64,000 nucleotides of DNA, taken from assembly GCA_014193315.1 (NCBI GenBank), contig BJHS01000004.1, positions 15,153 to 79,152 on the forward strand. Reading direction: 5' to 3'. The notes under the pieces were generated by a model. It did no database searches and was not told the DNA's origin. It saw nothing but the letters and a program-made list of their open reading frames with translations. Within the stretch, counting starts at the first letter, position 1. Every line of letters begins with the position of its first letter. The DNA comes from Verrucomicrobiota bacterium (GTDB taxonomy: Bacteria; Verrucomicrobiota; Verrucomicrobiia; Opitutales; UBA953). Positions 1 to 64,000 of this stretch are shown piece by piece. The position numbers and the translations under genes are program-made.

Positions 1-2051
1 CGGCACCGTGAACAATCTGGCTACCGGCGTGATCCGCGCCGGCAGCGCGACGAACAGCAACACGATCGGCTTGCTGTCGTACCTGACCGCGTTCAACAAC
101 CAGGGAGGCACGCTGACCGTCGGCAGCGCGACCTCGGAGCTCCGGCTCGACAACGCGAACGCCTTCTTCGAAGGCGCGAGCACCGGTCATCTCAAGGTCA
201 CACTTTATTCCGGCAACGCCACCCTCCGGGACGGCGCCTCGTTGACGGCCATCACCCAGACGGCCGGCGCTACCAACTCGACGACCATGACGGTCAACGG
301 CGCCGCTTCGATTGACATGCTGGCTTTGAGCCGGAGCGGCGCCCAGACCGCCTCCATCAACGGTACCGGCACCCTCACGTTGGGAGGACTCGATTGGACC
401 GGGGGAGACATGACAGGTTCGGGGACGACCGTCCTCGCCCCGGGCGGTGTCTTCAGGGTCACGACCAAGGATTTGGGAGCGTATCCTCCTACTCTCACTC
501 GTCGTCTCGACGTCTCGCAAGGCGCCACATTGACCTTGCGCGACGCCGCCGGCTATTCCGGGGGAAGTTATCTATACTTGTCCTCGAATACGGCGGTGCT
601 CAACAACGCGGGCACCATCGAGATCCTCGGATACTCCACCCTGCCGTACGAGGTCAGAATCGGGACTGCCCCAGGCTACCAAGTCGGCACCGTGAACAAT
701 CTGGCTACCGGCGTGATCCGCGCCGGCAGCGCGACGAACAGCAACACGATCGGCTTGCTGTCGTACCTGACCGCGTTCAACAACCAGGGAGGCACGCTGA
801 CCGTCGGCAGCGCGACCTCGGAGCTCCGGCTCGACAACGCGAACGCCTTCTTCGAAGGCGCGAGCACCGGTCATCTCAAGGTCACACTTTATACCGGCAA
901 CGCCACCCTCCAGGACGGCGCCTCGTTGACGGCTTTCGCCCAGACGGCGGGCACGAACCCGACGACCATGACGGTCAACGGTTCCGCCAGCATCGGCATG
1001 TTCAAGCTGAGCAAGCCCAGCGGCCAGGATGCCACTGTCACCGGGCCTGGTACGCTCACGTTGGGAGGACTCGATTGGACCGGGGGAGACATGCGGGGCA
1101 ATGGCAAGACCGTGCTCGCCGGCAGCGGCTTGTTCACGGCCACGCCCAGGCACTTGACGGCCAATCCTCCTACTCTCAATCGTCGTCTCGACGTCTCGCA
1201 AGGCGCGACATTGACCTTGCGCGACGCCTCCGGCTATTCCGCGGGAAGTTATCTATACTTCTCCTCGAATACGGCGGTGCTCAACAACGCGGGCACCATC
1301 GAGATCCTCGGATACTCCACCTTGCCGTACGAGGTCAGAATCGGGACTCCCGGAGGCTACTACGCCGGCACCGTGAACAATCTGGCTACCGGCGTGATCC
1401 GCGCCGGCAGCGCGACGAACAGCAACACGATCGGCTTGCTGTCGTACCTGACCGCGTTCAACAACCAGGGAGGCACGCTGACCGTCGGCAGCGCGACCTC
1501 GGAGCTCCGGCTCGACAACGCGAACGCCTTCTTCGAAGGCGCGAGCACCGGTCATCTCAAGGTCACACTTTATTCCGGCAACGCCACCCTCCGGGACGGC
1601 GCCTCGTTGACGGCCATCACCCAGACGGCCGGCGCTACCAACTCGACGACCATGACGGTCAACGGCGCCGCTTCGATTGACATGCTGGCTTTGAGCCGGA
1701 GCGGCGCCCAGCCCGGCTCCATCAACGGTACCGGCACCCTCACGTTGGGAGGACTCGATTGGACCGGGGGAGAGATGACAGGTTCGGGGACGACCGTCCT
1801 CGCCCCGGGCGGTGTCTTCAGGGTCACGACCAAGGATTTGGGAGCGTATCCGCCTACTCTCAGTCGCCGTCTCGACGTTCCGCAAGGCGCGACATTGACC
1901 TTGCGCGACGCCGGCGGCTATTCCGGGGGAAGTTATCTATACTTCTCCTCGAACGCGGCGGTGCTCAACAACGCGGGAACGGTCGAGATCCTCAGTTATA
2001 GCACGCAGCCGTACGACGTGAACATCGGCACGCCCGCGACCGACAGACGAT
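1..2051 (+). repeat. Tandem array of three ~681-686 bp units inside the giant ORF (units begin about 1, 685 and 1366), followed by a diverged fourth unit from about 2052
   Basis: CGGCACCGTGAACAATCTGGCTACCGGCGTGATCCG recurs at 1, 685 and 1366; the first 208 nt of each unit are identical by eye. Confidence 0.93.
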
Positions 2052-5000
2052 ACGGGACCTTCAATAATCTCCCGGGAGGCTTGATCCTTGGCGGCAGCGC
2101 GACGAACAGCAATACCCGCGCCGTCCTCAGGGGCATGATTTCGGTCAACATCGCGGGCGGGACGGTGACCGTCGGTTCGCCGACCAGCAGGGTCGATTTC
2201 CGCGCCAACTACGACGTCGTCCTTTCAGGATCCCTGCTTCTCAGTCCCGGTGTCGTGCTCGGCAATCAGGGCAGCGGTTACAGCCCCGTGCGTGTGACGG
2301 GTCAGGTCGGCGCTGTCGGCGGCGTCGGCGCGACCGCCATCAGCATGGGCGCGGGCGAGTTCGTCCTGGATGACGGCGGGAGCGTCAGCGTGCTGGAAGT
2401 GACCGGTGGCACCGTGAATGTCGGAAATTCTCCGACGCCTTTCACCGAAAGCGCCTCGGTCGGAGTCCTGAAGCTCGCCGGGGGCACGGTCACCGGTCCC
2501 GGGATCCTGCACATCACCGAGGCCCTGGACTGGACCATGGGGTCCTTCACGGGAACCGGGTGCACGGCCTTGGACAACGCCGGCACGGCGAATTTCATCA
2601 CGACCTACTGGAACGACCCCGTCGCCCCCTTGATCGACCGTGAATTCGTGGTGCCCGAAGGCGCCACGTTGAAGATCCGCCGGCATGCGAGCACGGCGAA
2701 CTACAACAGCATATTATTCGGACCTACGGCGCGACTGCGGATCGAGGGGACGCTGGAATTCCCCGCCGGCGACTTCAACAAGTCCGTCATCCTGGACCGC
2801 GGTCCTTGGGGCACCCAGGCTTCGGGCGGGACGCTGGAGGTGTTCGGCGGCACCGTGAACGCCTTCGGGGCGATGTCGGTGACATCCAACATCAAACTGG
2901 ACGCCCGCAACGCCAAGATGGGGACCGACGCCGGCGCGAGCATCGTCTTCGCCGGGGCGCAGGAGAACGTCATCAGCGGCATCACGCAGCTGGATGCCGG
3001 CGTGACCTTCGCCTCGACGCTCTCGAACACTTTCACCGGCCGCATCAGTTCCTTCGACGGCGCCGGGGCGGTCGCCTTCAAGGTCAACGCCTCCCCCGAC
3101 ACGATCACGCACACCATCGGAGCGGCCGGCCTCGTCGTCGACTCGATGTTGTTCGAGCGGAGCATCGTGGCCGGGGGCAATCTCTGGGTCACGGGCACCC
3201 TTGATTGGCGCAACGGTACTTTCCAGAACACCGGCCGGATCGTCTTGCCGGCCGGCGCCACCGCCGAGATCGGGACGGTCGCCAACGGGACACCCAGGCT
3301 CAACGCCGAGCTCGTCGTCGCGCCTGGCGCCACCGCCAACCTTTGGCGAAGCCTGTGGTGTGCCCCCCTCGGGAAACTGCGGCTCGAAGGCCAGCTGAAC
3401 GTCTCGCGGCCGCCCTCCTATACCGGTTCGGCCTGCATGTACAATACACTCAACAATGCGGGCCAGCAAGAGAGTGGCGGGCAAATGATCGTCGCTGGCG
3501 GAACCGTGTTCGTCCAAGGCGGCCCGACCACGGCCGCCGCGGCGAATCTGGAGGTCCTAATCAACACCTCGGTCCAGGACGGGATCCTGCGTAACGGACC
3601 CAACGCCAAGACTTACATCGGCAAGGGAAACGCCGACACGAACTCCTGCTCGGTCGCCGGCCTCAGCCAGCTGGACGGAAGCGTGATAATCCTTACCTCG
3701 GGCGAGAAGACTCTTTCGGGTCGCATCACTTCCTCGGCCGGCGCCGGTAACCTCGCCTTGCTCATCGGCCGAGCAGGTTTTACCATCGGCGCGCAAGGGC
3801 TCGAGGTCGACTCGATGCTGATGTCGAGCACCCCGACATCACCGGATTACCCCGACATCACCGGAGGGGACCTGACCGTCACCGGCAATCTGGATTGGAC
3901 GGACGGGGCCATCAGGACTTCCAGCGGCGGCAGGCTCCTGCTGCCCTCCGGGGCTCAGGCCATCTTGAGGTGCGGCTATGTGCTCTCGATCAACGAGTCC
4001 AGAGGGAACATCATCGGTCGCAACATGGTGGTCTCACCTGGCGCCACGGCGACCTTTCAGCTCGAGGCGTCGATGCGGTCCGGGCCGAGCGCAGCTTTCT
4101 ATCTCGGCTACGGCGCCGAGCTGCGCGTCGAGGGCAGCCTGCTTTTCACTTCCCTCAGCACCGCCGGCCGGTCCTTCATGATTTCCCCGGGCTCCGCCTA
4201 CAACAACTCCACCGGTGGTTCGATGAAACTCTACGGAGCCCAGGTCGAAGTCCAGACCGCCGGGGCCAAGCCGGTCATCTATGTTCCCGTGGAAGTCCGC
4301 AACTCCGTCATCAAGACCGTGCCGACCTCCTGGTTCGGGCTCTACGGCTCCGGGCATGTCTTCTCGGGAGTCAATCAACTGGACGAAGGCCTGAAACTGA
4401 CGCACCCCTACACGACCGTGACCCTGAGCGGCACGATCACGTCGGCGGACGGCCCTTCGGCCGTGGCTTTGCTGGCCGACCAGGCCGGCACTTTCACGAT
4501 CGGCTCCGCCGGTCTGGTCATCGATGCCCTGACCTTCGACGCCGGCGTCATCGACGGGTCCGGCGACATCTGGGTCACGCGCCAGCTCGTGGCCGGCATC
4601 ACCTACGACGGCATGAATCTCAAAGGTGCGGGCAAACTCTACTTGGTTTCCGGTGCCACGGGTTCGGCCAAGGGACTCGGCCGTACGCTGATCAATGAGG
4701 CCGGCAGCACGCTCAGCTTGGGCAGCGTTTACACGAGCTCCCCCTTCAACCTGGTGAACAAGGGCACCCTGGTGGTCGACCAGATCCAGGTCCAAGGCCC
4801 GATTGGCTCCGCCGCCATGACGGGTTCCTCCATCGTCAACGAGGGGACGATCCAGGTCCGCGGGACTACCGACACTGGGTTCCAGCTGCCGCTCTTCAAC
4901 GCTCCGTCGGGTCAGCTCACCTTGGCCAGCGGCGCCACGGCCAAGCTGCAGCTCTTCAAGGGCTGGCTCAACCAGAACACCGCCTACCCGCTCACCACCG

Positions 5001-8000
5001 GCACCGTAGCTCCGGGCTACGTCGTTTCCGGTACCAATCCCTCGACCTTCCAGACGGCGGTGACCTCGGTCGCCGCTCCGGCGCCGGTGCCGGCCGGCTT
5101 CACTACCAGCGTGTTCACGCCGACCGCCCCCGCGCTCGTGAATCCGGTCTCTCGCGTCCTCGCCGTCCCCGTGATGGCCAAGGCGGCCTTCGTTCCCGAT
5201 TCGCACTCGTCGTTGTTCAGCCCGTCCATCCTGACCATCTCGACCGCCGCCGACTCCGAGGCCTGGACGGGAGGCACCTTCCGTCTGGATAGCGGTTCGG
5301 GCACGATCAACATCAACACGCTCCTCGCCGCGCTCGCCAGCGGGACTCCGCTGACGATCTCCTCGAAGGGCAGCATCGTCTTCGACACCAATCTCTCCTA
5401 TCTTGGTTCCGTCGCCGGCTCGCTGCAGCTTGCCGTCGATACCGCCGCCGGCAACCGGCAGGGCTTCATCCAGCTGCCGGCCTCCCTGGCCTCGGCCGCG
5501 GCCCCGCTGACGCTCGGCTTCAATGCGCCGGTCGCCGTGAAGTCGACGGGCAGCACGATCGCCACCTCCGGCGGCGCGATCTCCTTCGCTTCGCCGCTGG
5601 GCGGCGGTTCGTCGCTGGCGCTTTCCGCCGGCGCGGGCGCCGTCAGCTTCGCGTCGGCCGCCACGGTCGGCGGCTTCACGAGCTACGCCGCCGCCACGTC
5701 CGGTCCGATCACCGGCCTGACCGCCGCCGCCGCGAACACGACGTTCAGCGGCGCGCAGAATCTCTCGGGCGCGTTGAGCGTGACCGGCGGCCTGACCTTG
5801 AGCGGTGGCCTGACTGCCGCCGGCGCCGTCTCCGTGAGCGGCCAGCTGGCCGCCACGGGCTCCGCCTCCATCGGGACCGTCAACGGCGCCATCAGCCTCA
5901 ACACCGTCACCGGACCCGGCTCGCTGGCGCTGTCCTCGGGCACCGCCGCCATCAACGTCGCAGGCGACATCTCCTCGCTTGGCGCGCTCTCGTTGCAGAC
6001 GGCGGGCGCCACCGGGAATGTCACGCTCAGCGGGACCTTCGACGTCGGCGCGCTCAATGTCCTCGGGGGAGGGCAGGCCGTGCTCCTCGGCGGCGCCCAG
6101 GGCCTCAGCAGCGCGACCTCCGCCACCTTCGCCGCCGGCGTGCCCGTCACCTTGGGCGATCAGTCCGGCGACCGCTTCTCCTTTGTCGGGGCTCTCGCCT
6201 CGCCAGGCGCCACCGGCGTGACCGGCATCGTCAACGCCGGCTCCGCGCAGCTGGGCGGTCTCACGCTCGCCGGCTCCGTGAACACCTCGGGCAATCTGTC
6301 CACCGGTACGCTCACCCTTGCCGGCGACGCCGTCCTCGGCACCGGCACGGGTCTGCTTTCCACCGGCGCGATCGCCGGCGCCACGCACGCGTTGACCCTC
6401 TCTTCGGCGACCGGGAACGTCACCGTCTCCGGCGGCCTCTCCCAGGTCGGGGCGCTCACGTTACAGGCCGTCGGTTCGACCGGTGTCGCCACCGTCAGCG
6501 GCGTCGTCGACCTCGGCTCGCTCACCGTCGCGGGCGGCACGGCCAGCCTGCTCGGTGGCAACAACGGCACCTCCGCCATCGCGGGAGGCGTCACCGTCGC
6601 CAATGCCGGCGTGCTCTCCCTGGGAGACCAGACGGGCGACACCTTCGGCATCGTCGGCGCCATCGCCGGGGGCGAATTGCGTCTAGCCGGCGGAGCGACC
6701 GCGTCGGCCGCCAGCGCCTCTCTCGGGGATCTCCGTCTCGGCGGCATCCTGCAGCTCGGCGGCATCCTGAACGCTTCCGCCGTGACCTTGACCGGCGACT
6801 CGTTGCTCCAGGCCAGCGGTAACATCACCCTCGCCAGCGTCACCGGCGCCGGCCACGACCTCACCGTCTCCGCCGCTTCCGCCAACCTTGTGGTGTCCGG
6901 TGGCGTGTCCGGCGTCGATGTGCTGACCTTGCTGCCGCTCAACTCGGTGTCGGTCACCGGGTCGCTGGCCGCCCAAACCGCGATCCTGGGCGACAGCATC
7001 TCCGTGGGCTCGGCCGTGTTCGGGTCGACCCAGTTGTCCGGCGACCTCAGCGGTACCGGCGGGAATATCTCGCTGGGTGCCGTGACTTTGGGCGCCGATT
7101 CGTCCGTGCTGACCGCGGGCGGCGATCTGAGCCTCGGCTCCGTCACCGGCAACGGCTATCGCCTCATCTTGGACGGCGCCGCGGGCGACGTCACGCTCGC
7201 GGGCGGCATCAGCGGCCTCGCGATGCTCCAGCTCCAGTCGCCGACCTCGACCGGCGACGTCACGATCGCTGGCGCGGTGAACCTGACCGACCTGCTGATG
7301 CAGGGCTCGGGCTCGCTCGCCTTCCTCGGCGGTAACGCCGGGGTCACGACCCTTTCCGGCAACATCAGCCTGGCGCAGACCGGCGGACTCCGCTTCGGCG
7401 ATCAGGCGGGCGACCAGTTCAGCCTCAATCCCGGTGACCTGATCTACGCCGGAGCCCTGACCTTGGGCGGGGCGCTTTCCCTGCCTGCCGGGCAGATGCA
7501 GGTCGGCTCGTTGAGCCTGGCGGCCGACGCTTCGATTGTCGCCTCGGGTCAGGTCAATCTCGGTTCCGTCGCGGTGGTCGCCAACGGCCATGACCTGACG
7601 GTGACCGCCGGCGGCTTGCTCGCTTCGGCGGGCGTGACCGGCGCGGGTGACCTTACGCTCTCCGGCGCCCTCGGCCAGAGTCTCAGCGGCAGCTATCTCG
7701 CGGGCGGCACCATCCAGTTGGGCGCGGCCGATACCGTCTTCAGCGGTGACGTCGTGCTGCGTGCCGCCGAAGCGGACTTCACCGGCCGTCTGTTGGCCGC
7801 CGCCTCCCCCAATGCGGGATCCCTCGCCTTCGAGCCCGCACCCGCAACCGCCGACATGGCGATCGGCGGCACGGCTTCCACCGCGGCCTTTGACCTCACC
7901 GCGGCGGAGATGGCCCTCATCGGCAATGGCTTCACCTCGCTTCGCTTCGGTTCCTCCGCGGGTTCCGGCGTCCTGACCGTGGCCGCGCGGCTTGCTTTCA

Positions 8001-10612
8001 CGGCGCCGGTCTCGTTCGTGTCCCCCTCGGGCAGCCTGGTGCTTTCCTCCTCGCTCACCACCGCGGGACAAGCCTTGTCCATCGACGCCGCCCTTCGGAT
8101 TTCCGGCACGGCTTCCATCGACACCACCTCCGGGGGTGCCTACTCGGGCGGCAGGCTGTCGGTCGGCTCCATCCAAGGCGCCGTGGCCGGTCCCTCGCAT
8201 CTGACCCTCGATACCGGCAGCGCCTCGCTCACGTTGGGCGCCGTCGGCAATCTCACGCCGCTGGATTCCCTGACGCTCGCCTCCGACGGGCTCACCACGG
8301 TCGGTCAGGACATCGCCGTGCGCGACCTGCTGCGTTTCGAAGGACCGGTCGCCTTCGGCGCTTCGGCGGTGCGCCTCACCGCCAACACGATCGAAGCCGG
8401 CGCGGCGGCCAGCTTCGTCGGAGCCTCGACCGAACTCACGCTGGCTTCCGCTTCGGGTCTGCCGGTCCTGGTGGGAGCTTCGACCGACTCCGGAGCCGGC
8501 GCCTTCGACGTGACCTCGGGCCTGCTGGCCAAACTGGCCGATCTTGGCTCCGTCAAGATCCTCGGCGGCAGCGCCGCGATCACCGTCGCTCAGCCCGTCA
8601 CCGTCGGCGTGCCGCTGGTCCTCGCTACCACCGGCCTCACGGACATCTCCGCGGCGGTCGGCCTGACCGGCGACGGCGCGCTTACCGTGACCGGGGACCT
8701 CCGTCTCAGCGGTTCCGTCACCGGAACCGGCGCGGGCGCCATCCGTGTCCTCGGCGACCTCGATGTCGTCGCCAATGCTTCGCTTGTCACGGCCGGCGTG
8801 ATTCAGGTCGGTTCGGCCGGCACCTCCGTCTCCGGCGCCGGCGTCCTGACCCTGGGCGGAACGGACGTCGATTTCCTCGGGTCGACCGGTGCGCTCACGC
8901 TGGGCGGGCTGATTGTTAATGCCGGCGACCTCACGCTGGGTTCCTCCTCCGCGGACATCGTGCGTCTCGGCGCCGGCGGACTCGTCGTCAAATCGGGCTC
9001 GACGGATCTTCGCCTAGGCCAGCTCTACTCCGCTGGCGACGTCACGGTCGGCCGGCTGGTCGTGCCCGGAGCGGTGACCATCAACCTGGCTGGGTCTGAC
9101 TTGCGTTCCACCGCGGTCGACATCGCGCCGCCCGGCCGCCTGACCATCAGGACCTCCAACGGCGACGCCGCGCTGGGAAGCCTCTCCGCCTCGGCCGGTG
9201 GCGGATCGTTGCTCGTCGACGCGGGGCAGGGCTCCGTCTCGTTGGCCTCGGCTTCGATGAGCGGTCCGGCCATCGCCACCGTCGACATCACCGCGGGTGG
9301 CGGCACGCTCGGTCCGCTCCGGGTCGCCGGCGACATCGACGTCACGTCCACCGCCTCCTCGGGTGCCGGTCCGGTCATCGCCGGCCTTGGCAGCGTCGGC
9401 GGCGACATCCGTCTGTCCGGCTCAAAACTCAGTCTGTCCGGAACGGTCGCGACGCCTGGTCTCGTCACCGTGTCGGCTGACATGGCGGTGTCGGGAACTG
9501 CCGGGGTGCTACGCGCCGCTGACGTGATCCTGACCGGTGCGATCACGCCCGCGACCGCCTCCTCGGTCCTCACGGTCGCTCCTTACGTCCCCTCCTCCGC
9601 CATCACCTTGGGCGGCGCTGGTAGGGGTGGCTTCCATCTCTCGACCTCTGACCTCGCCTCGATTGGCCCAGGCTTCGCCTCGGTCATCTTCGGCGGCCCC
9701 GGACAGTCGGGGAATATCGACGTGCTCACGACGCTTGCGCCGCAGGCGACCCTCTCGTTGCAGACCACGGGTATGACGAATCTTCCCTATGCCGTCGTCA
9801 CCAGCGGCGGCGCGGGCTTCGGCGTCACCGGCGCTTCGGTCGTTTCGGCGGATATCACCACCGCCGGCGGAGCCATCGCCTTGCTGGGCCCGACCCGGGT
9901 GCTCACCGGGGTGACCTTCGACACCACCGCCGGCGGCACCGCTTCGGCCGGGGGAGACATCACCCTCGGCGCCCTCACCTTGGTCACGACATCTCCGACG
10001 GCGAACACCTTCACCATCAAGGCCGGCGCCAACGGAGATCTCGTCTCCGGCGACATCCTGCTGCAGAATTCGACGGCCACCGACGTCCAGCTGAAGATTC
10101 TTTCCGGTCGTGATGTCACGGTCGGCGAACTCCCTGACGCGCTGGGCATCGATTCCCAAGCGACCGGTGTCGCGAACGGCCTGCCGGCCACCGGCGCCGA
10201 TCCGCAGCTCGCGTCGGCGGCTCGCGTCCTGCGAATCCCGACCCGTTTGATCGAAGGAGTAGTTACGTCTTATAACGGCGTGCGCTCCGCGATCAACGAT
10301 CAGGTCAGCATGGGTACGCAGGAAAGCACCCGTCTGTCCCGGAGCGCCGTCTCGGTCGTGACGGTGGCGCCGGCCGCTTCGGCCCCCGCGGCGATACCGG
10401 CGCCTACGGCGCGCATACCCGTCCTCCAAGGCGTGGTCGCGTGGGTCGGCGAAGGCGCCCGTACCGAACAGGGCGGCGGAGGCACGGGATCGCTCAAGCT
10501 CGTCGACAACCTTTCCGTCTCCGTCCAAGGCGGCACCGGCGTCATCAACTACGAAGGCGTGAGCATCAGCATCGGAGAAGGCACCGTCGTGAGGAAGTCT
10601 TCGGCGCCCTGA
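2..10612 (+). CDS. Giant beta-strand-repeat / filamentous-haemagglutinin-like surface protein, 5' partial (open to the window edge)
   Basis: Single 3534-aa open frame rich in G/S/A/T/V/L with short recurring beta-strand motifs (GxLTLGG, TVSGG, SLxVAGG); open upstream of the first M; no recognisable autotransporter barrel or sorting signal at the C-terminus. Confidence 0.8.
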   Translation, partial: GTVNNLATGVIRAGSATNSNTIGLLSYLTAFNNQGGTLTVGSATSELRLDNANAFFEGASTGHLKVTLYSGNATLRDGASLTAITQTAGATNSTTMTVNGAASIDMLALSRSGAQTASINGTGTLTLGGLDWTGGDMTGSGTTVLAPGGVFRVTTKDLGAYPPTLTRRLDVSQGATLTLRDAAGYSGGSYLYLSSNTAVLNNAGTIEILGYSTLPYEVRIGTAPGYQVGTVNNLATGVIRAGSATNSNTIGLLSYLTAFNNQGGTLTVGSATSELRLDNANAFFEGASTGHLKVTLYTGNATLQDGASLTAFAQTAGTNPTTMTVNGSASIGMFKLSKPSGQDATVTGPGTLTLGGLDWTGGDMRGNGKTVLAGSGLFTATPRHLTANPPTLNRRLDVSQGATLTLRDASGYSAGSYLYFSSNTAVLNNAGTIEILGYSTLPYEVRIGTPGGYYAGTVNNLATGVIRAGSATNSNTIGLLSYLTAFNNQGGTLTVGSATSELRLDNANAFFEGASTGHLKVTLYSGNATLRDGASLTAITQTAGATNSTTMTVNGAASIDMLALSRSGAQPGSINGTGTLTLGGLDWTGGEMTGSGTTVLAPGGVFRVTTKDLGAYPPTLSRRLDVPQGATLTLRDAGGYSGGSYLYFSSNAAVLNNAGTVEILSYSTQPYDVNIGTPATDRRYGTFNNLPGGLILGGSATNSNTRAVLRGMISVNIAGGTVTVGSPTSRVDFRANYDVVLSGSLLLSPGVVLGNQGSGYSPVRVTGQVGAVGGVGATAISMGAGEFVLDDGGSVSVLEVTGGTVNVGNSPTPFTESASVGVLKLAGGTVTGPGILHITEALDWTMGSFTGTGCTALDNAGTANFITTYWNDPVAPLIDREFVVPEGATLKIRRHASTANYNSILFGPTARLRIEGTLEFPAGDFNKSVILDRGPWGTQASGGTLEVFGGTVNAFGAMSVTSNIKLDARNAKMGTDAGASIVFAGAQENVISGITQLDAGVTFASTLSNTFTGRISSFDGAGAVAFKVNASPDTITHTIGAAGLVVDSMLFERSIVAGGNLWVTGTLDWRNGTFQNTGRIVLPAGATAEIGTVANGTPRLNAELVVAPGATANLWRSLWCAPLGKLRLEGQLNVSRPPSYTGSACMYNTLNNAGQQESGGQMIVAGGTVFVQGGPTTAAAANLEVLINTSVQDGILRNGPNAKTYIGKGNADTNSCSVAGLSQLDGSVIILTSGEKTLSGRITSSAGAGNLALLIGRAGFTIGAQGLEVDSMLMSSTPTSPDYPDITGGDLTVTGNLDWTDGAIRTSSGGRLLLPSGAQAILRCGYVLSINESRGNIIGRNMVVSPGATATFQLEASMRSGPSAAFYLGYGAELRVEGSLLFTSLSTAGRSFMISPGSAYNNSTGGSMKLYGAQVEVQTAGAKPVIYVPVEVRNSVIKTVPTSWFGLYGSGHVFSGVNQLDEGLKLTHPYTTVTLSGTITSADGPSAVALLADQAGTFTIGSAGLVIDALTFDAGVIDGSGDIWVTRQLVAGITYDGMNLKGAGKLYLVSGATGSAKGLGRTLINEAGSTLSLGSVYTSSPFNLVNKGTLVVDQIQVQGPIGSAAMTGSSIVNEGTIQVRGTTDTGFQLPLFNAPSGQLTLASGATAKLQLFKGWLNQNTAYPLTTGTVAPGYVVSGTNPSTFQTAVTSVAAPAPVPAGFTTSVFTPTAPALVNPVSRVLAVPVMAKAAFVPDSHSSLFSPSILTISTAADSEAWTGGTFRLDSGSGTININTLLAALASGTPLTISSKGSIVFDTNLSYLGSVAGSLQLAVDTAAGNRQGFIQLPASLASAAAPLTLGFNAPVAVKSTGSTIATSGGAISFASPLGGGSSLALSAGAGAVSFASAATVGGFTSYAAATSGPITGLTAAAANTTFSGAQNLSGALSVTGGLTLSGGLTAAGAVSVSGQLAATGSASIGTVNGAISLNTVTGPGSLALSSGTAAINVAGDISSLGALSLQTAGATGNVTLSGTFDVGALNVLGGGQAVLLGGAQGLSSATSATFAAGVPVTLGDQSGDRFSFVGALASPGATGVTGIVNAGSAQLGGLTLAGSVNTSGNLSTGTLTLAGDAVLGTGTGLLSTGAIAGATHALTLSSATGNVTVSGGLSQVGALTLQAVGSTGVATVSGVVDLGSLTVAGGTASLLGGNNGTSAIAGGVTVANAGVLSLGDQTGDTFGIVGAIAGGELRLAGGATASAASASLGDLRLGGILQLGGILNASAVTLTGDSLLQASGNITLASVTGAGHDLTVSAASANLVVSGGVSGVDVLTLLPLNSVSVTGSLAAQTAILGDSISVGSAVFGSTQLSGDLSGTGGNISLGAVTLGADSSVLTAGGDLSLGSVTGNGYRLILDGAAGDVTLAGGISGLAMLQLQSPTSTGDVTIAGAVNLTDLLMQGSGSLAFLGGNAGVTTLSGNISLAQTGGLRFGDQAGDQFSLNPGDLIYAGALTLGGALSLPAGQMQVGSLSLAADASIVASGQVNLGSVAVVANGHDLTVTAGGLLASAGVTGAGDLTLSGALGQSLSGSYLAGGTIQLGAADTVFSGDVVLRAAEADFTGRLLAAASPNAGSLAFEPAPATADMAIGGTASTAAFDLTAAEMALIGNGFTSLRFGSSAGSGVLTVAARLAFTAPVSFVSPSGSLVLSSSLTTAGQALSIDAALRISGTASIDTTSGGAYSGGRLSVGSIQGAVAGPSHLTLDTGSASLTLGAVGNLTPLDSLTLASDGLTTVGQDIAVRDLLRFEGPVAFGASAVRLTANTIEAGAAASFVGASTELTLASASGLPVLVGASTDSGAGAFDVTSGLLAKLADLGSVKILGGSAAITVAQPVTVGVPLVLATTGLTDISAAVGLTGDGALTVTGDLRLSGSVTGTGAGAIRVLGDLDVVANASLVTAGVIQVGSAGTSVSGAGVLTLGGTDVDFLGSTGALTLGGLIVNAGDLTLGSSSADIVRLGAGGLVVKSGSTDLRLGQLYSAGDVTVGRLVVPGAVTINLAGSDLRSTAVDIAPPGRLTIRTSNGDAALGSLSASAGGGSLLVDAGQGSVSLASASMSGPAIATVDITAGGGTLGPLRVAGDIDVTSTASSGAGPVIAGLGSVGGDIRLSGSKLSLSGTVATPGLVTVSADMAVSGTAGVLRAADVILTGAITPATASSVLTVAPYVPSSAITLGGAGRGGFHLSTSDLASIGPGFASVIFGGPGQSGNIDVLTTLAPQATLSLQTTGMTNLPYAVVTSGGAGFGVTGASVVSADITTAGGAIALLGPTRVLTGVTFDTTAGGTASAGGDITLGALTLVTTSPTANTFTIKAGANGDLVSGDILLQNSTATDVQLKILSGRDVTVGELPDALGIDSQATGVANGLPATGADPQLASAARVLRIPTRLIEGVVTSYNGVRSAINDQVSMGTQESTRLSRSAVSVVTVAPAASAPAAIPAPTARIPVLQGVVAWVGEGARTEQGGGGTGSLKLVDNLSVSVQGGTGVINYEGVSISIGEGTVVRKSSAP

Positions 10613-10888
10613 GGATTCGCCGGGCATCCGGTCTTCCTTAGTCCGCCCGGCCTCCGCCGGTCGGGCCAAGGGATCGTGTCAGCGTCGGGTGGGGTGAGCG
10701 CCCTCGCTCAATCGCGCTTATCCAAGGTTGGTCAGCCCTGCCAGCGCGAGGGAGCCGCGAGGGTGCACGTGAGCACGGTGACACGGGGGCACGTAGAGAT
10801 GGCAGGGGTATGGGGGTGGCAGCGACGAGGGCAGCACACGGTGCTACCCTACCAATAATACCCAGCCTTCGACGCTGCCCTCGACCCT

Positions 10889-12100
10889 CTACCCAATTCT
10901 GCTCCAAAGCACCTTGAGGTAACGGCCTTCGGGGTGGTTGGAGACGTTGGGGTGGTCGCCGCCCGGTCCGGTGCGGTCGAAGATCTGGAGGCGCTTCTGG
11001 TAGCGGTGGGCGGCCTTGCTGACGAGGTCCTCGAAGGCCTCGGCGGACACCAGCCCGGAGCACGAGCAGGTCACGAACAGGCCGCCCGGGGCGACCAGCT
11101 GCATGGCGAGGACGTTGAGGTCGTTATACTTCTTGAGTCCCTCGGCCTCGAACTCCTCGTCGCGGCTATCGACGAACTTGGGCGGGTCGCACAGGACCAG
11201 GTCCCAGGTCTTGCCGTTCTTCTGCATCTGGCGGATCCAGGTGAAGGCGTCGGCGTGGACGAATTCGATGCGCGCGTTGTTCAGGTTCGCGTTGCGCTTG
11301 GCCATCTCGATCGCCTTCTCGTCGAGGTCGACCGCGGTCACCTCGGTGGCGCCCGCCCGTTTCGCCGCGATGGAGAAACCGCCCGTGTAGCAGCACAGAT
11401 CGAGCACCCGCAGGCCCTGGGCCAGGGCGCCGAAGCGACGGCGGTTGTCGCGTTGGTCGCAGAAGAAGCCGGTCTTGTGGCCTTCGGCGAAATCGACCTC
11501 TTGGACCATGCCGAACTCGCGGATCTTGACGAAGCGTACGGCCGACTTCGGGATGTCCGAGGGCATGATGCCCTCGACGCGGGCCACGTGGGCGTCGACC
11601 TGGACGATCTCGCGCTTGGTCCCGACCGCCTCGTGGAGGAGGGGGATCCAGCGCGGCAGTCTGCGCATCACCGCGTAGGATGAGACCTCGATGGAGAGCA
11701 CGTCGCCCAGGCGGTCGACGATCAAGCCCGACAGGAAATCGGCGTCGCCGTTGACCACGCGGTACGCGTCGGTGTCGGCGTCGAGTTTGAGCACGTCCTT
11801 GCGCAAGGCGGCGGCCCGACGGAGCGCCTGCTCGAACCAGGCATCATCCGGCTTGCCGGGGGTGTTCTTGAGGATGCGCAGCGCGATGGGGGCACCCGGG
11901 TTCCAGAACCCGTAGCCAATGAAGGACCCCTGCTTATCGTAGGCCGAGACGAGGTCGCCTTGGCGGGCGTCGGCGGAGACATCGCCCACCATCGAGCGGA
12001 ACACGTTCGGCTTGGACGTGAACGTCTTGAGCTGCACCCATGGCTTCTCGCGCGCGACGGGCGCGGGGATATTGGCAAGGCCACCCAAGGAGTCGGACAT
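10889..12100 (-). CDS. rlmI: Class I SAM-dependent rRNA methyltransferase, RlmI-like (PUA + methyltransferase)
   Basis: 403 aa; PUA-like N-terminus, FCDQRDNRRRFG, VLDLCCYTGGFSIAAKRAGA, LVLCDPPKF. Confidence 0.82.
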   Translation of the reverse strand: MSDSLGGLANIPAPVAREKPWVQLKTFTSKPNVFRSMVGDVSADARQGDLVSAYDKQGSFIGYGFWNPGAPIALRILKNTPGKPDDAWFEQALRRAAALRKDVLKLDADTDAYRVVNGDADFLSGLIVDRLGDVLSIEVSSYAVMRRLPRWIPLLHEAVGTKREIVQVDAHVARVEGIMPSDIPKSAVRFVKIREFGMVQEVDFAEGHKTGFFCDQRDNRRRFGALAQGLRVLDLCCYTGGFSIAAKRAGATEVTAVDLDEKAIEMAKRNANLNNARIEFVHADAFTWIRQMQKNGKTWDLVLCDPPKFVDSRDEEFEAEGLKKYNDLNVLAMQLVAPGGLFVTCSCSGLVSAEAFEDLVSKAAHRYQKRLQIFDRTGPGGDHPNVSNHPEGRYLKVLWSRIG

Positions 12101-12158
12101 GCCGAAAGGTTCAGGCTTGGACTGGACTTGGCAAGCCCCGCCCTTGGCGGGGTCGCGA

Positions 12159-12473
12159 TTAAGCGATGAAGCTGCAGATATACTGGCAAATCCCCGAGCC
12201 CACCGTGATCGTGAAGCCGGACTTCGGGGCCACGTAGAAGTGCGTCCCCGCGGCGTAGGTCTTCTCTTCCTTGGAGCCGTCCTGGATCACGACGCAGGAG
12301 CCATCGGTGATCTCCATGTTCTCGGCCTTATCGGTGCCGAAGTGGTAGGTGCCGGCGTAGATCAGCCCCACCGTCTTCTTCGCGCCATCGGCGGTGAGGA
12401 GGGTGTGGGAGACGACCTTGCCGTCGAAGTAGACATTGGCCTTGGCGATCGCGGTGACGTTTTTGAATTCCAT
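12159..12473 (-). CDS. ppnP: Pyrimidine/purine nucleoside phosphorylase (DUF1255 cupin)
   Basis: 104 aa; VYFDGKVVSHTLLTADGAKKTVGLIYAGTYHFGTDKAE and the C-terminal cupin pattern match PpnP. Confidence 0.85.
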   Translation of the reverse strand: MEFKNVTAIAKANVYFDGKVVSHTLLTADGAKKTVGLIYAGTYHFGTDKAENMEITDGSCVVIQDGSKEEKTYAAGTHFYVAPKSGFTITVGSGICQYICSFIA

Positions 12474-12701
12474 GAGACGGATTTGCTAAGGGGATGGGGA
12501 CGGAGGGTAAAGGGGAAAGGGGGGGGAGGGTAGAGGGAGTAGGTGGTAGGGAGTAGGTATCAGGGATTGGGTAGCAGGAGAGACGGGACGGGGCAAGCAG
12601 GCCTCGCTATGCTGCCGCCCAGATTTTGCCCCATGATGTCAAATCGCGACACCCACTCCCCGCTCCCCAACACCCAGCACCTAACCCCTAATCCCTATTA
12701 C

Positions 12702-14213
12702 CTACTTCGTCTTCACCACCTGATAATAAGCGATCGGTCCAAGTAACTCGCGGCCGTCGAGAGTCTTGGCACCGGTGAGTTTGATCTCGTGCACGAAGCC
12801 GGCGCGGACTTCCTTGAGGGGGAGCGTGAGGACTTTACCGTCGGCGCTCAGCGACCAGGCGGATTCGAGGGCGAGCTCGTCGACCTTCGGCGAGCCGTAG
12901 GTGGAATGGTACTTGTAGCGGAAACTGCGCAGCGCCGGGACGAGCGAGGCCTTGGCGAGGGGGGCGGTGAAACGCACCTCGAAGCCGGCGGTGGTCAGGT
13001 GCACGGTCTCGATCAGCGGCGGCAGGGTCTTCGGGGCCTCGATGCGGACGATGCCGTTGTTGCCGGCCCAGGAGAGGTGCGTCTTGCCGACGTGCAAGGC
13101 GCCGTCCGGGGCGAAGGCCAGCCGGTGGTTGCCGTTGCGCAGGGTTTTGGTGTCGAGGAACGGGATCATCGCGCCCTGATGGCCGCCGCCGATATCCTCG
13201 CCGACGAAGCGGACGAGCCGCGCGGCGTTCATCTCTCCGAACACCACCTGGCCGGCGAGCGCGCCCCACGACTTCGGGAACACCGCCGGTTGGGTCGGCG
13301 AATTGGAGAGCTCGCCTTGGATGAAGATACCGCCGGGTTGGGTGCGCAGCTTCTCCAGCTCTGGGACCGGCAGCGCGAGCGGGTCGCCTTTGTCCCAGCC
13401 CGGAGACCAGACCAGCGAGGCGGGGTGGCCGTTGAAGGAACCCTTGGTCACCACCTGCAGCGGGCTGCTCCCGCGCCAGTCCCCCTGGTTGTCGTTCACC
13501 AGCAGGCGACCTTGCCCGTCGAACCCGATGCCGTCCGGCGACCGGAAACCCGTCGCGAAAAGCTCAGCCGGCCCCCGGCCCCCGTCGGCGATCCGTACGA
13601 TGCAGCCCCGGTAGGGCACGCGGCCATACATGCGGCCGGCACCGCCGGTCTTGCCGCTCGCCAGCTGTTCGCGGGTGGCTTTGCCGATCTCCGACCAGGC
13701 GCCGCGAATCTCCTTGAAGATGCCCGCGCCGGAGGACGCCAGGTTGAGCGAGACGTAGAGAGCGCCATCGGGGCCGCGGGCCGGACCGAAGGCGAACTCA
13801 TGGTAATTGCCGGTCATCCCGAAGCCGTCCCAGAGCGTGCGGTAGCGGTCGGCCTTGCCGTCGCCGTCGGTGTCCTCGAGGCGGGTCAGTTCCGGGCGCT
13901 GCATCACGAGCAGGGCGCCTTGGCCGTCGGGCAGGAGCCCCAGCGGCTCGTGCAAGCCCTCGGCAAATTGCTTCCAGGCGCCGTCGGGCTGGCGGATGAA
14001 GACTTCGCCGCGGTGCAGAGCCACGGCCAGGCGGCCATCCTCGAGGAAGGCCAAGCCGCCCACCTGGTCATCCAGGCCGGCAGGCAGGTCGACTTTGGAG
14101 AGCGCGAAAGCCTCGGCCCAGCCATCCTTGGCCGGCTCGGTCGCCGACTTCTTGGCTGGGGCGGGATTCGGCGCGGCCACGGCCGCCGTGAGGAAGAGGA
14201 GAGAAGTGATCAC
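12702..14213 (-). CDS. Exported beta-propeller protein, glucose/sorbosone-dehydrogenase-like (PVC type)
   Basis: 503 aa, signal peptide, LAFLEDGRLAVALHRGEVF, DTDGDGKADRYRTLWDGFG, HEFAFGPARGPDGALYVSLN. Confidence 0.7.
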   Translation of the reverse strand: MITSLLFLTAAVAAPNPAPAKKSATEPAKDGWAEAFALSKVDLPAGLDDQVGGLAFLEDGRLAVALHRGEVFIRQPDGAWKQFAEGLHEPLGLLPDGQGALLVMQRPELTRLEDTDGDGKADRYRTLWDGFGMTGNYHEFAFGPARGPDGALYVSLNLASSGAGIFKEIRGAWSEIGKATREQLASGKTGGAGRMYGRVPYRGCIVRIADGGRGPAELFATGFRSPDGIGFDGQGRLLVNDNQGDWRGSSPLQVVTKGSFNGHPASLVWSPGWDKGDPLALPVPELEKLRTQPGGIFIQGELSNSPTQPAVFPKSWGALAGQVVFGEMNAARLVRFVGEDIGGGHQGAMIPFLDTKTLRNGNHRLAFAPDGALHVGKTHLSWAGNNGIVRIEAPKTLPPLIETVHLTTAGFEVRFTAPLAKASLVPALRSFRYKYHSTYGSPKVDELALESAWSLSADGKVLTLPLKEVRAGFVHEIKLTGAKTLDGRELLGPIAYYQVVKTK

Positions 14214-15064
14214 GGCAGGCGGACGGAGAGGGTGAAGGACTTGGCTTCGGCCGGAGTGAGCGTCAGCTGGCGGGTCGCGGCCTTCACGACCGAGCCGGTG
14301 GCGCAGGTTGTGGCCTCATCGAGCGGTAACACGACCGGTTTGGGCGTCGTCACCTCGAAGCGCCGCGCCAGGCCCGCGCCGTCGGCGACAATCGTCTCGC
14401 GGAACTGCGCCCCGTCGCGCTCATACTCGAAGGTCGGCAGGCCGGTGGCGTCGACCGTGTAGCCGCGGAACTTCACGCGTTTCTGCAGGGATTCGTCGGC
14501 CGGTAGGGACCAGAGCGTCTTGCCGAGCAGGGCCGCGGTGGCCTTGCCGTTGCTCTTGTAGTAGGCCCAGCAGTCGAGGAAATCGCCGCGCCAGACCGTG
14601 CGCAGGCGGCAGTCGCCGGCGTCGAAGCAGACGTTGAGGTCACCGGGCAGGGCGACCGCGATGGCCGCGGGGCCAACATTAGGTAGGAACATGCGCTGAA
14701 TCTCGGGCCGGCGGGCGGGGCGAGCCAGCGGATCCTTGGTGATCGCCGGCTTCTCCTTGAGACCGACGGAAGCCGTCAGCATGTGCTCGCGGATCGCGAG
14801 GAGCTTCTCTTCGCCGAGGTGCGCCATCGACGGCATCTCGATGACGTTATTGCGCTTCTTCTGCGGCTTGATCGACCACTCGACGAACTCCTTCGGCCTC
14901 TTCGCGTAGAGCTTGGAGATCTCTATCAACGACGGGCCGACGACCATCTGGTCCGGCAGGTGGCACGCGGCGCAGTTCTGCTCGTAGAGCAGTTTGCCAT
15001 CCTCGGCCGCCGCGGCGAAGGCGGCGCTGAGCGCGAGGAGAGGGGTGATGAACCAGCGGGGCAT
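14210..15064 (-). CDS. Exported cytochrome c domain protein
   Basis: 284 aa, signal peptide, CAACH heme motif; stop overlaps the start of the propeller gene (ATGA). Confidence 0.75.
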   Translation of the reverse strand: MPRWFITPLLALSAAFAAAAEDGKLLYEQNCAACHLPDQMVVGPSLIEISKLYAKRPKEFVEWSIKPQKKRNNVIEMPSMAHLGEEKLLAIREHMLTASVGLKEKPAITKDPLARPARRPEIQRMFLPNVGPAAIAVALPGDLNVCFDAGDCRLRTVWRGDFLDCWAYYKSNGKATAALLGKTLWSLPADESLQKRVKFRGYTVDATGLPTFEYERDGAQFRETIVADGAGLARRFEVTTPKPVVLPLDEATTCATGSVVKAATRQLTLTPAEAKSFTLSVRLP

Positions 15065-15162
15065 GGGGTGGGGGCGACAGGGTTAAGGGATTAGGGAATA
15101 GGGTATAGGAAGGGGGAGGCAAACCAGGAAGGGGATAGCGGTTGGGGGATAGTGGTCTTGTC

Positions 15163-15317
15163 AGGTAGGGACCAGCGTCCCTGCTGGTCCGCGGCCGAAA
15201 CGCGGGGTCTGGCTTCGCCTCGCGACAAGCCCGGCAACGGGGTCAGGCACCATCCCGCCAAGCGGGCTGAAGCCAGACCCCATGCCGGCGGCCGACCGGG
15301 GACGGTCAGCCCTACCT
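15163..15317. repeat. Palindromic intergenic element, copy 1 (~155 bp)
   Basis: Terminal AGGTAGGG/CCCTACCT and inner perfect 13-bp inverted repeat GGGGTCTGGCTTC (15204-15216)/GAAGCCAGACCCC (15269-15281); similar to copy 2 at 25731-25882. Confidence 0.85.
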
Positions 15318-15326
15318 GCGAGGCAG

Positions 15327-15396
15327 CAGGGACAGGGTCAGGGGCAGCTTGAGACACATTGCTTGTCTGCATCTACTGACCCTGCCCTTGTCCCTG
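15327..15396. repeat. Imperfect inverted repeat downstream of nuoF, possible terminator
   Basis: CAGGGACAGGGTCAGGGGCAG (15327-15347) versus CTGACCCTGCCCTTGTCCCTG (15376-15396). Confidence 0.5.
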
Positions 15397-15444
15397 AAAT
15401 TTCCTAACCGAGCCCAAGCCCTGGCCCGAGCCCCAGCTCTTAAC

Positions 15445-16794
15445 TTAAATCAACTTCAACGGGGGCACCGCTTCGCCCTGCTGGCGCTTGCGGATGGACT
15501 CGAGGTACTCGTCCTTGAACTTAGGGACGGCGGACTGGACGGGCCACGCGACGGCTTCGCCGTGGGCGCAGATCGTGCGGCCGGCCACCTGGTTCGCGAT
15601 GTCGAGGAGGAGGGGGACGTCGGTCTCGAGGCCGCCGCCGGTCGTGATGCGTTTCGTGACGCGGGAGAGCCAGAGGGAGCCTTCGCGACAGGGCGTGCAC
15701 TGGCCGCAGGTCTCGTGGGCGTAGAAGGCGTTGAGGTTGGAGAGCGCCTGGATCATCTCGACGGAGTCATCGAGGACGATGGTGCCGCCGGTGCCGAGGC
15801 CCGTGCCGCAAGCGGCGATGCTATTAGAGTCGAGGGGGATGTCCTCCACCGCCCAGTCGAACTCGGTGCCGTTGGCGAGCTTGCCCTTGAAGCGTTCGCC
15901 GATCTTGAGGATCTTGGTGGAGGAGCCGCCCGGGATGATCGCCTTGATCTTGCGTCCGTCGAGCGGGCCGCCGCAAAGGTCGTGGAGCAGTTCGCCGAAA
16001 GTGGCCTTGCCGGCTTCAATCTCGTAGAGGCCAGGGCGCTTCACCAAGCCGCTGACGCACCAGATATGCGTGCCGCTGTCGCCGGGGATACCAATCTTGG
16101 CGAACTCCGCGCCGCCAAAGGCAATCACGTGCTTCACCTGCGCCATCGTCTCCGCGTTGTTGACGATGGTCGGGCAGTTGTAGAGGCCGAGGACGGCGGG
16201 GAAATACGGGGGTTTGATGCGCGGGTAGCCGCGCTTGCCTTCGAGGGATTCGATCAAGCCGGTCTCTTCGCCGCAGACGTAGCAACCTCCGCCGCGGTGG
16301 ATGATGACTTCGCAGGAGTAGCCCGAGCCGAGGATGTTCTGGCCGAGGAAACCCTTGGCCTTCGCTTCAGCGATCGCCCGCTCGAGGATTTTGGCGCCGT
16401 GGACGAACTCGCCCCGGATATAGATGAAGGCCTGCTTGGCTTGGATGGCCCACGCGGTGATCGCGATGCCTTCTAGCATCTGGTGCGGATCCTGGTAGAT
16501 GATCTGGCGGTCTTTGTAGGTGCCGGGCTCGGATTCGTCGGCGTTGACGACGAGGTAGATGGGCTTGCCCGACTTACGGTCCAGGAACTTCCACTTCATC
16601 CCGGTCGGGAAGCCGGCGCCGCCGCGGCCGCGCAGGCCGGAGACTTCGACTTCCTTGCACACGTCCTCGGGCTTGAGGGCGACGGCTTTCTTGAGGGCTT
16701 CGTAACCGCCGTGGCGCAGGTAGCAGTCGATGTCGACCGTGTACCCCGGCTGGCGGAGGTTGGCGTAGATGAGAGGGCGTTCGACGGCGGGCAT
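15445..16794 (-). CDS. nuoF: NADH-quinone oxidoreductase subunit F
   Basis: LRGRGGAGFPTGMKW, NADESEPGTYKDRQI, CGEETGLIESLEGKRGYPR, ESCGxCxPCR-type ETCGQCTPCREG; start placed at MPAVERPL (the ORF track extends it upstream). Confidence 0.93.
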   Translation of the reverse strand: MPAVERPLIYANLRQPGYTVDIDCYLRHGGYEALKKAVALKPEDVCKEVEVSGLRGRGGAGFPTGMKWKFLDRKSGKPIYLVVNADESEPGTYKDRQIIYQDPHQMLEGIAITAWAIQAKQAFIYIRGEFVHGAKILERAIAEAKAKGFLGQNILGSGYSCEVIIHRGGGCYVCGEETGLIESLEGKRGYPRIKPPYFPAVLGLYNCPTIVNNAETMAQVKHVIAFGGAEFAKIGIPGDSGTHIWCVSGLVKRPGLYEIEAGKATFGELLHDLCGGPLDGRKIKAIIPGGSSTKILKIGERFKGKLANGTEFDWAVEDIPLDSNSIAACGTGLGTGGTIVLDDSVEMIQALSNLNAFYAHETCGQCTPCREGSLWLSRVTKRITTGGGLETDVPLLLDIANQVAGRTICAHGEAVAWPVQSAVPKFKDEYLESIRKRQQGEAVPPLKLI

Positions 16795-16814
16795 GTCGCT
16801 TAAGGATCGGGAGA

Positions 16815-17381
16815 TTAGCCGTTCCACTCGGGCGTGCCGGGGACGGGAGGGTTCTGGCCGTAGGACGGATCCTTGAGCGTGGCCTTGAGCTGGGCGGCGA
16901 ACTGGCCGGCGTCTTCGGGCTTCACGTTCTCGTGCATCGCGGCGTCGACGTGGACGACCGGGCCGCAGCCGCAGTCGGCGATGCATTCGACGAACTCCAG
17001 GGTGAAGTCGCCGTCGGGTGAGGTCTCGCCTCGCTTGCAGTTGAGGGACTGCTCGAGGTTCTCCATCAGCGCGTAGGAACCGCGCAGGGCGCAGGAGAGG
17101 GTGCGGCAGACGCGCACGTGGCGGCGGCCGATCGGCGACTGGCGATACATCGGGTAGAAGGTGACCACTTCGAGCACCTGCATCGGCGTCACGCCGACCT
17201 GTTCGGCGACCCAGGTCATGTCTTCTTGCGTGATGTAACCGCGGTCTTCCTGCACGAGGTGCAGGAGGGGCATCGTCGCGCTACGCTTCTGCGGATACTG
17301 CGCGATGATGGCGGGGGCCTGGGCGAGCGTCTCAGGCTTGAGCACGCGGGCGGGGGCGGAGGAAGCAGGGGATTCGTGCAT
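16815..17381 (-). CDS. nuoE: NADH-quinone oxidoreductase subunit E (2Fe-2S)
   Basis: VVTFYPMYRQSPIGRRHVRVCRTLSCALRG, ECIADCGCGPVVHVD. Confidence 0.9.
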   Translation of the reverse strand: MHESPASSAPARVLKPETLAQAPAIIAQYPQKRSATMPLLHLVQEDRGYITQEDMTWVAEQVGVTPMQVLEVVTFYPMYRQSPIGRRHVRVCRTLSCALRGSYALMENLEQSLNCKRGETSPDGDFTLEFVECIADCGCGPVVHVDAAMHENVKPEDAGQFAAQLKATLKDPSYGQNPPVPGTPEWNG

Positions 17382-17386
17382 GGTGT

Positions 17387-18613
17387 TTAGCGGTCGCATT
17401 CGCCCATGACGAAGTCGAGCGAACCGAGGATGGAAGCGACGTCGGTGAGGAAATTGCCGGGGACGATGGCGGGCAGGATGGAGAGCGAGACGAAGCTCGG
17501 GCCGCGGATGCGGAGGCGGTAGGGGACGCCGCCGCCGTGGGAGACGACGTAGAAGCCCAGGGCGCCCTTCGGGTTCTCCGCTTCGAAGTAGACCTCGCCG
17601 GCCGGGATCTGCGGGCCTTCGGTCACCAGCATGAAGTTCTGGATGAGCTCCTCCATCTTCGTCATCACCTTCGCCTTAGGCGGGAGGAAGATCTTCTTCG
17701 CGTCCTCGGCATACCAAGCGCCGCCGGGCATAGTCTTCACGACTTGGCGGACGATCCGGACCGACTGGCGCATCTCTTCCATCCGGACGAGGTAGCGGTC
17801 GAAGCAGTCGCCCTTGGCGCCGACGGGCACGTCGAAGTCATACTGCTCGTAGCCGGAGTAGGGTTTGTCCTTGCGGAGGTCGAACGGCACGCCGGACGCG
17901 CGGAGGTTCGGACCGGTGAGGCCGTAGGCGAGCGCCATCTCCTTGGAGATCGTGGCGATGCCTTCGGTGCGCTCGAGGAAGATGCCGTTGCGGGTGAGGA
18001 GCTTGTCGACCTCGTCGATCGTGCGTTCGACGCCGTCGCAGAAGGCCGAGACCTTGGCGAGCCAGCCGTCGGGGAGGTCGCGCGTCATGCCGCCGATGCG
18101 GGTGTAGCTGGTCGTGAAGCGGGCGCCGGTGAGCTCCTCGAAGAGCGAGTAGAGCTTCTCGCGCTCGTTGAAGGTGTACATGAACACCGTCCAGGCGCCG
18201 GTATCCATCGCGTAGACGCCGATGCCGAGGAGGTGGGACGAGAGGCGGGCCATCTCGCAGGTGAGCACGCGGATCGCCTCGCAGCGGGCGGGCAGCTTGA
18301 GGCCGGCGAGCTTCTCGACGGCAATCGCGTAGGCGACGTTGTTCGCGATGGGCGCGAGGTAGTCTAGGCGGTCCGTGTACGGGACGAACTGGTTGTACGT
18401 CATGTTCTCGGCGATCTTCTCGTCGCCGCGGTGCAGGTAGCCGATGACCGGGTCGCACTTCACGACCTTGTCGCCGTCGAGCTCGAGGCTCAGGCGGAGC
18501 ACGCCGTGCGTGGCCGGGTGGGAGGGGCCCATGTTGAGGGTCATGTTCTCCCCGCGCAGTTCTTCCGAACGGGCGGCGACGTCGCCGATGGAGATTTCCT
18601 TGGTGATCTTCAC
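17387..18613 (-). CDS. nuoD: NADH-quinone oxidoreductase subunit D
   Basis: MTLNMGPSHPATHGVLRLSLELDGD, DPVIGYLHRGDEKIAE, FVMGECDR C-terminus. Confidence 0.95.
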   Translation of the reverse strand: MKITKEISIGDVAARSEELRGENMTLNMGPSHPATHGVLRLSLELDGDKVVKCDPVIGYLHRGDEKIAENMTYNQFVPYTDRLDYLAPIANNVAYAIAVEKLAGLKLPARCEAIRVLTCEMARLSSHLLGIGVYAMDTGAWTVFMYTFNEREKLYSLFEELTGARFTTSYTRIGGMTRDLPDGWLAKVSAFCDGVERTIDEVDKLLTRNGIFLERTEGIATISKEMALAYGLTGPNLRASGVPFDLRKDKPYSGYEQYDFDVPVGAKGDCFDRYLVRMEEMRQSVRIVRQVVKTMPGGAWYAEDAKKIFLPPKAKVMTKMEELIQNFMLVTEGPQIPAGEVYFEAENPKGALGFYVVSHGGGVPYRLRIRGPSFVSLSILPAIVPGNFLTDVASILGSLDFVMGECDR

Positions 18614-18619
18614 CTTGAA

Positions 18620-19207
18620 TCAGGCTTTGGGTTTTTCCTCGGTCCAGGACTGGTCGAGCGCGGAGGGTTCGCCTTCGGAGAGCTTGCCGCCGTGCGAGAC
18701 GAACGGGCCGCCCATCATCGGGGCGGGCTCGACCTTCTGGCCGGTGACTTCCGCGACGTCGGCGGCGGGGAAGGGGACCTCGATGCCGGCGAGCGGGAAG
18801 TCCTTGCGGAGGGGGTGGTAAGGATACGCCTCCCACATCAGGATACGGCGCGGGTCCGGGTGGCCCTCGAAGACGATGCCGAACATGTCGAACGCCTCGC
18901 GTTCGTGCCAGTTGGCGCCGGGGTGCAGCGAGGAGACGCTCGGGACGCGGTCGTCGACGGCGTCGACGTGCAGGCGGACGTATTCTTTGCGCGTCGTGCT
19001 GAGCAGGTGGAGGACGACGCCGAAGCGCGTCGGGCGGTCCGACCATTCGGCGCCGCAAAGGTCGGCGAGGAGATCGAAGCCTTGCTCATCGCGCAGGAAG
19101 CGCACGGCGGCGAGGAGGTCGGCGCCTGCGACGCGGAACGTCGGCATATCCTTGCCCGCGAGGTCCTGTGAGGCGGGGAAGCGGGCGAGAAGGGTGGCGG
19201 CGTCCAT
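18620..19207 (-). CDS. nuoC: NADH-quinone oxidoreductase subunit C
   Basis: Start at [50 protein letters not shown]. Confidence 0.92.
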
Positions 19208-19215
19208 GTCCGTGC

Positions 19216-19749
19216 TCAGCTGACGATCTTGGTCTCGACGGTGCGGCCGCGGAAGGTGCGCCGGAGGGAGCCGCCTTCGTTGCGGATCTTCTCCTGCAGG
19301 AGCATCATGCCGTCGAGGAGCGCCTCGGGGCGGGGCGGGCAACCGGAGATGTAGACGTCGACCGGGACGATGTTGTCCACGCCCTGCAGGGTGGCGTAGG
19401 AGCGGTACATGCCGCCGGTGGAGGCGCAGGCGCCCATCGCGACGACCCACTTGGGCTCGGCCATCTGGTCGTAGATGCGGCGGACGACCTCGGCCATCTT
19501 GTAGGTGACGGTGCCGGCGACGATCATGCAGTCGGCCTGGCGGGGGGAGAAGCGCATGACCTCCATGCCGAAGCGGGAGATGTCGAAACGGGAGCCGCCG
19601 GAGGCCATGAGCTCGATGGCGCAGCAGGCCAGGCCCATGGGCATCGGCCAGACGGAGTGACTCCGGACCCAGTTCACGACGGCGTCGGCACGGGTCACGA
19701 TGACCTCGCCCTCGACCTTGCTGTTATACCCGAAATCGGATTTGACCAT
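19216..19749 (-). CDS. nuoB: NADH-quinone oxidoreductase subunit B
   Basis: [59 protein letters not shown]; start at MVKSDFGY. Confidence 0.95.
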
Positions 19750-19916
19750 GGTGGTTCGGGCGGAAGGTAGAAGAGCCCCCCTAGGGAGCAAGTGAGAAGG
19801 GCGAAAAAGGCGTTATTACCGCTTCTAATCGGGGTTGTATGGTCTCCGCAGCGGGCCGCCGGTCGTTCGGCCCCATCCCTCTCGCCCTCCGCCGTGGTTT
19901 TGCCCTAGAAGCGGGT

Positions 19917-20819
19917 ATGCGAAGTCTTGTCTACCTCCTCGGACTGTTGGCCGGCCTTGTGGGCCTTTCGGCGGACCCCGCCCCGATCCGGGTACTCGTC
20001 TGGGATGAGCGCCAGCCCGAGCAGAAGAAGGCCTACGACGGCGGGTTCCTCGGGGATGCCATCGCCAAGCACCTGGCGAGCCTTCCCGGGCTCGCGGTGA
20101 AGTCGGTCAGCCTGAACTCTCCCGAGCAAGGCCTCGGCGAGGCGACCCTGGCCGAGACCGACGTCGTCATCTTCTGGTGCCACCAGCGTCCGCTGGAACA
20201 GGATGACGTCCGGACGGAGGACTTGGTTCGCCGGGTCCTCTCGGGCAAGACCGGCTTCGTCGCCCTCCACTCGGCCCACTGGGCCAAGCCGTTCGTACGG
20301 CTGATGCAGGAGCGCGCCAAGGCCGATGCCGTGGCTGCGTTGCCGGAGGCCGAGCGGGCCATCGCCCAGTGGGAGTACGCCAACGAGAAACCCTACCGCA
20401 TCATCCCGAAGAAGGGAGCCGCGGCTACGCCGAACGTCCAGAAGGTCGGCGCGGTCTGGCGCCTCACGCTCCCGCAGTGCGTCTTCCCCGTCTATCGCGC
20501 CGACGGTGCGCCGTCACATGTCACCACCTTGCGGCCGACGCACCCGCTCGCCGCCGGGTTGCCGTCAAAATGGGATATCCCGCAGACGGAGATGTATGGC
20601 GAGCCCTTCTGGGTGCCGGTCCCGGATAGCGTGATCTTCGAGGAAAAATGGGACAAAGGAGAGCATTTCCGGAGCGGCTCGCTCTGGCGCGTCGGGTCGG
20701 GCGACGTCTTTTATTTCCGCCCGGGTCATGAGACCTACCCGGTCTTCAAGCAGGCGGAGAACCTGCGAGTGCTCGAGAACGCGGTGCGCTGGATGGGTGC
20801 CGAGATCCGCCGCCGATGA
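19917..20819 (+). CDS. ThuA-domain exported protein
   Basis: Signal peptide MRSLVYLLGLLAGLVGLSA, IRVLVWDERQPEQKKAYDGGFLGDAIAKHL, VIFWCHQRP, HSAHWAKPF. Confidence 0.8.
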   Translation: MRSLVYLLGLLAGLVGLSADPAPIRVLVWDERQPEQKKAYDGGFLGDAIAKHLASLPGLAVKSVSLNSPEQGLGEATLAETDVVIFWCHQRPLEQDDVRTEDLVRRVLSGKTGFVALHSAHWAKPFVRLMQERAKADAVAALPEAERAIAQWEYANEKPYRIIPKKGAAATPNVQKVGAVWRLTLPQCVFPVYRADGAPSHVTTLRPTHPLAAGLPSKWDIPQTEMYGEPFWVPVPDSVIFEEKWDKGEHFRSGSLWRVGSGDVFYFRPGHETYPVFKQAENLRVLENAVRWMGAEIRRR

Positions 20820-22453
20820 GCCGGCTCCTGTTGCTGCTGCTGGGCGCGGCCGCGGTGTCCGCGAATCCGCGGCCCCCGAACATCCTGGTCATCCTCGCCG
20901 ATGACCTCGGCTACTCCGACCTAGGCTGTTACGGCGGTGAGATTCCCACGCCGAACCTTGACCGGCTCGCGCAGGCCGGCGCGCGCTTCGAGAAGGTCTA
21001 CACGTCGGCCCGCTGCTGTCCGACGCGCGCCTCGCTCCTGACCGGTCTCCACCCGCACGAGGCGGGCGTGGGCGATTTTGTCAGCGCCAAGCCGTCGCCC
21101 AACCGCGGCCCCGCCTACACAGGCCACCTGCTCGACGACAACCTCACCCTCCCTGAGCTCCTGAAGCAGGCCGGCTACAGCGCGTGGATGGTCGGCAAGT
21201 GGCACCTGGGCTCGCCCGGGCCGATCCAGCGCGGCTTCGACGCCTATTATGGCTTCAAGAACCTGCAGGCGCATTCCAACGACCAGTGGGAGCCGGCCGA
21301 CTACGTCCGTCTGCCCGCCGGCACGCCCGCCGAGCTCGCCTACGAGGCCGGCAAGTTCTACGTCACCGATGTCTTCACCGACTACGCGCTGGAGTTTCTG
21401 CGTCAGGCGCGCACGACCCGGGAGAAGCCTTGGTTCCTCTACCTCGCGCACTCTTCCCCGCACTTCCCGGTGCAGGCGCCCAAGGCGTCGATCGACCGCC
21501 ACCTGGCGACCTATCGCCGCGGCTGGGATGTGCTGCGCGCCGAGCGCTTCGCGCGCATGCAGGCGCTCGGGCTCATCGCGGCGGACGCCGTGCTCCCGCC
21601 GCTTTCGCTCGTGCCCGTCGAGGCGGATGAGGCCATCGCCAACGGGTTCTCGGGCAAGCCTAACCCCGCGTGGGACAGCCTCCCGGCCGACCGCCGCGAG
21701 GACCTGGCGCGCCGCATGGCCACCTTCGCCGCGATGGTCGAACACGTCGATCAGGGCGTCGGGCGGATCCTCGCCGACCTCGAGCGGAACGGCGAACTGG
21801 CGAACACGCTCGTCGTCTTCACCTCCGACAACGGCGCGTGCTACGAGTGGGGGCCGTTCGGCTTCGACGGGCGCTCCCGGGCCGGGCGCACCGACCTGCA
21901 CGCCGGGGAAGCCTTGGCGGGCATGGGGCAGGCCGGCACGCATTCCTCCTATGGCTCCGCGTGGGCCAATCTCGGCAACACGCCCCTCGCGATGTACAAG
22001 CACTTCTGCCACGAGGGCGGCATCAGCGCGCCGCTGATCGTTTCCTGGCCGGCGGGGTTGAAGCCCTCGACGGCGTGGATCCGTTCGCCGACGCACGTCA
22101 TGGATCTGTGGCCGACCGTCGCCGCGGCCACCGGGGCGACGGTGCCGCGGGAGCGCGCGGGGAAGCCCCTCCGGTCCGTTTCCGGCCGTTCGCTCTTGCC
22201 TGACCTGCGCGGGGAAGCGGTGCCCGAACGCGGCATTCCGACCGCGCACGAAGGCGCCCGCGGCTACCGGCTCGGCAACTGGAAGGTCGTCTGGGGCAAG
22301 CGCCAGAGCGCGCCGGTCGCGTGGCAGCTGTTCGACCTCGCGAAGGACCCGTCGGAGCAGCGCGACCTCGCCGCCGAGCAGCCGGCCAAACTCAAGGAGC
22401 TGGCCGACGCGTGGATGGCCTGGGCCAGGCAGGTCGGCGTCCAACCGCGTTGA
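20816..22453 (+). CDS. Sulfatase (arylsulfatase family, Cys-type)
   Basis: NILVILADDLGYSDLGCYGGEIPTPNLDRLA, CCPTRASLLTG formylglycine motif, VGKWHLG, FTSDNGA; ATGA overlap with the thuA-like gene. Confidence 0.93.
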   Translation: MSRLLLLLLGAAAVSANPRPPNILVILADDLGYSDLGCYGGEIPTPNLDRLAQAGARFEKVYTSARCCPTRASLLTGLHPHEAGVGDFVSAKPSPNRGPAYTGHLLDDNLTLPELLKQAGYSAWMVGKWHLGSPGPIQRGFDAYYGFKNLQAHSNDQWEPADYVRLPAGTPAELAYEAGKFYVTDVFTDYALEFLRQARTTREKPWFLYLAHSSPHFPVQAPKASIDRHLATYRRGWDVLRAERFARMQALGLIAADAVLPPLSLVPVEADEAIANGFSGKPNPAWDSLPADRREDLARRMATFAAMVEHVDQGVGRILADLERNGELANTLVVFTSDNGACYEWGPFGFDGRSRAGRTDLHAGEALAGMGQAGTHSSYGSAWANLGNTPLAMYKHFCHEGGISAPLIVSWPAGLKPSTAWIRSPTHVMDLWPTVAAATGATVPRERAGKPLRSVSGRSLLPDLRGEAVPERGIPTAHEGARGYRLGNWKVVWGKRQSAPVAWQLFDLAKDPSEQRDLAAEQPAKLKELADAWMAWARQVGVQPR

Positions 22454-22464
22454 TCTTTTCCTTC

Positions 22465-23661
22465 ATGAAGCCTCTCCTCCTGCTGTTCCTCCTCACCGCC
22501 TGGCCGACGTGGTCGCGCGCGGAACGCCCTTACTTCGGCGCCGAACCTGGCGCCTTGGAGAAAGCCCGGCAAGCCCTTGCCGCCGGCGACCCGGTGCTCG
22601 GCGGGGCCTTGAAGAAACTCAGGCAGGACGCCGAGAGGGCACTCCTGATCGCGCCGGGCACGGTGACGGAAAAGCAGAAACTGCCTCCCAGCGGCGATGC
22701 CCATGACTACATGAGCCTGGCGCCCTATTTCTGGCCAGATCCCGCGCAGCCGAAGGGCTTGCCGTACCTGCGCAAAGACGGGGAAGTGAACCCGGAATCG
22801 CGGGACCTCGCCGCCAACGACACCCTGCGCCTCCGGGCTTTGGGCACGACCGTGGAGACGCTCGCGCTGGCCTATTGCTTCACCGGTGAGGAGAAGTACG
22901 CCGCGCAGGCCGCCCGGCACCTCCGCGTCTGGTTCCTCGCGCCCGCCACGCGCATGAACCCGAACCTCAGGTTTGCGCAGGCGGTCCCGGGCGTGAACGA
23001 TGGTCGCGGGACGGGAATCATCGAGGCCCGCGGTCTGGCCGACGCGGCGGACGCGGCCATCCTGCTGCTCGGTTCGAAGGCGTGGACGCAGGACGATCAG
23101 GCGGCCTTGGAGCGCTGGGGCGAGCAGTATTACGACTGGTTATTGCGCAGCAAGAACGGCCAGGATGAGCGGGCCGCCAAGAACAACCACGGTACCTGGT
23201 ACGACGTGCAGGCCGTCCACTGGGCGTTGGTGCTCAGGCGGACCGACGAAGCCAGGGGCATCCTCGCGCAAGCGGGGACGAAACGCATCGAGATCCAGAT
23301 CGAGCCGGATGGCCGGCAGCCTTTGGAACTCGCGCGCACCGCGTCGTTCAGCTACGCTTGTTTCAACCTGCGCGCCTTGTCCGATCTCGCCCTGCTCGGC
23401 CGCCATGCCGGGGTCGACCTGTGGGCCTACCGCTCGCAGGACGGTCGCTCGCTGCGGGTGGCGTTGGATTACCTGATGCCTTATCTGGGCGCAAAGCCCA
23501 AGCCGTGGCCGGGTCAGCAGATCCACGCCAGCAATCCGGATGACATCCTGCCCGCCCTCCGGCGCGCGACCTTGGCCACGGGCGTGGCGGCCTACGAGGC
23601 AGTGCTCGCGCAGTACCCGGAGGTCACCGGCAAGCGTTTCCAGCTGCTCGCGCCGCGCTGA
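22465..23661 (+). CDS. Alginate lyase family protein (PF05426-like)
   Basis: Signal peptide; SLAPYFWPDPAQPKGLPYLRKDGEVNPES, KNNHGTWYDVQ, RTASFSYACFNLRAL. Confidence 0.82.
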   Translation: MKPLLLLFLLTAWPTWSRAERPYFGAEPGALEKARQALAAGDPVLGGALKKLRQDAERALLIAPGTVTEKQKLPPSGDAHDYMSLAPYFWPDPAQPKGLPYLRKDGEVNPESRDLAANDTLRLRALGTTVETLALAYCFTGEEKYAAQAARHLRVWFLAPATRMNPNLRFAQAVPGVNDGRGTGIIEARGLADAADAAILLLGSKAWTQDDQAALERWGEQYYDWLLRSKNGQDERAAKNNHGTWYDVQAVHWALVLRRTDEARGILAQAGTKRIEIQIEPDGRQPLELARTASFSYACFNLRALSDLALLGRHAGVDLWAYRSQDGRSLRVALDYLMPYLGAKPKPWPGQQIHASNPDDILPALRRATLATGVAAYEAVLAQYPEVTGKRFQLLAPR

Positions 23662-23664
23662 GGC

Positions 23665-24780
23665 TTACTTCGCCCAGCCGACCATGACCGCGCCCCGGTA
23701 GAACAGGTAGCCGAGGGTCAGCGTGATCGGGATGGTGAGCACCCAGGCCCAGACGATGCGCCCGACAAGCCCCCACTTCACGGCGTCGAAACGCTTGGTC
23801 GCGCCCACGCCGAGGATGGAGGTGGAGATGACGTGCGTGGTGGAAAGCGGGATACCCATTTCGGAGGCGCCGTGGATCGTGATCGCAGCGGCGGTCTCGG
23901 CGGCGAAACCGTGCACCGGCTGCAGTTTGACCATCTTGTGACCCATCGTGCGGATGATTTTCCAGCCGCCGGCGGCGGTGCCGAGGGCCATCGTGACCGC
24001 GCAGACCACGATGACCCAGTAGGGCGCATGGTCGACGACCCCCTTGGCGTTGAGTTCGGGCTTGATGGAGGCCGCCCAGGCGGGCGCGTGGGCCGGGTCG
24101 AAGGCGCCCGCGGTCACGCCGACGATGAGGGCGAAGGTGATGATGCCGACGGTCTTCTGGGCGTCGTTGGAGCCGTGCGAGAAACCCATCATGCCGGCCG
24201 AAAGCAGCTGCAGTTTGCCGAAGGATTTCTGGACCTTGCTCGGACGCATCGCGAAGCGGACGATCAGCATCGTCAGCAGGACCATGAAGAGGACGCCCAG
24301 CGTGAAGCCGATGAACGGCGAGATGAGCATCGGCTTGATCAGCTTCGGCCACAGGCCGACCGTCTTGCCGCCCACGGTGTCGGACCAGATCAGCCGGCCC
24401 CATTCAAGGTGGGATTGGCCGAGCACGCCTCCGCACAGTCCGCCCACGAGCGCGTGGGAGGAGCTGGAGGGGATGCCGAACCACCAGGTCAGGAGGTTCC
24501 AGACGATGCCGCCCATCAGGCCGCAGGCGATGGCGAGCTGCGCCACCTGGAACTCCGCCGAGACGTTGATGTAGCCCGAGTAGATCGTCTTGGCCACCGC
24601 GGTGCCCCAGAAGGCGCCGACGAGGTTCGTGCAGGCCGCCAGCATGATCGCCTGCCGGGGCGTGAGCACGCGGGTCGAGACGACCGTGGCGATGGCGTTG
24701 GCCGCGTCATGGAATCCGTTGATGTATTCGAACACCAAAGCCACCAGAATGACCACCATCATCAGGACGAAAGGATCCAT
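23665..24780 (-). CDS. Inorganic phosphate transporter, PiT family
   Basis: FEYINGFHDAANAIATVVSTRVL, GFSHGSNDAQKTVGII, GIPLSTTHVISTSILGVG. Confidence 0.93.
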   Translation of the reverse strand: MDPFVLMMVVILVALVFEYINGFHDAANAIATVVSTRVLTPRQAIMLAACTNLVGAFWGTAVAKTIYSGYINVSAEFQVAQLAIACGLMGGIVWNLLTWWFGIPSSSSHALVGGLCGGVLGQSHLEWGRLIWSDTVGGKTVGLWPKLIKPMLISPFIGFTLGVLFMVLLTMLIVRFAMRPSKVQKSFGKLQLLSAGMMGFSHGSNDAQKTVGIITFALIVGVTAGAFDPAHAPAWAASIKPELNAKGVVDHAPYWVIVVCAVTMALGTAAGGWKIIRTMGHKMVKLQPVHGFAAETAAAITIHGASEMGIPLSTTHVISTSILGVGATKRFDAVKWGLVGRIVWAWVLTIPITLTLGYLFYRGAVMVGWAK

Positions 24781-24801
24781 GGCCGGAGGCGGGGCGCGGG
24801 C

Positions 24802-25443
24802 TTAGGCGTACTTGAGGGCGATCTGGAACACGACCTTGCCGGCGTCGCGGCAATGGTCAATCGCGCGCTCGAGGAGCTCGTAGATGTCCTTGAGGACGAC
24901 GACTTCCTTGGCGTCGACGTTGCCTTGGTAGAGGTCGCGCAGGAGGCCCACCATGAGGCGATCGGCGTCGCCCTCGATGGTCTGCAGGGTCTCGTAGTCG
25001 TCCTGGATCTCCTCGACGTTGGAGAGGCGGCGCAGCTTGCGCACGAGGCTCGCGGTGACCTCCGTCGCCTGCTCGAGCATGCGGACCTGCTTGTCGACGA
25101 TGTCGGTCGAGAACTGGGAGGGGCAGATGGCGAGGCGCTCGCCGATTTTCTCGCAGGTCTTCGGGATCTTGTAGAGGGCGTTGGCGAGGGCCTCGATGTC
25201 CTCGCGCTCGAGCGGGGTCACGAAGGTCCGGCAGAGCTCCTGGGTGATCGAGAGGCCGATGCGCTTGTCGTTGCGGCGGGCCACGACCAGCTCGGTGAAG
25301 CGTTGCTCGAAGTCCGGCTTGCCGACCTGCGAGTAGAGCTTGGAGAGGGACTTGGCGCTTTTCGCGGCCTCGTCGGCGCTGGCTTCGAGCAGCTCGTAGA
25401 ACTTTTCATCCTTACCGAGGACCTTCTTGAGGAAGTCTTTCAT
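24802..25443 (-). CDS. DUF47 / PhoU-like phosphate transport regulator
   Basis: MKDFLKKVLGKDEKFYELLEASADEAAKSAKSL; adjacent to PiT, the usual pairing. Confidence 0.85.
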   Translation of the reverse strand: MKDFLKKVLGKDEKFYELLEASADEAAKSAKSLSKLYSQVGKPDFEQRFTELVVARRNDKRIGLSITQELCRTFVTPLEREDIEALANALYKIPKTCEKIGERLAICPSQFSTDIVDKQVRMLEQATEVTASLVRKLRRLSNVEEIQDDYETLQTIEGDADRLMVGLLRDLYQGNVDAKEVVVLKDIYELLERAIDHCRDAGKVVFQIALKYA

Positions 25444-25638
25444 GGGGTGGTGGGGTGAGGCGTTCAAAAACCGCCCGATAACCTGCCGCAAGCACGGTTT
25501 GTCACAGTTCTGTAACAATCTTAACATCATGTTGTTACAAGTGTTACGATTGTGTTACGGAGTGGAGGGGGATTAAGGAGTGCTGAGTCGAGTGCTGGAT
25601 CGAGTAACGAGTGCAGAGTCGATGGATGGCGCCGCAGT

Positions 25639-25933
25639 GGGCACGTGGGAATGGTGACACGTGGGTAAGGGAGGCAGAGTTGATCAGTTGATCGGTTGAA
25701 TGGTTGGCCAGAACGCACCGGGTGTCTCTTAGGTAGGGACCAGCGTCCCTGCTCGTCCGCGGCGAAACGTGGGGTCTGGCTTCGCCTCACGATATGCCGG
25801 CGATGAGGTCAGGCACATCACCGCTGCGCGGGATGAAGCCAGACCCCATGCCGGCGGCCGACCGGGACGGTCAGCCCTACCTAGGTGGTAGTCGCAACTT
25901 CCCTTGCCCGCGTGCCAGCTTGCCCACGTGCCC
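25639..25933. repeat. Outer inverted repeat (32 nt arms, 26/32 matching) flanking palindromic element copy 2
   Basis: GGGCACGTGGGAATGGTGACACGTGGGTAAGG (25639-25670) versus reverse complement of 25902-25933 GGGCACGTGGGCAAGCTGGCACGCGGGCAAGG. Confidence 0.7.
25731..25882. repeat. Palindromic intergenic element, copy 2 (~152 bp)
   Basis: AGGTAGGG...CCCTACCT termini and inner GGGGTCTGGCTTC (25771-25783)/GAAGCCAGACCCC (25835-25847); same order and spacing as copy 1. Confidence 0.85.
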
Positions 25934-25944
25934 GCTGACTGGTC

Positions 25945-27411
25945 CTACCTTCCTTCTAGGAACTTGCGGATCTCGCCGGCGAGTTTGGCGCTCACGCCGG
26001 CGACCTCCGCGAGTTCCGCGTCCGTGGCCTTGCGCAGTTTCTGGATGCTGCCGAAGCGAGCGAGGAGGGCGGCCTTGCGCTTCGGTCCGAGGCCCGGCAT
26101 CTCGTCGAGCAGCGACTCGCGCAGTTTCTTGCTCCGCAGTTCCGCGTTGAAGGCGTTGGCGAAGCGGTGGGCTTCGTCGCGGATGCGCATGAGCAGGGCG
26201 AGGCCCACGTCGTGCCGCGGAAGCCGCAGCTCGCGCCCTTCGGGGAAGACGATCGTCTCCTCGCGCTTGGCCAAGCCGATGAGGGGTGGCGGCGTCAAGG
26301 CGGCCTCCCGGAAAGCCGCAAGCGCCGCGCCCACTTGCCCGAGGCCACCGTCGATGATCACGAGTTCCGGGAAGGAACGCCCCTCCTTGGCCAACCGCGC
26401 GTAGCGCCGGCCGACCACCTCGGTCATCGAGCGGAAGTCATCGTTGCCTTCGAACGACTTGATCTTGAAGCGCCGGTAGCCTGATTTGTCGGCCTGACCA
26501 TCGACGAAGCGCACCATCGACGCCACCGCGAGCGTCCCAGAGATGTGGGAGATGTCGAAGCACTCCGCCGTCGTCGGAGGCCGGGCCAGACCCAGCGAGG
26601 CCGCGAGTGAGTCGAGCGCCCCGGACTCGTCGCGGCGGGGCAGGGGGTCGTCGCGGAGGAAGCGCCGGGACTTCTCGGTCGTGCGGCGCAAGGCATCCAG
26701 CAAGTCGCGGAGCTCGGCGGCTTTTTCGTAGTCGCGCGCCGTCGCCGCCGTGCGCATCTCGACCTCGAGTTGGTCGGCCCATTCGCCGGCCTTGCCTTCG
26801 AGGAACCCGCAGGCCGCCGTCACGCGGGCGGCGTATGCCTCGGTGGTGACCTCGTTCGGGAGCTTTTGGATCTGCGAGCGGACGTCGCCGTAGAGTCGCC
26901 AGCGCCCGTCGGGCAGGAGCGTCGGGAGGGTGTCGCCCAGGAGGATGCCGAACTGCTTGCGCATCTCGTTCAAGGTCCGTCGGACCGCTTGCTGGTGGGG
27001 GAAGGGGCCGAAGTAGCGGCTGTTTTCGGTGGTCCGGACGCGGACGATCCGAAAGCGCGGGATGGGGTCGCCCAAGTCGACCCGGACCTGGGGGAACTGC
27101 TTGTCGTCGCGGAAGAGGATGTTCCAGCGGGGGCGCCAGCGCTTGATCAGCTTGCCTTCGAGGAGGAGGGCCTCGGTTTCGGAGCGGACCTCATGCCATT
27201 CCAGGTCGACCACGGTATCCATCATCGCGGCCACTTTGGGGGTCATCCGCTGCCGCGGCATGAAATAGGAGGCCAGCCGTTTCTTGAGGTCTTTGGCCTT
27301 CCCGACGTACACGACCAGGCCGGCGACATCCTTCATCAGGTAGACCCCGGGGGTGTGCGGCGCACGCCGTGCCTTCGCTTTCGGCGAAAGTTCTTCCCGG
27401 TCGGTTTGCAT
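25945..27411 (-). CDS. uvrC: Excinuclease ABC subunit C, short form (488 aa)
   Basis: GIY-YIG domain PHTPGVYLMKDVAGLVVYVGKAKDLKKRL, UVR motif DYEKAAELRDLLDAL, RNase H-like ECFDISHISGT..VIIDGGLGQVGAA, HhH C-terminus. Confidence 0.93.
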   Translation of the reverse strand: MQTDREELSPKAKARRAPHTPGVYLMKDVAGLVVYVGKAKDLKKRLASYFMPRQRMTPKVAAMMDTVVDLEWHEVRSETEALLLEGKLIKRWRPRWNILFRDDKQFPQVRVDLGDPIPRFRIVRVRTTENSRYFGPFPHQQAVRRTLNEMRKQFGILLGDTLPTLLPDGRWRLYGDVRSQIQKLPNEVTTEAYAARVTAACGFLEGKAGEWADQLEVEMRTAATARDYEKAAELRDLLDALRRTTEKSRRFLRDDPLPRRDESGALDSLAASLGLARPPTTAECFDISHISGTLAVASMVRFVDGQADKSGYRRFKIKSFEGNDDFRSMTEVVGRRYARLAKEGRSFPELVIIDGGLGQVGAALAAFREAALTPPPLIGLAKREETIVFPEGRELRLPRHDVGLALLMRIRDEAHRFANAFNAELRSKKLRESLLDEMPGLGPKRKAALLARFGSIQKLRKATDAELAEVAGVSAKLAGEIRKFLEGR

Positions 27412-27457
27412 TTTGGGCGGAGGCCCTTAAGCCTGCTCACCTGCCCCCGCCCCGCAA

Positions 27458-28738
27458 ATGGAAACCTGTAAAAACCCCGCCCGCCAGGTGCTCGTGATCA
27501 ACATCGGGGACGAATTGCTGGATGGGATCCGGGAAAACGGTCACCTGCTTTGGTTGGGTGAGCAACTGGCCCGGTGCGGCCTGCCTATCACCCGTTCGGT
27601 GGTCGTGCGCGATGACGCGTCCGAAATCGCCCGCGAAATCGGCCAAAGTTGGGGCGCTTACGACTTGATTGTCACCACTGGCGGCATCGGGCCGACCTCC
27701 GATGATCACACCCGCGAGGCCGTCGCCGCCGCCTTGGGCGTCCGCTTGGGTCCGGTGCCTGCCGCCGAAGCCGCTTTACGTGAACGCTTCGCGCTCATTG
27801 GCCGCCAGGTCGCCGCGGCGGACCTCTCCCAGTGCACCGTGCCGCTCGGCGGCGAGAGCCTGCCCAACCCGCGCGGCACGGCCCCCGGCGTTTTCTTCCA
27901 CCGCGGCCGCTCCGCGCTTGCCATGCTGCCAGGGCCCTCGCTCGAGCTGCGTCCGATGTTCGAGCACGAGGTCATCCCGCGGCTGCAGGGCATCGGTTGC
28001 GCCTGCCAAGGCGAGGCCTACATCCAGGTTCGCACCTTTGGTCTTGGCGCGGTGCCGTTGGAGCAGGTCGTGCGCCCGCTGCTGGCGCCGGAGATGGTGC
28101 TGACCTTCGGCACTCACAACGGGGTGGTCGATGCGCGCATCTCCTCCGGCGGCAGCGGTGCCACCGCGGAGCACTTGCTCGAGCTCGCCCGGCGCATCCG
28201 CGACACCGTGGGCCACGACTTTGTCTGCACCGGGCATTCCTGCCTCGCCACCATCGTCGTCGAACAGCTCCGCTCGATGGAAAAGACCGTCGCGCTCGCG
28301 GAGTCCTGCACCGGCGGCTTGTTGGCCGACGCCTTCACGGACGTCCCCGGTGCCTCCAAGGTCTTCGCCGGTTCCGCCGTTTGTTACACCAACGATGCCA
28401 AGATGGGGATTCTCGGGGTCCCGGAATGCCTGCTGGCTCAGCATGGCGCGGTCTCCGCCGAGTGCGCCGTCGCGATGGCCACCGCCGCTGCCGAGAAATT
28501 TGCATCGGATTACGCCTTGGCGGTGACGGGTTACGCCGGGCCGGGTGGCGGGACTGACGCCGACCCGGTCGGCACCGTCTACTTGGGGTACGCCTCGCCC
28601 ACCGGTGTCTGGTCGCGGCGGGTCCACCTTCCCGGCGACCGGGCCCAGGTGAAGCTTCGGGCCGTCAATACCGCGCTCGACCTCATGCGCCGCAAGTTGA
28701 ACAAGTACCGCGTCGAGGATTTGATGCACGGGGCGTGA
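27458..28738 (+). CDS. cinA: CinA family protein (competence/damage-inducible; NMN deamidase-related)
   Basis: VLVINIGDELLDGIRENGHLLWLGEQLARCGLPI, TTGGIGPTSDDHTREAVA, ALAESCTGGLLADAFTDVPGASKVF, GYAGPGGG. Confidence 0.92.
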   Translation: METCKNPARQVLVINIGDELLDGIRENGHLLWLGEQLARCGLPITRSVVVRDDASEIAREIGQSWGAYDLIVTTGGIGPTSDDHTREAVAAALGVRLGPVPAAEAALRERFALIGRQVAAADLSQCTVPLGGESLPNPRGTAPGVFFHRGRSALAMLPGPSLELRPMFEHEVIPRLQGIGCACQGEAYIQVRTFGLGAVPLEQVVRPLLAPEMVLTFGTHNGVVDARISSGGSGATAEHLLELARRIRDTVGHDFVCTGHSCLATIVVEQLRSMEKTVALAESCTGGLLADAFTDVPGASKVFAGSAVCYTNDAKMGILGVPECLLAQHGAVSAECAVAMATAAAEKFASDYALAVTGYAGPGGGTDADPVGTVYLGYASPTGVWSRRVHLPGDRAQVKLRAVNTALDLMRRKLNKYRVEDLMHGA

Positions 28739-28794
28739 GGGTAGGGCGGGCGCAGGCCTGCCCAGGGCCGGGGTCAGGGCTTGGTGATGCATCT

Positions 28795-28838
28795 TGGTAG
28801 GGCTGACCGTCCCCGGTCGGCCGCTGGCATGGGCTCAG
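28795..28838 (-). repeat. Half copy of the palindromic element, reverse orientation
   Basis: TGGTAGGGCTGACCGTCCCCGGTCGGCCGCTGGCATGGGCTC is nearly the reverse complement of the right end of copy 1. Confidence 0.75.
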
Positions 28839-28949
28839 ACTTTAGCGTGCGCCTCTGCCCTATCCGCCAACCGCTAACCGCTAGCCGCTAACACCTCTCG
28901 GGGCCGTCTTTAGGCCTGCGCATGACAAAGGATTGCCATACGGGGGGAG

Positions 28950-30086
28950 GTGGGGAGATTGGCGGGGATGCCCGGGTATCTCGCCATCGTCGCCGGCAAA
29001 GACGAATTCCTCGTCGATCGGGACGCGCGTGCCTTCTACGACCAAGCCCGTGCGGCCGCCGGGGCGGAAGCCGACGCTGAGATCATGGCGGGGACGATCC
29101 TGCGGGTGGACGACGCGACTTCGATTGAGGCGCGTTTCGTCGAAACGGTGAACACCCGTTCGATGTTCGGCGGCAAGCGCGTCCTGTGGTTGCGTAACTT
29201 CAACTGGGTCGCCGATACCGTACAGTCTCGTTCGGAGGAGGTGAAGGCGTCGCTCGCTCGCCTGCTGGAGGCGGTCACGGAGGCGGAGCCCGACGTCGCC
29301 ATCGTGATCTCCGCCACGCCTTACGATGGTCGCCGCAAGGACCTGGCGAATCTCAAGTCTGTGGCCCAGGAGTTCGTCTTGCATTCCCCCGCGGCCAAGT
29401 CGCCCTTCGGTGGCGATGACCCGCAGGCGGAGATGCAGGTCGGCTTGGCCACCCAGCACCTAAAGTCGCTCGGGGTGAAGTTCGACCGGGCCGTGCCCGA
29501 GGCGATCGTGGCGCGGGTGGGGCAGTCGACGCGTCTCGTGCTGGTCGAGTGCGAGAAACTCGCGAACTACGCCGGCCCCGGTGGTGCGCTCACGGAGGCC
29601 GACGTCCTTCTGCTTGTCCCGCCCTTTGGCGATGGCGATTTCTTCGAGCCGATCGAGGCGCTGGCGGCCCGCGACCTGAAGTGGGGCCTTGCGTCGCTCG
29701 ACCGTTATTTCTTCAACGAGTCCTCGGCCCGCCCCCTGCTTTCGGCGCTGCAGAACCGCCTGCGGCTCCTCATCCAGATCCGCTGCCTCGTCGATTCGGG
29801 CGATTTCCGGGTGACCACGGCGGGTCTGTCCAAGGGGCAGTTCGAGACCGCCAGCGGCCGCCATGGCCCGACCTTCGGCTCGGCGGCCAAGTCCTCCGCC
29901 AACCTATTCTCCCAGAACGTCTGGTACATCAGCAACAAGGTCGCTCCCGCGGCCGCCCGCTATTCCTTGGCCGAGCTGGTGGATCTCCAGCTGGCCTGCG
30001 CCGACTGCTTTGACGCCTCCAATCGCGGCGAGGACGAATCCTCCGTGCGCGCCTTGTTCCTGCGGGCGCTTGCCGTCCGCCGCTAG
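28950..30086 (+). CDS. holA: DNA polymerase III subunit delta (start may be 28968)
   Basis: MPGYLAIVAGKDEFLVDRDARAFY, SMFGGKRVLWLRNFNW, overall HolA layout. Confidence 0.82.
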   Translation: MGRLAGMPGYLAIVAGKDEFLVDRDARAFYDQARAAAGAEADAEIMAGTILRVDDATSIEARFVETVNTRSMFGGKRVLWLRNFNWVADTVQSRSEEVKASLARLLEAVTEAEPDVAIVISATPYDGRRKDLANLKSVAQEFVLHSPAAKSPFGGDDPQAEMQVGLATQHLKSLGVKFDRAVPEAIVARVGQSTRLVLVECEKLANYAGPGGALTEADVLLLVPPFGDGDFFEPIEALAARDLKWGLASLDRYFFNESSARPLLSALQNRLRLLIQIRCLVDSGDFRVTTAGLSKGQFETASGRHGPTFGSAAKSSANLFSQNVWYISNKVAPAAARYSLAELVDLQLACADCFDASNRGEDESSVRALFLRALAVRR

Positions 30087-30105
30087 TCCTGCTATAACCC
30101 TTCCG

Positions 30106-31536
30106 ATGGAATCCGACTTCGTTCCCAACGTCCTCGCCGATCGCTACGCCTCCCCGGCGATGAAGGCCATCTGGTCCACCCGTGGCCGGGTCATCCTGGA
30201 GCGCGAGTACTGGATCGCCGTGATGAAGGCCCAGCGCGACCTCGGGCTCGACCTCCCCGCCGAGGCCATCGCCGCCTACGAGCGCGTCAAGGATCAGGTC
30301 GACCTTGAGTCCATCCGCGTCCGCGAGGAGACCACCCGCCACGACGTCAAGGCGCGCATCGACGAGTTCTGCGCCCTGGCCGGCCACCAGCATGTCCACA
30401 AGGGGCTGACCAGCCGCGATCTCACCGAGTCCGTCGAGCAGCTGCAGGTTTTCCGTTCCCTGCAGTTGATTCGCGCCAAGCACGTCGCCGCCCTCGCCGC
30501 CCTGGCGCGCCGCGCCGTCGCCGACCGCGACGTGCTCATCGCCGCCCGCACGCACAATGTCGCCGCGCAGCCCACCACCGTCGGCAAACGCTGGGCGATG
30601 TTCGGCGAGGAATGCCTCCGCGGCACGGCCCAGTTGGACGCGGCGCTCGGCGCCTTCGCGGCCCGCGGCCTCAAGGGCGCGGTCGGCACGCAGCTCGACC
30701 AGCTCACGCTCTTCGCCGGCGACCTCGCCAAGGTCGCCCAGCTCGAGCAGCGCGTGCTCGCGCACCTCGGAATCCCGCATGCCCTCGGGGCCGTCGGTCA
30801 GGTCTACCCGCGCTCGATGGACCTCGAGGTCGTCGCCGCCCTCGTCTCCGCCGCCTCCGGCCCGTCCTCTTTCGCCCGCACCCTGCGTCTCATGGCCGGT
30901 CACGAGCTCGCCAGCGAGGGCTTCCTGCCCGGTCAGGTCGGCTCCTCGGCGATGCCGCACAAGATGAACGCCCGCACCTGCGAGCGCATCAACGGCTTCC
31001 TCGTCATCCTGCGCGGGCACCTCGCCATGGCCGCCTCCCTCGCCGGCGACCAGTGGAACGAGGGCGACGTCTCCTGCTCGGTCGTGCGCCGCGTGCTCCT
31101 GCCCGACGCCTTCCTGGCGATTGATGGTCTGCTCGAGGCCTTTCTCACCGTGCTCGGCCAGATGGAGGTCAATCGTCCGGTCATTGACCGCGAATCGCGC
31201 CACTACCTGCCTTTCCTGCTCACCACGACCTTCCTTATGGAGGCCGTCAAGGCCGGCGCCGGTCGCGAGGAGGCCCACGAGGCCATCAAGGAGCACGCCG
31301 TCGCGGTCGCCCGCGACCTGCGAGCCGGCAAGACGGAGCGTAATGACCTCGTCGACCGACTGGCGGCCGACGCACGCCTCAAGTTGCCCAAGACCGTCTT
31401 GCTCGACGCGGTGACTAAGGCCGGGGAGTTGACCGGCGCGGCCGGGGCCCAGGTCGATGCCTTCGCCGCCCAGGCCGCCGCCTGGTCCGCCAAGGTCCCG
31501 GCATCGGCCCAGATCAAGCCCGGACGCATTCTCTGA
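30106..31536 (+). CDS. purB: Adenylosuccinate lyase
   Basis: TRHDVKARIDEFCALAG, HKGLTSRDLTES, GSSAMPHKMNARTCERING; start at MESDFVPNVL. Confidence 0.92.
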   Translation: MESDFVPNVLADRYASPAMKAIWSTRGRVILEREYWIAVMKAQRDLGLDLPAEAIAAYERVKDQVDLESIRVREETTRHDVKARIDEFCALAGHQHVHKGLTSRDLTESVEQLQVFRSLQLIRAKHVAALAALARRAVADRDVLIAARTHNVAAQPTTVGKRWAMFGEECLRGTAQLDAALGAFAARGLKGAVGTQLDQLTLFAGDLAKVAQLEQRVLAHLGIPHALGAVGQVYPRSMDLEVVAALVSAASGPSSFARTLRLMAGHELASEGFLPGQVGSSAMPHKMNARTCERINGFLVILRGHLAMAASLAGDQWNEGDVSCSVVRRVLLPDAFLAIDGLLEAFLTVLGQMEVNRPVIDRESRHYLPFLLTTTFLMEAVKAGAGREEAHEAIKEHAVAVARDLRAGKTERNDLVDRLAADARLKLPKTVLLDAVTKAGELTGAAGAQVDAFAAQAAAWSAKVPASAQIKPGRIL

Positions 31537-31629
31537 GGGTTTCCGCGGTCGCGAGGGCGGGGGAGGGTTTTCCGTGTTGCCAAGGGGCGGGGGGCTTCCC
31601 ACAACCCAATTTTCAACCTGTTCCCTCCC

Positions 31630-32928
31630 ATGTCCTCCCTACAAGGCAATCTCCTCGTCGCGCAAAGCGGCGGCCCCACGCCCGTCATCAACGCCAGCCT
31701 CGCCGGAGTCATCGCCGAAGCCCTCAACCATGAGGACGATATCCCGGAAATCTATGGTGCCTTGAACGGCATCCAGGGCGTCCTGAACGAAAACCTGGTC
31801 GACCTCGCCGCCGAGTCCCAGCAGACCCTCCGCGCCCTCCACCACACCCCCGGCGCCGCCCTCGGCACCTGCCGCTATAAGGTCAAAAAGGCCGAGGACC
31901 TCGACCGCATCCTGCAGGTCTTCGAAGCCCACAACATCCGCTACTTCCATTACATCGGCGGCAACGACTCCCAGGATACCGCCGCGAAGATCGACGCCCT
32001 CGCCAAGGAGCGCGGCTACGAGCTCCGCGTCATCGGCGTGCCGAAGACCATCGACAACGACATGCCCCTCACCGACCACAGCCCGGGCTTCGGTTCCGTC
32101 GCCAAGCACATCGCCCTGACCGTCCGCGAGATGTCCCTCGACAACGCCGCCATGGGCCAGAACGACTTCGTCTCCGTCCTTGAGGTCATGGGCCGCAACG
32201 CCGGCTGGCTCGCCGCCTCCTCCGTCCTTGCGCACCGCCGCGACAAGTCGGACGACAAGCAGGTGAAGAACACCCATTACACCTGCGCCGCCCCGCACAT
32301 CGTGCTGCTGCCGGAAGTCCCGTTCAACGCCGACAACTTCATCAAGCGCGTCGAGGAAGTCCTCAAGAGCAACGGCCACTGTTTCGTGGTCGTCTCCGAA
32401 GGCGTCCAGGACGAGGCCGGCAATTACCTCGGCGCCGACACCTCGAGCACCGACGCTTTTGGCCATGCCGTGCTCGGCGGCGCCGGCGAATCCCTCCGCA
32501 ACCTCGTCGAGGAACGTTTTTCGGGCGTCAAGGCTCGCGCCTCCAAGCTGGGCATCGCCCAGCGCTCCGCCTCGCACAGCGCCTCCAAGACGGACGTCGA
32601 CGAAGCCTTCCTCTGCGGCGGCGAAGCGGTCAAGGCCGCGGTCGCTGGTGAATCTGGCAAGATGGTCATCCTCACCCGCTCCGAGAAGGAGAACTACGCC
32701 GTGAAGACGATGCTCGCCCCGCTCACCGAGATCGCCAACGGCGTGAAGGCTTTCCCCGATAAGTGGATCGGAGAGGACCGCATGTCCATCCACCCGGACT
32801 TCGTGCGCTACGCCCTGCCTCTCATCCAAGGTGAGCTTCAACTGCCTTACGAACAGGGACTTCCGCGTTACGCACAGCTCTCGGCGATCCGCGTCCAGCG
32901 CCGCCTCGAGAAGTTTGTTTCGGCCTAA
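31630..32928 (+). CDS. pfp: PPi-dependent 6-phosphofructokinase
   Basis: GGNDSQDTA (Asp at the PPi-specificity position) and PKTIDND (Lys rather than Gly), VMGRNAGWLAA. Confidence 0.88.
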   Translation: MSSLQGNLLVAQSGGPTPVINASLAGVIAEALNHEDDIPEIYGALNGIQGVLNENLVDLAAESQQTLRALHHTPGAALGTCRYKVKKAEDLDRILQVFEAHNIRYFHYIGGNDSQDTAAKIDALAKERGYELRVIGVPKTIDNDMPLTDHSPGFGSVAKHIALTVREMSLDNAAMGQNDFVSVLEVMGRNAGWLAASSVLAHRRDKSDDKQVKNTHYTCAAPHIVLLPEVPFNADNFIKRVEEVLKSNGHCFVVVSEGVQDEAGNYLGADTSSTDAFGHAVLGGAGESLRNLVEERFSGVKARASKLGIAQRSASHSASKTDVDEAFLCGGEAVKAAVAGESGKMVILTRSEKENYAVKTMLAPLTEIANGVKAFPDKWIGEDRMSIHPDFVRYALPLIQGELQLPYEQGLPRYAQLSAIRVQRRLEKFVSA

Positions 32929-32950
32929 GCCGAGCCTTAAAGTTATTCAC

Positions 32951-32987
32951 AAGAGCCCCTGCCACTCGGTGGGGGTTCTTTGTTTTT
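32951..32987 (+). terminator. Rho-independent terminator after the PFK gene
   Basis: AAGAGCCCCTGCC-ACTC-GGTGGGGGTTCTT: 13-bp stem including G-T pairs, 4-nt loop, then TGTTTTT. Confidence 0.85.
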
Positions 32988-33048
32988 AAGGGGTTGCCTC
33001 CCCCGGGCGGTCAGGTAGGTTATTTACCCCTACCCCAACTAGGTAATT

Positions 33049-34158
33049 ATGTGTATCTCTCCGCGGAATTTCTGTCTCCTGGCCCTCGGGTTCCTCCCAG
33101 TGCTTGCCTTCGCCGCGTTGACCAACGGCAAGGTGCAGGTCGGCATCGTCAAGGATGAGGCCTACCTCTACGATAAACAGGGCAAGAAGGAGCCGCTCAA
33201 GAGCGCCCGTGTCTTCCAGGAAGGCTTCCGCGTGGAGACCACGGCGCAGAATACCGTCGAGCTCATTCTTTCCAACGGCTCGACCCTGATTGTCAGCCCG
33301 GACACGCTCCTTGAGGTGAAGACTTTCCGACAGGTCGTCTCGAACCTCATCGTCGAAGGGGAGTACCAGAAACTGGACAAGGAACCCAGCCCGTCGATCA
33401 CCGAGATCGAGGTCATCCGGGGTAAAGTCATCGGCGAGGTGCGTAAACTCAACCCGCAGTCCTCTTACACGATCAAGACGCCCGTCGGCGTTGCGCGCAT
33501 TCGCGGCACCATCTACACCGTCGAGTTTGCCGACAACGGCAAGGGCACCGGCACGCTCAATATCGCCTGCGTTCGCGGGTCCGTTGAGGCGACCGTTTTT
33601 GCCGCCAATACTGGCCCGATCGCGGTGAAGCCCGGCGACAATCTTTCCGTGCAAGCCCCGGTGCCGAAGCCGGTGGAAGCGCCCAAGCCCACCGAAGGCA
33701 CCAAGCCGACCGAGGGCACGAAGCCGACGGAAGGGACCACGCCGACCGAAGGTACCGCGCCCGCCGCCCCGGTGGAAGCCCCTCCCGCACCTCCTCCCGT
33801 GATCACCTTGGCCCCGATGAATTCGGCCCAACTGGGTAGTGTGGCCACCACGCTCGCCACGGTGAGCTCACTGGACCAAGGCGTCGCCGCCACGGTTAAG
33901 AACATGGCCGATAACGCGCCGCCGCCCCCGCCGCCCGCCACCCCGGTCACCACGACCAATGCGGATGGCACGACCACGACGACCACGCCCGCGCCGGAGA
34001 TCCCTCCTTCCAAGCCTTTGACCCCTCCGACGACCCCGACGAACACCAGTTCCGGCGGCGGTACTTCCGCGGCCGATACGGTGCAGAAGGTCACCGAGAC
34101 GGTGCAGAAGACCGTCGAGAAGCAGACTCAGACCAACCCGTCCCCGACCGGCGGTTAA
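33049..34158 (+). CDS. FecR-domain protein with Pro/Thr-rich C-terminal half
   Basis: Exported N-terminus; GFRVETTAQNTVELILSNGSTLIVSPDTLLEV, SSYTIKTPVGVARIRGTIYTVEF; (K/T)PTEGT repeats. Confidence 0.75.
   Translation: MCISPRNFCLLALGFLPVLAFAALTNGKVQVGIVKDEAYLYDKQGKKEPLKSARVFQEGFRVETTAQNTVELILSNGSTLIVSPDTLLEVKTFRQVVSNLIVEGEYQKLDKEPSPSITEIEVIRGKVIGEVRKLNPQSSYTIKTPVGVARIRGTIYTVEFADNGKGTGTLNIACVRGSVEATVFAANTGPIAVKPGDNLSVQAPVPKPVEAPKPTEGTKPTEGTKPTEGTTPTEGTAPAAPVEAPPAPPPVITLAPMNSAQLGSVATTLATVSSLDQGVAATVKNMADNAPPPPPPATPVTTTNADGTTTTTTPAPEIPPSKPLTPPTTPTNTSSGGGTSAADTVQKVTETVQKTVEKQTQTNPSPTGG
33685..33756 (+). repeat. Four 18-bp tandem units encoding (K/T)PTEGT
   Basis: aagcccaccgaaggcacc aagccgaccgagggcacg aagccgacggaagggacc acgccgaccgaaggtacc. 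Confidence 0.9.
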
Positions 34159-34185
34159 GCGTCGAATCATGACGCCCCCCCCCTG

Positions 34186-34216
34186 CGGACCCGGCCTGGT
34201 GCCGGGTCCGTCGTTT
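34186..34216 (+). terminator. Probable intrinsic terminator after the FecR gene
   Basis: CGGACCCGGC-CTGGT-GCCGGGTCCG perfect 10-bp stem, followed by TCGTTT. Confidence 0.55.
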
Positions 34217-34278
34217 GGAGGGGTATCCTGCATTTTCTCCTCTCGCTTTGCCGGGGGTCATCGCCATCCTCCGACCTT

Positions 34279-34908
34279 ATGCCCATCGCCGGAAAGCTCA
34301 TCACCTTGGAGGGAGGCGAAGGGGCCGGAAAGTCCACCCAACTCGCTCGCTTGGCCGAGCGTTTGGAGGCCGGTGGTTCCCGCGTGCTGCGTTTGCGCGA
34401 GCCTGGTGGCACCGCCTTGGGTGAGACCATGCGCGATGTGCTCAAGCGGCCGGGCTCCGTCATCGCCCCGGAGGCCGAGGCCCTGCTTTTCGCGGCGTGC
34501 CGCGCCCAGTTGGTCACGGAGGTGATCGCCCCGGCGCTTGCGGCCGGCACCGTCGTGCTCTGCGACCGTTTCATCGACTCGACCGTCGCTTACCAGTCGG
34601 GTGGCCGCGGGCTCCCGCGGTCGGCGGTCGAGGCGGCGAATCGCTTGGCCTGCGGCTCCCTCCGCCCCGACCTGACGTTCCTGCTCGATCTCGATCCGAC
34701 GCGTGGCCTGGGCCGCGCCTCCATCCGGGACCATGGACGCTCGGATCGCTTCGAGGCCTTGGGCGAAGGGTTCCATCGCCAAGTCCGCGCGATGTACCAC
34801 GCGCTCGTCCAGGAGGAGCCGGCCCGGTTCCGCGTGCTGGATGCCGACCGTTCCCCTGACCTCATCTCCGAGGAAATCTGGCATGAAGTCCAAGCTCGCT
34901 TCGCCTGA
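34279..34908 (+). CDS. tmk: Thymidylate kinase
   Basis: KLITLEGGEGAGKSTQLARLAERL, REPGGTALGE, DRFIDSTVAYQ. Confidence 0.95.
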   Translation: MPIAGKLITLEGGEGAGKSTQLARLAERLEAGGSRVLRLREPGGTALGETMRDVLKRPGSVIAPEAEALLFAACRAQLVTEVIAPALAAGTVVLCDRFIDSTVAYQSGGRGLPRSAVEAANRLACGSLRPDLTFLLDLDPTRGLGRASIRDHGRSDRFEALGEGFHRQVRAMYHALVQEEPARFRVLDADRSPDLISEEIWHEVQARFA

Positions 34909-35806
34909 AGTCGACGACCTGCCGGCCCTCAAGGTCCTGCTGCGCGCCCGCGCCGAAGGCCGGATGCCCCACGCCGTCCTCCTGACCGGCGCCGATGGCG
35001 AGGTGCTCGCCCGCGCGGCGGAGCGGTTGGCCGCCATCCATCTCGGCGTCGACGACCCGCTGTCCCATGCGGATTGCCGCGTCCTCCGCCCGGCCAAGAA
35101 ATCCCGTCGCATCAACATCGACGCCACGCAGGAAGTCGTGGCGGCGCTCCGCCTCACCTCGGTCTCGCCCCATCGCGTGGTGCTCGTGCACGAGCCGGAT
35201 CGTTTCATGTCGGAAGGGGCCAACTGCTTTCTCAAGACGCTGGAGGAGCCGCCCGCCGGCACCTTGATCGTGCTCCAGACCGCGAACTACTACCGCGTGC
35301 TGCCGACCATCCTCAGTCGTTGCCTGCGTTTTCACGTCGGGGGCGAAGCGCCCGCCATCAAGGATCCCGCCTGGGGCGATTGGTTGCGCGAGTTCGACCG
35401 TCTCCTCGGCAAACTGGCCGGCCCGACTTTGCCGCGGACCTCGGAGATGTTCATCCCGGCCTACGCGCTCTGCGCCCGGTTCGAGGTCCTGCTCGAGCTC
35501 TTCGTCGATGAGGCCCTCAAGCAAGCCCCGCCGCCCCCGCCGGGCGATGATGACGAGGAGGAGGCCGAGATCGCCCATGAGGAATCGATCCGTCGCGGTA
35601 TCCGCGCTCGCTTGCTCACGGCCATCGAGGAACGGCTCCGGCTCGCGGGCCGCCAGTACCCCGGGTGCCTTTCGCAGATCGCGGCGGCCATCGACCTGCT
35701 CGAGGAAGCCCGCGCCCGGCTGGAGCTCAACTACCAGGTCCTCGCCGGGCTGGAGCAGTTCTTCCTCCGCCTGCTCCGCCTCTTCGCCCTCCGCGCCCGC
35801 GCCTGA
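34883..35806 (+). CDS. holB: DNA polymerase III subunit delta prime-like
   Basis: RMPHAVLLTGADGEVLARAAERLA, RRINIDATQEVVAAL, VVLVHEPDRFMSEGANCFLKTLEEPPAGTLIVLQT; overlaps tmk by 26 nt. Confidence 0.82.
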   Translation: MKSKLASPEVDDLPALKVLLRARAEGRMPHAVLLTGADGEVLARAAERLAAIHLGVDDPLSHADCRVLRPAKKSRRINIDATQEVVAALRLTSVSPHRVVLVHEPDRFMSEGANCFLKTLEEPPAGTLIVLQTANYYRVLPTILSRCLRFHVGGEAPAIKDPAWGDWLREFDRLLGKLAGPTLPRTSEMFIPAYALCARFEVLLELFVDEALKQAPPPPPGDDDEEEAEIAHEESIRRGIRARLLTAIEERLRLAGRQYPGCLSQIAAAIDLLEEARARLELNYQVLAGLEQFFLRLLRLFALRARA

Positions 35807-35816
35807 CCTTTCTTTT

Positions 35817-37841
35817 ATGCGTTCTTTTCTCGCCCTCCTGCTGGCGCTCCCTTTGTCCGCCGCCGATGACGCCCGCCGACCCGAGGTCGACCGCGCGATC
35901 GCGCGCCTCTCGCCGACCATCGTGCGCATCGAGGTGATCTCGGAGGATGGCTCGGAGGGTCGGATGCTCCGCCAGCATGCGGTCGGTTCCGGGGCGATCA
36001 TCGACGCCGAGGGCCGCGTCATCACGAACTACCACGTGGCGGGGCGCGGTGCCACGTTCCTCTGTCGCCTCGCCGACCGCGAGGAGCTGCCCGCGACCTT
36101 GGTCGGCGCCGATGCCATGACCGACGTCGCGGTGATCCAACTCGACCTTTCCCGGCGGCGCGCGAAGACCCCCTTGCCGGTCGCGGAATTCGCCGACTCG
36201 GACCGCGCGCGCGCGGGCGACACGGTGCTCTCGATGGGGTGCCCCGCGGGCCTCACGCAGTCGGTCACCCTCGGCATCATCGCCAACGACGCGATGGTCA
36301 TGACCCGTTTTGTCGGCGCCATGAACCTCGACGGTGAATCCGTCGGCGAACTCGTCCGCTGGTTCGGCCATGACGCGGTTATTTTCGGCGGCAACTCGGG
36401 CGGCCCCTTGGTGGACACCCAGGGACGCATCGTCGGCATCAACGAGATCGGCGTGGGCAGTCTGGGTGGGGCCATTCCGGCCAACACGGCGAAGGCCGTG
36501 GCCGCGGAACTCATCGCCCATGGTCGCGTGGCCCGCGGTTGGCTCGGGCTCGAGGTCCAACCCCTCCTGCGCTCGTTCTCCGCCCGCGACGTCCGCGGCG
36601 TGCTCGTCCGCTCCGTCTTCCGCGACTCCCCGGGGGCCATCGCTGGCCTCCGCCAAGGCGATGTCTTGACCGCCGTCGCCGGGCAGGCCGTGCATGCCGA
36701 TTGCGATGAGCAGATGTCGACTTACCACCGCTTGGTGGCGGACCTGCGCGCGGGCCGCGAGATCAAGGTGGACTTCACCCGCGAGGGTACCGCCCTGACG
36801 GCGACCTTGGTCCCCGCGGAACGCCCGGCGAACATCGCCCGCGAGGCCGAGCTGGCCTCCTGGGGGCTGACCGTGCGCGACCAGACGCGGCTGTCGGCCT
36901 TGCGGGCCAAGCGCCCCAATCAGGACGGCGTGGTCGTCGATTCGTTGCGCCCCGGTGGTCCGGCCGCCGAAGCCAAGCCGGCCTTGCTCGAAGGCGACCT
37001 CATCCTGTCCGTCGCGGGTCGGCCGGTGAAGGATATCGCCACCTTGCGCGCCGTGTCCCGCGACCTGCAGAAGGCGAAGACCGAGCCGGAGGCCGTGCTG
37101 GTCGCCTTCGTGCGCGGCACCGCCGAGATGATCTCGGTCGTGCGCGTCGGACCCGAGGTCGATGCCACCATCGCCCCACGGGCCGCCCGCCCTTGGGCCG
37201 GTTTCGCCAGCCAGGTCTTGACGGCCGAATTGGCCAAGGCCTTGGGTCTCAAGGGCAAGGCCGGCATCCGCGTCACGCAAGTCGTGACCGGTTCCGTCGC
37301 CGAGCAGGCCAGCATGAAGGTCGGCGATCTCTGGTTCAAACTCGATGGCAAGGTGATCGCTGCCCGCCGGCCCGAGGACGCCGAGGTCTTTGGCGCGCTC
37401 ATCCGCGAATACCCGGTCGGCGCGGAGGTCGAACTCGAGGGGCAGCGCGATGGCCAACCGCTGAAACTCACGCTTAAGTTGGCGGAACGTCCGGCGCCCG
37501 CCGCCGAGTTGCCGACGCTCAAGGAGCCCCGTTTCGGTTTTTCCGCCCGCGAGCAAGGGTTTGACGACAAGGCCGCCCGGCAAGGGGAGGGCGACTTGCG
37601 CGGGCTGTTGATTTCCAAGGTCGAACGTTCGGGTTGGGCTGACCTCGCGGGTTTGCGCGGGGGCGACTTGCTGCTTTCGATCAATGGTCGCCCGGTGCCC
37701 GACCTGAATGCTTTGCGCACGGGGCTTGAGGCGCTCGCCAAGGAGAAGCCCCGCCATGTCGTCCTGCAGGTCCGCCGCTCCATTTCCGGCGCCTTCCTGG
37801 AATTTGAGCCGGATTGGAACGCGCTCGAGGCCGCCAAATAA
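35817..37841 (+). CDS. HtrA/Deg-like serine protease with about four PDZ-like segments
   Basis: Signal peptide; catalytic triad contexts ITNYHVAG, MTDVAVI, FGGNSGGPLVD; PDZ-like RGWLGLEVQ.., GVVVDSLRPGGPA.., GIRVTQVVTGSVAEQA.., GLLISKVERSGWADLAGLRGGDLLLSING. Confidence 0.88.
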   Translation: MRSFLALLLALPLSAADDARRPEVDRAIARLSPTIVRIEVISEDGSEGRMLRQHAVGSGAIIDAEGRVITNYHVAGRGATFLCRLADREELPATLVGADAMTDVAVIQLDLSRRRAKTPLPVAEFADSDRARAGDTVLSMGCPAGLTQSVTLGIIANDAMVMTRFVGAMNLDGESVGELVRWFGHDAVIFGGNSGGPLVDTQGRIVGINEIGVGSLGGAIPANTAKAVAAELIAHGRVARGWLGLEVQPLLRSFSARDVRGVLVRSVFRDSPGAIAGLRQGDVLTAVAGQAVHADCDEQMSTYHRLVADLRAGREIKVDFTREGTALTATLVPAERPANIAREAELASWGLTVRDQTRLSALRAKRPNQDGVVVDSLRPGGPAAEAKPALLEGDLILSVAGRPVKDIATLRAVSRDLQKAKTEPEAVLVAFVRGTAEMISVVRVGPEVDATIAPRAARPWAGFASQVLTAELAKALGLKGKAGIRVTQVVTGSVAEQASMKVGDLWFKLDGKVIAARRPEDAEVFGALIREYPVGAEVELEGQRDGQPLKLTLKLAERPAPAAELPTLKEPRFGFSAREQGFDDKAARQGEGDLRGLLISKVERSGWADLAGLRGGDLLLSINGRPVPDLNALRTGLEALAKEKPRHVVLQVRRSISGAFLEFEPDWNALEAAK

Positions 37842-37858
37842 CCCCCCAGACTCCCCCT

Positions 37859-38662
37859 ATGAAAACACTCATCGCCCCCCTGCTGGTACTACTCGCCGGA
37901 CATCTCCCGGTCGGCGCCGCCGATCAGAAGATCGAGGAGACCGCCCGCCGGCTCTTCAAGTCCCACGCCGACGCCGTCATCACGGTGCGCGCCACGGTCG
38001 CGCTGACCATGACCGCCGGGGACGCCCCGTCGCAATCGCGCGACCAGAGCGTCGAGGAACTCGGTACGGTCGTCACGGCCCAAGGCCTCGTGGTCATCTC
38101 GGCCTCCTCCATCGACCCCGCGACCGCCATGGACGGACGGACCGTCAACATGCGCGGCGCCCCGGTCAAACTCGCCGTCACCAGCGAGGTCAAGGAAGCC
38201 CGCATCATCTTGGCCGACGGCACCGAAATCCCCGCCACCGTCGTTTATAAGGATCGCGACCTGAACCTCGCTTTCTTGGCCCCCGAGGTCGGTGCCGAGG
38301 AGGCGAAGGACGCTCACTTCACCCCCATCGACACCGCGGAGGAGCAGGCGCTCGGGGTGCTCGACGAGGTTGTCGTGCTCTCCCGTCTGGATAAGTCCAT
38401 GGGCCGCGCCTCCGCCGTCGAATGCGATTTTGTCCGCGCCGTGATCGCCAAGCCGCGCCGCTTCCTTTCCATCCACCTAGCCCAGGCCGGTCTGCCGGTC
38501 TTCGCGCTTGGCGGCAAGTTCGCCGGATTCACGACGGTGCGCTTCAGCAGTTCCGGCGACGCCGAGGGGATCGCCGCCTCGCCGGTCGTTCTGCCGGCGA
38601 GCGACGTGCGCAAGGCCATCGCGGCCGCGCTGGCCCGGCCGGCGCCCGCCCCGAAGAAGTGA
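37859..38662 (+). CDS. Exported trypsin-fold-like protein lacking recognisable catalytic residues (putative pseudoprotease)
   Basis: Signal peptide; VEELGTVVTAQGLVVISASSIDP, DRDLNLAFLAPE and AQAGLPVFALGGKFAGF align by eye to HtrA His, Asp and Ser segments with the catalytic residues replaced. Confidence 0.55.
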   Translation: MKTLIAPLLVLLAGHLPVGAADQKIEETARRLFKSHADAVITVRATVALTMTAGDAPSQSRDQSVEELGTVVTAQGLVVISASSIDPATAMDGRTVNMRGAPVKLAVTSEVKEARIILADGTEIPATVVYKDRDLNLAFLAPEVGAEEAKDAHFTPIDTAEEQALGVLDEVVVLSRLDKSMGRASAVECDFVRAVIAKPRRFLSIHLAQAGLPVFALGGKFAGFTTVRFSSSGDAEGIAASPVVLPASDVRKAIAAALARPAPAPKK

Positions 38663-38718
38663 CCTGCCGCCTTCCCCCGCGGAAACCTTTCGCCATTCGC
38701 ACGCTTTAATCTACACCG

Positions 38719-39291
38719 ATGTCCCCGGAAGAGCTCACGCCCCCCGAAGATGAGGAGGATAAGCGGCTGATGTCGCTGGTCGCCTCGGGGGACGATGAAG
38801 CCTTGCGGTTGCTGGTGCATCGCCATCACCCCCGGTTGGTGGGTTACCTGCGCTCGGAGGTCGGTTCTCAGGCCACCGCCGAGGAGCTGGCGATGGAGGT
38901 CTTCATCCGGCTGCATCGGGCGGCCAGCCGGTGGCGCCCCGAGGCCAAGCTGACCACCTACCTCATCCATATCGCCCACAACCTCGTCTTGAACGAATGG
39001 CGGCGTCGCGGGCGTAAACCGACGAGCGCCTTGGACTCGACGCCGGAGCCGGGGGACCAGAGGCATGATTCCGCCCGGCGGGTCACCGAACTCGATGAGG
39101 CGTTCCGTAAGGCCGTCGACCTGCTGCCTCCCGAGCAAAAAACCGCCATCCTCCTCCTGGTCCAGCAGGAGATGCCTTATGAGGAGATCGCCGTGGCCAT
39201 GGACGCCCCGGTTTCCTCGGTCAAGACCTGGATTCACCGGGCCCGGACCCGCCTGCGCGAACTTCTGAAAGACTATTATGGCCCAGCCTAA
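38719..39291 (+). CDS. RNA polymerase sigma factor, ECF/sigma-70 family
   Basis: EELAMEVFIRLHRAASRWRPEAKLTTYLIHIAHNLVLNEWRRR and LLPPEQKTAILLLVQQEMPYEEIAVAMDAPVSSVKTWIHRARTRLRELL. Confidence 0.92.
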   Translation: MSPEELTPPEDEEDKRLMSLVASGDDEALRLLVHRHHPRLVGYLRSEVGSQATAEELAMEVFIRLHRAASRWRPEAKLTTYLIHIAHNLVLNEWRRRGRKPTSALDSTPEPGDQRHDSARRVTELDEAFRKAVDLLPPEQKTAILLLVQQEMPYEEIAVAMDAPVSSVKTWIHRARTRLRELLKDYYGPA

Positions 39292-39327
39292 CCCTTGTAA
39301 CTTGCCCGCCTCGGCGGGGTTAAACCT

Positions 39328-39702
39328 ATGAACCAACCTATGAACCAGCCCGCCGGACATGACTTCGACCAAGACCTCGCCCGCGCGTTGGCCCAGGATC
39401 GGGCCGTGCCTGTGCCCGGCTTCGCGGCCCGCGCCGTGCTCGCGATCCAAGCCGACCGGCGCCGTCGTACCGTCCTGCGCTGGGGTTCGGCCTTGACCAC
39501 CGCCGCCGCGTGTTTCCTCGCGGTGTTCGTCTTGCAGGGCGGCCCGGATGACGCGCTCGCCCAGCGCGCACGCGCCTTGGCGGCGAGCGACGAGTCCGCC
39601 CAGCTCAGCGACATTCTTGGTTTTGCCGACGAACTTTCCGTCCTCACCCCGGTGATCGACCGTCATTCGGTCGTCGACGTGCTGATCAACCCCGACCTCT
39701 GA
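39328..39702 (+). CDS. Small single-TM protein, possible anti-sigma factor
   Basis: 124 aa; cytoplasmic-like N-terminus, RRRRTVLRWGSALTTAAACFLAVFVLQGG TM segment; directly follows the ECF sigma gene. Confidence 0.6.
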   Translation: MNQPMNQPAGHDFDQDLARALAQDRAVPVPGFAARAVLAIQADRRRRTVLRWGSALTTAAACFLAVFVLQGGPDDALAQRARALAASDESAQLSDILGFADELSVLTPVIDRHSVVDVLINPDL

Positions 39703-39707
39703 TCGCC

Positions 39708-40247
39708 ATGCGCTTCTTGCTTTGGCTCGGGCTGGTCGGTTTTGCCACCGTGGGTGCCGCCGAAGGTGACACCCCCGTGCGTCCCGCGGGGACGTTGCCG
39801 CGGACCGGCGACCCGTTGCCCTCCCTTGAGGAGATCCAGACCATCCGGAAGATCATGGAGCTGCAGCCGGAGCGTCTTTCGCGGATCCGGGTTGCCATCG
39901 AGAAATTGGAGCGAATGTCGCCCGATGCCCGGGCCGACTACGCCACCCGCCTGGCCAAGTACGAGCAGGCGAGCCCCGAGGACCGCCCCAAGCTCATGAA
40001 GGAGATGCGTGAGCGCGGTTTCAGTTCCCGCTTGCTCGAACATCACCTCAAAACCCTCTCCCCGGACAAGGCCAACGACGAGCGTACGCGCTTCTTGGCC
40101 CTTAGTCCCGAGGATCGGCAGGAATACGTCCATAAGCTCGCCGAGAAATACGCCGGTGAACTCGGCAAGGGGAAGGGCGACAAGAAGGAAGACGGCAAGC
40201 GCCGGAAGGATGACCCCGTGGCCCCCGCCCCCGACGCCGCGAAGTAG
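39708..40247 (+). CDS. Exported helical protein, DUF3106-like
   Basis: Signal peptide; MSPDARADYATRLAKYEQASPEDRPKLMKEMRERG and LSPEDRQEYVHKLAEKY. Confidence 0.55.
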   Translation: MRFLLWLGLVGFATVGAAEGDTPVRPAGTLPRTGDPLPSLEEIQTIRKIMELQPERLSRIRVAIEKLERMSPDARADYATRLAKYEQASPEDRPKLMKEMRERGFSSRLLEHHLKTLSPDKANDERTRFLALSPEDRQEYVHKLAEKYAGELGKGKGDKKEDGKRRKDDPVAPAPDAAK

Positions 40248-40249
40248 GC

Positions 40250-41125
40250 TTAGGCGCCGAGGTCTTTGATCCAGTCGGCTTGGCCGTGCTTCCAGCGGTC
40301 ATGTGCCCAGAGCCAGTCCGCGCAGGCCTCGTCGGTCGAGCGCAGTCGCGCCTCGAGCCAGGCGTTGGCTTCACGCGTCAGGCCCACCGCATCGCTGGCG
40401 CTCAGCGCCGCCGTCCGGAGTTCGCAGCGCCAGAAGCCAGTCCGTTCCGCCCAAAAAACCCGCGTCGCCGCCTTGTGCCGCTGCGCGATTAGGCCGGGGA
40501 GGTCGGTCACCGCGGCGGGGCGGCCAAGAAACATCAGGCGGGAGCCCGACACGGTCGTCTGGTCGAAGAGCACGCAGCTGATGCCGCCTTCGCGGACGTT
40601 GCGCATGACCCGTCCGAAGCCCTCGCGGCGGGAGGCGAGCTTCATCCCGAACCGCTCGCGGGCCTGCTTCACCCAGGCGTCGGCCGCCGGTTGGTTCAGG
40701 GGGCGATAGAGCGTGACCCAGGGGCGGGCACCCAGCTCGGGGGCGGCCAAGGTCACGGCCGTCATCATCTCCATCAACGTGAAGTGGGGTACGAACAACA
40801 CGGTGCCGCCGACATCGGCTGTCACGCGGGCCGGGCCGGTGAGCAGGCTGGGCGCCACGGTCACCCGCGCCCGGACCTCGGCGGCGGTCAGGCGCGGCGA
40901 GACGATGGAGAATAGCCCCATCTCCGCCGCCCGTCGGCAGGATAGTTTGCCGATTCGCCGCACCCCCGCTTCGTCGCGGGCCGGGAAGGCAGCGCGGAGG
41001 TTGCCGCGCACCACGCGGCGACGCAGGAGCCAGAGTACCTCGCCGAGCAGGGCGGCGTTGGCGCGGGCGAAGACCTCGGGGAGGCGGGCGAGGAGCCAGG
41101 CGTAGGTCGCGATCAGGGCCCGCAT
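40250..41125 (-). CDS. Lipid A biosynthesis acyltransferase (LpxL/HtrB family)
   Basis: HX4E motif in FVPHFTLMEMM; GISCVLFDQTTVSGSRLMFLGRPAAV. Confidence 0.75.
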   Translation of the reverse strand: MRALIATYAWLLARLPEVFARANAALLGEVLWLLRRRVVRGNLRAAFPARDEAGVRRIGKLSCRRAAEMGLFSIVSPRLTAAEVRARVTVAPSLLTGPARVTADVGGTVLFVPHFTLMEMMTAVTLAAPELGARPWVTLYRPLNQPAADAWVKQARERFGMKLASRREGFGRVMRNVREGGISCVLFDQTTVSGSRLMFLGRPAAVTDLPGLIAQRHKAATRVFWAERTGFWRCELRTAALSASDAVGLTREANAWLEARLRSTDEACADWLWAHDRWKHGQADWIKDLGA

Positions 41126-41129
41126 GCGC

Positions 41130-41855
41130 TTAGCCCGGCCGTTGTTCGAGCCGCAGGATCTCGCTGATATCGGTGACGAGGATCACGCGGCGGCCGAGGT
41201 CGTCGCGTGCGAAATACTTGTCGGGCTGGCGCACCAGGTCGAACGGCTCATCCGGGAGGTTGTCCTCGTCGAACTCCATTTCGTCCACCGCGTCGATGTC
41301 GTCGAAGATGTGGGACCGGCGCAGCGGCTCGCCTTCGATGAGCATCGCCGGGTTGGAGAGCGTGCCGTTCTTCAGCAGGTTGACGAAGAGGCAGGGGTAG
41401 AAGTCGCCCGCGTAAGGCTCGAGGAACTCGTTCACCCACTGCCCGGGTACTTCCCAGCGGCGGTTGAGCGCCACCACGTCGGAGAAGTGCACGCAGGGCT
41501 CGAGCCATTTGGCCACGTCGGGGTGGCGCTGCGTCAGCGGGCAGTCGACGACCGTCACGATGCGCTGCACTTGCCAGCCCGCGGTGGGCAGGATCCGGTG
41601 CAGGGCCTCCATCTGGTCGACGGCGGAGGAACCCCCGTGCGTGATGAGGATACCCGCGTCGGCCTCGCCTGGGGAGGGTAGGGTGGTGGCTTGGGCCGCG
41701 AAGGTCCACGTGTCGACCGCACCGGTCTCAGCCTCCCGGGACTCGCGGAAGGTGCGGATGACCTTGCCCTCCGACCAGCCGTTCTCGGCGAGTTCGCGGG
41801 CGACCGCGAGGCGGCCGGAGCCGCGGAGGCCGAGGATCACGATGAGCGGCTTCAT
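41130..41855 (-). CDS. CobW/P47K-like protein with degenerate P-loop
   Basis: [55 protein letters not shown] overlap with aroC. Confidence 0.45.
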
Positions 41856-42961
41856 GCCTTGCGTCCGCAGCGGCCGAAGGGGGCGTTCTGACCGCGGTCG
41901 CGCAGCCAATGGTCCACCGCGACGAGCGCGGCCATGGCTTCGACGATCGGCACTGCGCGCGGCAACACGCACGGGTCATGGCGGCCCTTGGCGGTGAGTT
42001 CGGTCGCGCGGCCATCGGGACCGACGGTCCGTTGCGGTTTCAGGACGGTGGCGGTGGGCTTGAACGCGACGCGGAACACGACGGGCTCACCGTTGGTGAT
42101 GCCGCCCTGCGTGCCGCCCGAGCGGTTGGTCGCGGTCCGGATGCGCCCGCCCTTGCGGACGAAGGTGTCATTGTGGGCGCTGCCGCGCAGGAGCGTGCCG
42201 GCGAAACCGCTGCCGAGCTCGAAGCCCTTGGTCGCCGGCAGCGAAAGCATCGCCTTGGCGAGGTCGGCCTCGAAGCGGTCGAAGACTGGTGAACCGAGGC
42301 CGGCGGGCAAGTTCTCGATGACGCAGCAAATCACGCCCCCGACCGAATCGCCGTCGGCGCGTGCGGCCCGGATGAGCGCGTCGATCTTCGCCGCGGTGGC
42401 CGGGTGCGGGCAGCGCGTCGGCGTGGCCTCGACCTGCTTGAGCGTCGGGGTCTTGGCGGGCGCGGGCATGCGGAGATCGGCGACGCTCTCGACCCACGCG
42501 GTGATGCGGGCGCCGCAGGCGTGCTTCAGGACGGTCTTGGCGACGGCGCCAGCGGCGACGCGGGCGGCGGTCTCGCGCGCGGAAGAACGGCCGCCGCCGG
42601 CGATGGCGCGGATGCCGTACTTGGCGTCGTAGGTGAAGTCGGCGTGCGAGGGGCGGTAGGCGACCTTCATCTCCGCGTAGGCCTCCGACCGCTGGTCGGT
42701 GTTACGGATGACGATGGCGATGGGCGAACCGAGCGTGAGGCCGTCGGGGGAGATACCCGAGAGCACTTCCGGCGCGTCGCCTTCCTTCCGCTGGGTGACG
42801 AGGGCGCTCTGGCCTGGTCGGCGGCGGGCCAACTCGCTCCGGAGGAAGGCCAGGTCGAAGGGCACGCGGGGCGGGCAACCGTCGATGACCACGCCGAGGG
42901 CGGGGCCATGGCTTTCGCCGAAGGTGGTGATCCGGAAACTGTGGCCGTGGATGTTGCCCAT
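41852..42961 (-). CDS. aroC: Chorismate synthase
   Basis: [60 protein letters not shown]. Confidence 0.95.
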
Positions 42962-43036
42962 GGGAGATGCTTAAAAAAGGAACGCCGCCGAGCCAGTGGT
43001 GGCCGGGCGGCGTCCGGGAGCGGGTCCGCCCGTCGC

Positions 43037-43468
43037 TTAGCGGCGGAGGTTCTGGGAGATGATCGAAATCAGCTTCTGGCTCTGAGGCAGGTTGCCGAAG
43101 GCGCCGTGCTTGACGGTCACGGTGGTGAAGGCCTGCTTGGTGATGGGGTCCTCGGCCTTGGTGACGTCGACCTTGATTTCCAGGTCACCGATGGCGCGAG
43201 CGAAGACGGTGACACCCAGGAGTTCGTTTTTGGCCCCGCGTTCGTCGGTCTCGCCCATGCGCTTCATGTCGGGCTGGGAGTCGATGGCGCGCTTGACGGC
43301 GTTGAAGACGGCCTCGGTGTCGGTCGTGTTGTACTTGGTCACCAGTGAGCCGGTGACGTTGGAGAAGGTCGCCTCGCGGGAGTCCGGGTTGTCGACACCC
43401 ACCAGGGTGTTGCAACCCGTGACGGTGAGGGCGGTGGCGAGGAGGGCGAAGGAGGCGGCGAGCTTCAT
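43037..43468 (-). CDS. Small lipoprotein, DUF3568-like
   Basis: MKLAASFALLATALTVTGC lipobox; 143 aa. Confidence 0.65.
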   Translation of the reverse strand: MKLAASFALLATALTVTGCNTLVGVDNPDSREATFSNVTGSLVTKYNTTDTEAVFNAVKRAIDSQPDMKRMGETDERGAKNELLGVTVFARAIGDLEIKVDVTKAEDPITKQAFTTVTVKHGAFGNLPQSQKLISIISQNLRR

Positions 43469-43694
43469 GGTTCGAGGACGGTGGTTGAGTGGTCACAGAC
43501 AAAGCACAGCCGGGGCTCCAAGGCAATCAGTTTCGCCCCCCGGCAGGCGCCCGGGCGGGTCGCCAAATCGTAATGGTTTAGCGGATACAATTGGGGCGGG
43601 GCCGCCGCCGGTCCCCCTCGGTGAAGGGATCGAGAGCCAGGTCGGCGCGGGGTACGACTTGGCTGTTTTTAAGCATATTTCATAAAACTATCAC

Positions 43695-43703
43695 TGTGAA
43701 TAA
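43695..43703 (-). promoter_or_regulatory. DnaA-box-like 9-mer TTATTCACA (reverse)
   Basis: TGTGAATAA on + strand upstream of mraZ. Confidence 0.3.
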
Positions 43704-43786
43704 CTTACGATTTTAGGATTGGATTCATTCATTTGGTCTAATCCGGGGTGCTGTTAATAACAAAATGGGGCAAATTTCTTGACCAG

Positions 43787-43820
43787 TGGGGGCTAGTGGG
43801 GAAAAGTGGGTCGATAGGGG
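43787..43820 (+). promoter_or_regulatory. Candidate MraZ-binding box (direct repeats with a 10-nt period)
   Basis: GTGGG at 43786, 43796 and 43806, plus degenerate AGGGG at 43816, just upstream of mraZ. Confidence 0.75.
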
Positions 43821-43835
43821 GCTTTACCCCACAAA

Positions 43836-44294
43836 ATGTCCAATGGCACTCACATCGGTCTCTTCACCGGCATCCATAACGGAAAGCTGGACGAGAAGAA
43901 CCGTGTCACCATCCCCGCGGCCTGGCGTTTTGAAGGCGGCGGCGAGACGAGTTTCCTCGCGATGTTCCATCCCGCGCTTGGCTCCATCGTCGTCTTCCCG
44001 CCCGCGATGGTGCGGCGCATCTTCGACGCCGCGACGCAGGTCGCGGTGAGCGATCCCGACAAGATGGACGCGCTGAGCTTGCTCGGCGAGAATAGCATCG
44101 AGGTCGCGTGCGACAAGGCCGGCCGCATCACGCTCAACGAGCATGTCGTCCGCCAGGCCGCGCTCGCGCGCGATGTCGTGTTCCGCGGGGGCTTCACGAC
44201 GTTCCAGATCGCCGCGGTCAACCCGCCCAAGACGGACCGCGATTCCGCGCGTACCCAGGTCATCCTGCGCGCCCTCCGGGAACTGGGGATCTGA
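43836..44294 (+). CDS. mraZ: Transcriptional regulator MraZ
   Basis: [32 protein letters not shown]; first gene of the dcw cluster. Confidence 0.92.
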
Positions 44295-44329
44295 AGTTGT
44301 ATCCAAAAGTTACTTACACAACTCACACC

Positions 44330-44338
44330 TTATTCACA
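44330..44338 (+). promoter_or_regulatory. DnaA-box-like 9-mer TTATTCACA
   Basis: Exact match in the mraZ-rsmH spacer. Confidence 0.3.
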
Positions 44339-44344
44339 GCCCGC

Positions 44345-45262
44345 ATGACCAGCCACGTTCCCGTCCTGCTTGAGGAGTGCCTCGCGCTCCTTGACCCGCG
44401 GGACGGGCGTGCTTACTTGGATTGCACCTTCGGCGGTGGCGGGCACACCGCGGCGATCCTGGATCGCGCCCCCGGCTGTACCGTCGACGCCCTCGATCGC
44501 GACCCCGCGGCCGCCGACCGGGCGGCCCCGTTGCTGGCCCGACACACCGCGCGCCTGCGGTTCCATACCGAGAACTTCCGTGACCTCGACCGCGTCGCCG
44601 GTGACTTCGATGGCGTCCTGATGGACATCGGCGTCTCCTCGTTTCAGCTGGACGAAGCGGACCGGGGTTTCTCCTTCCGCCACGACGCGCCGAACGACAT
44701 GCGCATGGACACCCGCTCCGGCCGCAGCGCCGCCGAGTTCCTCGAGCGCGCCGACCGGCAGGACCTGGTCCGGGCCGTCCGCGATTACGGCGAGGAGCCG
44801 CGCTGGCACCGGGTAATCACCGCCATCGAGCAGGCCCGGGGAACCGGGCGCCTCGCCCGCACCGCCGCGTTCGCGGCGCTGGTCGCCGAGGCGGCCCCGC
44901 CGGCGCCGGGCCCGCGCGGCGCGCATCCCGCCACCCGTACCTTCCAAGGGGTCCGCATCGCGGTGAACGACGAGCTCGGGGCGCTCGCCGAGGCCTTGCC
45001 CAAGGCGTTCGCCAAACTCACCACCGGCGGCGTGCTCGCGGTCATCTCCTTCCACTCGCTCGAGGACCGGATGGTCAAGCGCTACATGAACGGTGTGGCC
45101 GGTCGCCCGGTCGACCGCGACGACAACACCCTCCAGGACGACCGCGTCAAGCGCGCCGACCTCCTCACCCGCAAGGCGGTCCAGCCCTCGGACGCCGAAC
45201 AAGCACGCAACCCCCGCAGCCGGTCCGCCCGCCTGCGCGCCGTCCGGAGGATCGCCGCATGA
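44345..45262 (+). CDS. rsmH: 16S rRNA (cytosine-N4)-methyltransferase
   Basis: [68 protein letters not shown]. Confidence 0.95.
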
Positions 45263-45642
45263 GCCAGCGCCGCCTCCTCACGTGGTTCTTCCTCGTCGCG
45301 ACCTTCTTCGTCGCGGCCGTCGGGACGATCAACGTCATCCGCCTCCGCATCCGCGGGGACGCCGTCGGCATGCAGATCCAGCGCCATGAACGCGCCTCCG
45401 CCGAGACCAAGAAGGAACTCGACAGCCTCAAGCGTAAGCGCGACCAAGGGCTCGACACCCTGCAGCTCATCCAGCGGGTTGGCGAGGACTTCAAACCCCC
45501 GACGCCCGAGCGCATCCTGTGGGTCCGACCTTATCCCGCGGCGCCCGCCACGGTCCCCCTCCTCACCCAGAGCCCGCGGACCGCGGCGCTCGATATCGCG
45601 TTCCGCCCCGCTGCGGAGCAGGGAGGAAAGAGCCCGCGATGA
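45259..45642 (+). CDS. FtsL-like small divisome membrane protein
   Basis: 127 aa, N-terminal TM then coiled-coil; position between rsmH and ftsI. Confidence 0.65.
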
Positions 45643-47408
45643 CCCTGCCCCACGCCAGCCGAATGCGCTACCGTTCGCTGGCTTGGGTCGTGTCCGCCTG
45701 CTTTCTGGCCGTGCTCACCCGGCTGGTCTGGCTGCATTGGGTGGATGCGCCCGAGCTGCGTGCCGAGGCGATGCAGGCCCGTCGGGTCCGGCAGGAACTG
45801 CCGTGCCGCCGGGGCGAGATCCGCGACGCGCAGGATAACCTCCTGGCCGTCTCGGAGGATGTCTGGGACATCGGCGTCGACCCCGTCTCCCTGGACAAGA
45901 AGGACCTCGCCCGTACCGCCGAGGTGGCCGTCGCGCTCGGGGCCCCGCTGCTCAAGGTGATGGAGGCTTTCAACCCGCCCCTGCGGCTCGATGGCGAAGG
46001 CGTCGAGCGCAAGGTTCGTTGGGTTGTCCTCGCCCGGGAATGCGGCGAGGAGACGGTCAAGCGGATGAAGGCCCTGAATATCAAGGCGCTGCGGGCGGAG
46101 CTCAAGTACCGGCGCAGTTACCCCAAGAACGCCCTCGCGGCCCATGTGCTGGGCTTCGTCAACAAGGAGGGCGAGCCTGCCTCCGGGATCGAGCGCGTGA
46201 TGCACTCGCTGCTTTCCGGCCAGAAAGGCTGGATCGAATCCGAGCGTGACGGCAAGCACCGGGAGATCGCGAGCATTCGCATCCGCGAAGTGGCTCCGGT
46301 CGACGGTAGCAACGTGGTCCTCACCCTCAACAGCCTGGTGCAGAAGACGTGCGAGGACGCCCTCGCGGCCGCCGCCGCGCGCTACAACCCCAAGGGGGGC
46401 ATCATCATCGTGAGCGAGCCGCGCACCGGCCGCATCCTCGGGCTGGCCAACTGGCCCACCTTCGACCTCAACCTTTTCTGGGACGCGAAGGCCGCGCCGA
46501 TGGATAGCCAGCGTAACCGGGCGGTCTCCGACGTCTACGAGCCGGGTTCCGTGTTCAAGATCGTCTCTATCGCCGGGGCGTTCGAGGAGCATCTGATTAC
46601 GCCGAACTCCGTCTACGACTGCGGCGCGACGCAGGTCCCCTACAAGGGGCGCATGGTCTCCTTGCCCGCGGATTCCCATGCGCTCGGCGTGGTCGATATC
46701 CGCACGATCGTGCGCGAGTCCTCCAACCGCGGCACCGTGCAGGTCGGCATGCTTTACGCGGAGCGCCAGGGCGAGGACCGGTTCTTCGGTCTGATCAAGT
46801 CCTTCGGTTTCGGTGCGCCGTCCGGACTGATCACCGGCGCCGAGGTCCCCGGCCTGCTCATCTCGCCGCAGTCGAACCAGTGGGCTTCCGCCATCTCCCG
46901 CATCCCGATGGGCCATTCGGTCAGCGTCACCGCGATGCAGATGCACTACGCGATGTCGGTCATCGCCGCGGACGGGCTCCTGATGCAGCCGCAGCTCGTG
47001 CTGCGCGTCGAGGATCCCAAGACCCGCCAGGTCGTGCTCGCCTACCCGCCGCGCTCCCGCGGCCGGGCCATCAGCGCCCGCACCGCGGGCGAGGTCGCCA
47101 CGTTGTTACGCGCGGTCTGCGGCAAGGGCGGCACCGCGCCGATCGCCGACATCCCGGGCTACGAGGTCGCGGGCAAGACGGGCACCACCCAGAAGATCAT
47201 CAACGGCAAGTATTCGACGACGCACCACGTGGCTTCCTTCGCCGGTTTCTTCCCCGTGGGCGACCCGCGCCTGGCCATCACCGTCATCATCGACGAACCC
47301 CAGGGCGAGGGCATCGCCTACGGCGGCAAGGTCTCCGCCCCGATCTTCCGCGAGGTCGCGGAGAAATGTATCCGTTGGCTGGACCTCCCGCCCGTGAGCC
47401 CCCGATGA
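45639..47408 (+). CDS. ftsI: Penicillin-binding protein / FtsI transpeptidase
   Basis: SxxK in PGSVFKIVSI, SSN in ESSNRGT, KTG in VAGKTGTTQK. Confidence 0.92.
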   Translation: MTLPHASRMRYRSLAWVVSACFLAVLTRLVWLHWVDAPELRAEAMQARRVRQELPCRRGEIRDAQDNLLAVSEDVWDIGVDPVSLDKKDLARTAEVAVALGAPLLKVMEAFNPPLRLDGEGVERKVRWVVLARECGEETVKRMKALNIKALRAELKYRRSYPKNALAAHVLGFVNKEGEPASGIERVMHSLLSGQKGWIESERDGKHREIASIRIREVAPVDGSNVVLTLNSLVQKTCEDALAAAAARYNPKGGIIIVSEPRTGRILGLANWPTFDLNLFWDAKAAPMDSQRNRAVSDVYEPGSVFKIVSIAGAFEEHLITPNSVYDCGATQVPYKGRMVSLPADSHALGVVDIRTIVRESSNRGTVQVGMLYAERQGEDRFFGLIKSFGFGAPSGLITGAEVPGLLISPQSNQWASAISRIPMGHSVSVTAMQMHYAMSVIAADGLLMQPQLVLRVEDPKTRQVVLAYPPRSRGRAISARTAGEVATLLRAVCGKGGTAPIADIPGYEVAGKTGTTQKIINGKYSTTHHVASFAGFFPVGDPRLAITVIIDEPQGEGIAYGGKVSAPIFREVAEKCIRWLDLPPVSPR

Positions 47409-48925
47409 CCCCGCCCCCCGCGATGCCCCTCCCCGCGATGGAACGCCCGACTTTCCAGTCCTTGCTCCAAGGCCTGCCCTTGCTGGGTCGGTCCGGTGAT
47501 TGGCATGCGCGCGTGAACTGCGTCGTCACCGATAGCCGCCGCATCATCCCCGGGGCCTTATTCTTCGCCTTGCCGGGTCGCCGCGCGGACGGCCATGCCT
47601 TTCTCGACGACGCCATCGCGCGCGGCGCGGCCGCCATCGTCTCGGGCCAACCGGTGTCCGGATTGCCCGCCGTCGCGGCCGCTCAGGTCGCCGACCCGCG
47701 GCGGGTACTCGCCGAGGTCGCCCGCCGCTTCCACGGCCACCCCGAGCAGGCGCTCCGCCTCGTGGGCGTGACCGGGACCAATGGGAAGACCACCGTCTCG
47801 ACGCTATTGCGTCATCTCCTCCAGGAGGGCGGGGAATCGTGGGGCCTCGTCGGCACGGTCCGCTACCACCTCGGTCGCCGGTCGATTCCGTCTTTTAAGA
47901 CGACGCCGGAGTCGGCCGACCTCGCGGGTTTCTTCCGGCAGATGGCGGACGCCGGCTGCGTGGGCGCTTGTCTGGAGGTCAGCTCACACGCGTTGCACCA
48001 GGATCGCGTGCACGGTTTCCGGTTCGAGGTGGCGGCCTTCACGAACTTGACCCGCGATCACGTCGACTACCATGGCGACCTCTCGAGCTACCTGGACGCC
48101 AAGACCGCGCTCTTCGACGGCCGCACCGGGGAAGCCCCGGGCGTGGCCGTGGTCAACGTGGACGACCCGAGCGGGCGCGTGCTCGCCGAGGCTTGCCGCC
48201 GCCGCGGCCCGACCCTCACGTTCGGCCTCGCCGCGGACGCCGACCTGCGGGCGACGGATCTCGCGCTCGACACCGCTGGGGCGGCTTTTGCTGTCCGCTG
48301 GCAGGGACGCACCCAGCGCTTCACCTCGGCTTTGCCCGGCGATTACAACGTCTCGAACGTGCTTTGCACCCTCGCGATGGCCGCCGCCCTGGGCCGCGAC
48401 CCGCTCGCGCTCGCGCCGGCGCTGGCATCCTTCCCCGGCGTCCCGGGTCGCATGGAACGCGTCGAGGCCGGCCAGGCCTTCCCCGTCTTCGTCGACTACG
48501 CGCACACCGACGACGCCCTCCGCAACGCGTTGCGCATGCTGCGCGCGATCACGCCGGGCCGCGTCCTCTGCGTCTTCGGTTGCGGGGGCGATCGTGATCG
48601 CGGGAAGCGTCCGGCGATGACCCGGGCGGTCGCCGACCTCGCCCACGGGTCGTGGGCCACGGCGGACAACCCGCGCAAGGAGAGTCTGGACCGGATCTTC
48701 GCCGACATGCGCGGCGACTTGGGCCCGCTGCCGACCGTGGATTTCGTGCCCGATCGCCGCGATGCCATCGGGCGCGCGCTGGCCGCCGCCCGCCCGGGCG
48801 ATTGCGTCGTGATCGCCGGCAAAGGGCACGAGACGACCCAGGAATTCGCCGACACCGTGGTGCCGTTCGACGACCGTCAGGTGGTCCGCGAGATTCTCGA
48901 AGCCAGGAGGGGCGCTTCCGCGTGA
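47405..48925 (+). CDS. murE: UDP-MurNAc-tripeptide ligase, meso-DAP type
   Basis: GVTGTNGKTTVSTLLRHLL, EVSSHALHQDRV, DNPR motif in TADNPRKES. Confidence 0.93.
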   Translation: MTPPPAMPLPAMERPTFQSLLQGLPLLGRSGDWHARVNCVVTDSRRIIPGALFFALPGRRADGHAFLDDAIARGAAAIVSGQPVSGLPAVAAAQVADPRRVLAEVARRFHGHPEQALRLVGVTGTNGKTTVSTLLRHLLQEGGESWGLVGTVRYHLGRRSIPSFKTTPESADLAGFFRQMADAGCVGACLEVSSHALHQDRVHGFRFEVAAFTNLTRDHVDYHGDLSSYLDAKTALFDGRTGEAPGVAVVNVDDPSGRVLAEACRRRGPTLTFGLAADADLRATDLALDTAGAAFAVRWQGRTQRFTSALPGDYNVSNVLCTLAMAAALGRDPLALAPALASFPGVPGRMERVEAGQAFPVFVDYAHTDDALRNALRMLRAITPGRVLCVFGCGGDRDRGKRPAMTRAVADLAHGSWATADNPRKESLDRIFADMRGDLGPLPTVDFVPDRRDAIGRALAAARPGDCVVIAGKGHETTQEFADTVVPFDDRQVVREILEARRGASA

Positions 48926-50292
48926 TGCCCACCTTCGCCGCCGCCGACCTCGCCGCCTGGACCGCCGGGCGCTGGACGACCGCGCCCGCCGCCGTCTCCG
49001 GCTTCGGCACGGACACGCGGGCCTTGCGCCCCGGCGACGCCTTTGTCGCGATCCGCACGGACCGTCGCGACGGCCACGATTTCCTGCCCGCCGCCCGCGC
49101 CCAAGGCGCCGCTTGCGCCTTCGTCAGCCACGCGGTGGCCGATGCACTGCCCCAGCTCGTCGTCGCCGATGCGGCCGCCGCCTTGCGCGCCGCCGCCGCC
49201 GCCTGGCGCCGACGTTTCACCGGTCCCGTCATCGGCGTGACCGGCAGCGTCGGCAAGACCTCCACGAAGGACCTGCTCGGGGCGCTGCTCGGCCCGACCG
49301 CCTTCGTCACCGAAGCCAACCTCAATAACCTGCTGGGTGTCCCGCTGATGCTCCTGCGCCTGGAGCCCGCTCGGCACCGTTTCGCCGTCATCGAGGCCGG
49401 GATGAGCGTGCCGGGAGAACTCGGCGTGAGCGCGGAAGTCATCCGGCCCGACCTCGCCATCGTCACCGCCGTCGCCCCGGTCCATCTCGAAGGCGTGGGT
49501 TCGCTCGCCGCGGTCGCACGCGAGAAGGCCACCTTGGTGGCGGCCTTGGCCGAAGCGGGTCGCGGGATCCTGCCGGCCGCCTTGCTGGTCTGGCCCGAGT
49601 TCGCCGCGCTCGCGAGACGCTGCATCGCGGTGCGTTTCGCGGGTGAGCCCGCCCCGGCCGTCCCGCCCGCCCGCTTGGTGGAAGCGCGCCTCGGCGAGGA
49701 AGCCGGGCGTCGCCTCCTCTTCCTTGATGGCGAAGTTTTCCCGCTTGGGGCGGTTTCCGACGGCCTCGCCCGCAACGCCGCTTTGGCGATCGTCGCCGCC
49801 CGGGAAGTCGGCGCCGACTTGCCGGCCCTGCGCGCGGCGCTTCTCGCCTGGTCGCCGCCGGTGGGGCGGGGCAGCCTGCATGTGGTCGGGGCCCAGACTT
49901 TCTACGTCGACTGCTACAACTCCAGCCCGGCGTCGCTGCTGGACGCGGCGCGCTGTTTTGACCGCCTCAGCGCTTCGTCCGCGCGCCCGCGTCTCTGGGT
50001 CGTCGGCGGCATGGCCGAACTGGGCGCAGATTCCGCCGCCCTGCACCGTGGCTGCGCCGCCGAGTTGCCCGTGCGCCCCCAGGACACGGTCGTCGCCTTC
50101 GGCGGCGATGCCGCCCAGGTGCTCGCGGGCTTGCCCGCTGGTCCGGGACCCCGCGTCGTCGCCACCTCCCTCGAGGCCGTGCGCGCCGCCGTCGCCGCGC
50201 ACCCGGGCTTCGTCTTCGTCAAGGGAAGCCGCTCCTTCGCCTTGGAGCGCGCCTTGCCCGCCGCGCTCGCCGCTCACCTGACGTTCCACTAG
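48925..50292 (+). CDS. murF: UDP-MurNAc-tripeptide--D-Ala-D-Ala ligase
   Basis: GVTGSVGKTSTKDLLGALL, TEANLNNLLGVPLMLL, DCYNSSPASL. Confidence 0.92.
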   Translation: MPTFAAADLAAWTAGRWTTAPAAVSGFGTDTRALRPGDAFVAIRTDRRDGHDFLPAARAQGAACAFVSHAVADALPQLVVADAAAALRAAAAAWRRRFTGPVIGVTGSVGKTSTKDLLGALLGPTAFVTEANLNNLLGVPLMLLRLEPARHRFAVIEAGMSVPGELGVSAEVIRPDLAIVTAVAPVHLEGVGSLAAVAREKATLVAALAEAGRGILPAALLVWPEFAALARRCIAVRFAGEPAPAVPPARLVEARLGEEAGRRLLFLDGEVFPLGAVSDGLARNAALAIVAAREVGADLPALRAALLAWSPPVGRGSLHVVGAQTFYVDCYNSSPASLLDAARCFDRLSASSARPRLWVVGGMAELGADSAALHRGCAAELPVRPQDTVVAFGGDAAQVLAGLPAGPGPRVVATSLEAVRAAVAAHPGFVFVKGSRSFALERALPAALAAHLTFH

Positions 50293-50295
50293 GAC

Positions 50296-51408
50296 ATGCT
50301 TTACCTGCTCAAGAATCTCGAATCCATCTGGGGACCGTTCCGGCTCTTCGAGTATATCTCCGTCCGCGCGATTCTCGCCGGCTTCACCGCGTTGGCCTTG
50401 GGGATGCTTTTCTCCGGCCCCATCATCCGCGCGCTGTCCCGCCTGCGCCAGCCCGAGCGCTCGAAGGAACTCATGGGCGAGCTCGCCAAGGAAGGCGGCA
50501 AGGTACCGACGATGGGCGGTCTGCTCATCGGCGCGGCCATGATCCCCGCGGTGCTCCTCTGGGCCCGTCCCAATGTCCTCGTCCTCGCCTCCCTCTGGTC
50601 CCTGCTGGGCATGGGCTTGGTCGGTTTCATCGACGATTGGCTGAAGGTCCGTCACGGCAGTTCCGACGGCGTCTCGGCCCGCCAGAAACTCGCCGGCCAG
50701 GCCCTCGTCGCGTTGGTGGCCATGGGGATCGTGCTGCTCGACCCCGCCTACCGTGACAGCTTTTGTGAGGTCTGGTTGCCGGTGCTGAAAGCGCCGGTCT
50801 GGTCGGTCAAGTCGGCCGGCCTACCGTTCCTGGCCTGCGCCGGGGTCGCCGGGCTCTTCTTCATCCTCGTCTGTGTTGGTGCCTCGAACGCCGTCAACCT
50901 CACCGACGGCCTCGACGGCCTCGCGATCGGCTGCGTCCTGATCACCACGCTCATTTTCGGGGGGGTCGCCTACCTCGCGGGTCATGCCGTCTTCGCCCAT
51001 TACCTGAACATCAGCCTGGTCGCCGGCGCCGGTGAACTGGCCGTGTTCTGCGCCGCGCTTGTCGGCGGCGGGGTCGTCTTCCTGTGGCACAACGCGGCCC
51101 CGGCCGAAATCTACATGGGCGACGTAGGCGCGCTCGGTATCGGCGGCGCGCTCGGCGCGGTGGCCTGCCTCATGCATCAACCGTTCCTGCTGGCCATCGT
51201 GGGCGGCGTCTTCGTGCTGGAGGCCCTCTCCGTCTTGCTCCAAGTGGGTTACTTCAAGTACACCGGCGGTCGGCGGTTGTTCCTGATGACGCCCATCCAT
51301 CACCATTTCCAGAAAATGGGCTGGGCCTCGACCAAGGTCGTCGCCCGCTTCTGGATTCTCTCCTTACTTTTCGGCCTGCTCGGCCTCCTGTCTCTCAAGC
51401 TGCGATGA
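50296..51408 (+). CDS. mraY: Phospho-N-acetylmuramoyl-pentapeptide-transferase
   Basis: GGKVPTMGGLLI, FIDDWLKVRHGSSDGVSARQK, SNAVNLTDGLDGLA, TPIHHHFQKMGW. Confidence 0.96.
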   Translation: MLYLLKNLESIWGPFRLFEYISVRAILAGFTALALGMLFSGPIIRALSRLRQPERSKELMGELAKEGGKVPTMGGLLIGAAMIPAVLLWARPNVLVLASLWSLLGMGLVGFIDDWLKVRHGSSDGVSARQKLAGQALVALVAMGIVLLDPAYRDSFCEVWLPVLKAPVWSVKSAGLPFLACAGVAGLFFILVCVGASNAVNLTDGLDGLAIGCVLITTLIFGGVAYLAGHAVFAHYLNISLVAGAGELAVFCAALVGGGVVFLWHNAAPAEIYMGDVGALGIGGALGAVACLMHQPFLLAIVGGVFVLEALSVLLQVGYFKYTGGRRLFLMTPIHHHFQKMGWASTKVVARFWILSLLFGLLGLLSLKLR

Positions 51409-52679
51409 GCGACTTCCCCGACAGCCTCAAGCGACGCCTGGTGCGCCCGGCCGCCATCCTCGGCGACGGGGTCAGCGGCCGCGCGGTCGCGGCGACCCTC
51501 GGGGCCGCGGGTTTCGCCTCGGTCATCTACGATGCGCAAGGCGGCAATCCGGTCTTCGGTCCCGACGAAGCCGCGCGCCACGACCTGCTCGTCTACAGCC
51601 CCGGCTTCCCCCAGTCGCACCCGTGGCTCCTCGCCGCCCGTCGCGCTGGGTTGCATTGCCTCACCGAGCTGGATTTCGGGGCGATGCTCTGGACGGGCGT
51701 CGCCATCGCCATCACCGGCACCAACGGCAAGACCACGCTCACCGAGTTCCTCTCGTTCGCCCACAAGCGAGCCGGGCAGGACGCCATCGCCTGCGGGAAC
51801 GTCGGTCTCCCGTTCACCGCCCTGCACGCCACGGTTTCCAACGGGTCCTTCCTGGCGGTGGTCGAGGTAAGCTCCTTTCAAGCGGAGGACTTGCGGCACT
51901 TCTCGCCCGAGGCGGTGCTCTGGACTAATTTCGACGAGGATCACCTCGATCGCCATGGCGAGCTCGAAAGTTATTTCCGGGCGAAGTTCCGCCTCATCGA
52001 GCGCATGCCGCCCGGCGGCGTCCTCGTCGTCGGCGAATCGGTGGTCGCGGCCGCCCGCGACTTCGGGATCGAACTTCCGCCCGACGCGTTGGTCGCGACG
52101 CGCGCGGAGGTCGCCACCACCATCCCCGCGGGTTCCGCTTTTGAGGCCTGGCCGCAACGGGAGAACTGGGCCCTCGCCGTCAAGTATTGGCAGGCCAAGG
52201 GGCTGCCGTTCCGGCACCTCGAGGAATCGGCGCGGCTTTTTCGTCCCGCCCCGCACCGCTTGCGCAAGGTCGCCGAAGCCCAGGGGGTCGAGTATTGGAA
52301 CGACTCGAAGGGGACGAACTTCCATGCGGTGTACGCCGCGCTTGAGCAGTTCGACGTGCCGGTCCGCTGGATCGGCGGGGGCAAGTGGAAGGGCGGGGAC
52401 CTCCGCCGCTTCGCCGAACGGCTCGCCCCGCGCATCGAGGCCGCCTACCTCATCGGCGAGACGGGACCCGAGTTGCAACGTCACTTCGCGGAGCTGGGTC
52501 GTCCGGCCCGCTGCTTCGCCGGACTCCAGGATGCCGTCGTCGCCGCCGGCAAGGAGTCGCACGGACCCACCGCCATCCTGCTCAGCCCTGGCTTCGCCAG
52601 TTTCGACCAGTTCCGCGGTTACGCCGAACGCGGTACCGTCTTCGAGCGCGCGGCCCTCGCCCTCGCCCACCGGGCCTGA
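51405..52679 (+). CDS. murD: UDP-N-acetylmuramoylalanine--D-glutamate ligase
   Basis: AITGTNGKTTLTEFLSF, VVEVSSFQAEDL, WNDSKGTNFHAVYAAL. Confidence 0.94.
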   Translation: MSDFPDSLKRRLVRPAAILGDGVSGRAVAATLGAAGFASVIYDAQGGNPVFGPDEAARHDLLVYSPGFPQSHPWLLAARRAGLHCLTELDFGAMLWTGVAIAITGTNGKTTLTEFLSFAHKRAGQDAIACGNVGLPFTALHATVSNGSFLAVVEVSSFQAEDLRHFSPEAVLWTNFDEDHLDRHGELESYFRAKFRLIERMPPGGVLVVGESVVAAARDFGIELPPDALVATRAEVATTIPAGSAFEAWPQRENWALAVKYWQAKGLPFRHLEESARLFRPAPHRLRKVAEAQGVEYWNDSKGTNFHAVYAALEQFDVPVRWIGGGKWKGGDLRRFAERLAPRIEAAYLIGETGPELQRHFAELGRPARCFAGLQDAVVAAGKESHGPTAILLSPGFASFDQFRGYAERGTVFERAALALAHRA

Positions 52680-52717
52680 TTTTCACCAATAACCCAAACA
52701 CCCAACCCATACCACCC

Positions 52718-53314
52718 ATGCGTCCACTCATCACCGTCACCGCCGTCGTGCTCTTGCACCTTTGCGTCATCGCCGTCCTTGTCGGCGTCAATGGCTGCCG
52801 TAGCACCACCGGGCTCGAGACCGACGGCGAACCGGTCGCCTACGCCTCCGGCGGTCGCGTCGGCGTCGCCACCCCGGCGCCGGTCGCGGGCCTCCCGCTC
52901 TCGACCCTCGCGCCCGCGCCGGTGAGCACGACCACCCCCCGGCTGGCCACGCCCGCCCCGACGAAAGTCACCCCGATCACCGCGGTTGGCGCGGGCGGCG
53001 TCCACGTCGTCGTCAAGGGCGAGGGCCTCTTCCTCGTCGCGGCCCGCGAGAAGGTCAGCGTCAAGGACCTCTGTGCGGCGAACGGCCTGACGTTGAACGC
53101 CAACCTGCAGCCGGGTCAGAAGCTGAAGATTCCGGGCCCGGGCACCGCCGCCGGCAAGACCACCGTTTCCCCGCCGCGCTCGGCCCCTGGCGCCAAGCCC
53201 GCGACCTCGCCGGCGCCGGCGATCGATTTCGCCCCGCTGAAGCTTGCCCCGGTGGGTACCCAGCCCGCCGCGCCGGTGTCCGACGCCCCGGCGGCCGTCC
53301 CCGCCAAGAAGTAA
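52718..53314 (+). CDS. LysM-domain envelope (lipo)protein within dcw
   Basis: N-terminal hydrophobic segment ending VNGC; HVVVKGEGLFLVAAREKVSVKDLCAANGLTLNANLQPGQKLKIPG. Confidence 0.75.
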   Translation: MRPLITVTAVVLLHLCVIAVLVGVNGCRSTTGLETDGEPVAYASGGRVGVATPAPVAGLPLSTLAPAPVSTTTPRLATPAPTKVTPITAVGAGGVHVVVKGEGLFLVAAREKVSVKDLCAANGLTLNANLQPGQKLKIPGPGTAAGKTTVSPPRSAPGAKPATSPAPAIDFAPLKLAPVGTQPAAPVSDAPAAVPAKK

Positions 53315-53335
53315 CCCTCCGTTCGGTCCGCCCGC

Positions 53336-54550
53336 ATGATCATCAAGGTCAAACAGGAACCCCCCGTCGCCCTCGCGGGCGCCGCCGTGGGGATCGTCCT
53401 GTTAGCCTTGGGGTTGGCCGTGTTCGGGCTCGTGGTGCAGTACAGCGCGGGCATCTCGCTCTCCGCGAGCAACCGCACGGCGGCCTTCGAGCGTCAGTTC
53501 ATCTTCCTAATTCCCGCGCTCCTGGGGGGCTTTCTTTGCTATCGCCTCAACCTCGACCGGGTGCGCGAGTACCGCTGGTGGATCCTCGGCGGCGCGTGCT
53601 TCGCGATGCTCGCGGCCCGCGTCCCCGGTATCGGGGTCTCGGTCAACGGCTCCTGGCGCTGGATCGATCTCGGCCTGATCCGCCTGCAGGCCTCGGACCT
53701 CGGTAAGCTTGCGCTCGTCTTGGTGCTCGCGGACCTGTTGGCGCGCATGCAACGCCATACCCTCGGGGCGAAGTTCCGCATCTTCCAATTCTCCTCCCGC
53801 GAGCCCTATGTGTTCACGCCCGCGGGTTGGCGGGATTTCCGCGAAGGTTTCCTCAAGCCGGGCGCGGTGGTCCTCGGCATCGCCGCCTTCATCGCGCTGG
53901 GACCCGACCTCGGCACTATCCTGCTCTGCGTCGCCGTGGGTGGTATCATGATGTTCATCTCCGGGGTCCGCTGGAGCTACGTGCTGCCCACCCTGCTGAT
54001 CGGCGCCACCGCCCTGACCATCCTAATCCTCAACTGGCCCAATCGTCTCCGCCGGTTCGTATCCTTCATCGACCCGTGGCAGAATCGCGGCGACGAGGCT
54101 TACCAACTGTTCGAAGGCATGATGGGGTTTGGCGTCGGCGGGTTGACCGGCAAGGGCGCGGGCTTCGGTCTGCAGAGCCGCGCTTACCTTCCCGAGGCCC
54201 ATACCGACTTCGTGCTGGCCGGTATCGGCGAGGAATATGGGCTGATCGCGACCAGCCTCGTCGCCGCGACCTACCTCGCGATTTTCTACCTGGGCTACCG
54301 CGCCTTGCGCCAGTCGGCGGACCTCTACCGGCTCAACGTCGGCCTGGGGGCGTTGCTCTTTCTGGTGGTCCAGGCGTTGGTCAACATGGGCGTGGTGACG
54401 GGCTTGCTGCCGACCAAGGGCATCTCGCTCCCGTTCCTCAGTTACGGCGGTACGAACCTCGTGATCATGGCTTGCATGGTCGGGCTCGTCCTCAACTGCA
54501 TCCGCGCGGCGGCGCAGCCGGTCTTCACGCCCAGGGAGGCCCGCGCATGA
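53336..54550 (+). CDS. ftsW: FtsW-type SEDS glycosyltransferase
   Basis: ALGPDLGTILL, GLQSRAYLPEAHTDFVLAGIGEEYGL, LPFLSYGGTNLVIM. Confidence 0.95.
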   Translation: MIIKVKQEPPVALAGAAVGIVLLALGLAVFGLVVQYSAGISLSASNRTAAFERQFIFLIPALLGGFLCYRLNLDRVREYRWWILGGACFAMLAARVPGIGVSVNGSWRWIDLGLIRLQASDLGKLALVLVLADLLARMQRHTLGAKFRIFQFSSREPYVFTPAGWRDFREGFLKPGAVVLGIAAFIALGPDLGTILLCVAVGGIMMFISGVRWSYVLPTLLIGATALTILILNWPNRLRRFVSFIDPWQNRGDEAYQLFEGMMGFGVGGLTGKGAGFGLQSRAYLPEAHTDFVLAGIGEEYGLIATSLVAATYLAIFYLGYRALRQSADLYRLNVGLGALLFLVVQALVNMGVVTGLLPTKGISLPFLSYGGTNLVIMACMVGLVLNCIRAAAQPVFTPREARA

Positions 54551-55641
54551 ATCGGGTGCTGCTCGCCTGCGGCGGGACCGGCGGCCACCTCGCCCCCGGG
54601 ATCGCGTTGGCGCAGCGGTTGACCGATGAAGGCCACGAGTGCCTCTTGATCGTGAGCAGCAAAGCCGTCGATGCGCGGATGACGGCCAACTACCCGCGTC
54701 TGCGCTTCGTTCCCGGTCAGGGCCGCGGTTTTGGGCCGGGCTTCCTGGCCAAGCTACGCTTCTTCCCGGCCTTGCTGGGGGCGGTGTGGTCCGCGCGCAC
54801 GTTGCTCCGCGCTTTCAAGCCCGACGCTTTGGTTTGTTTCGGCGGTTTCATGAGTGTCGGCCCAGCCCTCGCCGCCCGGTTGGGCGGCATCCCGGTCCTC
54901 GTGCACGAGGCCAACCGTCGTCCGGGCAAGGCGGTGCGGTTGATCGCCCGTTTCGCCCAATCGATCCATCTACCGGCGGGCGTGCGTCTGGCCGGCCTGC
55001 CGGCGGGTCGTCAGCATGATTCCGGTTACCCGGTCCGCGCCGAGATGCGCCCGCTCGCGAAAGAACTCGCCCGGCGCACGCTCGGGTTCCCGTCCACGGG
55101 GCGCTTGCTCCTCTTCACCGGTGGCAGTCAAGGCGCGGCTTCGCTCAACCGCTGGGTCGAGTCCCACCTGGACGAACTCGCCGCGCGCGGGATCCATGCG
55201 CTCTGCCTGACCGGCCCCGGGGGCCGTGATGAACGCGTGGAGCGGGCGGGTGTCGTCATCCATTTCCTGCCGTTTTGCCACCAGATGGCGACGGCCTATT
55301 CTGCAGCCGACCTTGCGGTCACCCGTGCCGGTGCTGGCACGTTGGCGGAACTCGCGACCTGTCGGACGGCGGCCATTCTGGTCCCGTTCCCGCATGCCGC
55401 CGACGACCACCAGACCGCGAATGCGCTGCAGGCCGCCGAAAGCGGCGCCGCGATCCTCCTGCCCGAGCGCGAACTCGGGCGTCTGGGAGAGGTCGCCTTC
55501 GGGTGTCTCGCTGACAACGCCGCGCTTGCGGCGATGCGCGATGCGCTGGCGCTCGCCGACGCGGCCAACCATTGGGAGGAGCTGGCCCGCGAGACCATCG
55601 AGTTAGCCCAAGCCCGCGCCCGGAGGGTCGCCTTGGCATGA
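54547..55641 (+). CDS. murG: UDP-GlcNAc transferase MurG
   Basis: LLACGGTGGHLAPGIALAQRL, GGFMSVGPALAARLGGIPVLVHEANRRPGKA, TGGSQGAASLN. Confidence 0.95.
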   Translation: MNRVLLACGGTGGHLAPGIALAQRLTDEGHECLLIVSSKAVDARMTANYPRLRFVPGQGRGFGPGFLAKLRFFPALLGAVWSARTLLRAFKPDALVCFGGFMSVGPALAARLGGIPVLVHEANRRPGKAVRLIARFAQSIHLPAGVRLAGLPAGRQHDSGYPVRAEMRPLAKELARRTLGFPSTGRLLLFTGGSQGAASLNRWVESHLDELAARGIHALCLTGPGGRDERVERAGVVIHFLPFCHQMATAYSAADLAVTRAGAGTLAELATCRTAAILVPFPHAADDHQTANALQAAESGAAILLPERELGRLGEVAFGCLADNAALAAMRDALALADAANHWEELARETIELAQARARRVALA

Positions 55642-57926
55642 GCGTCGCGGCCGCCACCTCCGCTTGGATGCTCGGCGCCTGCGGCATGGGCGTCGGCCCG
55701 CTCGCCATCTACCTGAAAGGGGAGGGGTGCGACGTCTCCGGCTGGGATGACGCCACCGGTAGTCCCATGGAAGTGCACTTGGCCAACGCCGAGATCCCCT
55801 TGTTGCGCGACCCCTGGGCCGCTGGGCGCTTCCCGCTGGTCGTCGGCCGTTCCAGCGCGGTCAAGCCGGGCCACCCCGCCCTCGACCTCGCGACGGCCAA
55901 GGGGGTCCGTCAATTGCGCCGCGGGGAACTGCTCGCCGAGCGCGTCGCCCACCGCCGTTTTGTCGCGGTTTGTGGAAGCCATGGCAAGACCACCACCTGC
56001 GGGATGATTGTCGCTGCGCTTGCGTCCGCCGGGGCGGACTTCGGTTATGTGCTCGGGGGGCTTTTTCGCGATCCCGCCTTCCCGCCCGCGCGCGCCTCCG
56101 CCACCTCGCCTTGGGTCGTCGCGGAGGTCGACGAGAGCGATGGCACCATCGGCGCCTTTTCCCCGGATGTCACGGTGGCGGTGAACCTCGATTGGGATCA
56201 TCCCGACTACTACCGCGACGAGGCCGCGCTCGAAGGCGTGTTTCGCGCGTTGTTTGAGCGCACCCGGACGGCCGTCGTGATTCCCGCCGGTAACGAACGG
56301 TTGGAGCGGCTCACCGCCGGCCTGAAAGTTCCCGTGCTCCGCGTCGGCCTCGAGGGGGATTACCGGGCTCGACCCGTCGCCGGCGACCAGGCGACCTCGG
56401 TCTTGGAACTGGGCGGCCGTTTCCCCGCCGGGCCGGTGACCTTGCCCGTCGCCGGGACGTTCAATCGCGCCAATGCCGCGATGGCCCTGTCGGTGGCCCA
56501 TCTTGTCACGGGTGGGTTGGCCGCGGAGCCGATGGCACGCTGGCGGGGCATTCGCCGCCGGCAGGACGTCCTCTTCGAAACCCAAGGCTTGCGCGTGCTC
56601 GCCGATTACGCCCATCACCCGACGGAAATCGGGGCGCTACTGCAGTGGGTCCGCGAGACGCACCTCGGTCGATTGGTCGTCGTCTTCCAGCCCCACCGGC
56701 ATACTCGGACGCGCCAGTATGCGACGGAATTCCGCCAGGCGTTGAACGTGGCCGACTACGCGCTCGTGCTCCCCGTATACGCCGCCGGGGAACCCGCGCT
56801 CGAAGGGGGCGGCTCCGACGCCGTGGTCGCCGGCTCGGCCCATCGCCTCGTGGCCGATCGCCGCGAGCTGGCGCCCTTGCTCGACGGGCTTTGCGCCGGG
56901 CAGGACACCGTGGTCGCCTTCGTGGGGGCCGGCGACATCGAGCGCGACGCCGAAGGTTACGCCAAATCATGGCGCCGCCGCGGCGCCGAAAGCCTCTCGC
57001 GCGACCTACCCGAACTCGTCGCCGGGAAACTTTCCCCCGCCGCCAGTTTGCGCGCCAATGAGCCGCTGGGGCGACGCACCACCCTCGGGGTCGGCGGGGT
57101 GGCGCGTTGGTATGCGGAACCGGCGACCGTCGATGACGTCGTGACTTTGCTTCGCGCGGCGGCCGAACTTGACCTCCGCTATTTCGTCCTCGGTCGCGGC
57201 TCGAACCTGCTCGTGCCGGACGAAGGGTATGACGGGCTGATCATCCACCTCGACACCGACCACTGGGGGCGGCTGGAAGCCCTCGGTGAAGGCCGGGTCC
57301 GCGTCGGTGGGGGCGTCCGGCTCAAGGAGCTCTGCGGTTGGGCCGCCCGGGAGGGCCTGACCGGCTTCGAGTTCCTCGAAGGCATCCCGGGCACCGTCGG
57401 GGGTTCCTTGCGCATGAACGCCGGCGCGATGGGCGGTTGGATCTTCGACGTCGTGGAATCCATCGAATGGCTTTCGCCCCACGGTCGGGTCCGGGCCGCC
57501 CGCCGCGATTGCTTCGACGCCCTCTACCGCGATTGCCCGCAATTGCACGGCGGCGTGGTGCTTTCGGCCGTGCTGCGGGCGACGGGGAGCGCCGAGCCCG
57601 AGACCATCCGCCTCCGCATGGACGAGATGGCGACCCGCCGCCGCGCCTCGCAGCCGCGCGAAGCCAGCGCCGGCTGCGTCTTCCGTAATCCCGAAGGGGA
57701 TAAGGCTGGCCGGCTCATCGACCAGGCGTCCCTGAAAGGCCGGTCGGTCGGTGCCGCCGCGGTCTCCCCCGTCCACGCTAATTTCCTCGTCAACGGTGGC
57801 GGCGCGACGTCCGCCGACTTCTTGGTGCTCATGCGGGAGGTCCGGGCGGGAGTCCGGGCGGACACCGGCGTCGAACTGCAACCGGAGATCATCGCGCTCG
57901 GCCGCGAATGGAAGGACCTGCTATGA
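55638..57926 (+). CDS. murC/murB: MurC-MurB fusion protein (MurB part begins about 57045)
   Basis: MurC: CGSHGKTTTCGMI, VDESDGTI, YAHHPTEI; MurB: RRTTLGVGGVARWYAEPATVDDV, VLGRGSNLLVPDEGYDG, EFLEGIPGTVGGSLRMNAGAMG, GCVFRNPEGDKAGRLIDQ. Confidence 0.95.
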   Translation: MSVAAATSAWMLGACGMGVGPLAIYLKGEGCDVSGWDDATGSPMEVHLANAEIPLLRDPWAAGRFPLVVGRSSAVKPGHPALDLATAKGVRQLRRGELLAERVAHRRFVAVCGSHGKTTTCGMIVAALASAGADFGYVLGGLFRDPAFPPARASATSPWVVAEVDESDGTIGAFSPDVTVAVNLDWDHPDYYRDEAALEGVFRALFERTRTAVVIPAGNERLERLTAGLKVPVLRVGLEGDYRARPVAGDQATSVLELGGRFPAGPVTLPVAGTFNRANAAMALSVAHLVTGGLAAEPMARWRGIRRRQDVLFETQGLRVLADYAHHPTEIGALLQWVRETHLGRLVVVFQPHRHTRTRQYATEFRQALNVADYALVLPVYAAGEPALEGGGSDAVVAGSAHRLVADRRELAPLLDGLCAGQDTVVAFVGAGDIERDAEGYAKSWRRRGAESLSRDLPELVAGKLSPAASLRANEPLGRRTTLGVGGVARWYAEPATVDDVVTLLRAAAELDLRYFVLGRGSNLLVPDEGYDGLIIHLDTDHWGRLEALGEGRVRVGGGVRLKELCGWAAREGLTGFEFLEGIPGTVGGSLRMNAGAMGGWIFDVVESIEWLSPHGRVRAARRDCFDALYRDCPQLHGGVVLSAVLRATGSAEPETIRLRMDEMATRRRASQPREASAGCVFRNPEGDKAGRLIDQASLKGRSVGAAAVSPVHANFLVNGGGATSADFLVLMREVRAGVRADTGVELQPEIIALGREWKDLL

Positions 57927-58846
57927 GCCCCGAACGCGAAATCGTCGTGCTATGCGGCGCCGTCTCGCCTGAACGCGACGTTTCGCTACGCTCTGGCCGG
58001 GCCGTCGCCGGGGTGCTGCCGGGCTCCCGACTCGTCGAACTCGACGTCAATGCGCTGCCCGAGTGGCTGAACGGCGAACGCCACGTCGTGCTGTCGGTCA
58101 TCCATGGCGACTACGGCGAGGACGGGGCGGTGCAGGCCGACCTGGCCGCCCGCGGGATCCCCTTTGCCGGTTGCGATGCCGCAGCCAGCCGCCTGTGCAT
58201 CGATAAGGTGGCGACCAAGCAGGCGATGCGCGCCGCCGGCGTGCCCGCCATCCCGGAGGTCGCCTTCACCGGCGAAGCCCGGCCAGCGGCCGCTGCGCTC
58301 GTCCGGGAACTCGGGCCCCGCGTGGTCCTGAAGCCCGCGGACAAAGGGAGCAGCGTCGGGCTCTTCGTCTGTGCGGACGAGGCCGAGGTCGCCGCCGCCC
58401 TGGCGGCAATCCCCGCGACCGGTCGCTGGATGGCCGAACGGCGCCTGAACGGTCGCGAACTTTCGGTCGGCTTGCTCGAGGGTCGCGCGATGGGGGTGGT
58501 TGAGATCGTCCCCCTGACCGGGGTCTATGATTACCGGAATAAATACACCAAGGGTTCCGCGGAGTACCGTTTTCCGGCCCCGCTCGAGGCGCCGACCACC
58601 GCGGCCATCCAACGGGCGGCCGAAGCCCTCTTCGCCGCCGGCGGCTGCCGCGACTTCGCGCGCGCCGATGTCTTCCTCGAGCCCGATGGAAACTTCTATT
58701 TCCTCGAGATCAACACCATGCCGGGCATGACCGAGACCAGCCTCATGCCCAAGAGCGCCGCCTGCGTCGGCCTGGACTTCTCCGCCCTCGTGCGCCGCAT
58801 GCTGGCTCCGGCTCTGCAACGCGCCCGCGGCGTCCGCCTCACCTGA
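57923..58846 (+). CDS. ddl: D-alanine--D-alanine ligase
   Basis: SVIHGDYGEDGAVQADLAARGIPFAGCDAAAS, VLKPADKGSSVGL, FLEINTMPGMTETSLMPK. Confidence 0.94.
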   Translation: MSPEREIVVLCGAVSPERDVSLRSGRAVAGVLPGSRLVELDVNALPEWLNGERHVVLSVIHGDYGEDGAVQADLAARGIPFAGCDAAASRLCIDKVATKQAMRAAGVPAIPEVAFTGEARPAAAALVRELGPRVVLKPADKGSSVGLFVCADEAEVAAALAAIPATGRWMAERRLNGRELSVGLLEGRAMGVVEIVPLTGVYDYRNKYTKGSAEYRFPAPLEAPTTAAIQRAAEALFAAGGCRDFARADVFLEPDGNFYFLEINTMPGMTETSLMPKSAACVGLDFSALVRRMLAPALQRARGVRLT

Positions 58847-58847
58847 T

Positions 58848-59819
58848 ATGAGTATCTTCCGTCGACTTTTCGGTAAGCGCCCTGAGACCTTCCCCGGCCC
58901 GAAGGACCGCGACTGGCGCGCCTTGGTCCCGCAGGATATCAACCGCGTGCCCGGCGACGCCATCGGCCGGCGGCGGGCCGTCCGGTCGCGCCTGCCCGTG
59001 GTGCTGGCCGGCCTCTTCTTCGCGACCCTCGGCGGTTTGGTCTGGTATGTGATCGACGAGGGCGCGGGCATCCCTGCCGCGACCGCCGGCGGCATCAAGT
59101 TCAAGACCGATGGCCTGCTCGGCACGGATTATGTCCGCAAGGTCTTGCAGGCCCACCCGGAAGGCGCGGGGCGCGATGTGCGTTCGATCAAGGAGGAATT
59201 GCAAAAAGACAACCAGGTCCTCGCCGCCGATGTCAGTCGCGGGATGGACGGCGTGATGAATGTCCGTCTCACCGAGCGCAAGGCCGTCGCCCGCGTCGTC
59301 GTCACGCCGCCGACCGGCCCGATGGTCGTCCGGTTGATGGACCCGGCGGGCGTGACCTTCGCGGGCACCGGTTATCCCCCCCCCGCGGTGCGCGGGCTGC
59401 CCGAGATCGTCAACTACCGCTCGACCGGCTCGGGCGACGCGATGGTGATCGAAGGCGCCGAGATCGCCGGCCCGTTCCTCGCCACGGCGATGAGCGAACG
59501 CTACCGGGCCTATTACAACCAGTGGGCCGCGCTCTCCCTCGCCGATTGTTTCGGCGAGCATGAGGACGCCCCCGGCTCGAGCCTGCGGGTGTTGCTGCGC
59601 CCAGGCAGCCAGCCGGCCGACCGACCGGCGCTGACCGAGATCGTCTTCTCGACCGCCAAGTGGCGGGCGGAGTTCGGCATCCTCAAGGCCCTCGACCTCG
59701 AGGCCTTGCTGCGCCGACCGGACGCCACCGCCGCCGCCTACGTGCTCAAACTCTCGATCCAGAATCGCACCAACTCCAAGCCCGTCCCCGAACCCCGCCT
59801 CGTCCCTGTCACCCGATGA
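58848..59819 (+). CDS. ftsQ: FtsQ/DivIB-like divisome protein
   Basis: Cytoplasmic N-terminus then single TM; position between ddl and ftsA; weak sequence conservation. Confidence 0.65.
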   Translation: MSIFRRLFGKRPETFPGPKDRDWRALVPQDINRVPGDAIGRRRAVRSRLPVVLAGLFFATLGGLVWYVIDEGAGIPAATAGGIKFKTDGLLGTDYVRKVLQAHPEGAGRDVRSIKEELQKDNQVLAADVSRGMDGVMNVRLTERKAVARVVVTPPTGPMVVRLMDPAGVTFAGTGYPPPAVRGLPEIVNYRSTGSGDAMVIEGAEIAGPFLATAMSERYRAYYNQWAALSLADCFGEHEDAPGSSLRVLLRPGSQPADRPALTEIVFSTAKWRAEFGILKALDLEALLRRPDATAAAYVLKLSIQNRTNSKPVPEPRLVPVTR

Positions 59820-61057
59820 AACCCAAGTCCAAGCCCCTTCCTTCGCTCATCGCCGTCATCGACGTCGGGACCCATAAGACCGTCGCCCTCGTCGGCCAAC
59901 TGATCGACGGCAAGGCGCGGATGCTGAGCTACTCCGAGCGGCGCACCGACGGGGTCGTCAAGGGGACCGTGACCGACCTCGAGAAATTGCAGCGTTGCGT
60001 CCATGAAGTCGTCAACGACGTCGAGCGCGGTGCAGGGCGGGCGTTGGAGGAAATCTACCTTTCCATGTCCGGGCCGGCGGCCGAGGGCGAGCGCGTCAAG
60101 GGTATCATCTCCGTCCCCGCCGCCGACAATCGCGTCACCCGCCAGGACCTAAGCGACGCCGTGGCCTCGGCCAAGCGGTTGGAACCTCCGGCGGGTCGCG
60201 CGACGATTCTCTACATGCGGCAGCCGACCATCCTGGACAACCGTCCGGTGGTGAACCCGGTCGGGATGACCGGCCGACGGCTCGAGGTCTTGTTCTGGCG
60301 CGTCACGATGGACGAGGCGAACCTGCGGTTGCGCGTCGGGATGGTGAACGCGATGAGCATGATGCTCCGGGATTTCATCCTTGCTTCCCATGCCGCGGCT
60401 TGCGCCGTCGCGACCGAGGCGGAGAAGCAGGGCGGGGTGCTCCTCATCGACATGGGCGCCGGGACCACGGATTGGATCCTCTACTACAAGGAGCATATCC
60501 TTTGCGCCGGCTCGATCCCGGTTGGCGGCGAGCACCTCACGAACGACATCAGCGTCGCGTTGCGCGTAAGCCGGGAGACGGCGGAGGACCTCAAGCAACG
60601 CTTCGCTTCCGGGGTTCATCGGGAGAACGACCTCAACCAAACCATCTGGAAGGACGGCGACCGCGGTTTGGGCGACCAGCAGTTCAACCGTGGCACCATC
60701 ACGAAAGTCAGTTCGTTGCGGTACCAGGAGACCCTAGAGTTCGTGCGCAAGGACATCCTGCGCCAGCTGGACCAGATCTTCCCGGAGCACCCGACCAAGC
60801 TGGACCAGCACCTGCTGCCTTCCGGCGTCATCCTTACCGGCGGCTCGGCTAATCTCCAGGATGCCACCGAGGCCGTCCAACTCGTGCTCGGGCTGCCGGC
60901 GCGCGTCGGGGTGCCCGCGTTCGAGGTCGAATCTTTCCGCAAGCCTGAGTACGCCGGGGTCGTCGGGATGATGACGGCGGCGATCACGGACGCGCCGGTA
61001 CCGGTGCGTCGCCCGCGAGGTTTCCTCGCCACGCTCCGCGACCTCTTCCGTTTCTAA
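59816..61057 (+). CDS. ftsA: Cell division protein FtsA
   Basis: IAVIDVGTHKTVALVGQL, DMGAGTTDWILYYKEH, GGEHLTNDISVALRVSRETAEDLK, LTGGSANLQD. Confidence 0.93.
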   Translation: MKPKSKPLPSLIAVIDVGTHKTVALVGQLIDGKARMLSYSERRTDGVVKGTVTDLEKLQRCVHEVVNDVERGAGRALEEIYLSMSGPAAEGERVKGIISVPAADNRVTRQDLSDAVASAKRLEPPAGRATILYMRQPTILDNRPVVNPVGMTGRRLEVLFWRVTMDEANLRLRVGMVNAMSMMLRDFILASHAAACAVATEAEKQGGVLLIDMGAGTTDWILYYKEHILCAGSIPVGGEHLTNDISVALRVSRETAEDLKQRFASGVHRENDLNQTIWKDGDRGLGDQQFNRGTITKVSSLRYQETLEFVRKDILRQLDQIFPEHPTKLDQHLLPSGVILTGGSANLQDATEAVQLVLGLPARVGVPAFEVESFRKPEYAGVVGMMTAAITDAPVPVRRPRGFLATLRDLFRF

Positions 61058-61059
61058 GC

Positions 61060-62187
61060 ATGGAACGCGCCCCTTCCATCCTCTTGATCGGACTAGGCGG
61101 CGCGGGCTGCTCCATGGTGTCGCGTCTCGCCCCGGCCTTGCCGGCGGAAGTGCAGGTGCTCCGGGTGGATACAGACGCGCGCTCCGTCGCCGAGGGTGGC
61201 GCCGGCGCGGCCTTGCAAGTCGGCCGCGCCCAGACCCGCGGGATGGGGACGGGGGGCGAGCCCGCCCTCGGGGCCGTCGCCGCCGAAGCGGAAGAAGCCG
61301 CCTTGCGGCGTGCCTGCATCGGCCCCGCCTTGGTCGTCTTGGTCACGGGACTCGGCGGTGGCACGGGCAGCGGAGCCGCGCCCGTGGTCGCGCGGGTCGC
61401 CGCGGAAGCGGGCGCTACCGTGCTCGCCTTCGCCACCATGCCTTTCTCCCATGAAGGGGAACGCCGCATGCGTCAGGCCAACGAAGGTGCCATCGCGCTC
61501 GGGCAGAAGGCCCATGGTCTGGTGTTCGTGCATAACGACCTTCTGCTGCAGCAAGTTTCCAACGAGGCACCGCTCTCGGAGACATTCGCGGCCGCGGACG
61601 CCTGGGTCGGTGGCGCCCTGCGCGCGCTGGCGGCGGCGTTCGAGCCGGGGGCCTTGGTGCCCGTCGACCCGGTCGCCTTGCGGAGCATTCTGGCCAGCCC
61701 GGGCTCACCGACCCTCTTCGCCTATGGTGTCGGGAGCGGGGCGGGGGCGGCCCTGCAGGCGGCGCACGCCGCGGGGAGTTGCCCGCTCGCCCATGCACCG
61801 GGAGCGGTCACCAAGGTCGCCGCGCTTTTCGTGTACGTCGCGGGCGGTCCGACGATGACTTCTAATGACGCCTTCGAGGCGGTCGGCGCCGTTCGACAGC
61901 GTTTCGGAGGGGAGACCACCACGCTGCTCTGCGCTCGGATCGTCCCGGACTTCGGCGACCGCGTCGAAGTCTCCGTCCTAGGCGCGTCCTTGCCGTTCCC
62001 CAAGCCTGCGCCCAAGGCGCGCAAAGGCGCCAAGGCGGCCGATGCGGCGCAACCCTTGTTCGGTTTCGCCACCGAGGAGACGATACGACGCGGTCTGTTC
62101 GGCGGCACGCCCATGACCTTCATCGAAGGCCAGGACGTCGACGTCCCGACCTACATCCGCAAGGCCGTCCGCTTGCCGGGCGGCTGA
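61060..62187 (+). CDS. ftsZ: Divergent FtsZ
   Basis: LLIGLGGAGCSMVSRL, VDTDARS, tubulin signature GLGGGTGSGAAPVVA, C-terminal DVPTYIRKA resembling the DIPAFLRK tail; atypical T7 loop. Confidence 0.9.
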   Translation: MERAPSILLIGLGGAGCSMVSRLAPALPAEVQVLRVDTDARSVAEGGAGAALQVGRAQTRGMGTGGEPALGAVAAEAEEAALRRACIGPALVVLVTGLGGGTGSGAAPVVARVAAEAGATVLAFATMPFSHEGERRMRQANEGAIALGQKAHGLVFVHNDLLLQQVSNEAPLSETFAAADAWVGGALRALAAAFEPGALVPVDPVALRSILASPGSPTLFAYGVGSGAGAALQAAHAAGSCPLAHAPGAVTKVAALFVYVAGGPTMTSNDAFEAVGAVRQRFGGETTTLLCARIVPDFGDRVEVSVLGASLPFPKPAPKARKGAKAADAAQPLFGFATEETIRRGLFGGTPMTFIEGQDVDVPTYIRKAVRLPGG

Positions 62188-62239
62188 GGAAAGTCGCTTC
62201 CCGGTTGCGCCCGTCGGCCCCGCTCCTAACTTGCCAGCC

Positions 62240-63460
62240 ATGCCCGCCTACGATGTCGCCGCCCTACGCCGGGACTTCCCAATCCTCGGGCGGACCGTGC
62301 ATGGCCGCCCGCTGGCGTACCTTGATAACGCCGCGACCTCGCAGAAGCCCACGGTGGTGATCGAGGCGTTGACCCGCTATTACTCCGAGCATAACGCCAA
62401 CGTCCACCGCGGGGTCCATCTCCTCAGCGAGGAAGCCACGACGGCCTACGAGGCCGCCCGCTGGTCCGTCGCCCGGTTCCTCGGCTTGGCGGACGGCCGC
62501 GGCTGTGTCTTCGTGCGCGGCGCCACCGAAGGTATCAACCTCGTGGCCGAATGCTGGGGTCGCGTTCACCTCAAGGCCGGCGACGAGATTCTCCTGACGC
62601 AGATGGAGCACCATGCGAACATCGTGCCTTGGCAGGTCATCGCGGAGCGGACCGGCGCCAAGGTCGTCGTCGCCCCCGTCACGCCGCGCGGGGAGATCGA
62701 CCTCGTCGCCTTCCAGGGGTTGCTCTCGCCTCGCACCAAGCTCGTCGCCTTCGCCCACGTCTCCAACGCCCTCGGCACCGTCAATCCCGCCGCCGCGCTG
62801 ACGCGACTCGCCAAGGCCGTCGGCGCCACGGTGCTAATCGACGGCTGCCAGGCCGCCGCCCACTTCAAAGTCGACATCCCGGCCCTCGGTTGCGACTTCT
62901 ACGCCTTCTCCGGCCACAAGACGTTTGGCCCGACCGGCATCGGCGTGCTCTGGGGGCGGCCGGAACTGCTCGACGCCCTACCGCCGTACCAGTTCGGCGG
63001 CGACATGATCCGTAAGGTCGACTTCGCCGGCACCACCTTCCGCGAGGCCCCCGAGCGTTTCGAGGCCGGCACCCCGGACATCGCCGGCGTCCTCGGCCTG
63101 GCCGTCGCCTTGGAGTATTTCATGCCCCGCCAGCCCGTCGCGCATGCGCATGAGCAGGCCTTGCTCGCCGCCGCGACCGCGCGCCTCCGCGCCATCCCGG
63201 GGCTGACCATCGTCGGCGAAGCTCCGGAGAAAGTCGCCGTGCTCTCGTTCAATATCGCCGGCGGCCACTCGCACGACATCGGTACCTTGCTCGACGCGGA
63301 CGGCATCGCCATCCGCACGGGGCACCATTGCTGCATGCCGCTGATGAAGCACCTCGGCATCCCGGGGACGGCCCGCGCCTCCTTCGCGTTCTACAACACG
63401 ATGGAGGAAGTCGAGCGCCTCGGCGCCTCGCTCGAGAAGATCCGGCGGATGATGGCCTAG
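62240..63460 (+). CDS. sufS: Cysteine desulfurase, SufS type
   Basis: YLDNAATSQKPTVVIEAL, NANVHRGVHLLSEEAT, FSGHKTFGPTGIGVLWG, RTGHHCCMPLM. Confidence 0.92.
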   Translation: MPAYDVAALRRDFPILGRTVHGRPLAYLDNAATSQKPTVVIEALTRYYSEHNANVHRGVHLLSEEATTAYEAARWSVARFLGLADGRGCVFVRGATEGINLVAECWGRVHLKAGDEILLTQMEHHANIVPWQVIAERTGAKVVVAPVTPRGEIDLVAFQGLLSPRTKLVAFAHVSNALGTVNPAAALTRLAKAVGATVLIDGCQAAAHFKVDIPALGCDFYAFSGHKTFGPTGIGVLWGRPELLDALPPYQFGGDMIRKVDFAGTTFREAPERFEAGTPDIAGVLGLAVALEYFMPRQPVAHAHEQALLAAATARLRAIPGLTIVGEAPEKVAVLSFNIAGGHSHDIGTLLDADGIAIRTGHHCCMPLMKHLGIPGTARASFAFYNTMEEVERLGASLEKIRRMMA

Positions 63461-64000
63461 TCCAGCAGCTGGCCTTCCTTGAGCAGGATGGCGCGCAGCT
63501 TGGCGTAGTCGACGTCCTGGACCGCCAGTCGTCCGTCGATGGCGAGGGAGGCCGCGGCGCCGGCGCTCTGGCCGAGAATCATGAAGACCGGCTCCATGCG
63601 CGACGAGCCGAAGGCCGGGTGGGTGGAGGAGATGACCGTGGGGACGAGCAGGTTGACGCACTCGGTCTTCTTCGGGCGGATCGCGCGATAGCTGATGCGG
63701 TAGGGCTTGGGCACGGCGTAGTCGAACTGGCCGTCGAGGCCGACCATGTCGCCCTGCCAGTTCAGCTGGGCGGCGGTGATCTCCTCCGGCTTCGAGGTGC
63801 GCAGATGGGTGATGTGCGCGTCCTTGGCCGTCTTGTAGATGATCCGGCGCACGACGTGCGAGTCCATGATGAAGCTGCCGAGGCCGACCGAATCCTCGAC
63901 CTTGGTCTTTCCGAGGCACTCGTGTTCGGTGGGCACGTTGTCACCGCGGAGACGGCGACCTTCTCGCACGTAGAGTTCGTGCGGCCAGCCGGCGGTCTCC
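63457..64000 (-). CDS. FAD-dependent oxidoreductase (PF12831-like), C-terminal part only
   Basis: Open to the window edge; WPHELYVREGRRLRGD, FIMDSHVVRR, FGSSRMEPVFMILGQSAGAAASLAI. Confidence 0.8.
   Translation of the reverse strand, partial: ETAGWPHELYVREGRRLRGDNVPTEHECLGKTKVEDSVGLGSFIMDSHVVRRIIYKTAKDAHITHLRTSKPEEITAAQLNWQGDMVGLDGQFDYAVPKPYRISYRAIRPKKTECVNLLVPTVISSTHPAFGSSRMEPVFMILGQSAGAAASLAIDGRLAVQDVDYAKLRAILLKEGQLLD

Follow-up and report, generated by a model that had tools for sequence, protein, structure and literature searches.

The gene that directly follows ftsA in a dcw cluster of a Verrucomicrobiota bacterium (order Opitutales) encodes an FtsZ with only one of the two acidic residues of the T7 synergy loop. 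This raises the question of whether such a protein can be a working GTPase of the divisome and, if so, by which residues. The roles of the T7 aspartates are known so far mostly from single mutants in a few model species, where either loss is crippling. In structures of Staphylococcus aureus FtsZ (SaFtsZ), D210 (E. coli D209) swings in the transition state and positions the attacking water, D213 and the T3 residue G72 hold the pre-catalytic water, and R143 (E. coli R142) assists by supplying charge and bridging to the gamma-phosphate (PMC8936486). Moreover, N208 and Q48 hold K+ between the subunits, N44 and D46 bind Mg2+ waters, and the mutants D213N and N208L show no assembly (PMC8936486). In E. 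coli, the D212A mutant retains about 7% of the GTPase activity of the wild type, a value that PMC8142252 cites from earlier work, yet together with the wild type it produces bands of filaments at division sites (PMC4383033). E. coli D212G can support division with a suppressor mutation and fails to complement without suppressors (PMC5405962).

The divergence of verrucomicrobial FtsZ is already known (PMC9871819; PMC1845146). In Verrucomicrobium spinosum, TraDIS shows that ftsZ is essential (PMC12283558), and a paper of 2007 terms the FtsZ of this species canonical without naming the T7 loop (PMC1845146). A partial literature search found no paper on the T7 loop of verrucomicrobial FtsZ or on alternative retention of its acids, nor any biochemical study of an FtsZ from this order. 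The present analysis concerns a stretch of 64,000 nucleotides, called the window, and its FtsZ. Residues compared between species carry E. coli numbers (D209, D212) and those of the window protein its own (D203, A206).

Identity and genomic place of the FtsZ

The window protein is an FtsZ by its fold, signature, gene context and tail. The tubulin/FtsZ GTPase domain (PF00091) scores 102.5 bits against a cut-off of 33, and the best matches among solved structures are all FtsZ, with E-values down to 3e-43, about 30% identity and 152 bits to one of them. The AlphaFold2 model reaches a TM-score of up to 0.93 against solved FtsZ. All 50 of the 50 PDB fold matches listed are FtsZ, with target-normalised TM-scores mostly around 0.9 (S. 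aureus FtsZ also about 0.9). The TIGR00065 equivalog is the sole significant NCBIfam match (E 4.6e-56) and stays below its cut-off of 295.2 bits. FtsZ_C (PF12327) scores 22.8 bits, under its gathering score of 27 (E 1.1e-4), and despite this shortfall the C-terminal subdomain is still seen in the predicted fold. The protein is regarded as a divergent FtsZ because both scores fall under curated cut-offs. A paralogue of the BtubA/B, TubZ, CetZ or Tubulin_2 type was rejected, since sequence and fold searches return FtsZ and the locus lies in the dcw cluster.

The features of the locus are listed in Table 1. A sequence-only reading of the window had described the gene as standing at its normal place after ftsA and as retaining the GGGTGSG signature and a DVPTYIRKA tail, and these points hold: the two genes are directly adjacent in an intact dcw cluster, and both motifs are present in the translation. 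Profiles recognise mraW, an ftsI-type PBP, murE, murF, mraY, murD, ftsW, murG, a murC-murB fusion and ddl, and profile searches gave no match for the open reading frame at the ftsQ position. The conserved tail and the adjacency to ftsA are those of an FtsZ, and FtsA binding is predicted. Upstream of the tail runs a linker motif, Q..F.F....RG.F..T....G.D[LV]DVPTY.R[RK] (62050-62180; residues 331-369), in which G345 and F347 are invariant across the window FtsZ and 47 relatives; to our knowledge, it matches no described FtsZ element.

The source assembly comprises 2.36 Mb in 44 contigs and is 97% complete, and the named near relatives of the bacterium are freshwater Opitutae MAGs. It holds a single PF00091 hit. 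The second, canonical FtsZ that the sequence-only reading had proposed to look for was searched with Pfam PF00091 and with a profile specific to the order (E<=10), and neither search returned a second FtsZ or tubulin.

Table 1. Features of the ftsZ locus, with positions in the 64,000-nucleotide window
Feature	Position	Strand	Remarks
dcw genes upstream of the ftsQ position	44348..58846	+	Pfam matches; gene order as in the canonical cluster
ftsQ position	58848..59819	+	assigned by gene order alone; no profile match
ftsA	59816..61057	+	TIGR01174 238 bits, exceeds cut-off
ftsZ	61060..62187	+	375 aa; one copy in the genome; TIGR00065 190.7 bits; AlphaFold2 pLDDT 87.7
T2 loop D37-T-D39-A-R41	61168..61182	+	E. 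coli Asn43 -> Asp37, Gln47 -> Arg41; Asp45 retained
T3 loop MGTGGE	61243..61260	+	Gly65 = E. coli G71 retained; Glu67 replaces Asn73
Tubulin signature GGGTGSG (T4), residues 99-105	61354..61374	+	from translation and alignment
E132-G-E-R-R136	61453..61467	+	E. coli E138...R142; arginine bridging to gamma-phosphate
T7 synergy loop P201-V-D203-P204-V-A206-L-R208	61660..61683	+	E. coli N207-V-D209-F210-A-D212-V-R214
C-terminal tail DVDVPTYIRKA, FtsA-binding type	62134..62166	+	D361, P363, R367 invariant in 48 relatives

The T7 loop and the remainder of the active site

The T7 loop of the window protein, PVDPVALR, stands opposite NVDFADVR without any gap, whether aligned to solved FtsZ structures by HMMER or to E. 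coli FtsZ by MAFFT. The reported substitutions N207P, F210P and D212A with D209 retained are thereby confirmed; A211V and V213L complete the list, and R214 is kept. The strict pattern NxDFxDV holds both acids, and the window, with PVDPVAL, has one of the two. A structure-based alignment that puts an acid at the catalytic position had been named as evidence against an altered site, and such an acid is found at one of the two positions: D203 is acidic and the 212 position is A206. In the AlphaFold2 model, the block 201-210 has a pLDDT of 90 and the helix 204-210 begins immediately after D203, which suggests that T7 would retain its usual geometry.

Further changes, additional to those observed earlier, lie in T1 to T3: Asn24 is replaced by Ser18 in T1, and Asn43, Gln47 and Asn73 by the residues given in Table 1. 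Asp45, Gly71, Glu138 and Arg142 are retained. Set against SaFtsZ, the window protein thus keeps the counterparts of D210, G72, R143 and D46 and is without those of D213, N208, Q48 and N44. Whether T6 has lost the acid that contacts guanine (E. coli D187) was considered and set aside. The window protein reads A-D-A and E. coli A-N-D, and the T6 acid of the window protein is placed at the Staphylococcus-type position because the SaFtsZ row of the alignment reads A-D-N. Substitution of Arg41 for the K+ ion is possible in the source species, but part of the genus carries Ser, Ala or Asn at this position, which speaks against it.

Like the canonical FtsZ of E. coli, S. aureus and K. pneumoniae, the window protein has the common fold, the tubulin signature, D209, R142, D45, an FtsA-type tail and a dcw place after ftsA. 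Unlike them, it is only about 30% identical, has N207, F210, D212, N43, Q47 and N24 replaced and has lost the K+ site residues.

Conservation in the genus, the order and the phylum

The genus set consists of 33 fetched loci (the window's own, 19 assigned to the same genus and 13 named MAG loci), and their genomes partly overlap. In all 33, positions 209 and 210 are D and P, position 212 is A or V, and position 207 is P, A or S but never N. The D209 and P210 codons differ synonymously among the species. Against other species, dN of ftsZ is 0.07-0.33 and dS about 1-1.9 or saturated; dN is far under dS, and ftsZ is therefore under purifying selection. A sequencing error in the T7 region had been raised as a caveat. 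It is excluded because the PVDPVALR-type loop recurs in all genus loci from different assemblies, and together with the gap-free alignment by two methods this also refutes a frameshift or a misalignment. Nothing speaks in favour of such an artefact, and its probability is negligible.

FtsZ genes were gathered from the order, the class and the phylum, the phylum count covering 145 Verrucomicrobiota genera; the background outside the phylum came from PMC8936486 and five solved FtsZ sequences. Within the order, an acid is present at 209 and absent at 212 in 39 of 43 genera, with a typical loop NLDF[AS][TS]L, so the loss of D212 is a trait of the order. Replacement of N207 and F210 is a genus-level change, and it is not unique since similar loops are scattered elsewhere. 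Across the phylum, the acid is present at 209 only in 61 genera, at 212 only in 47, at both positions in 31 and at neither in 6. Alignment is less secure for the most divergent families, although a filter for gap-free T7, which retained 140 of the 145 genera, made little difference. Thus, the T7 change is not peculiar to this gene: almost the entire order lacks D212, and most of the phylum lacks one or the other T7 acid.

Other positions of the site are kept to different degrees among the 145 genera. D45 (90%), G71 (91%), E138 (98%) and R142 (81%) are largely conserved, and N43 (46%), Q47 (41%) and N207 (43%) are more variable. An acid at position 211 was tried as a substitute and is no general replacement, because it occurs in 12 of 46 genera with only the 212 acid and in 4 of 58 with only the 209 acid.

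The V. spinosum T7 loop was read from a genome that contains, without mismatch, a primer published for sequencing V. spinosum ftsZ (PMC1845146). This loop, RMGIADLL, is without N207 and D209 and has D212. The FtsZ of the V. spinosum family resembles that of the window in its phylum, its divergence, a dcw cluster with a murC-murB fusion, a single T7 acid and the loss of N207. It differs in that D212 is retained and D209 absent, the mirror image of the window loop, as well as in a long C-terminal extension and in being proven essential.

Correlated evolution of active-site residues

Models of correlated evolution were used because the genera are not independent of each other. The test covered the 140 genera with a gap-free T7, with an analytic two-state likelihood, on one IQ-TREE tree and five bootstrap trees, all inferred without the T2 and T7 columns. 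For 209 against 212, the likelihood ratio was 19.3-25.3 over the six trees (p 4e-5 to 7e-4), and on all of them the fitted loss of the second T7 acid was slower than that of the first. As controls, 20 other variable positions were each paired with 209, 212 and 207; the median over these 60 pairs was about 6, and the highest value was 19.2. The number of genera with neither acid was borderline under independence simulated by parametric bootstrap (P 0.05-0.08), and sign tests on independent pairs across strongly supported branches had few pairs only. Reciprocal retention of the two acids across the phylum is likely, though not proven.

Moreover, loss of N207 is coupled with loss of N43 on the opposite side of the subunit interface. 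The likelihood ratio of this pair was 22-30, and N207 was lost at fitted rates of 0.07-0.11 with N43 present versus 1.6-1.95 without it, more than 10-fold faster.

Probable FtsZ-less genomes and additional tubulins

Several observations concern other members of the order and the phylum. Eight small Opitutales genomes (G030, G046, G050, G055, G064, G080, G091 and G092; families f7, f22, f24 and f25) of 0.8-1.0 Mb and 89-95% completeness are probably FtsZ-less makers of peptidoglycan. FtsZ, by Pfam and the order-specific profile, and FtsA above the cut-off were not found in them; each has two FtsW/RodA and MurG, and most have a weak MreB-like hit. Family f23 is intermediate, with FtsZ and FtsA both absent (G065), FtsA alone (G078), or FtsA and a partial divergent FtsZ (G047). 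The partial protein lies at a contig end and has the T7 loop VCNLSDF, and the f23 cases could be contig gaps. In two larger genomes (G039 and G057, 2.7-4.1 Mb), FtsZ and FtsA are absent and MurG gives no strong hit, whereas other members of their genera possess both FtsZ and FtsA; these assemblies most probably lack the dcw contig.

Additional tubulin-like proteins occur as well. Eight loci (L152-L159; families f33, f42, f43, f48, f50 and f54) encode a second protein of 364-398 aa with a weak PF00091 match beside a normal FtsZ, and those that aligned have an STGGGTGNG-type signature and unrecognisable T6 and T7. In three genomes (G265, G269 and G282, with locus L202; family f30, genus g142), two to four further tubulin hits score 177-199 bits, in line with Prosthecobacter BtubA/B. 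The FtsZ of G269 has the T7 loop KLGLDDLT, without D209. Furthermore, G087 carries two FtsZs (L042 and L113), of which the second, with NVGLDDLM, resembles that of another order and points to contamination or transfer.

Mechanism and alternative explanations

The best explanation, to which we give a probability of about 60%, is that the window protein is a working divisome FtsZ with a composite, one-carboxylate GTPase site that is probably slow and K+-independent. We infer a catalytic role for the single T7 carboxylate, D203 (E. coli D209), which would act with R136 (R142), D39 (D45) and the T3 backbone. D212 would already have been lost in relatives across the order; in the source genus the Asn207-Gln47 pair, the K+ holder in SaFtsZ, would have gone too, together with Asn43, and the subunit interface would be retuned, not broken. 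Filaments would form and treadmill, turning over GTP more slowly than E. coli FtsZ does and with little dependence on K+. Judged from the residues, a one-carboxylate site without K+ clamp appears to be the simplest reading.

That one-acid FtsZs work is indicated by V. spinosum, since its FtsZ with RMGIADLL is essential. The loss of D212 seems tolerable because suppressed E. coli D212G strains divide. The E. coli mutants D212A and D212G resemble the window protein in that the same carboxylate is missing and D209 is retained; they are impaired laboratory mutants, whereas in the window protein the loss is natural and old and goes with changes in T2 and T7. The altered or slow GTPase proposed from the sequence remains a fair expectation by analogy with the 7% of D212A and with SaFtsZ D213N and N208L, and it would not be peculiar to this gene. 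A different catalytic partner, the other proposal, is unsupported, as there is no second FtsZ by the searches described and the water-positioning D209 and R142 are retained. Direct transfer of the S. aureus N208L and D213N data would predict a dead protein, which, like the failed complementation by E. coli D212G in the absence of suppressors, counts against the explanation given here. In tubulin, T7 activity differs by subunit, and GTP stays unhydrolysed at the interface where the equivalent of D212 (Glu254 of alpha-tubulin) is non-acidic. That interface, however, sits in a heterodimer, whereas the window genome has one FtsZ, in which D209 is still present.

The low activity of E. coli D212A and its bands at division sites could also mean that the window protein binds GTP and makes filaments with minimal hydrolysis, near-static like D212A rings, the turnover of the Z-ring being left to other factors. 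The additional loss of N207 and Q47 fits with this. We consider it unlikely, as D209, R142 and D45 are retained under purifying selection, a catalytically unused site needs no retention of exactly one acid of two, and Z-ring condensation in B. subtilis requires treadmilling. Still less probable is a shift of the catalytic carboxylate from T7 of the top subunit (in trans) to T3 of the bottom one (in cis), where Glu67 stands beside the water-holding glycine. Of the 145 genera, 130 have Asp or Glu at position 73, where E. coli has Asn, and Gly72 of SaFtsZ touches the pre-catalytic water (PMC8936486). However, this acid does not track the T7 loss, because 29 of 30 genera with both T7 acids possess it and so do 93 of 104 with one, equally common in the two groups, and a single T7 acid is also seen in lineages whose residue 73 is Asn.

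Relaxed constraint, with the FtsZ of the order decaying towards loss and the T7 changes neutral, would accord with the high divergence of verrucomicrobial FtsZ (PMC9871819) and with the several small-genome families of the order that lack FtsZ and FtsA by profile while retaining FtsW/RodA and MurG. The low dN relative to dS and the D209 and P210 invariant in the genus, with codons changed synonymously, argue against neutral decay, and so do the conserved tail, the intact dcw cluster and the essential ftsZ of V. spinosum (PMC12283558). This makes decay the most doubtful of these three alternatives. The one-carboxylate site may also extend beyond the genus: a single T7 carboxylate, either D209 or D212, would suffice in Verrucomicrobiota, with repeated switches between lineages and matching N43/N207 changes at the interface. 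We advance this wider proposal tentatively, at slightly under even odds.

Significance

If the wider proposal is true, two mirror-image designs of FtsZ GTPase exist in nature within the phylum. With mostly one-acid genera and an essential FtsZ in at least one species, the Verrucomicrobiota offer existing proteins in which polymerisation, water positioning and K+ dependence could be told apart. Annotation that treats NxDFxD as a prerequisite for an active FtsZ needs qualifying. Furthermore, the finding bears on the origin of FtsZ-independent division in the neighbouring PVC lineages.
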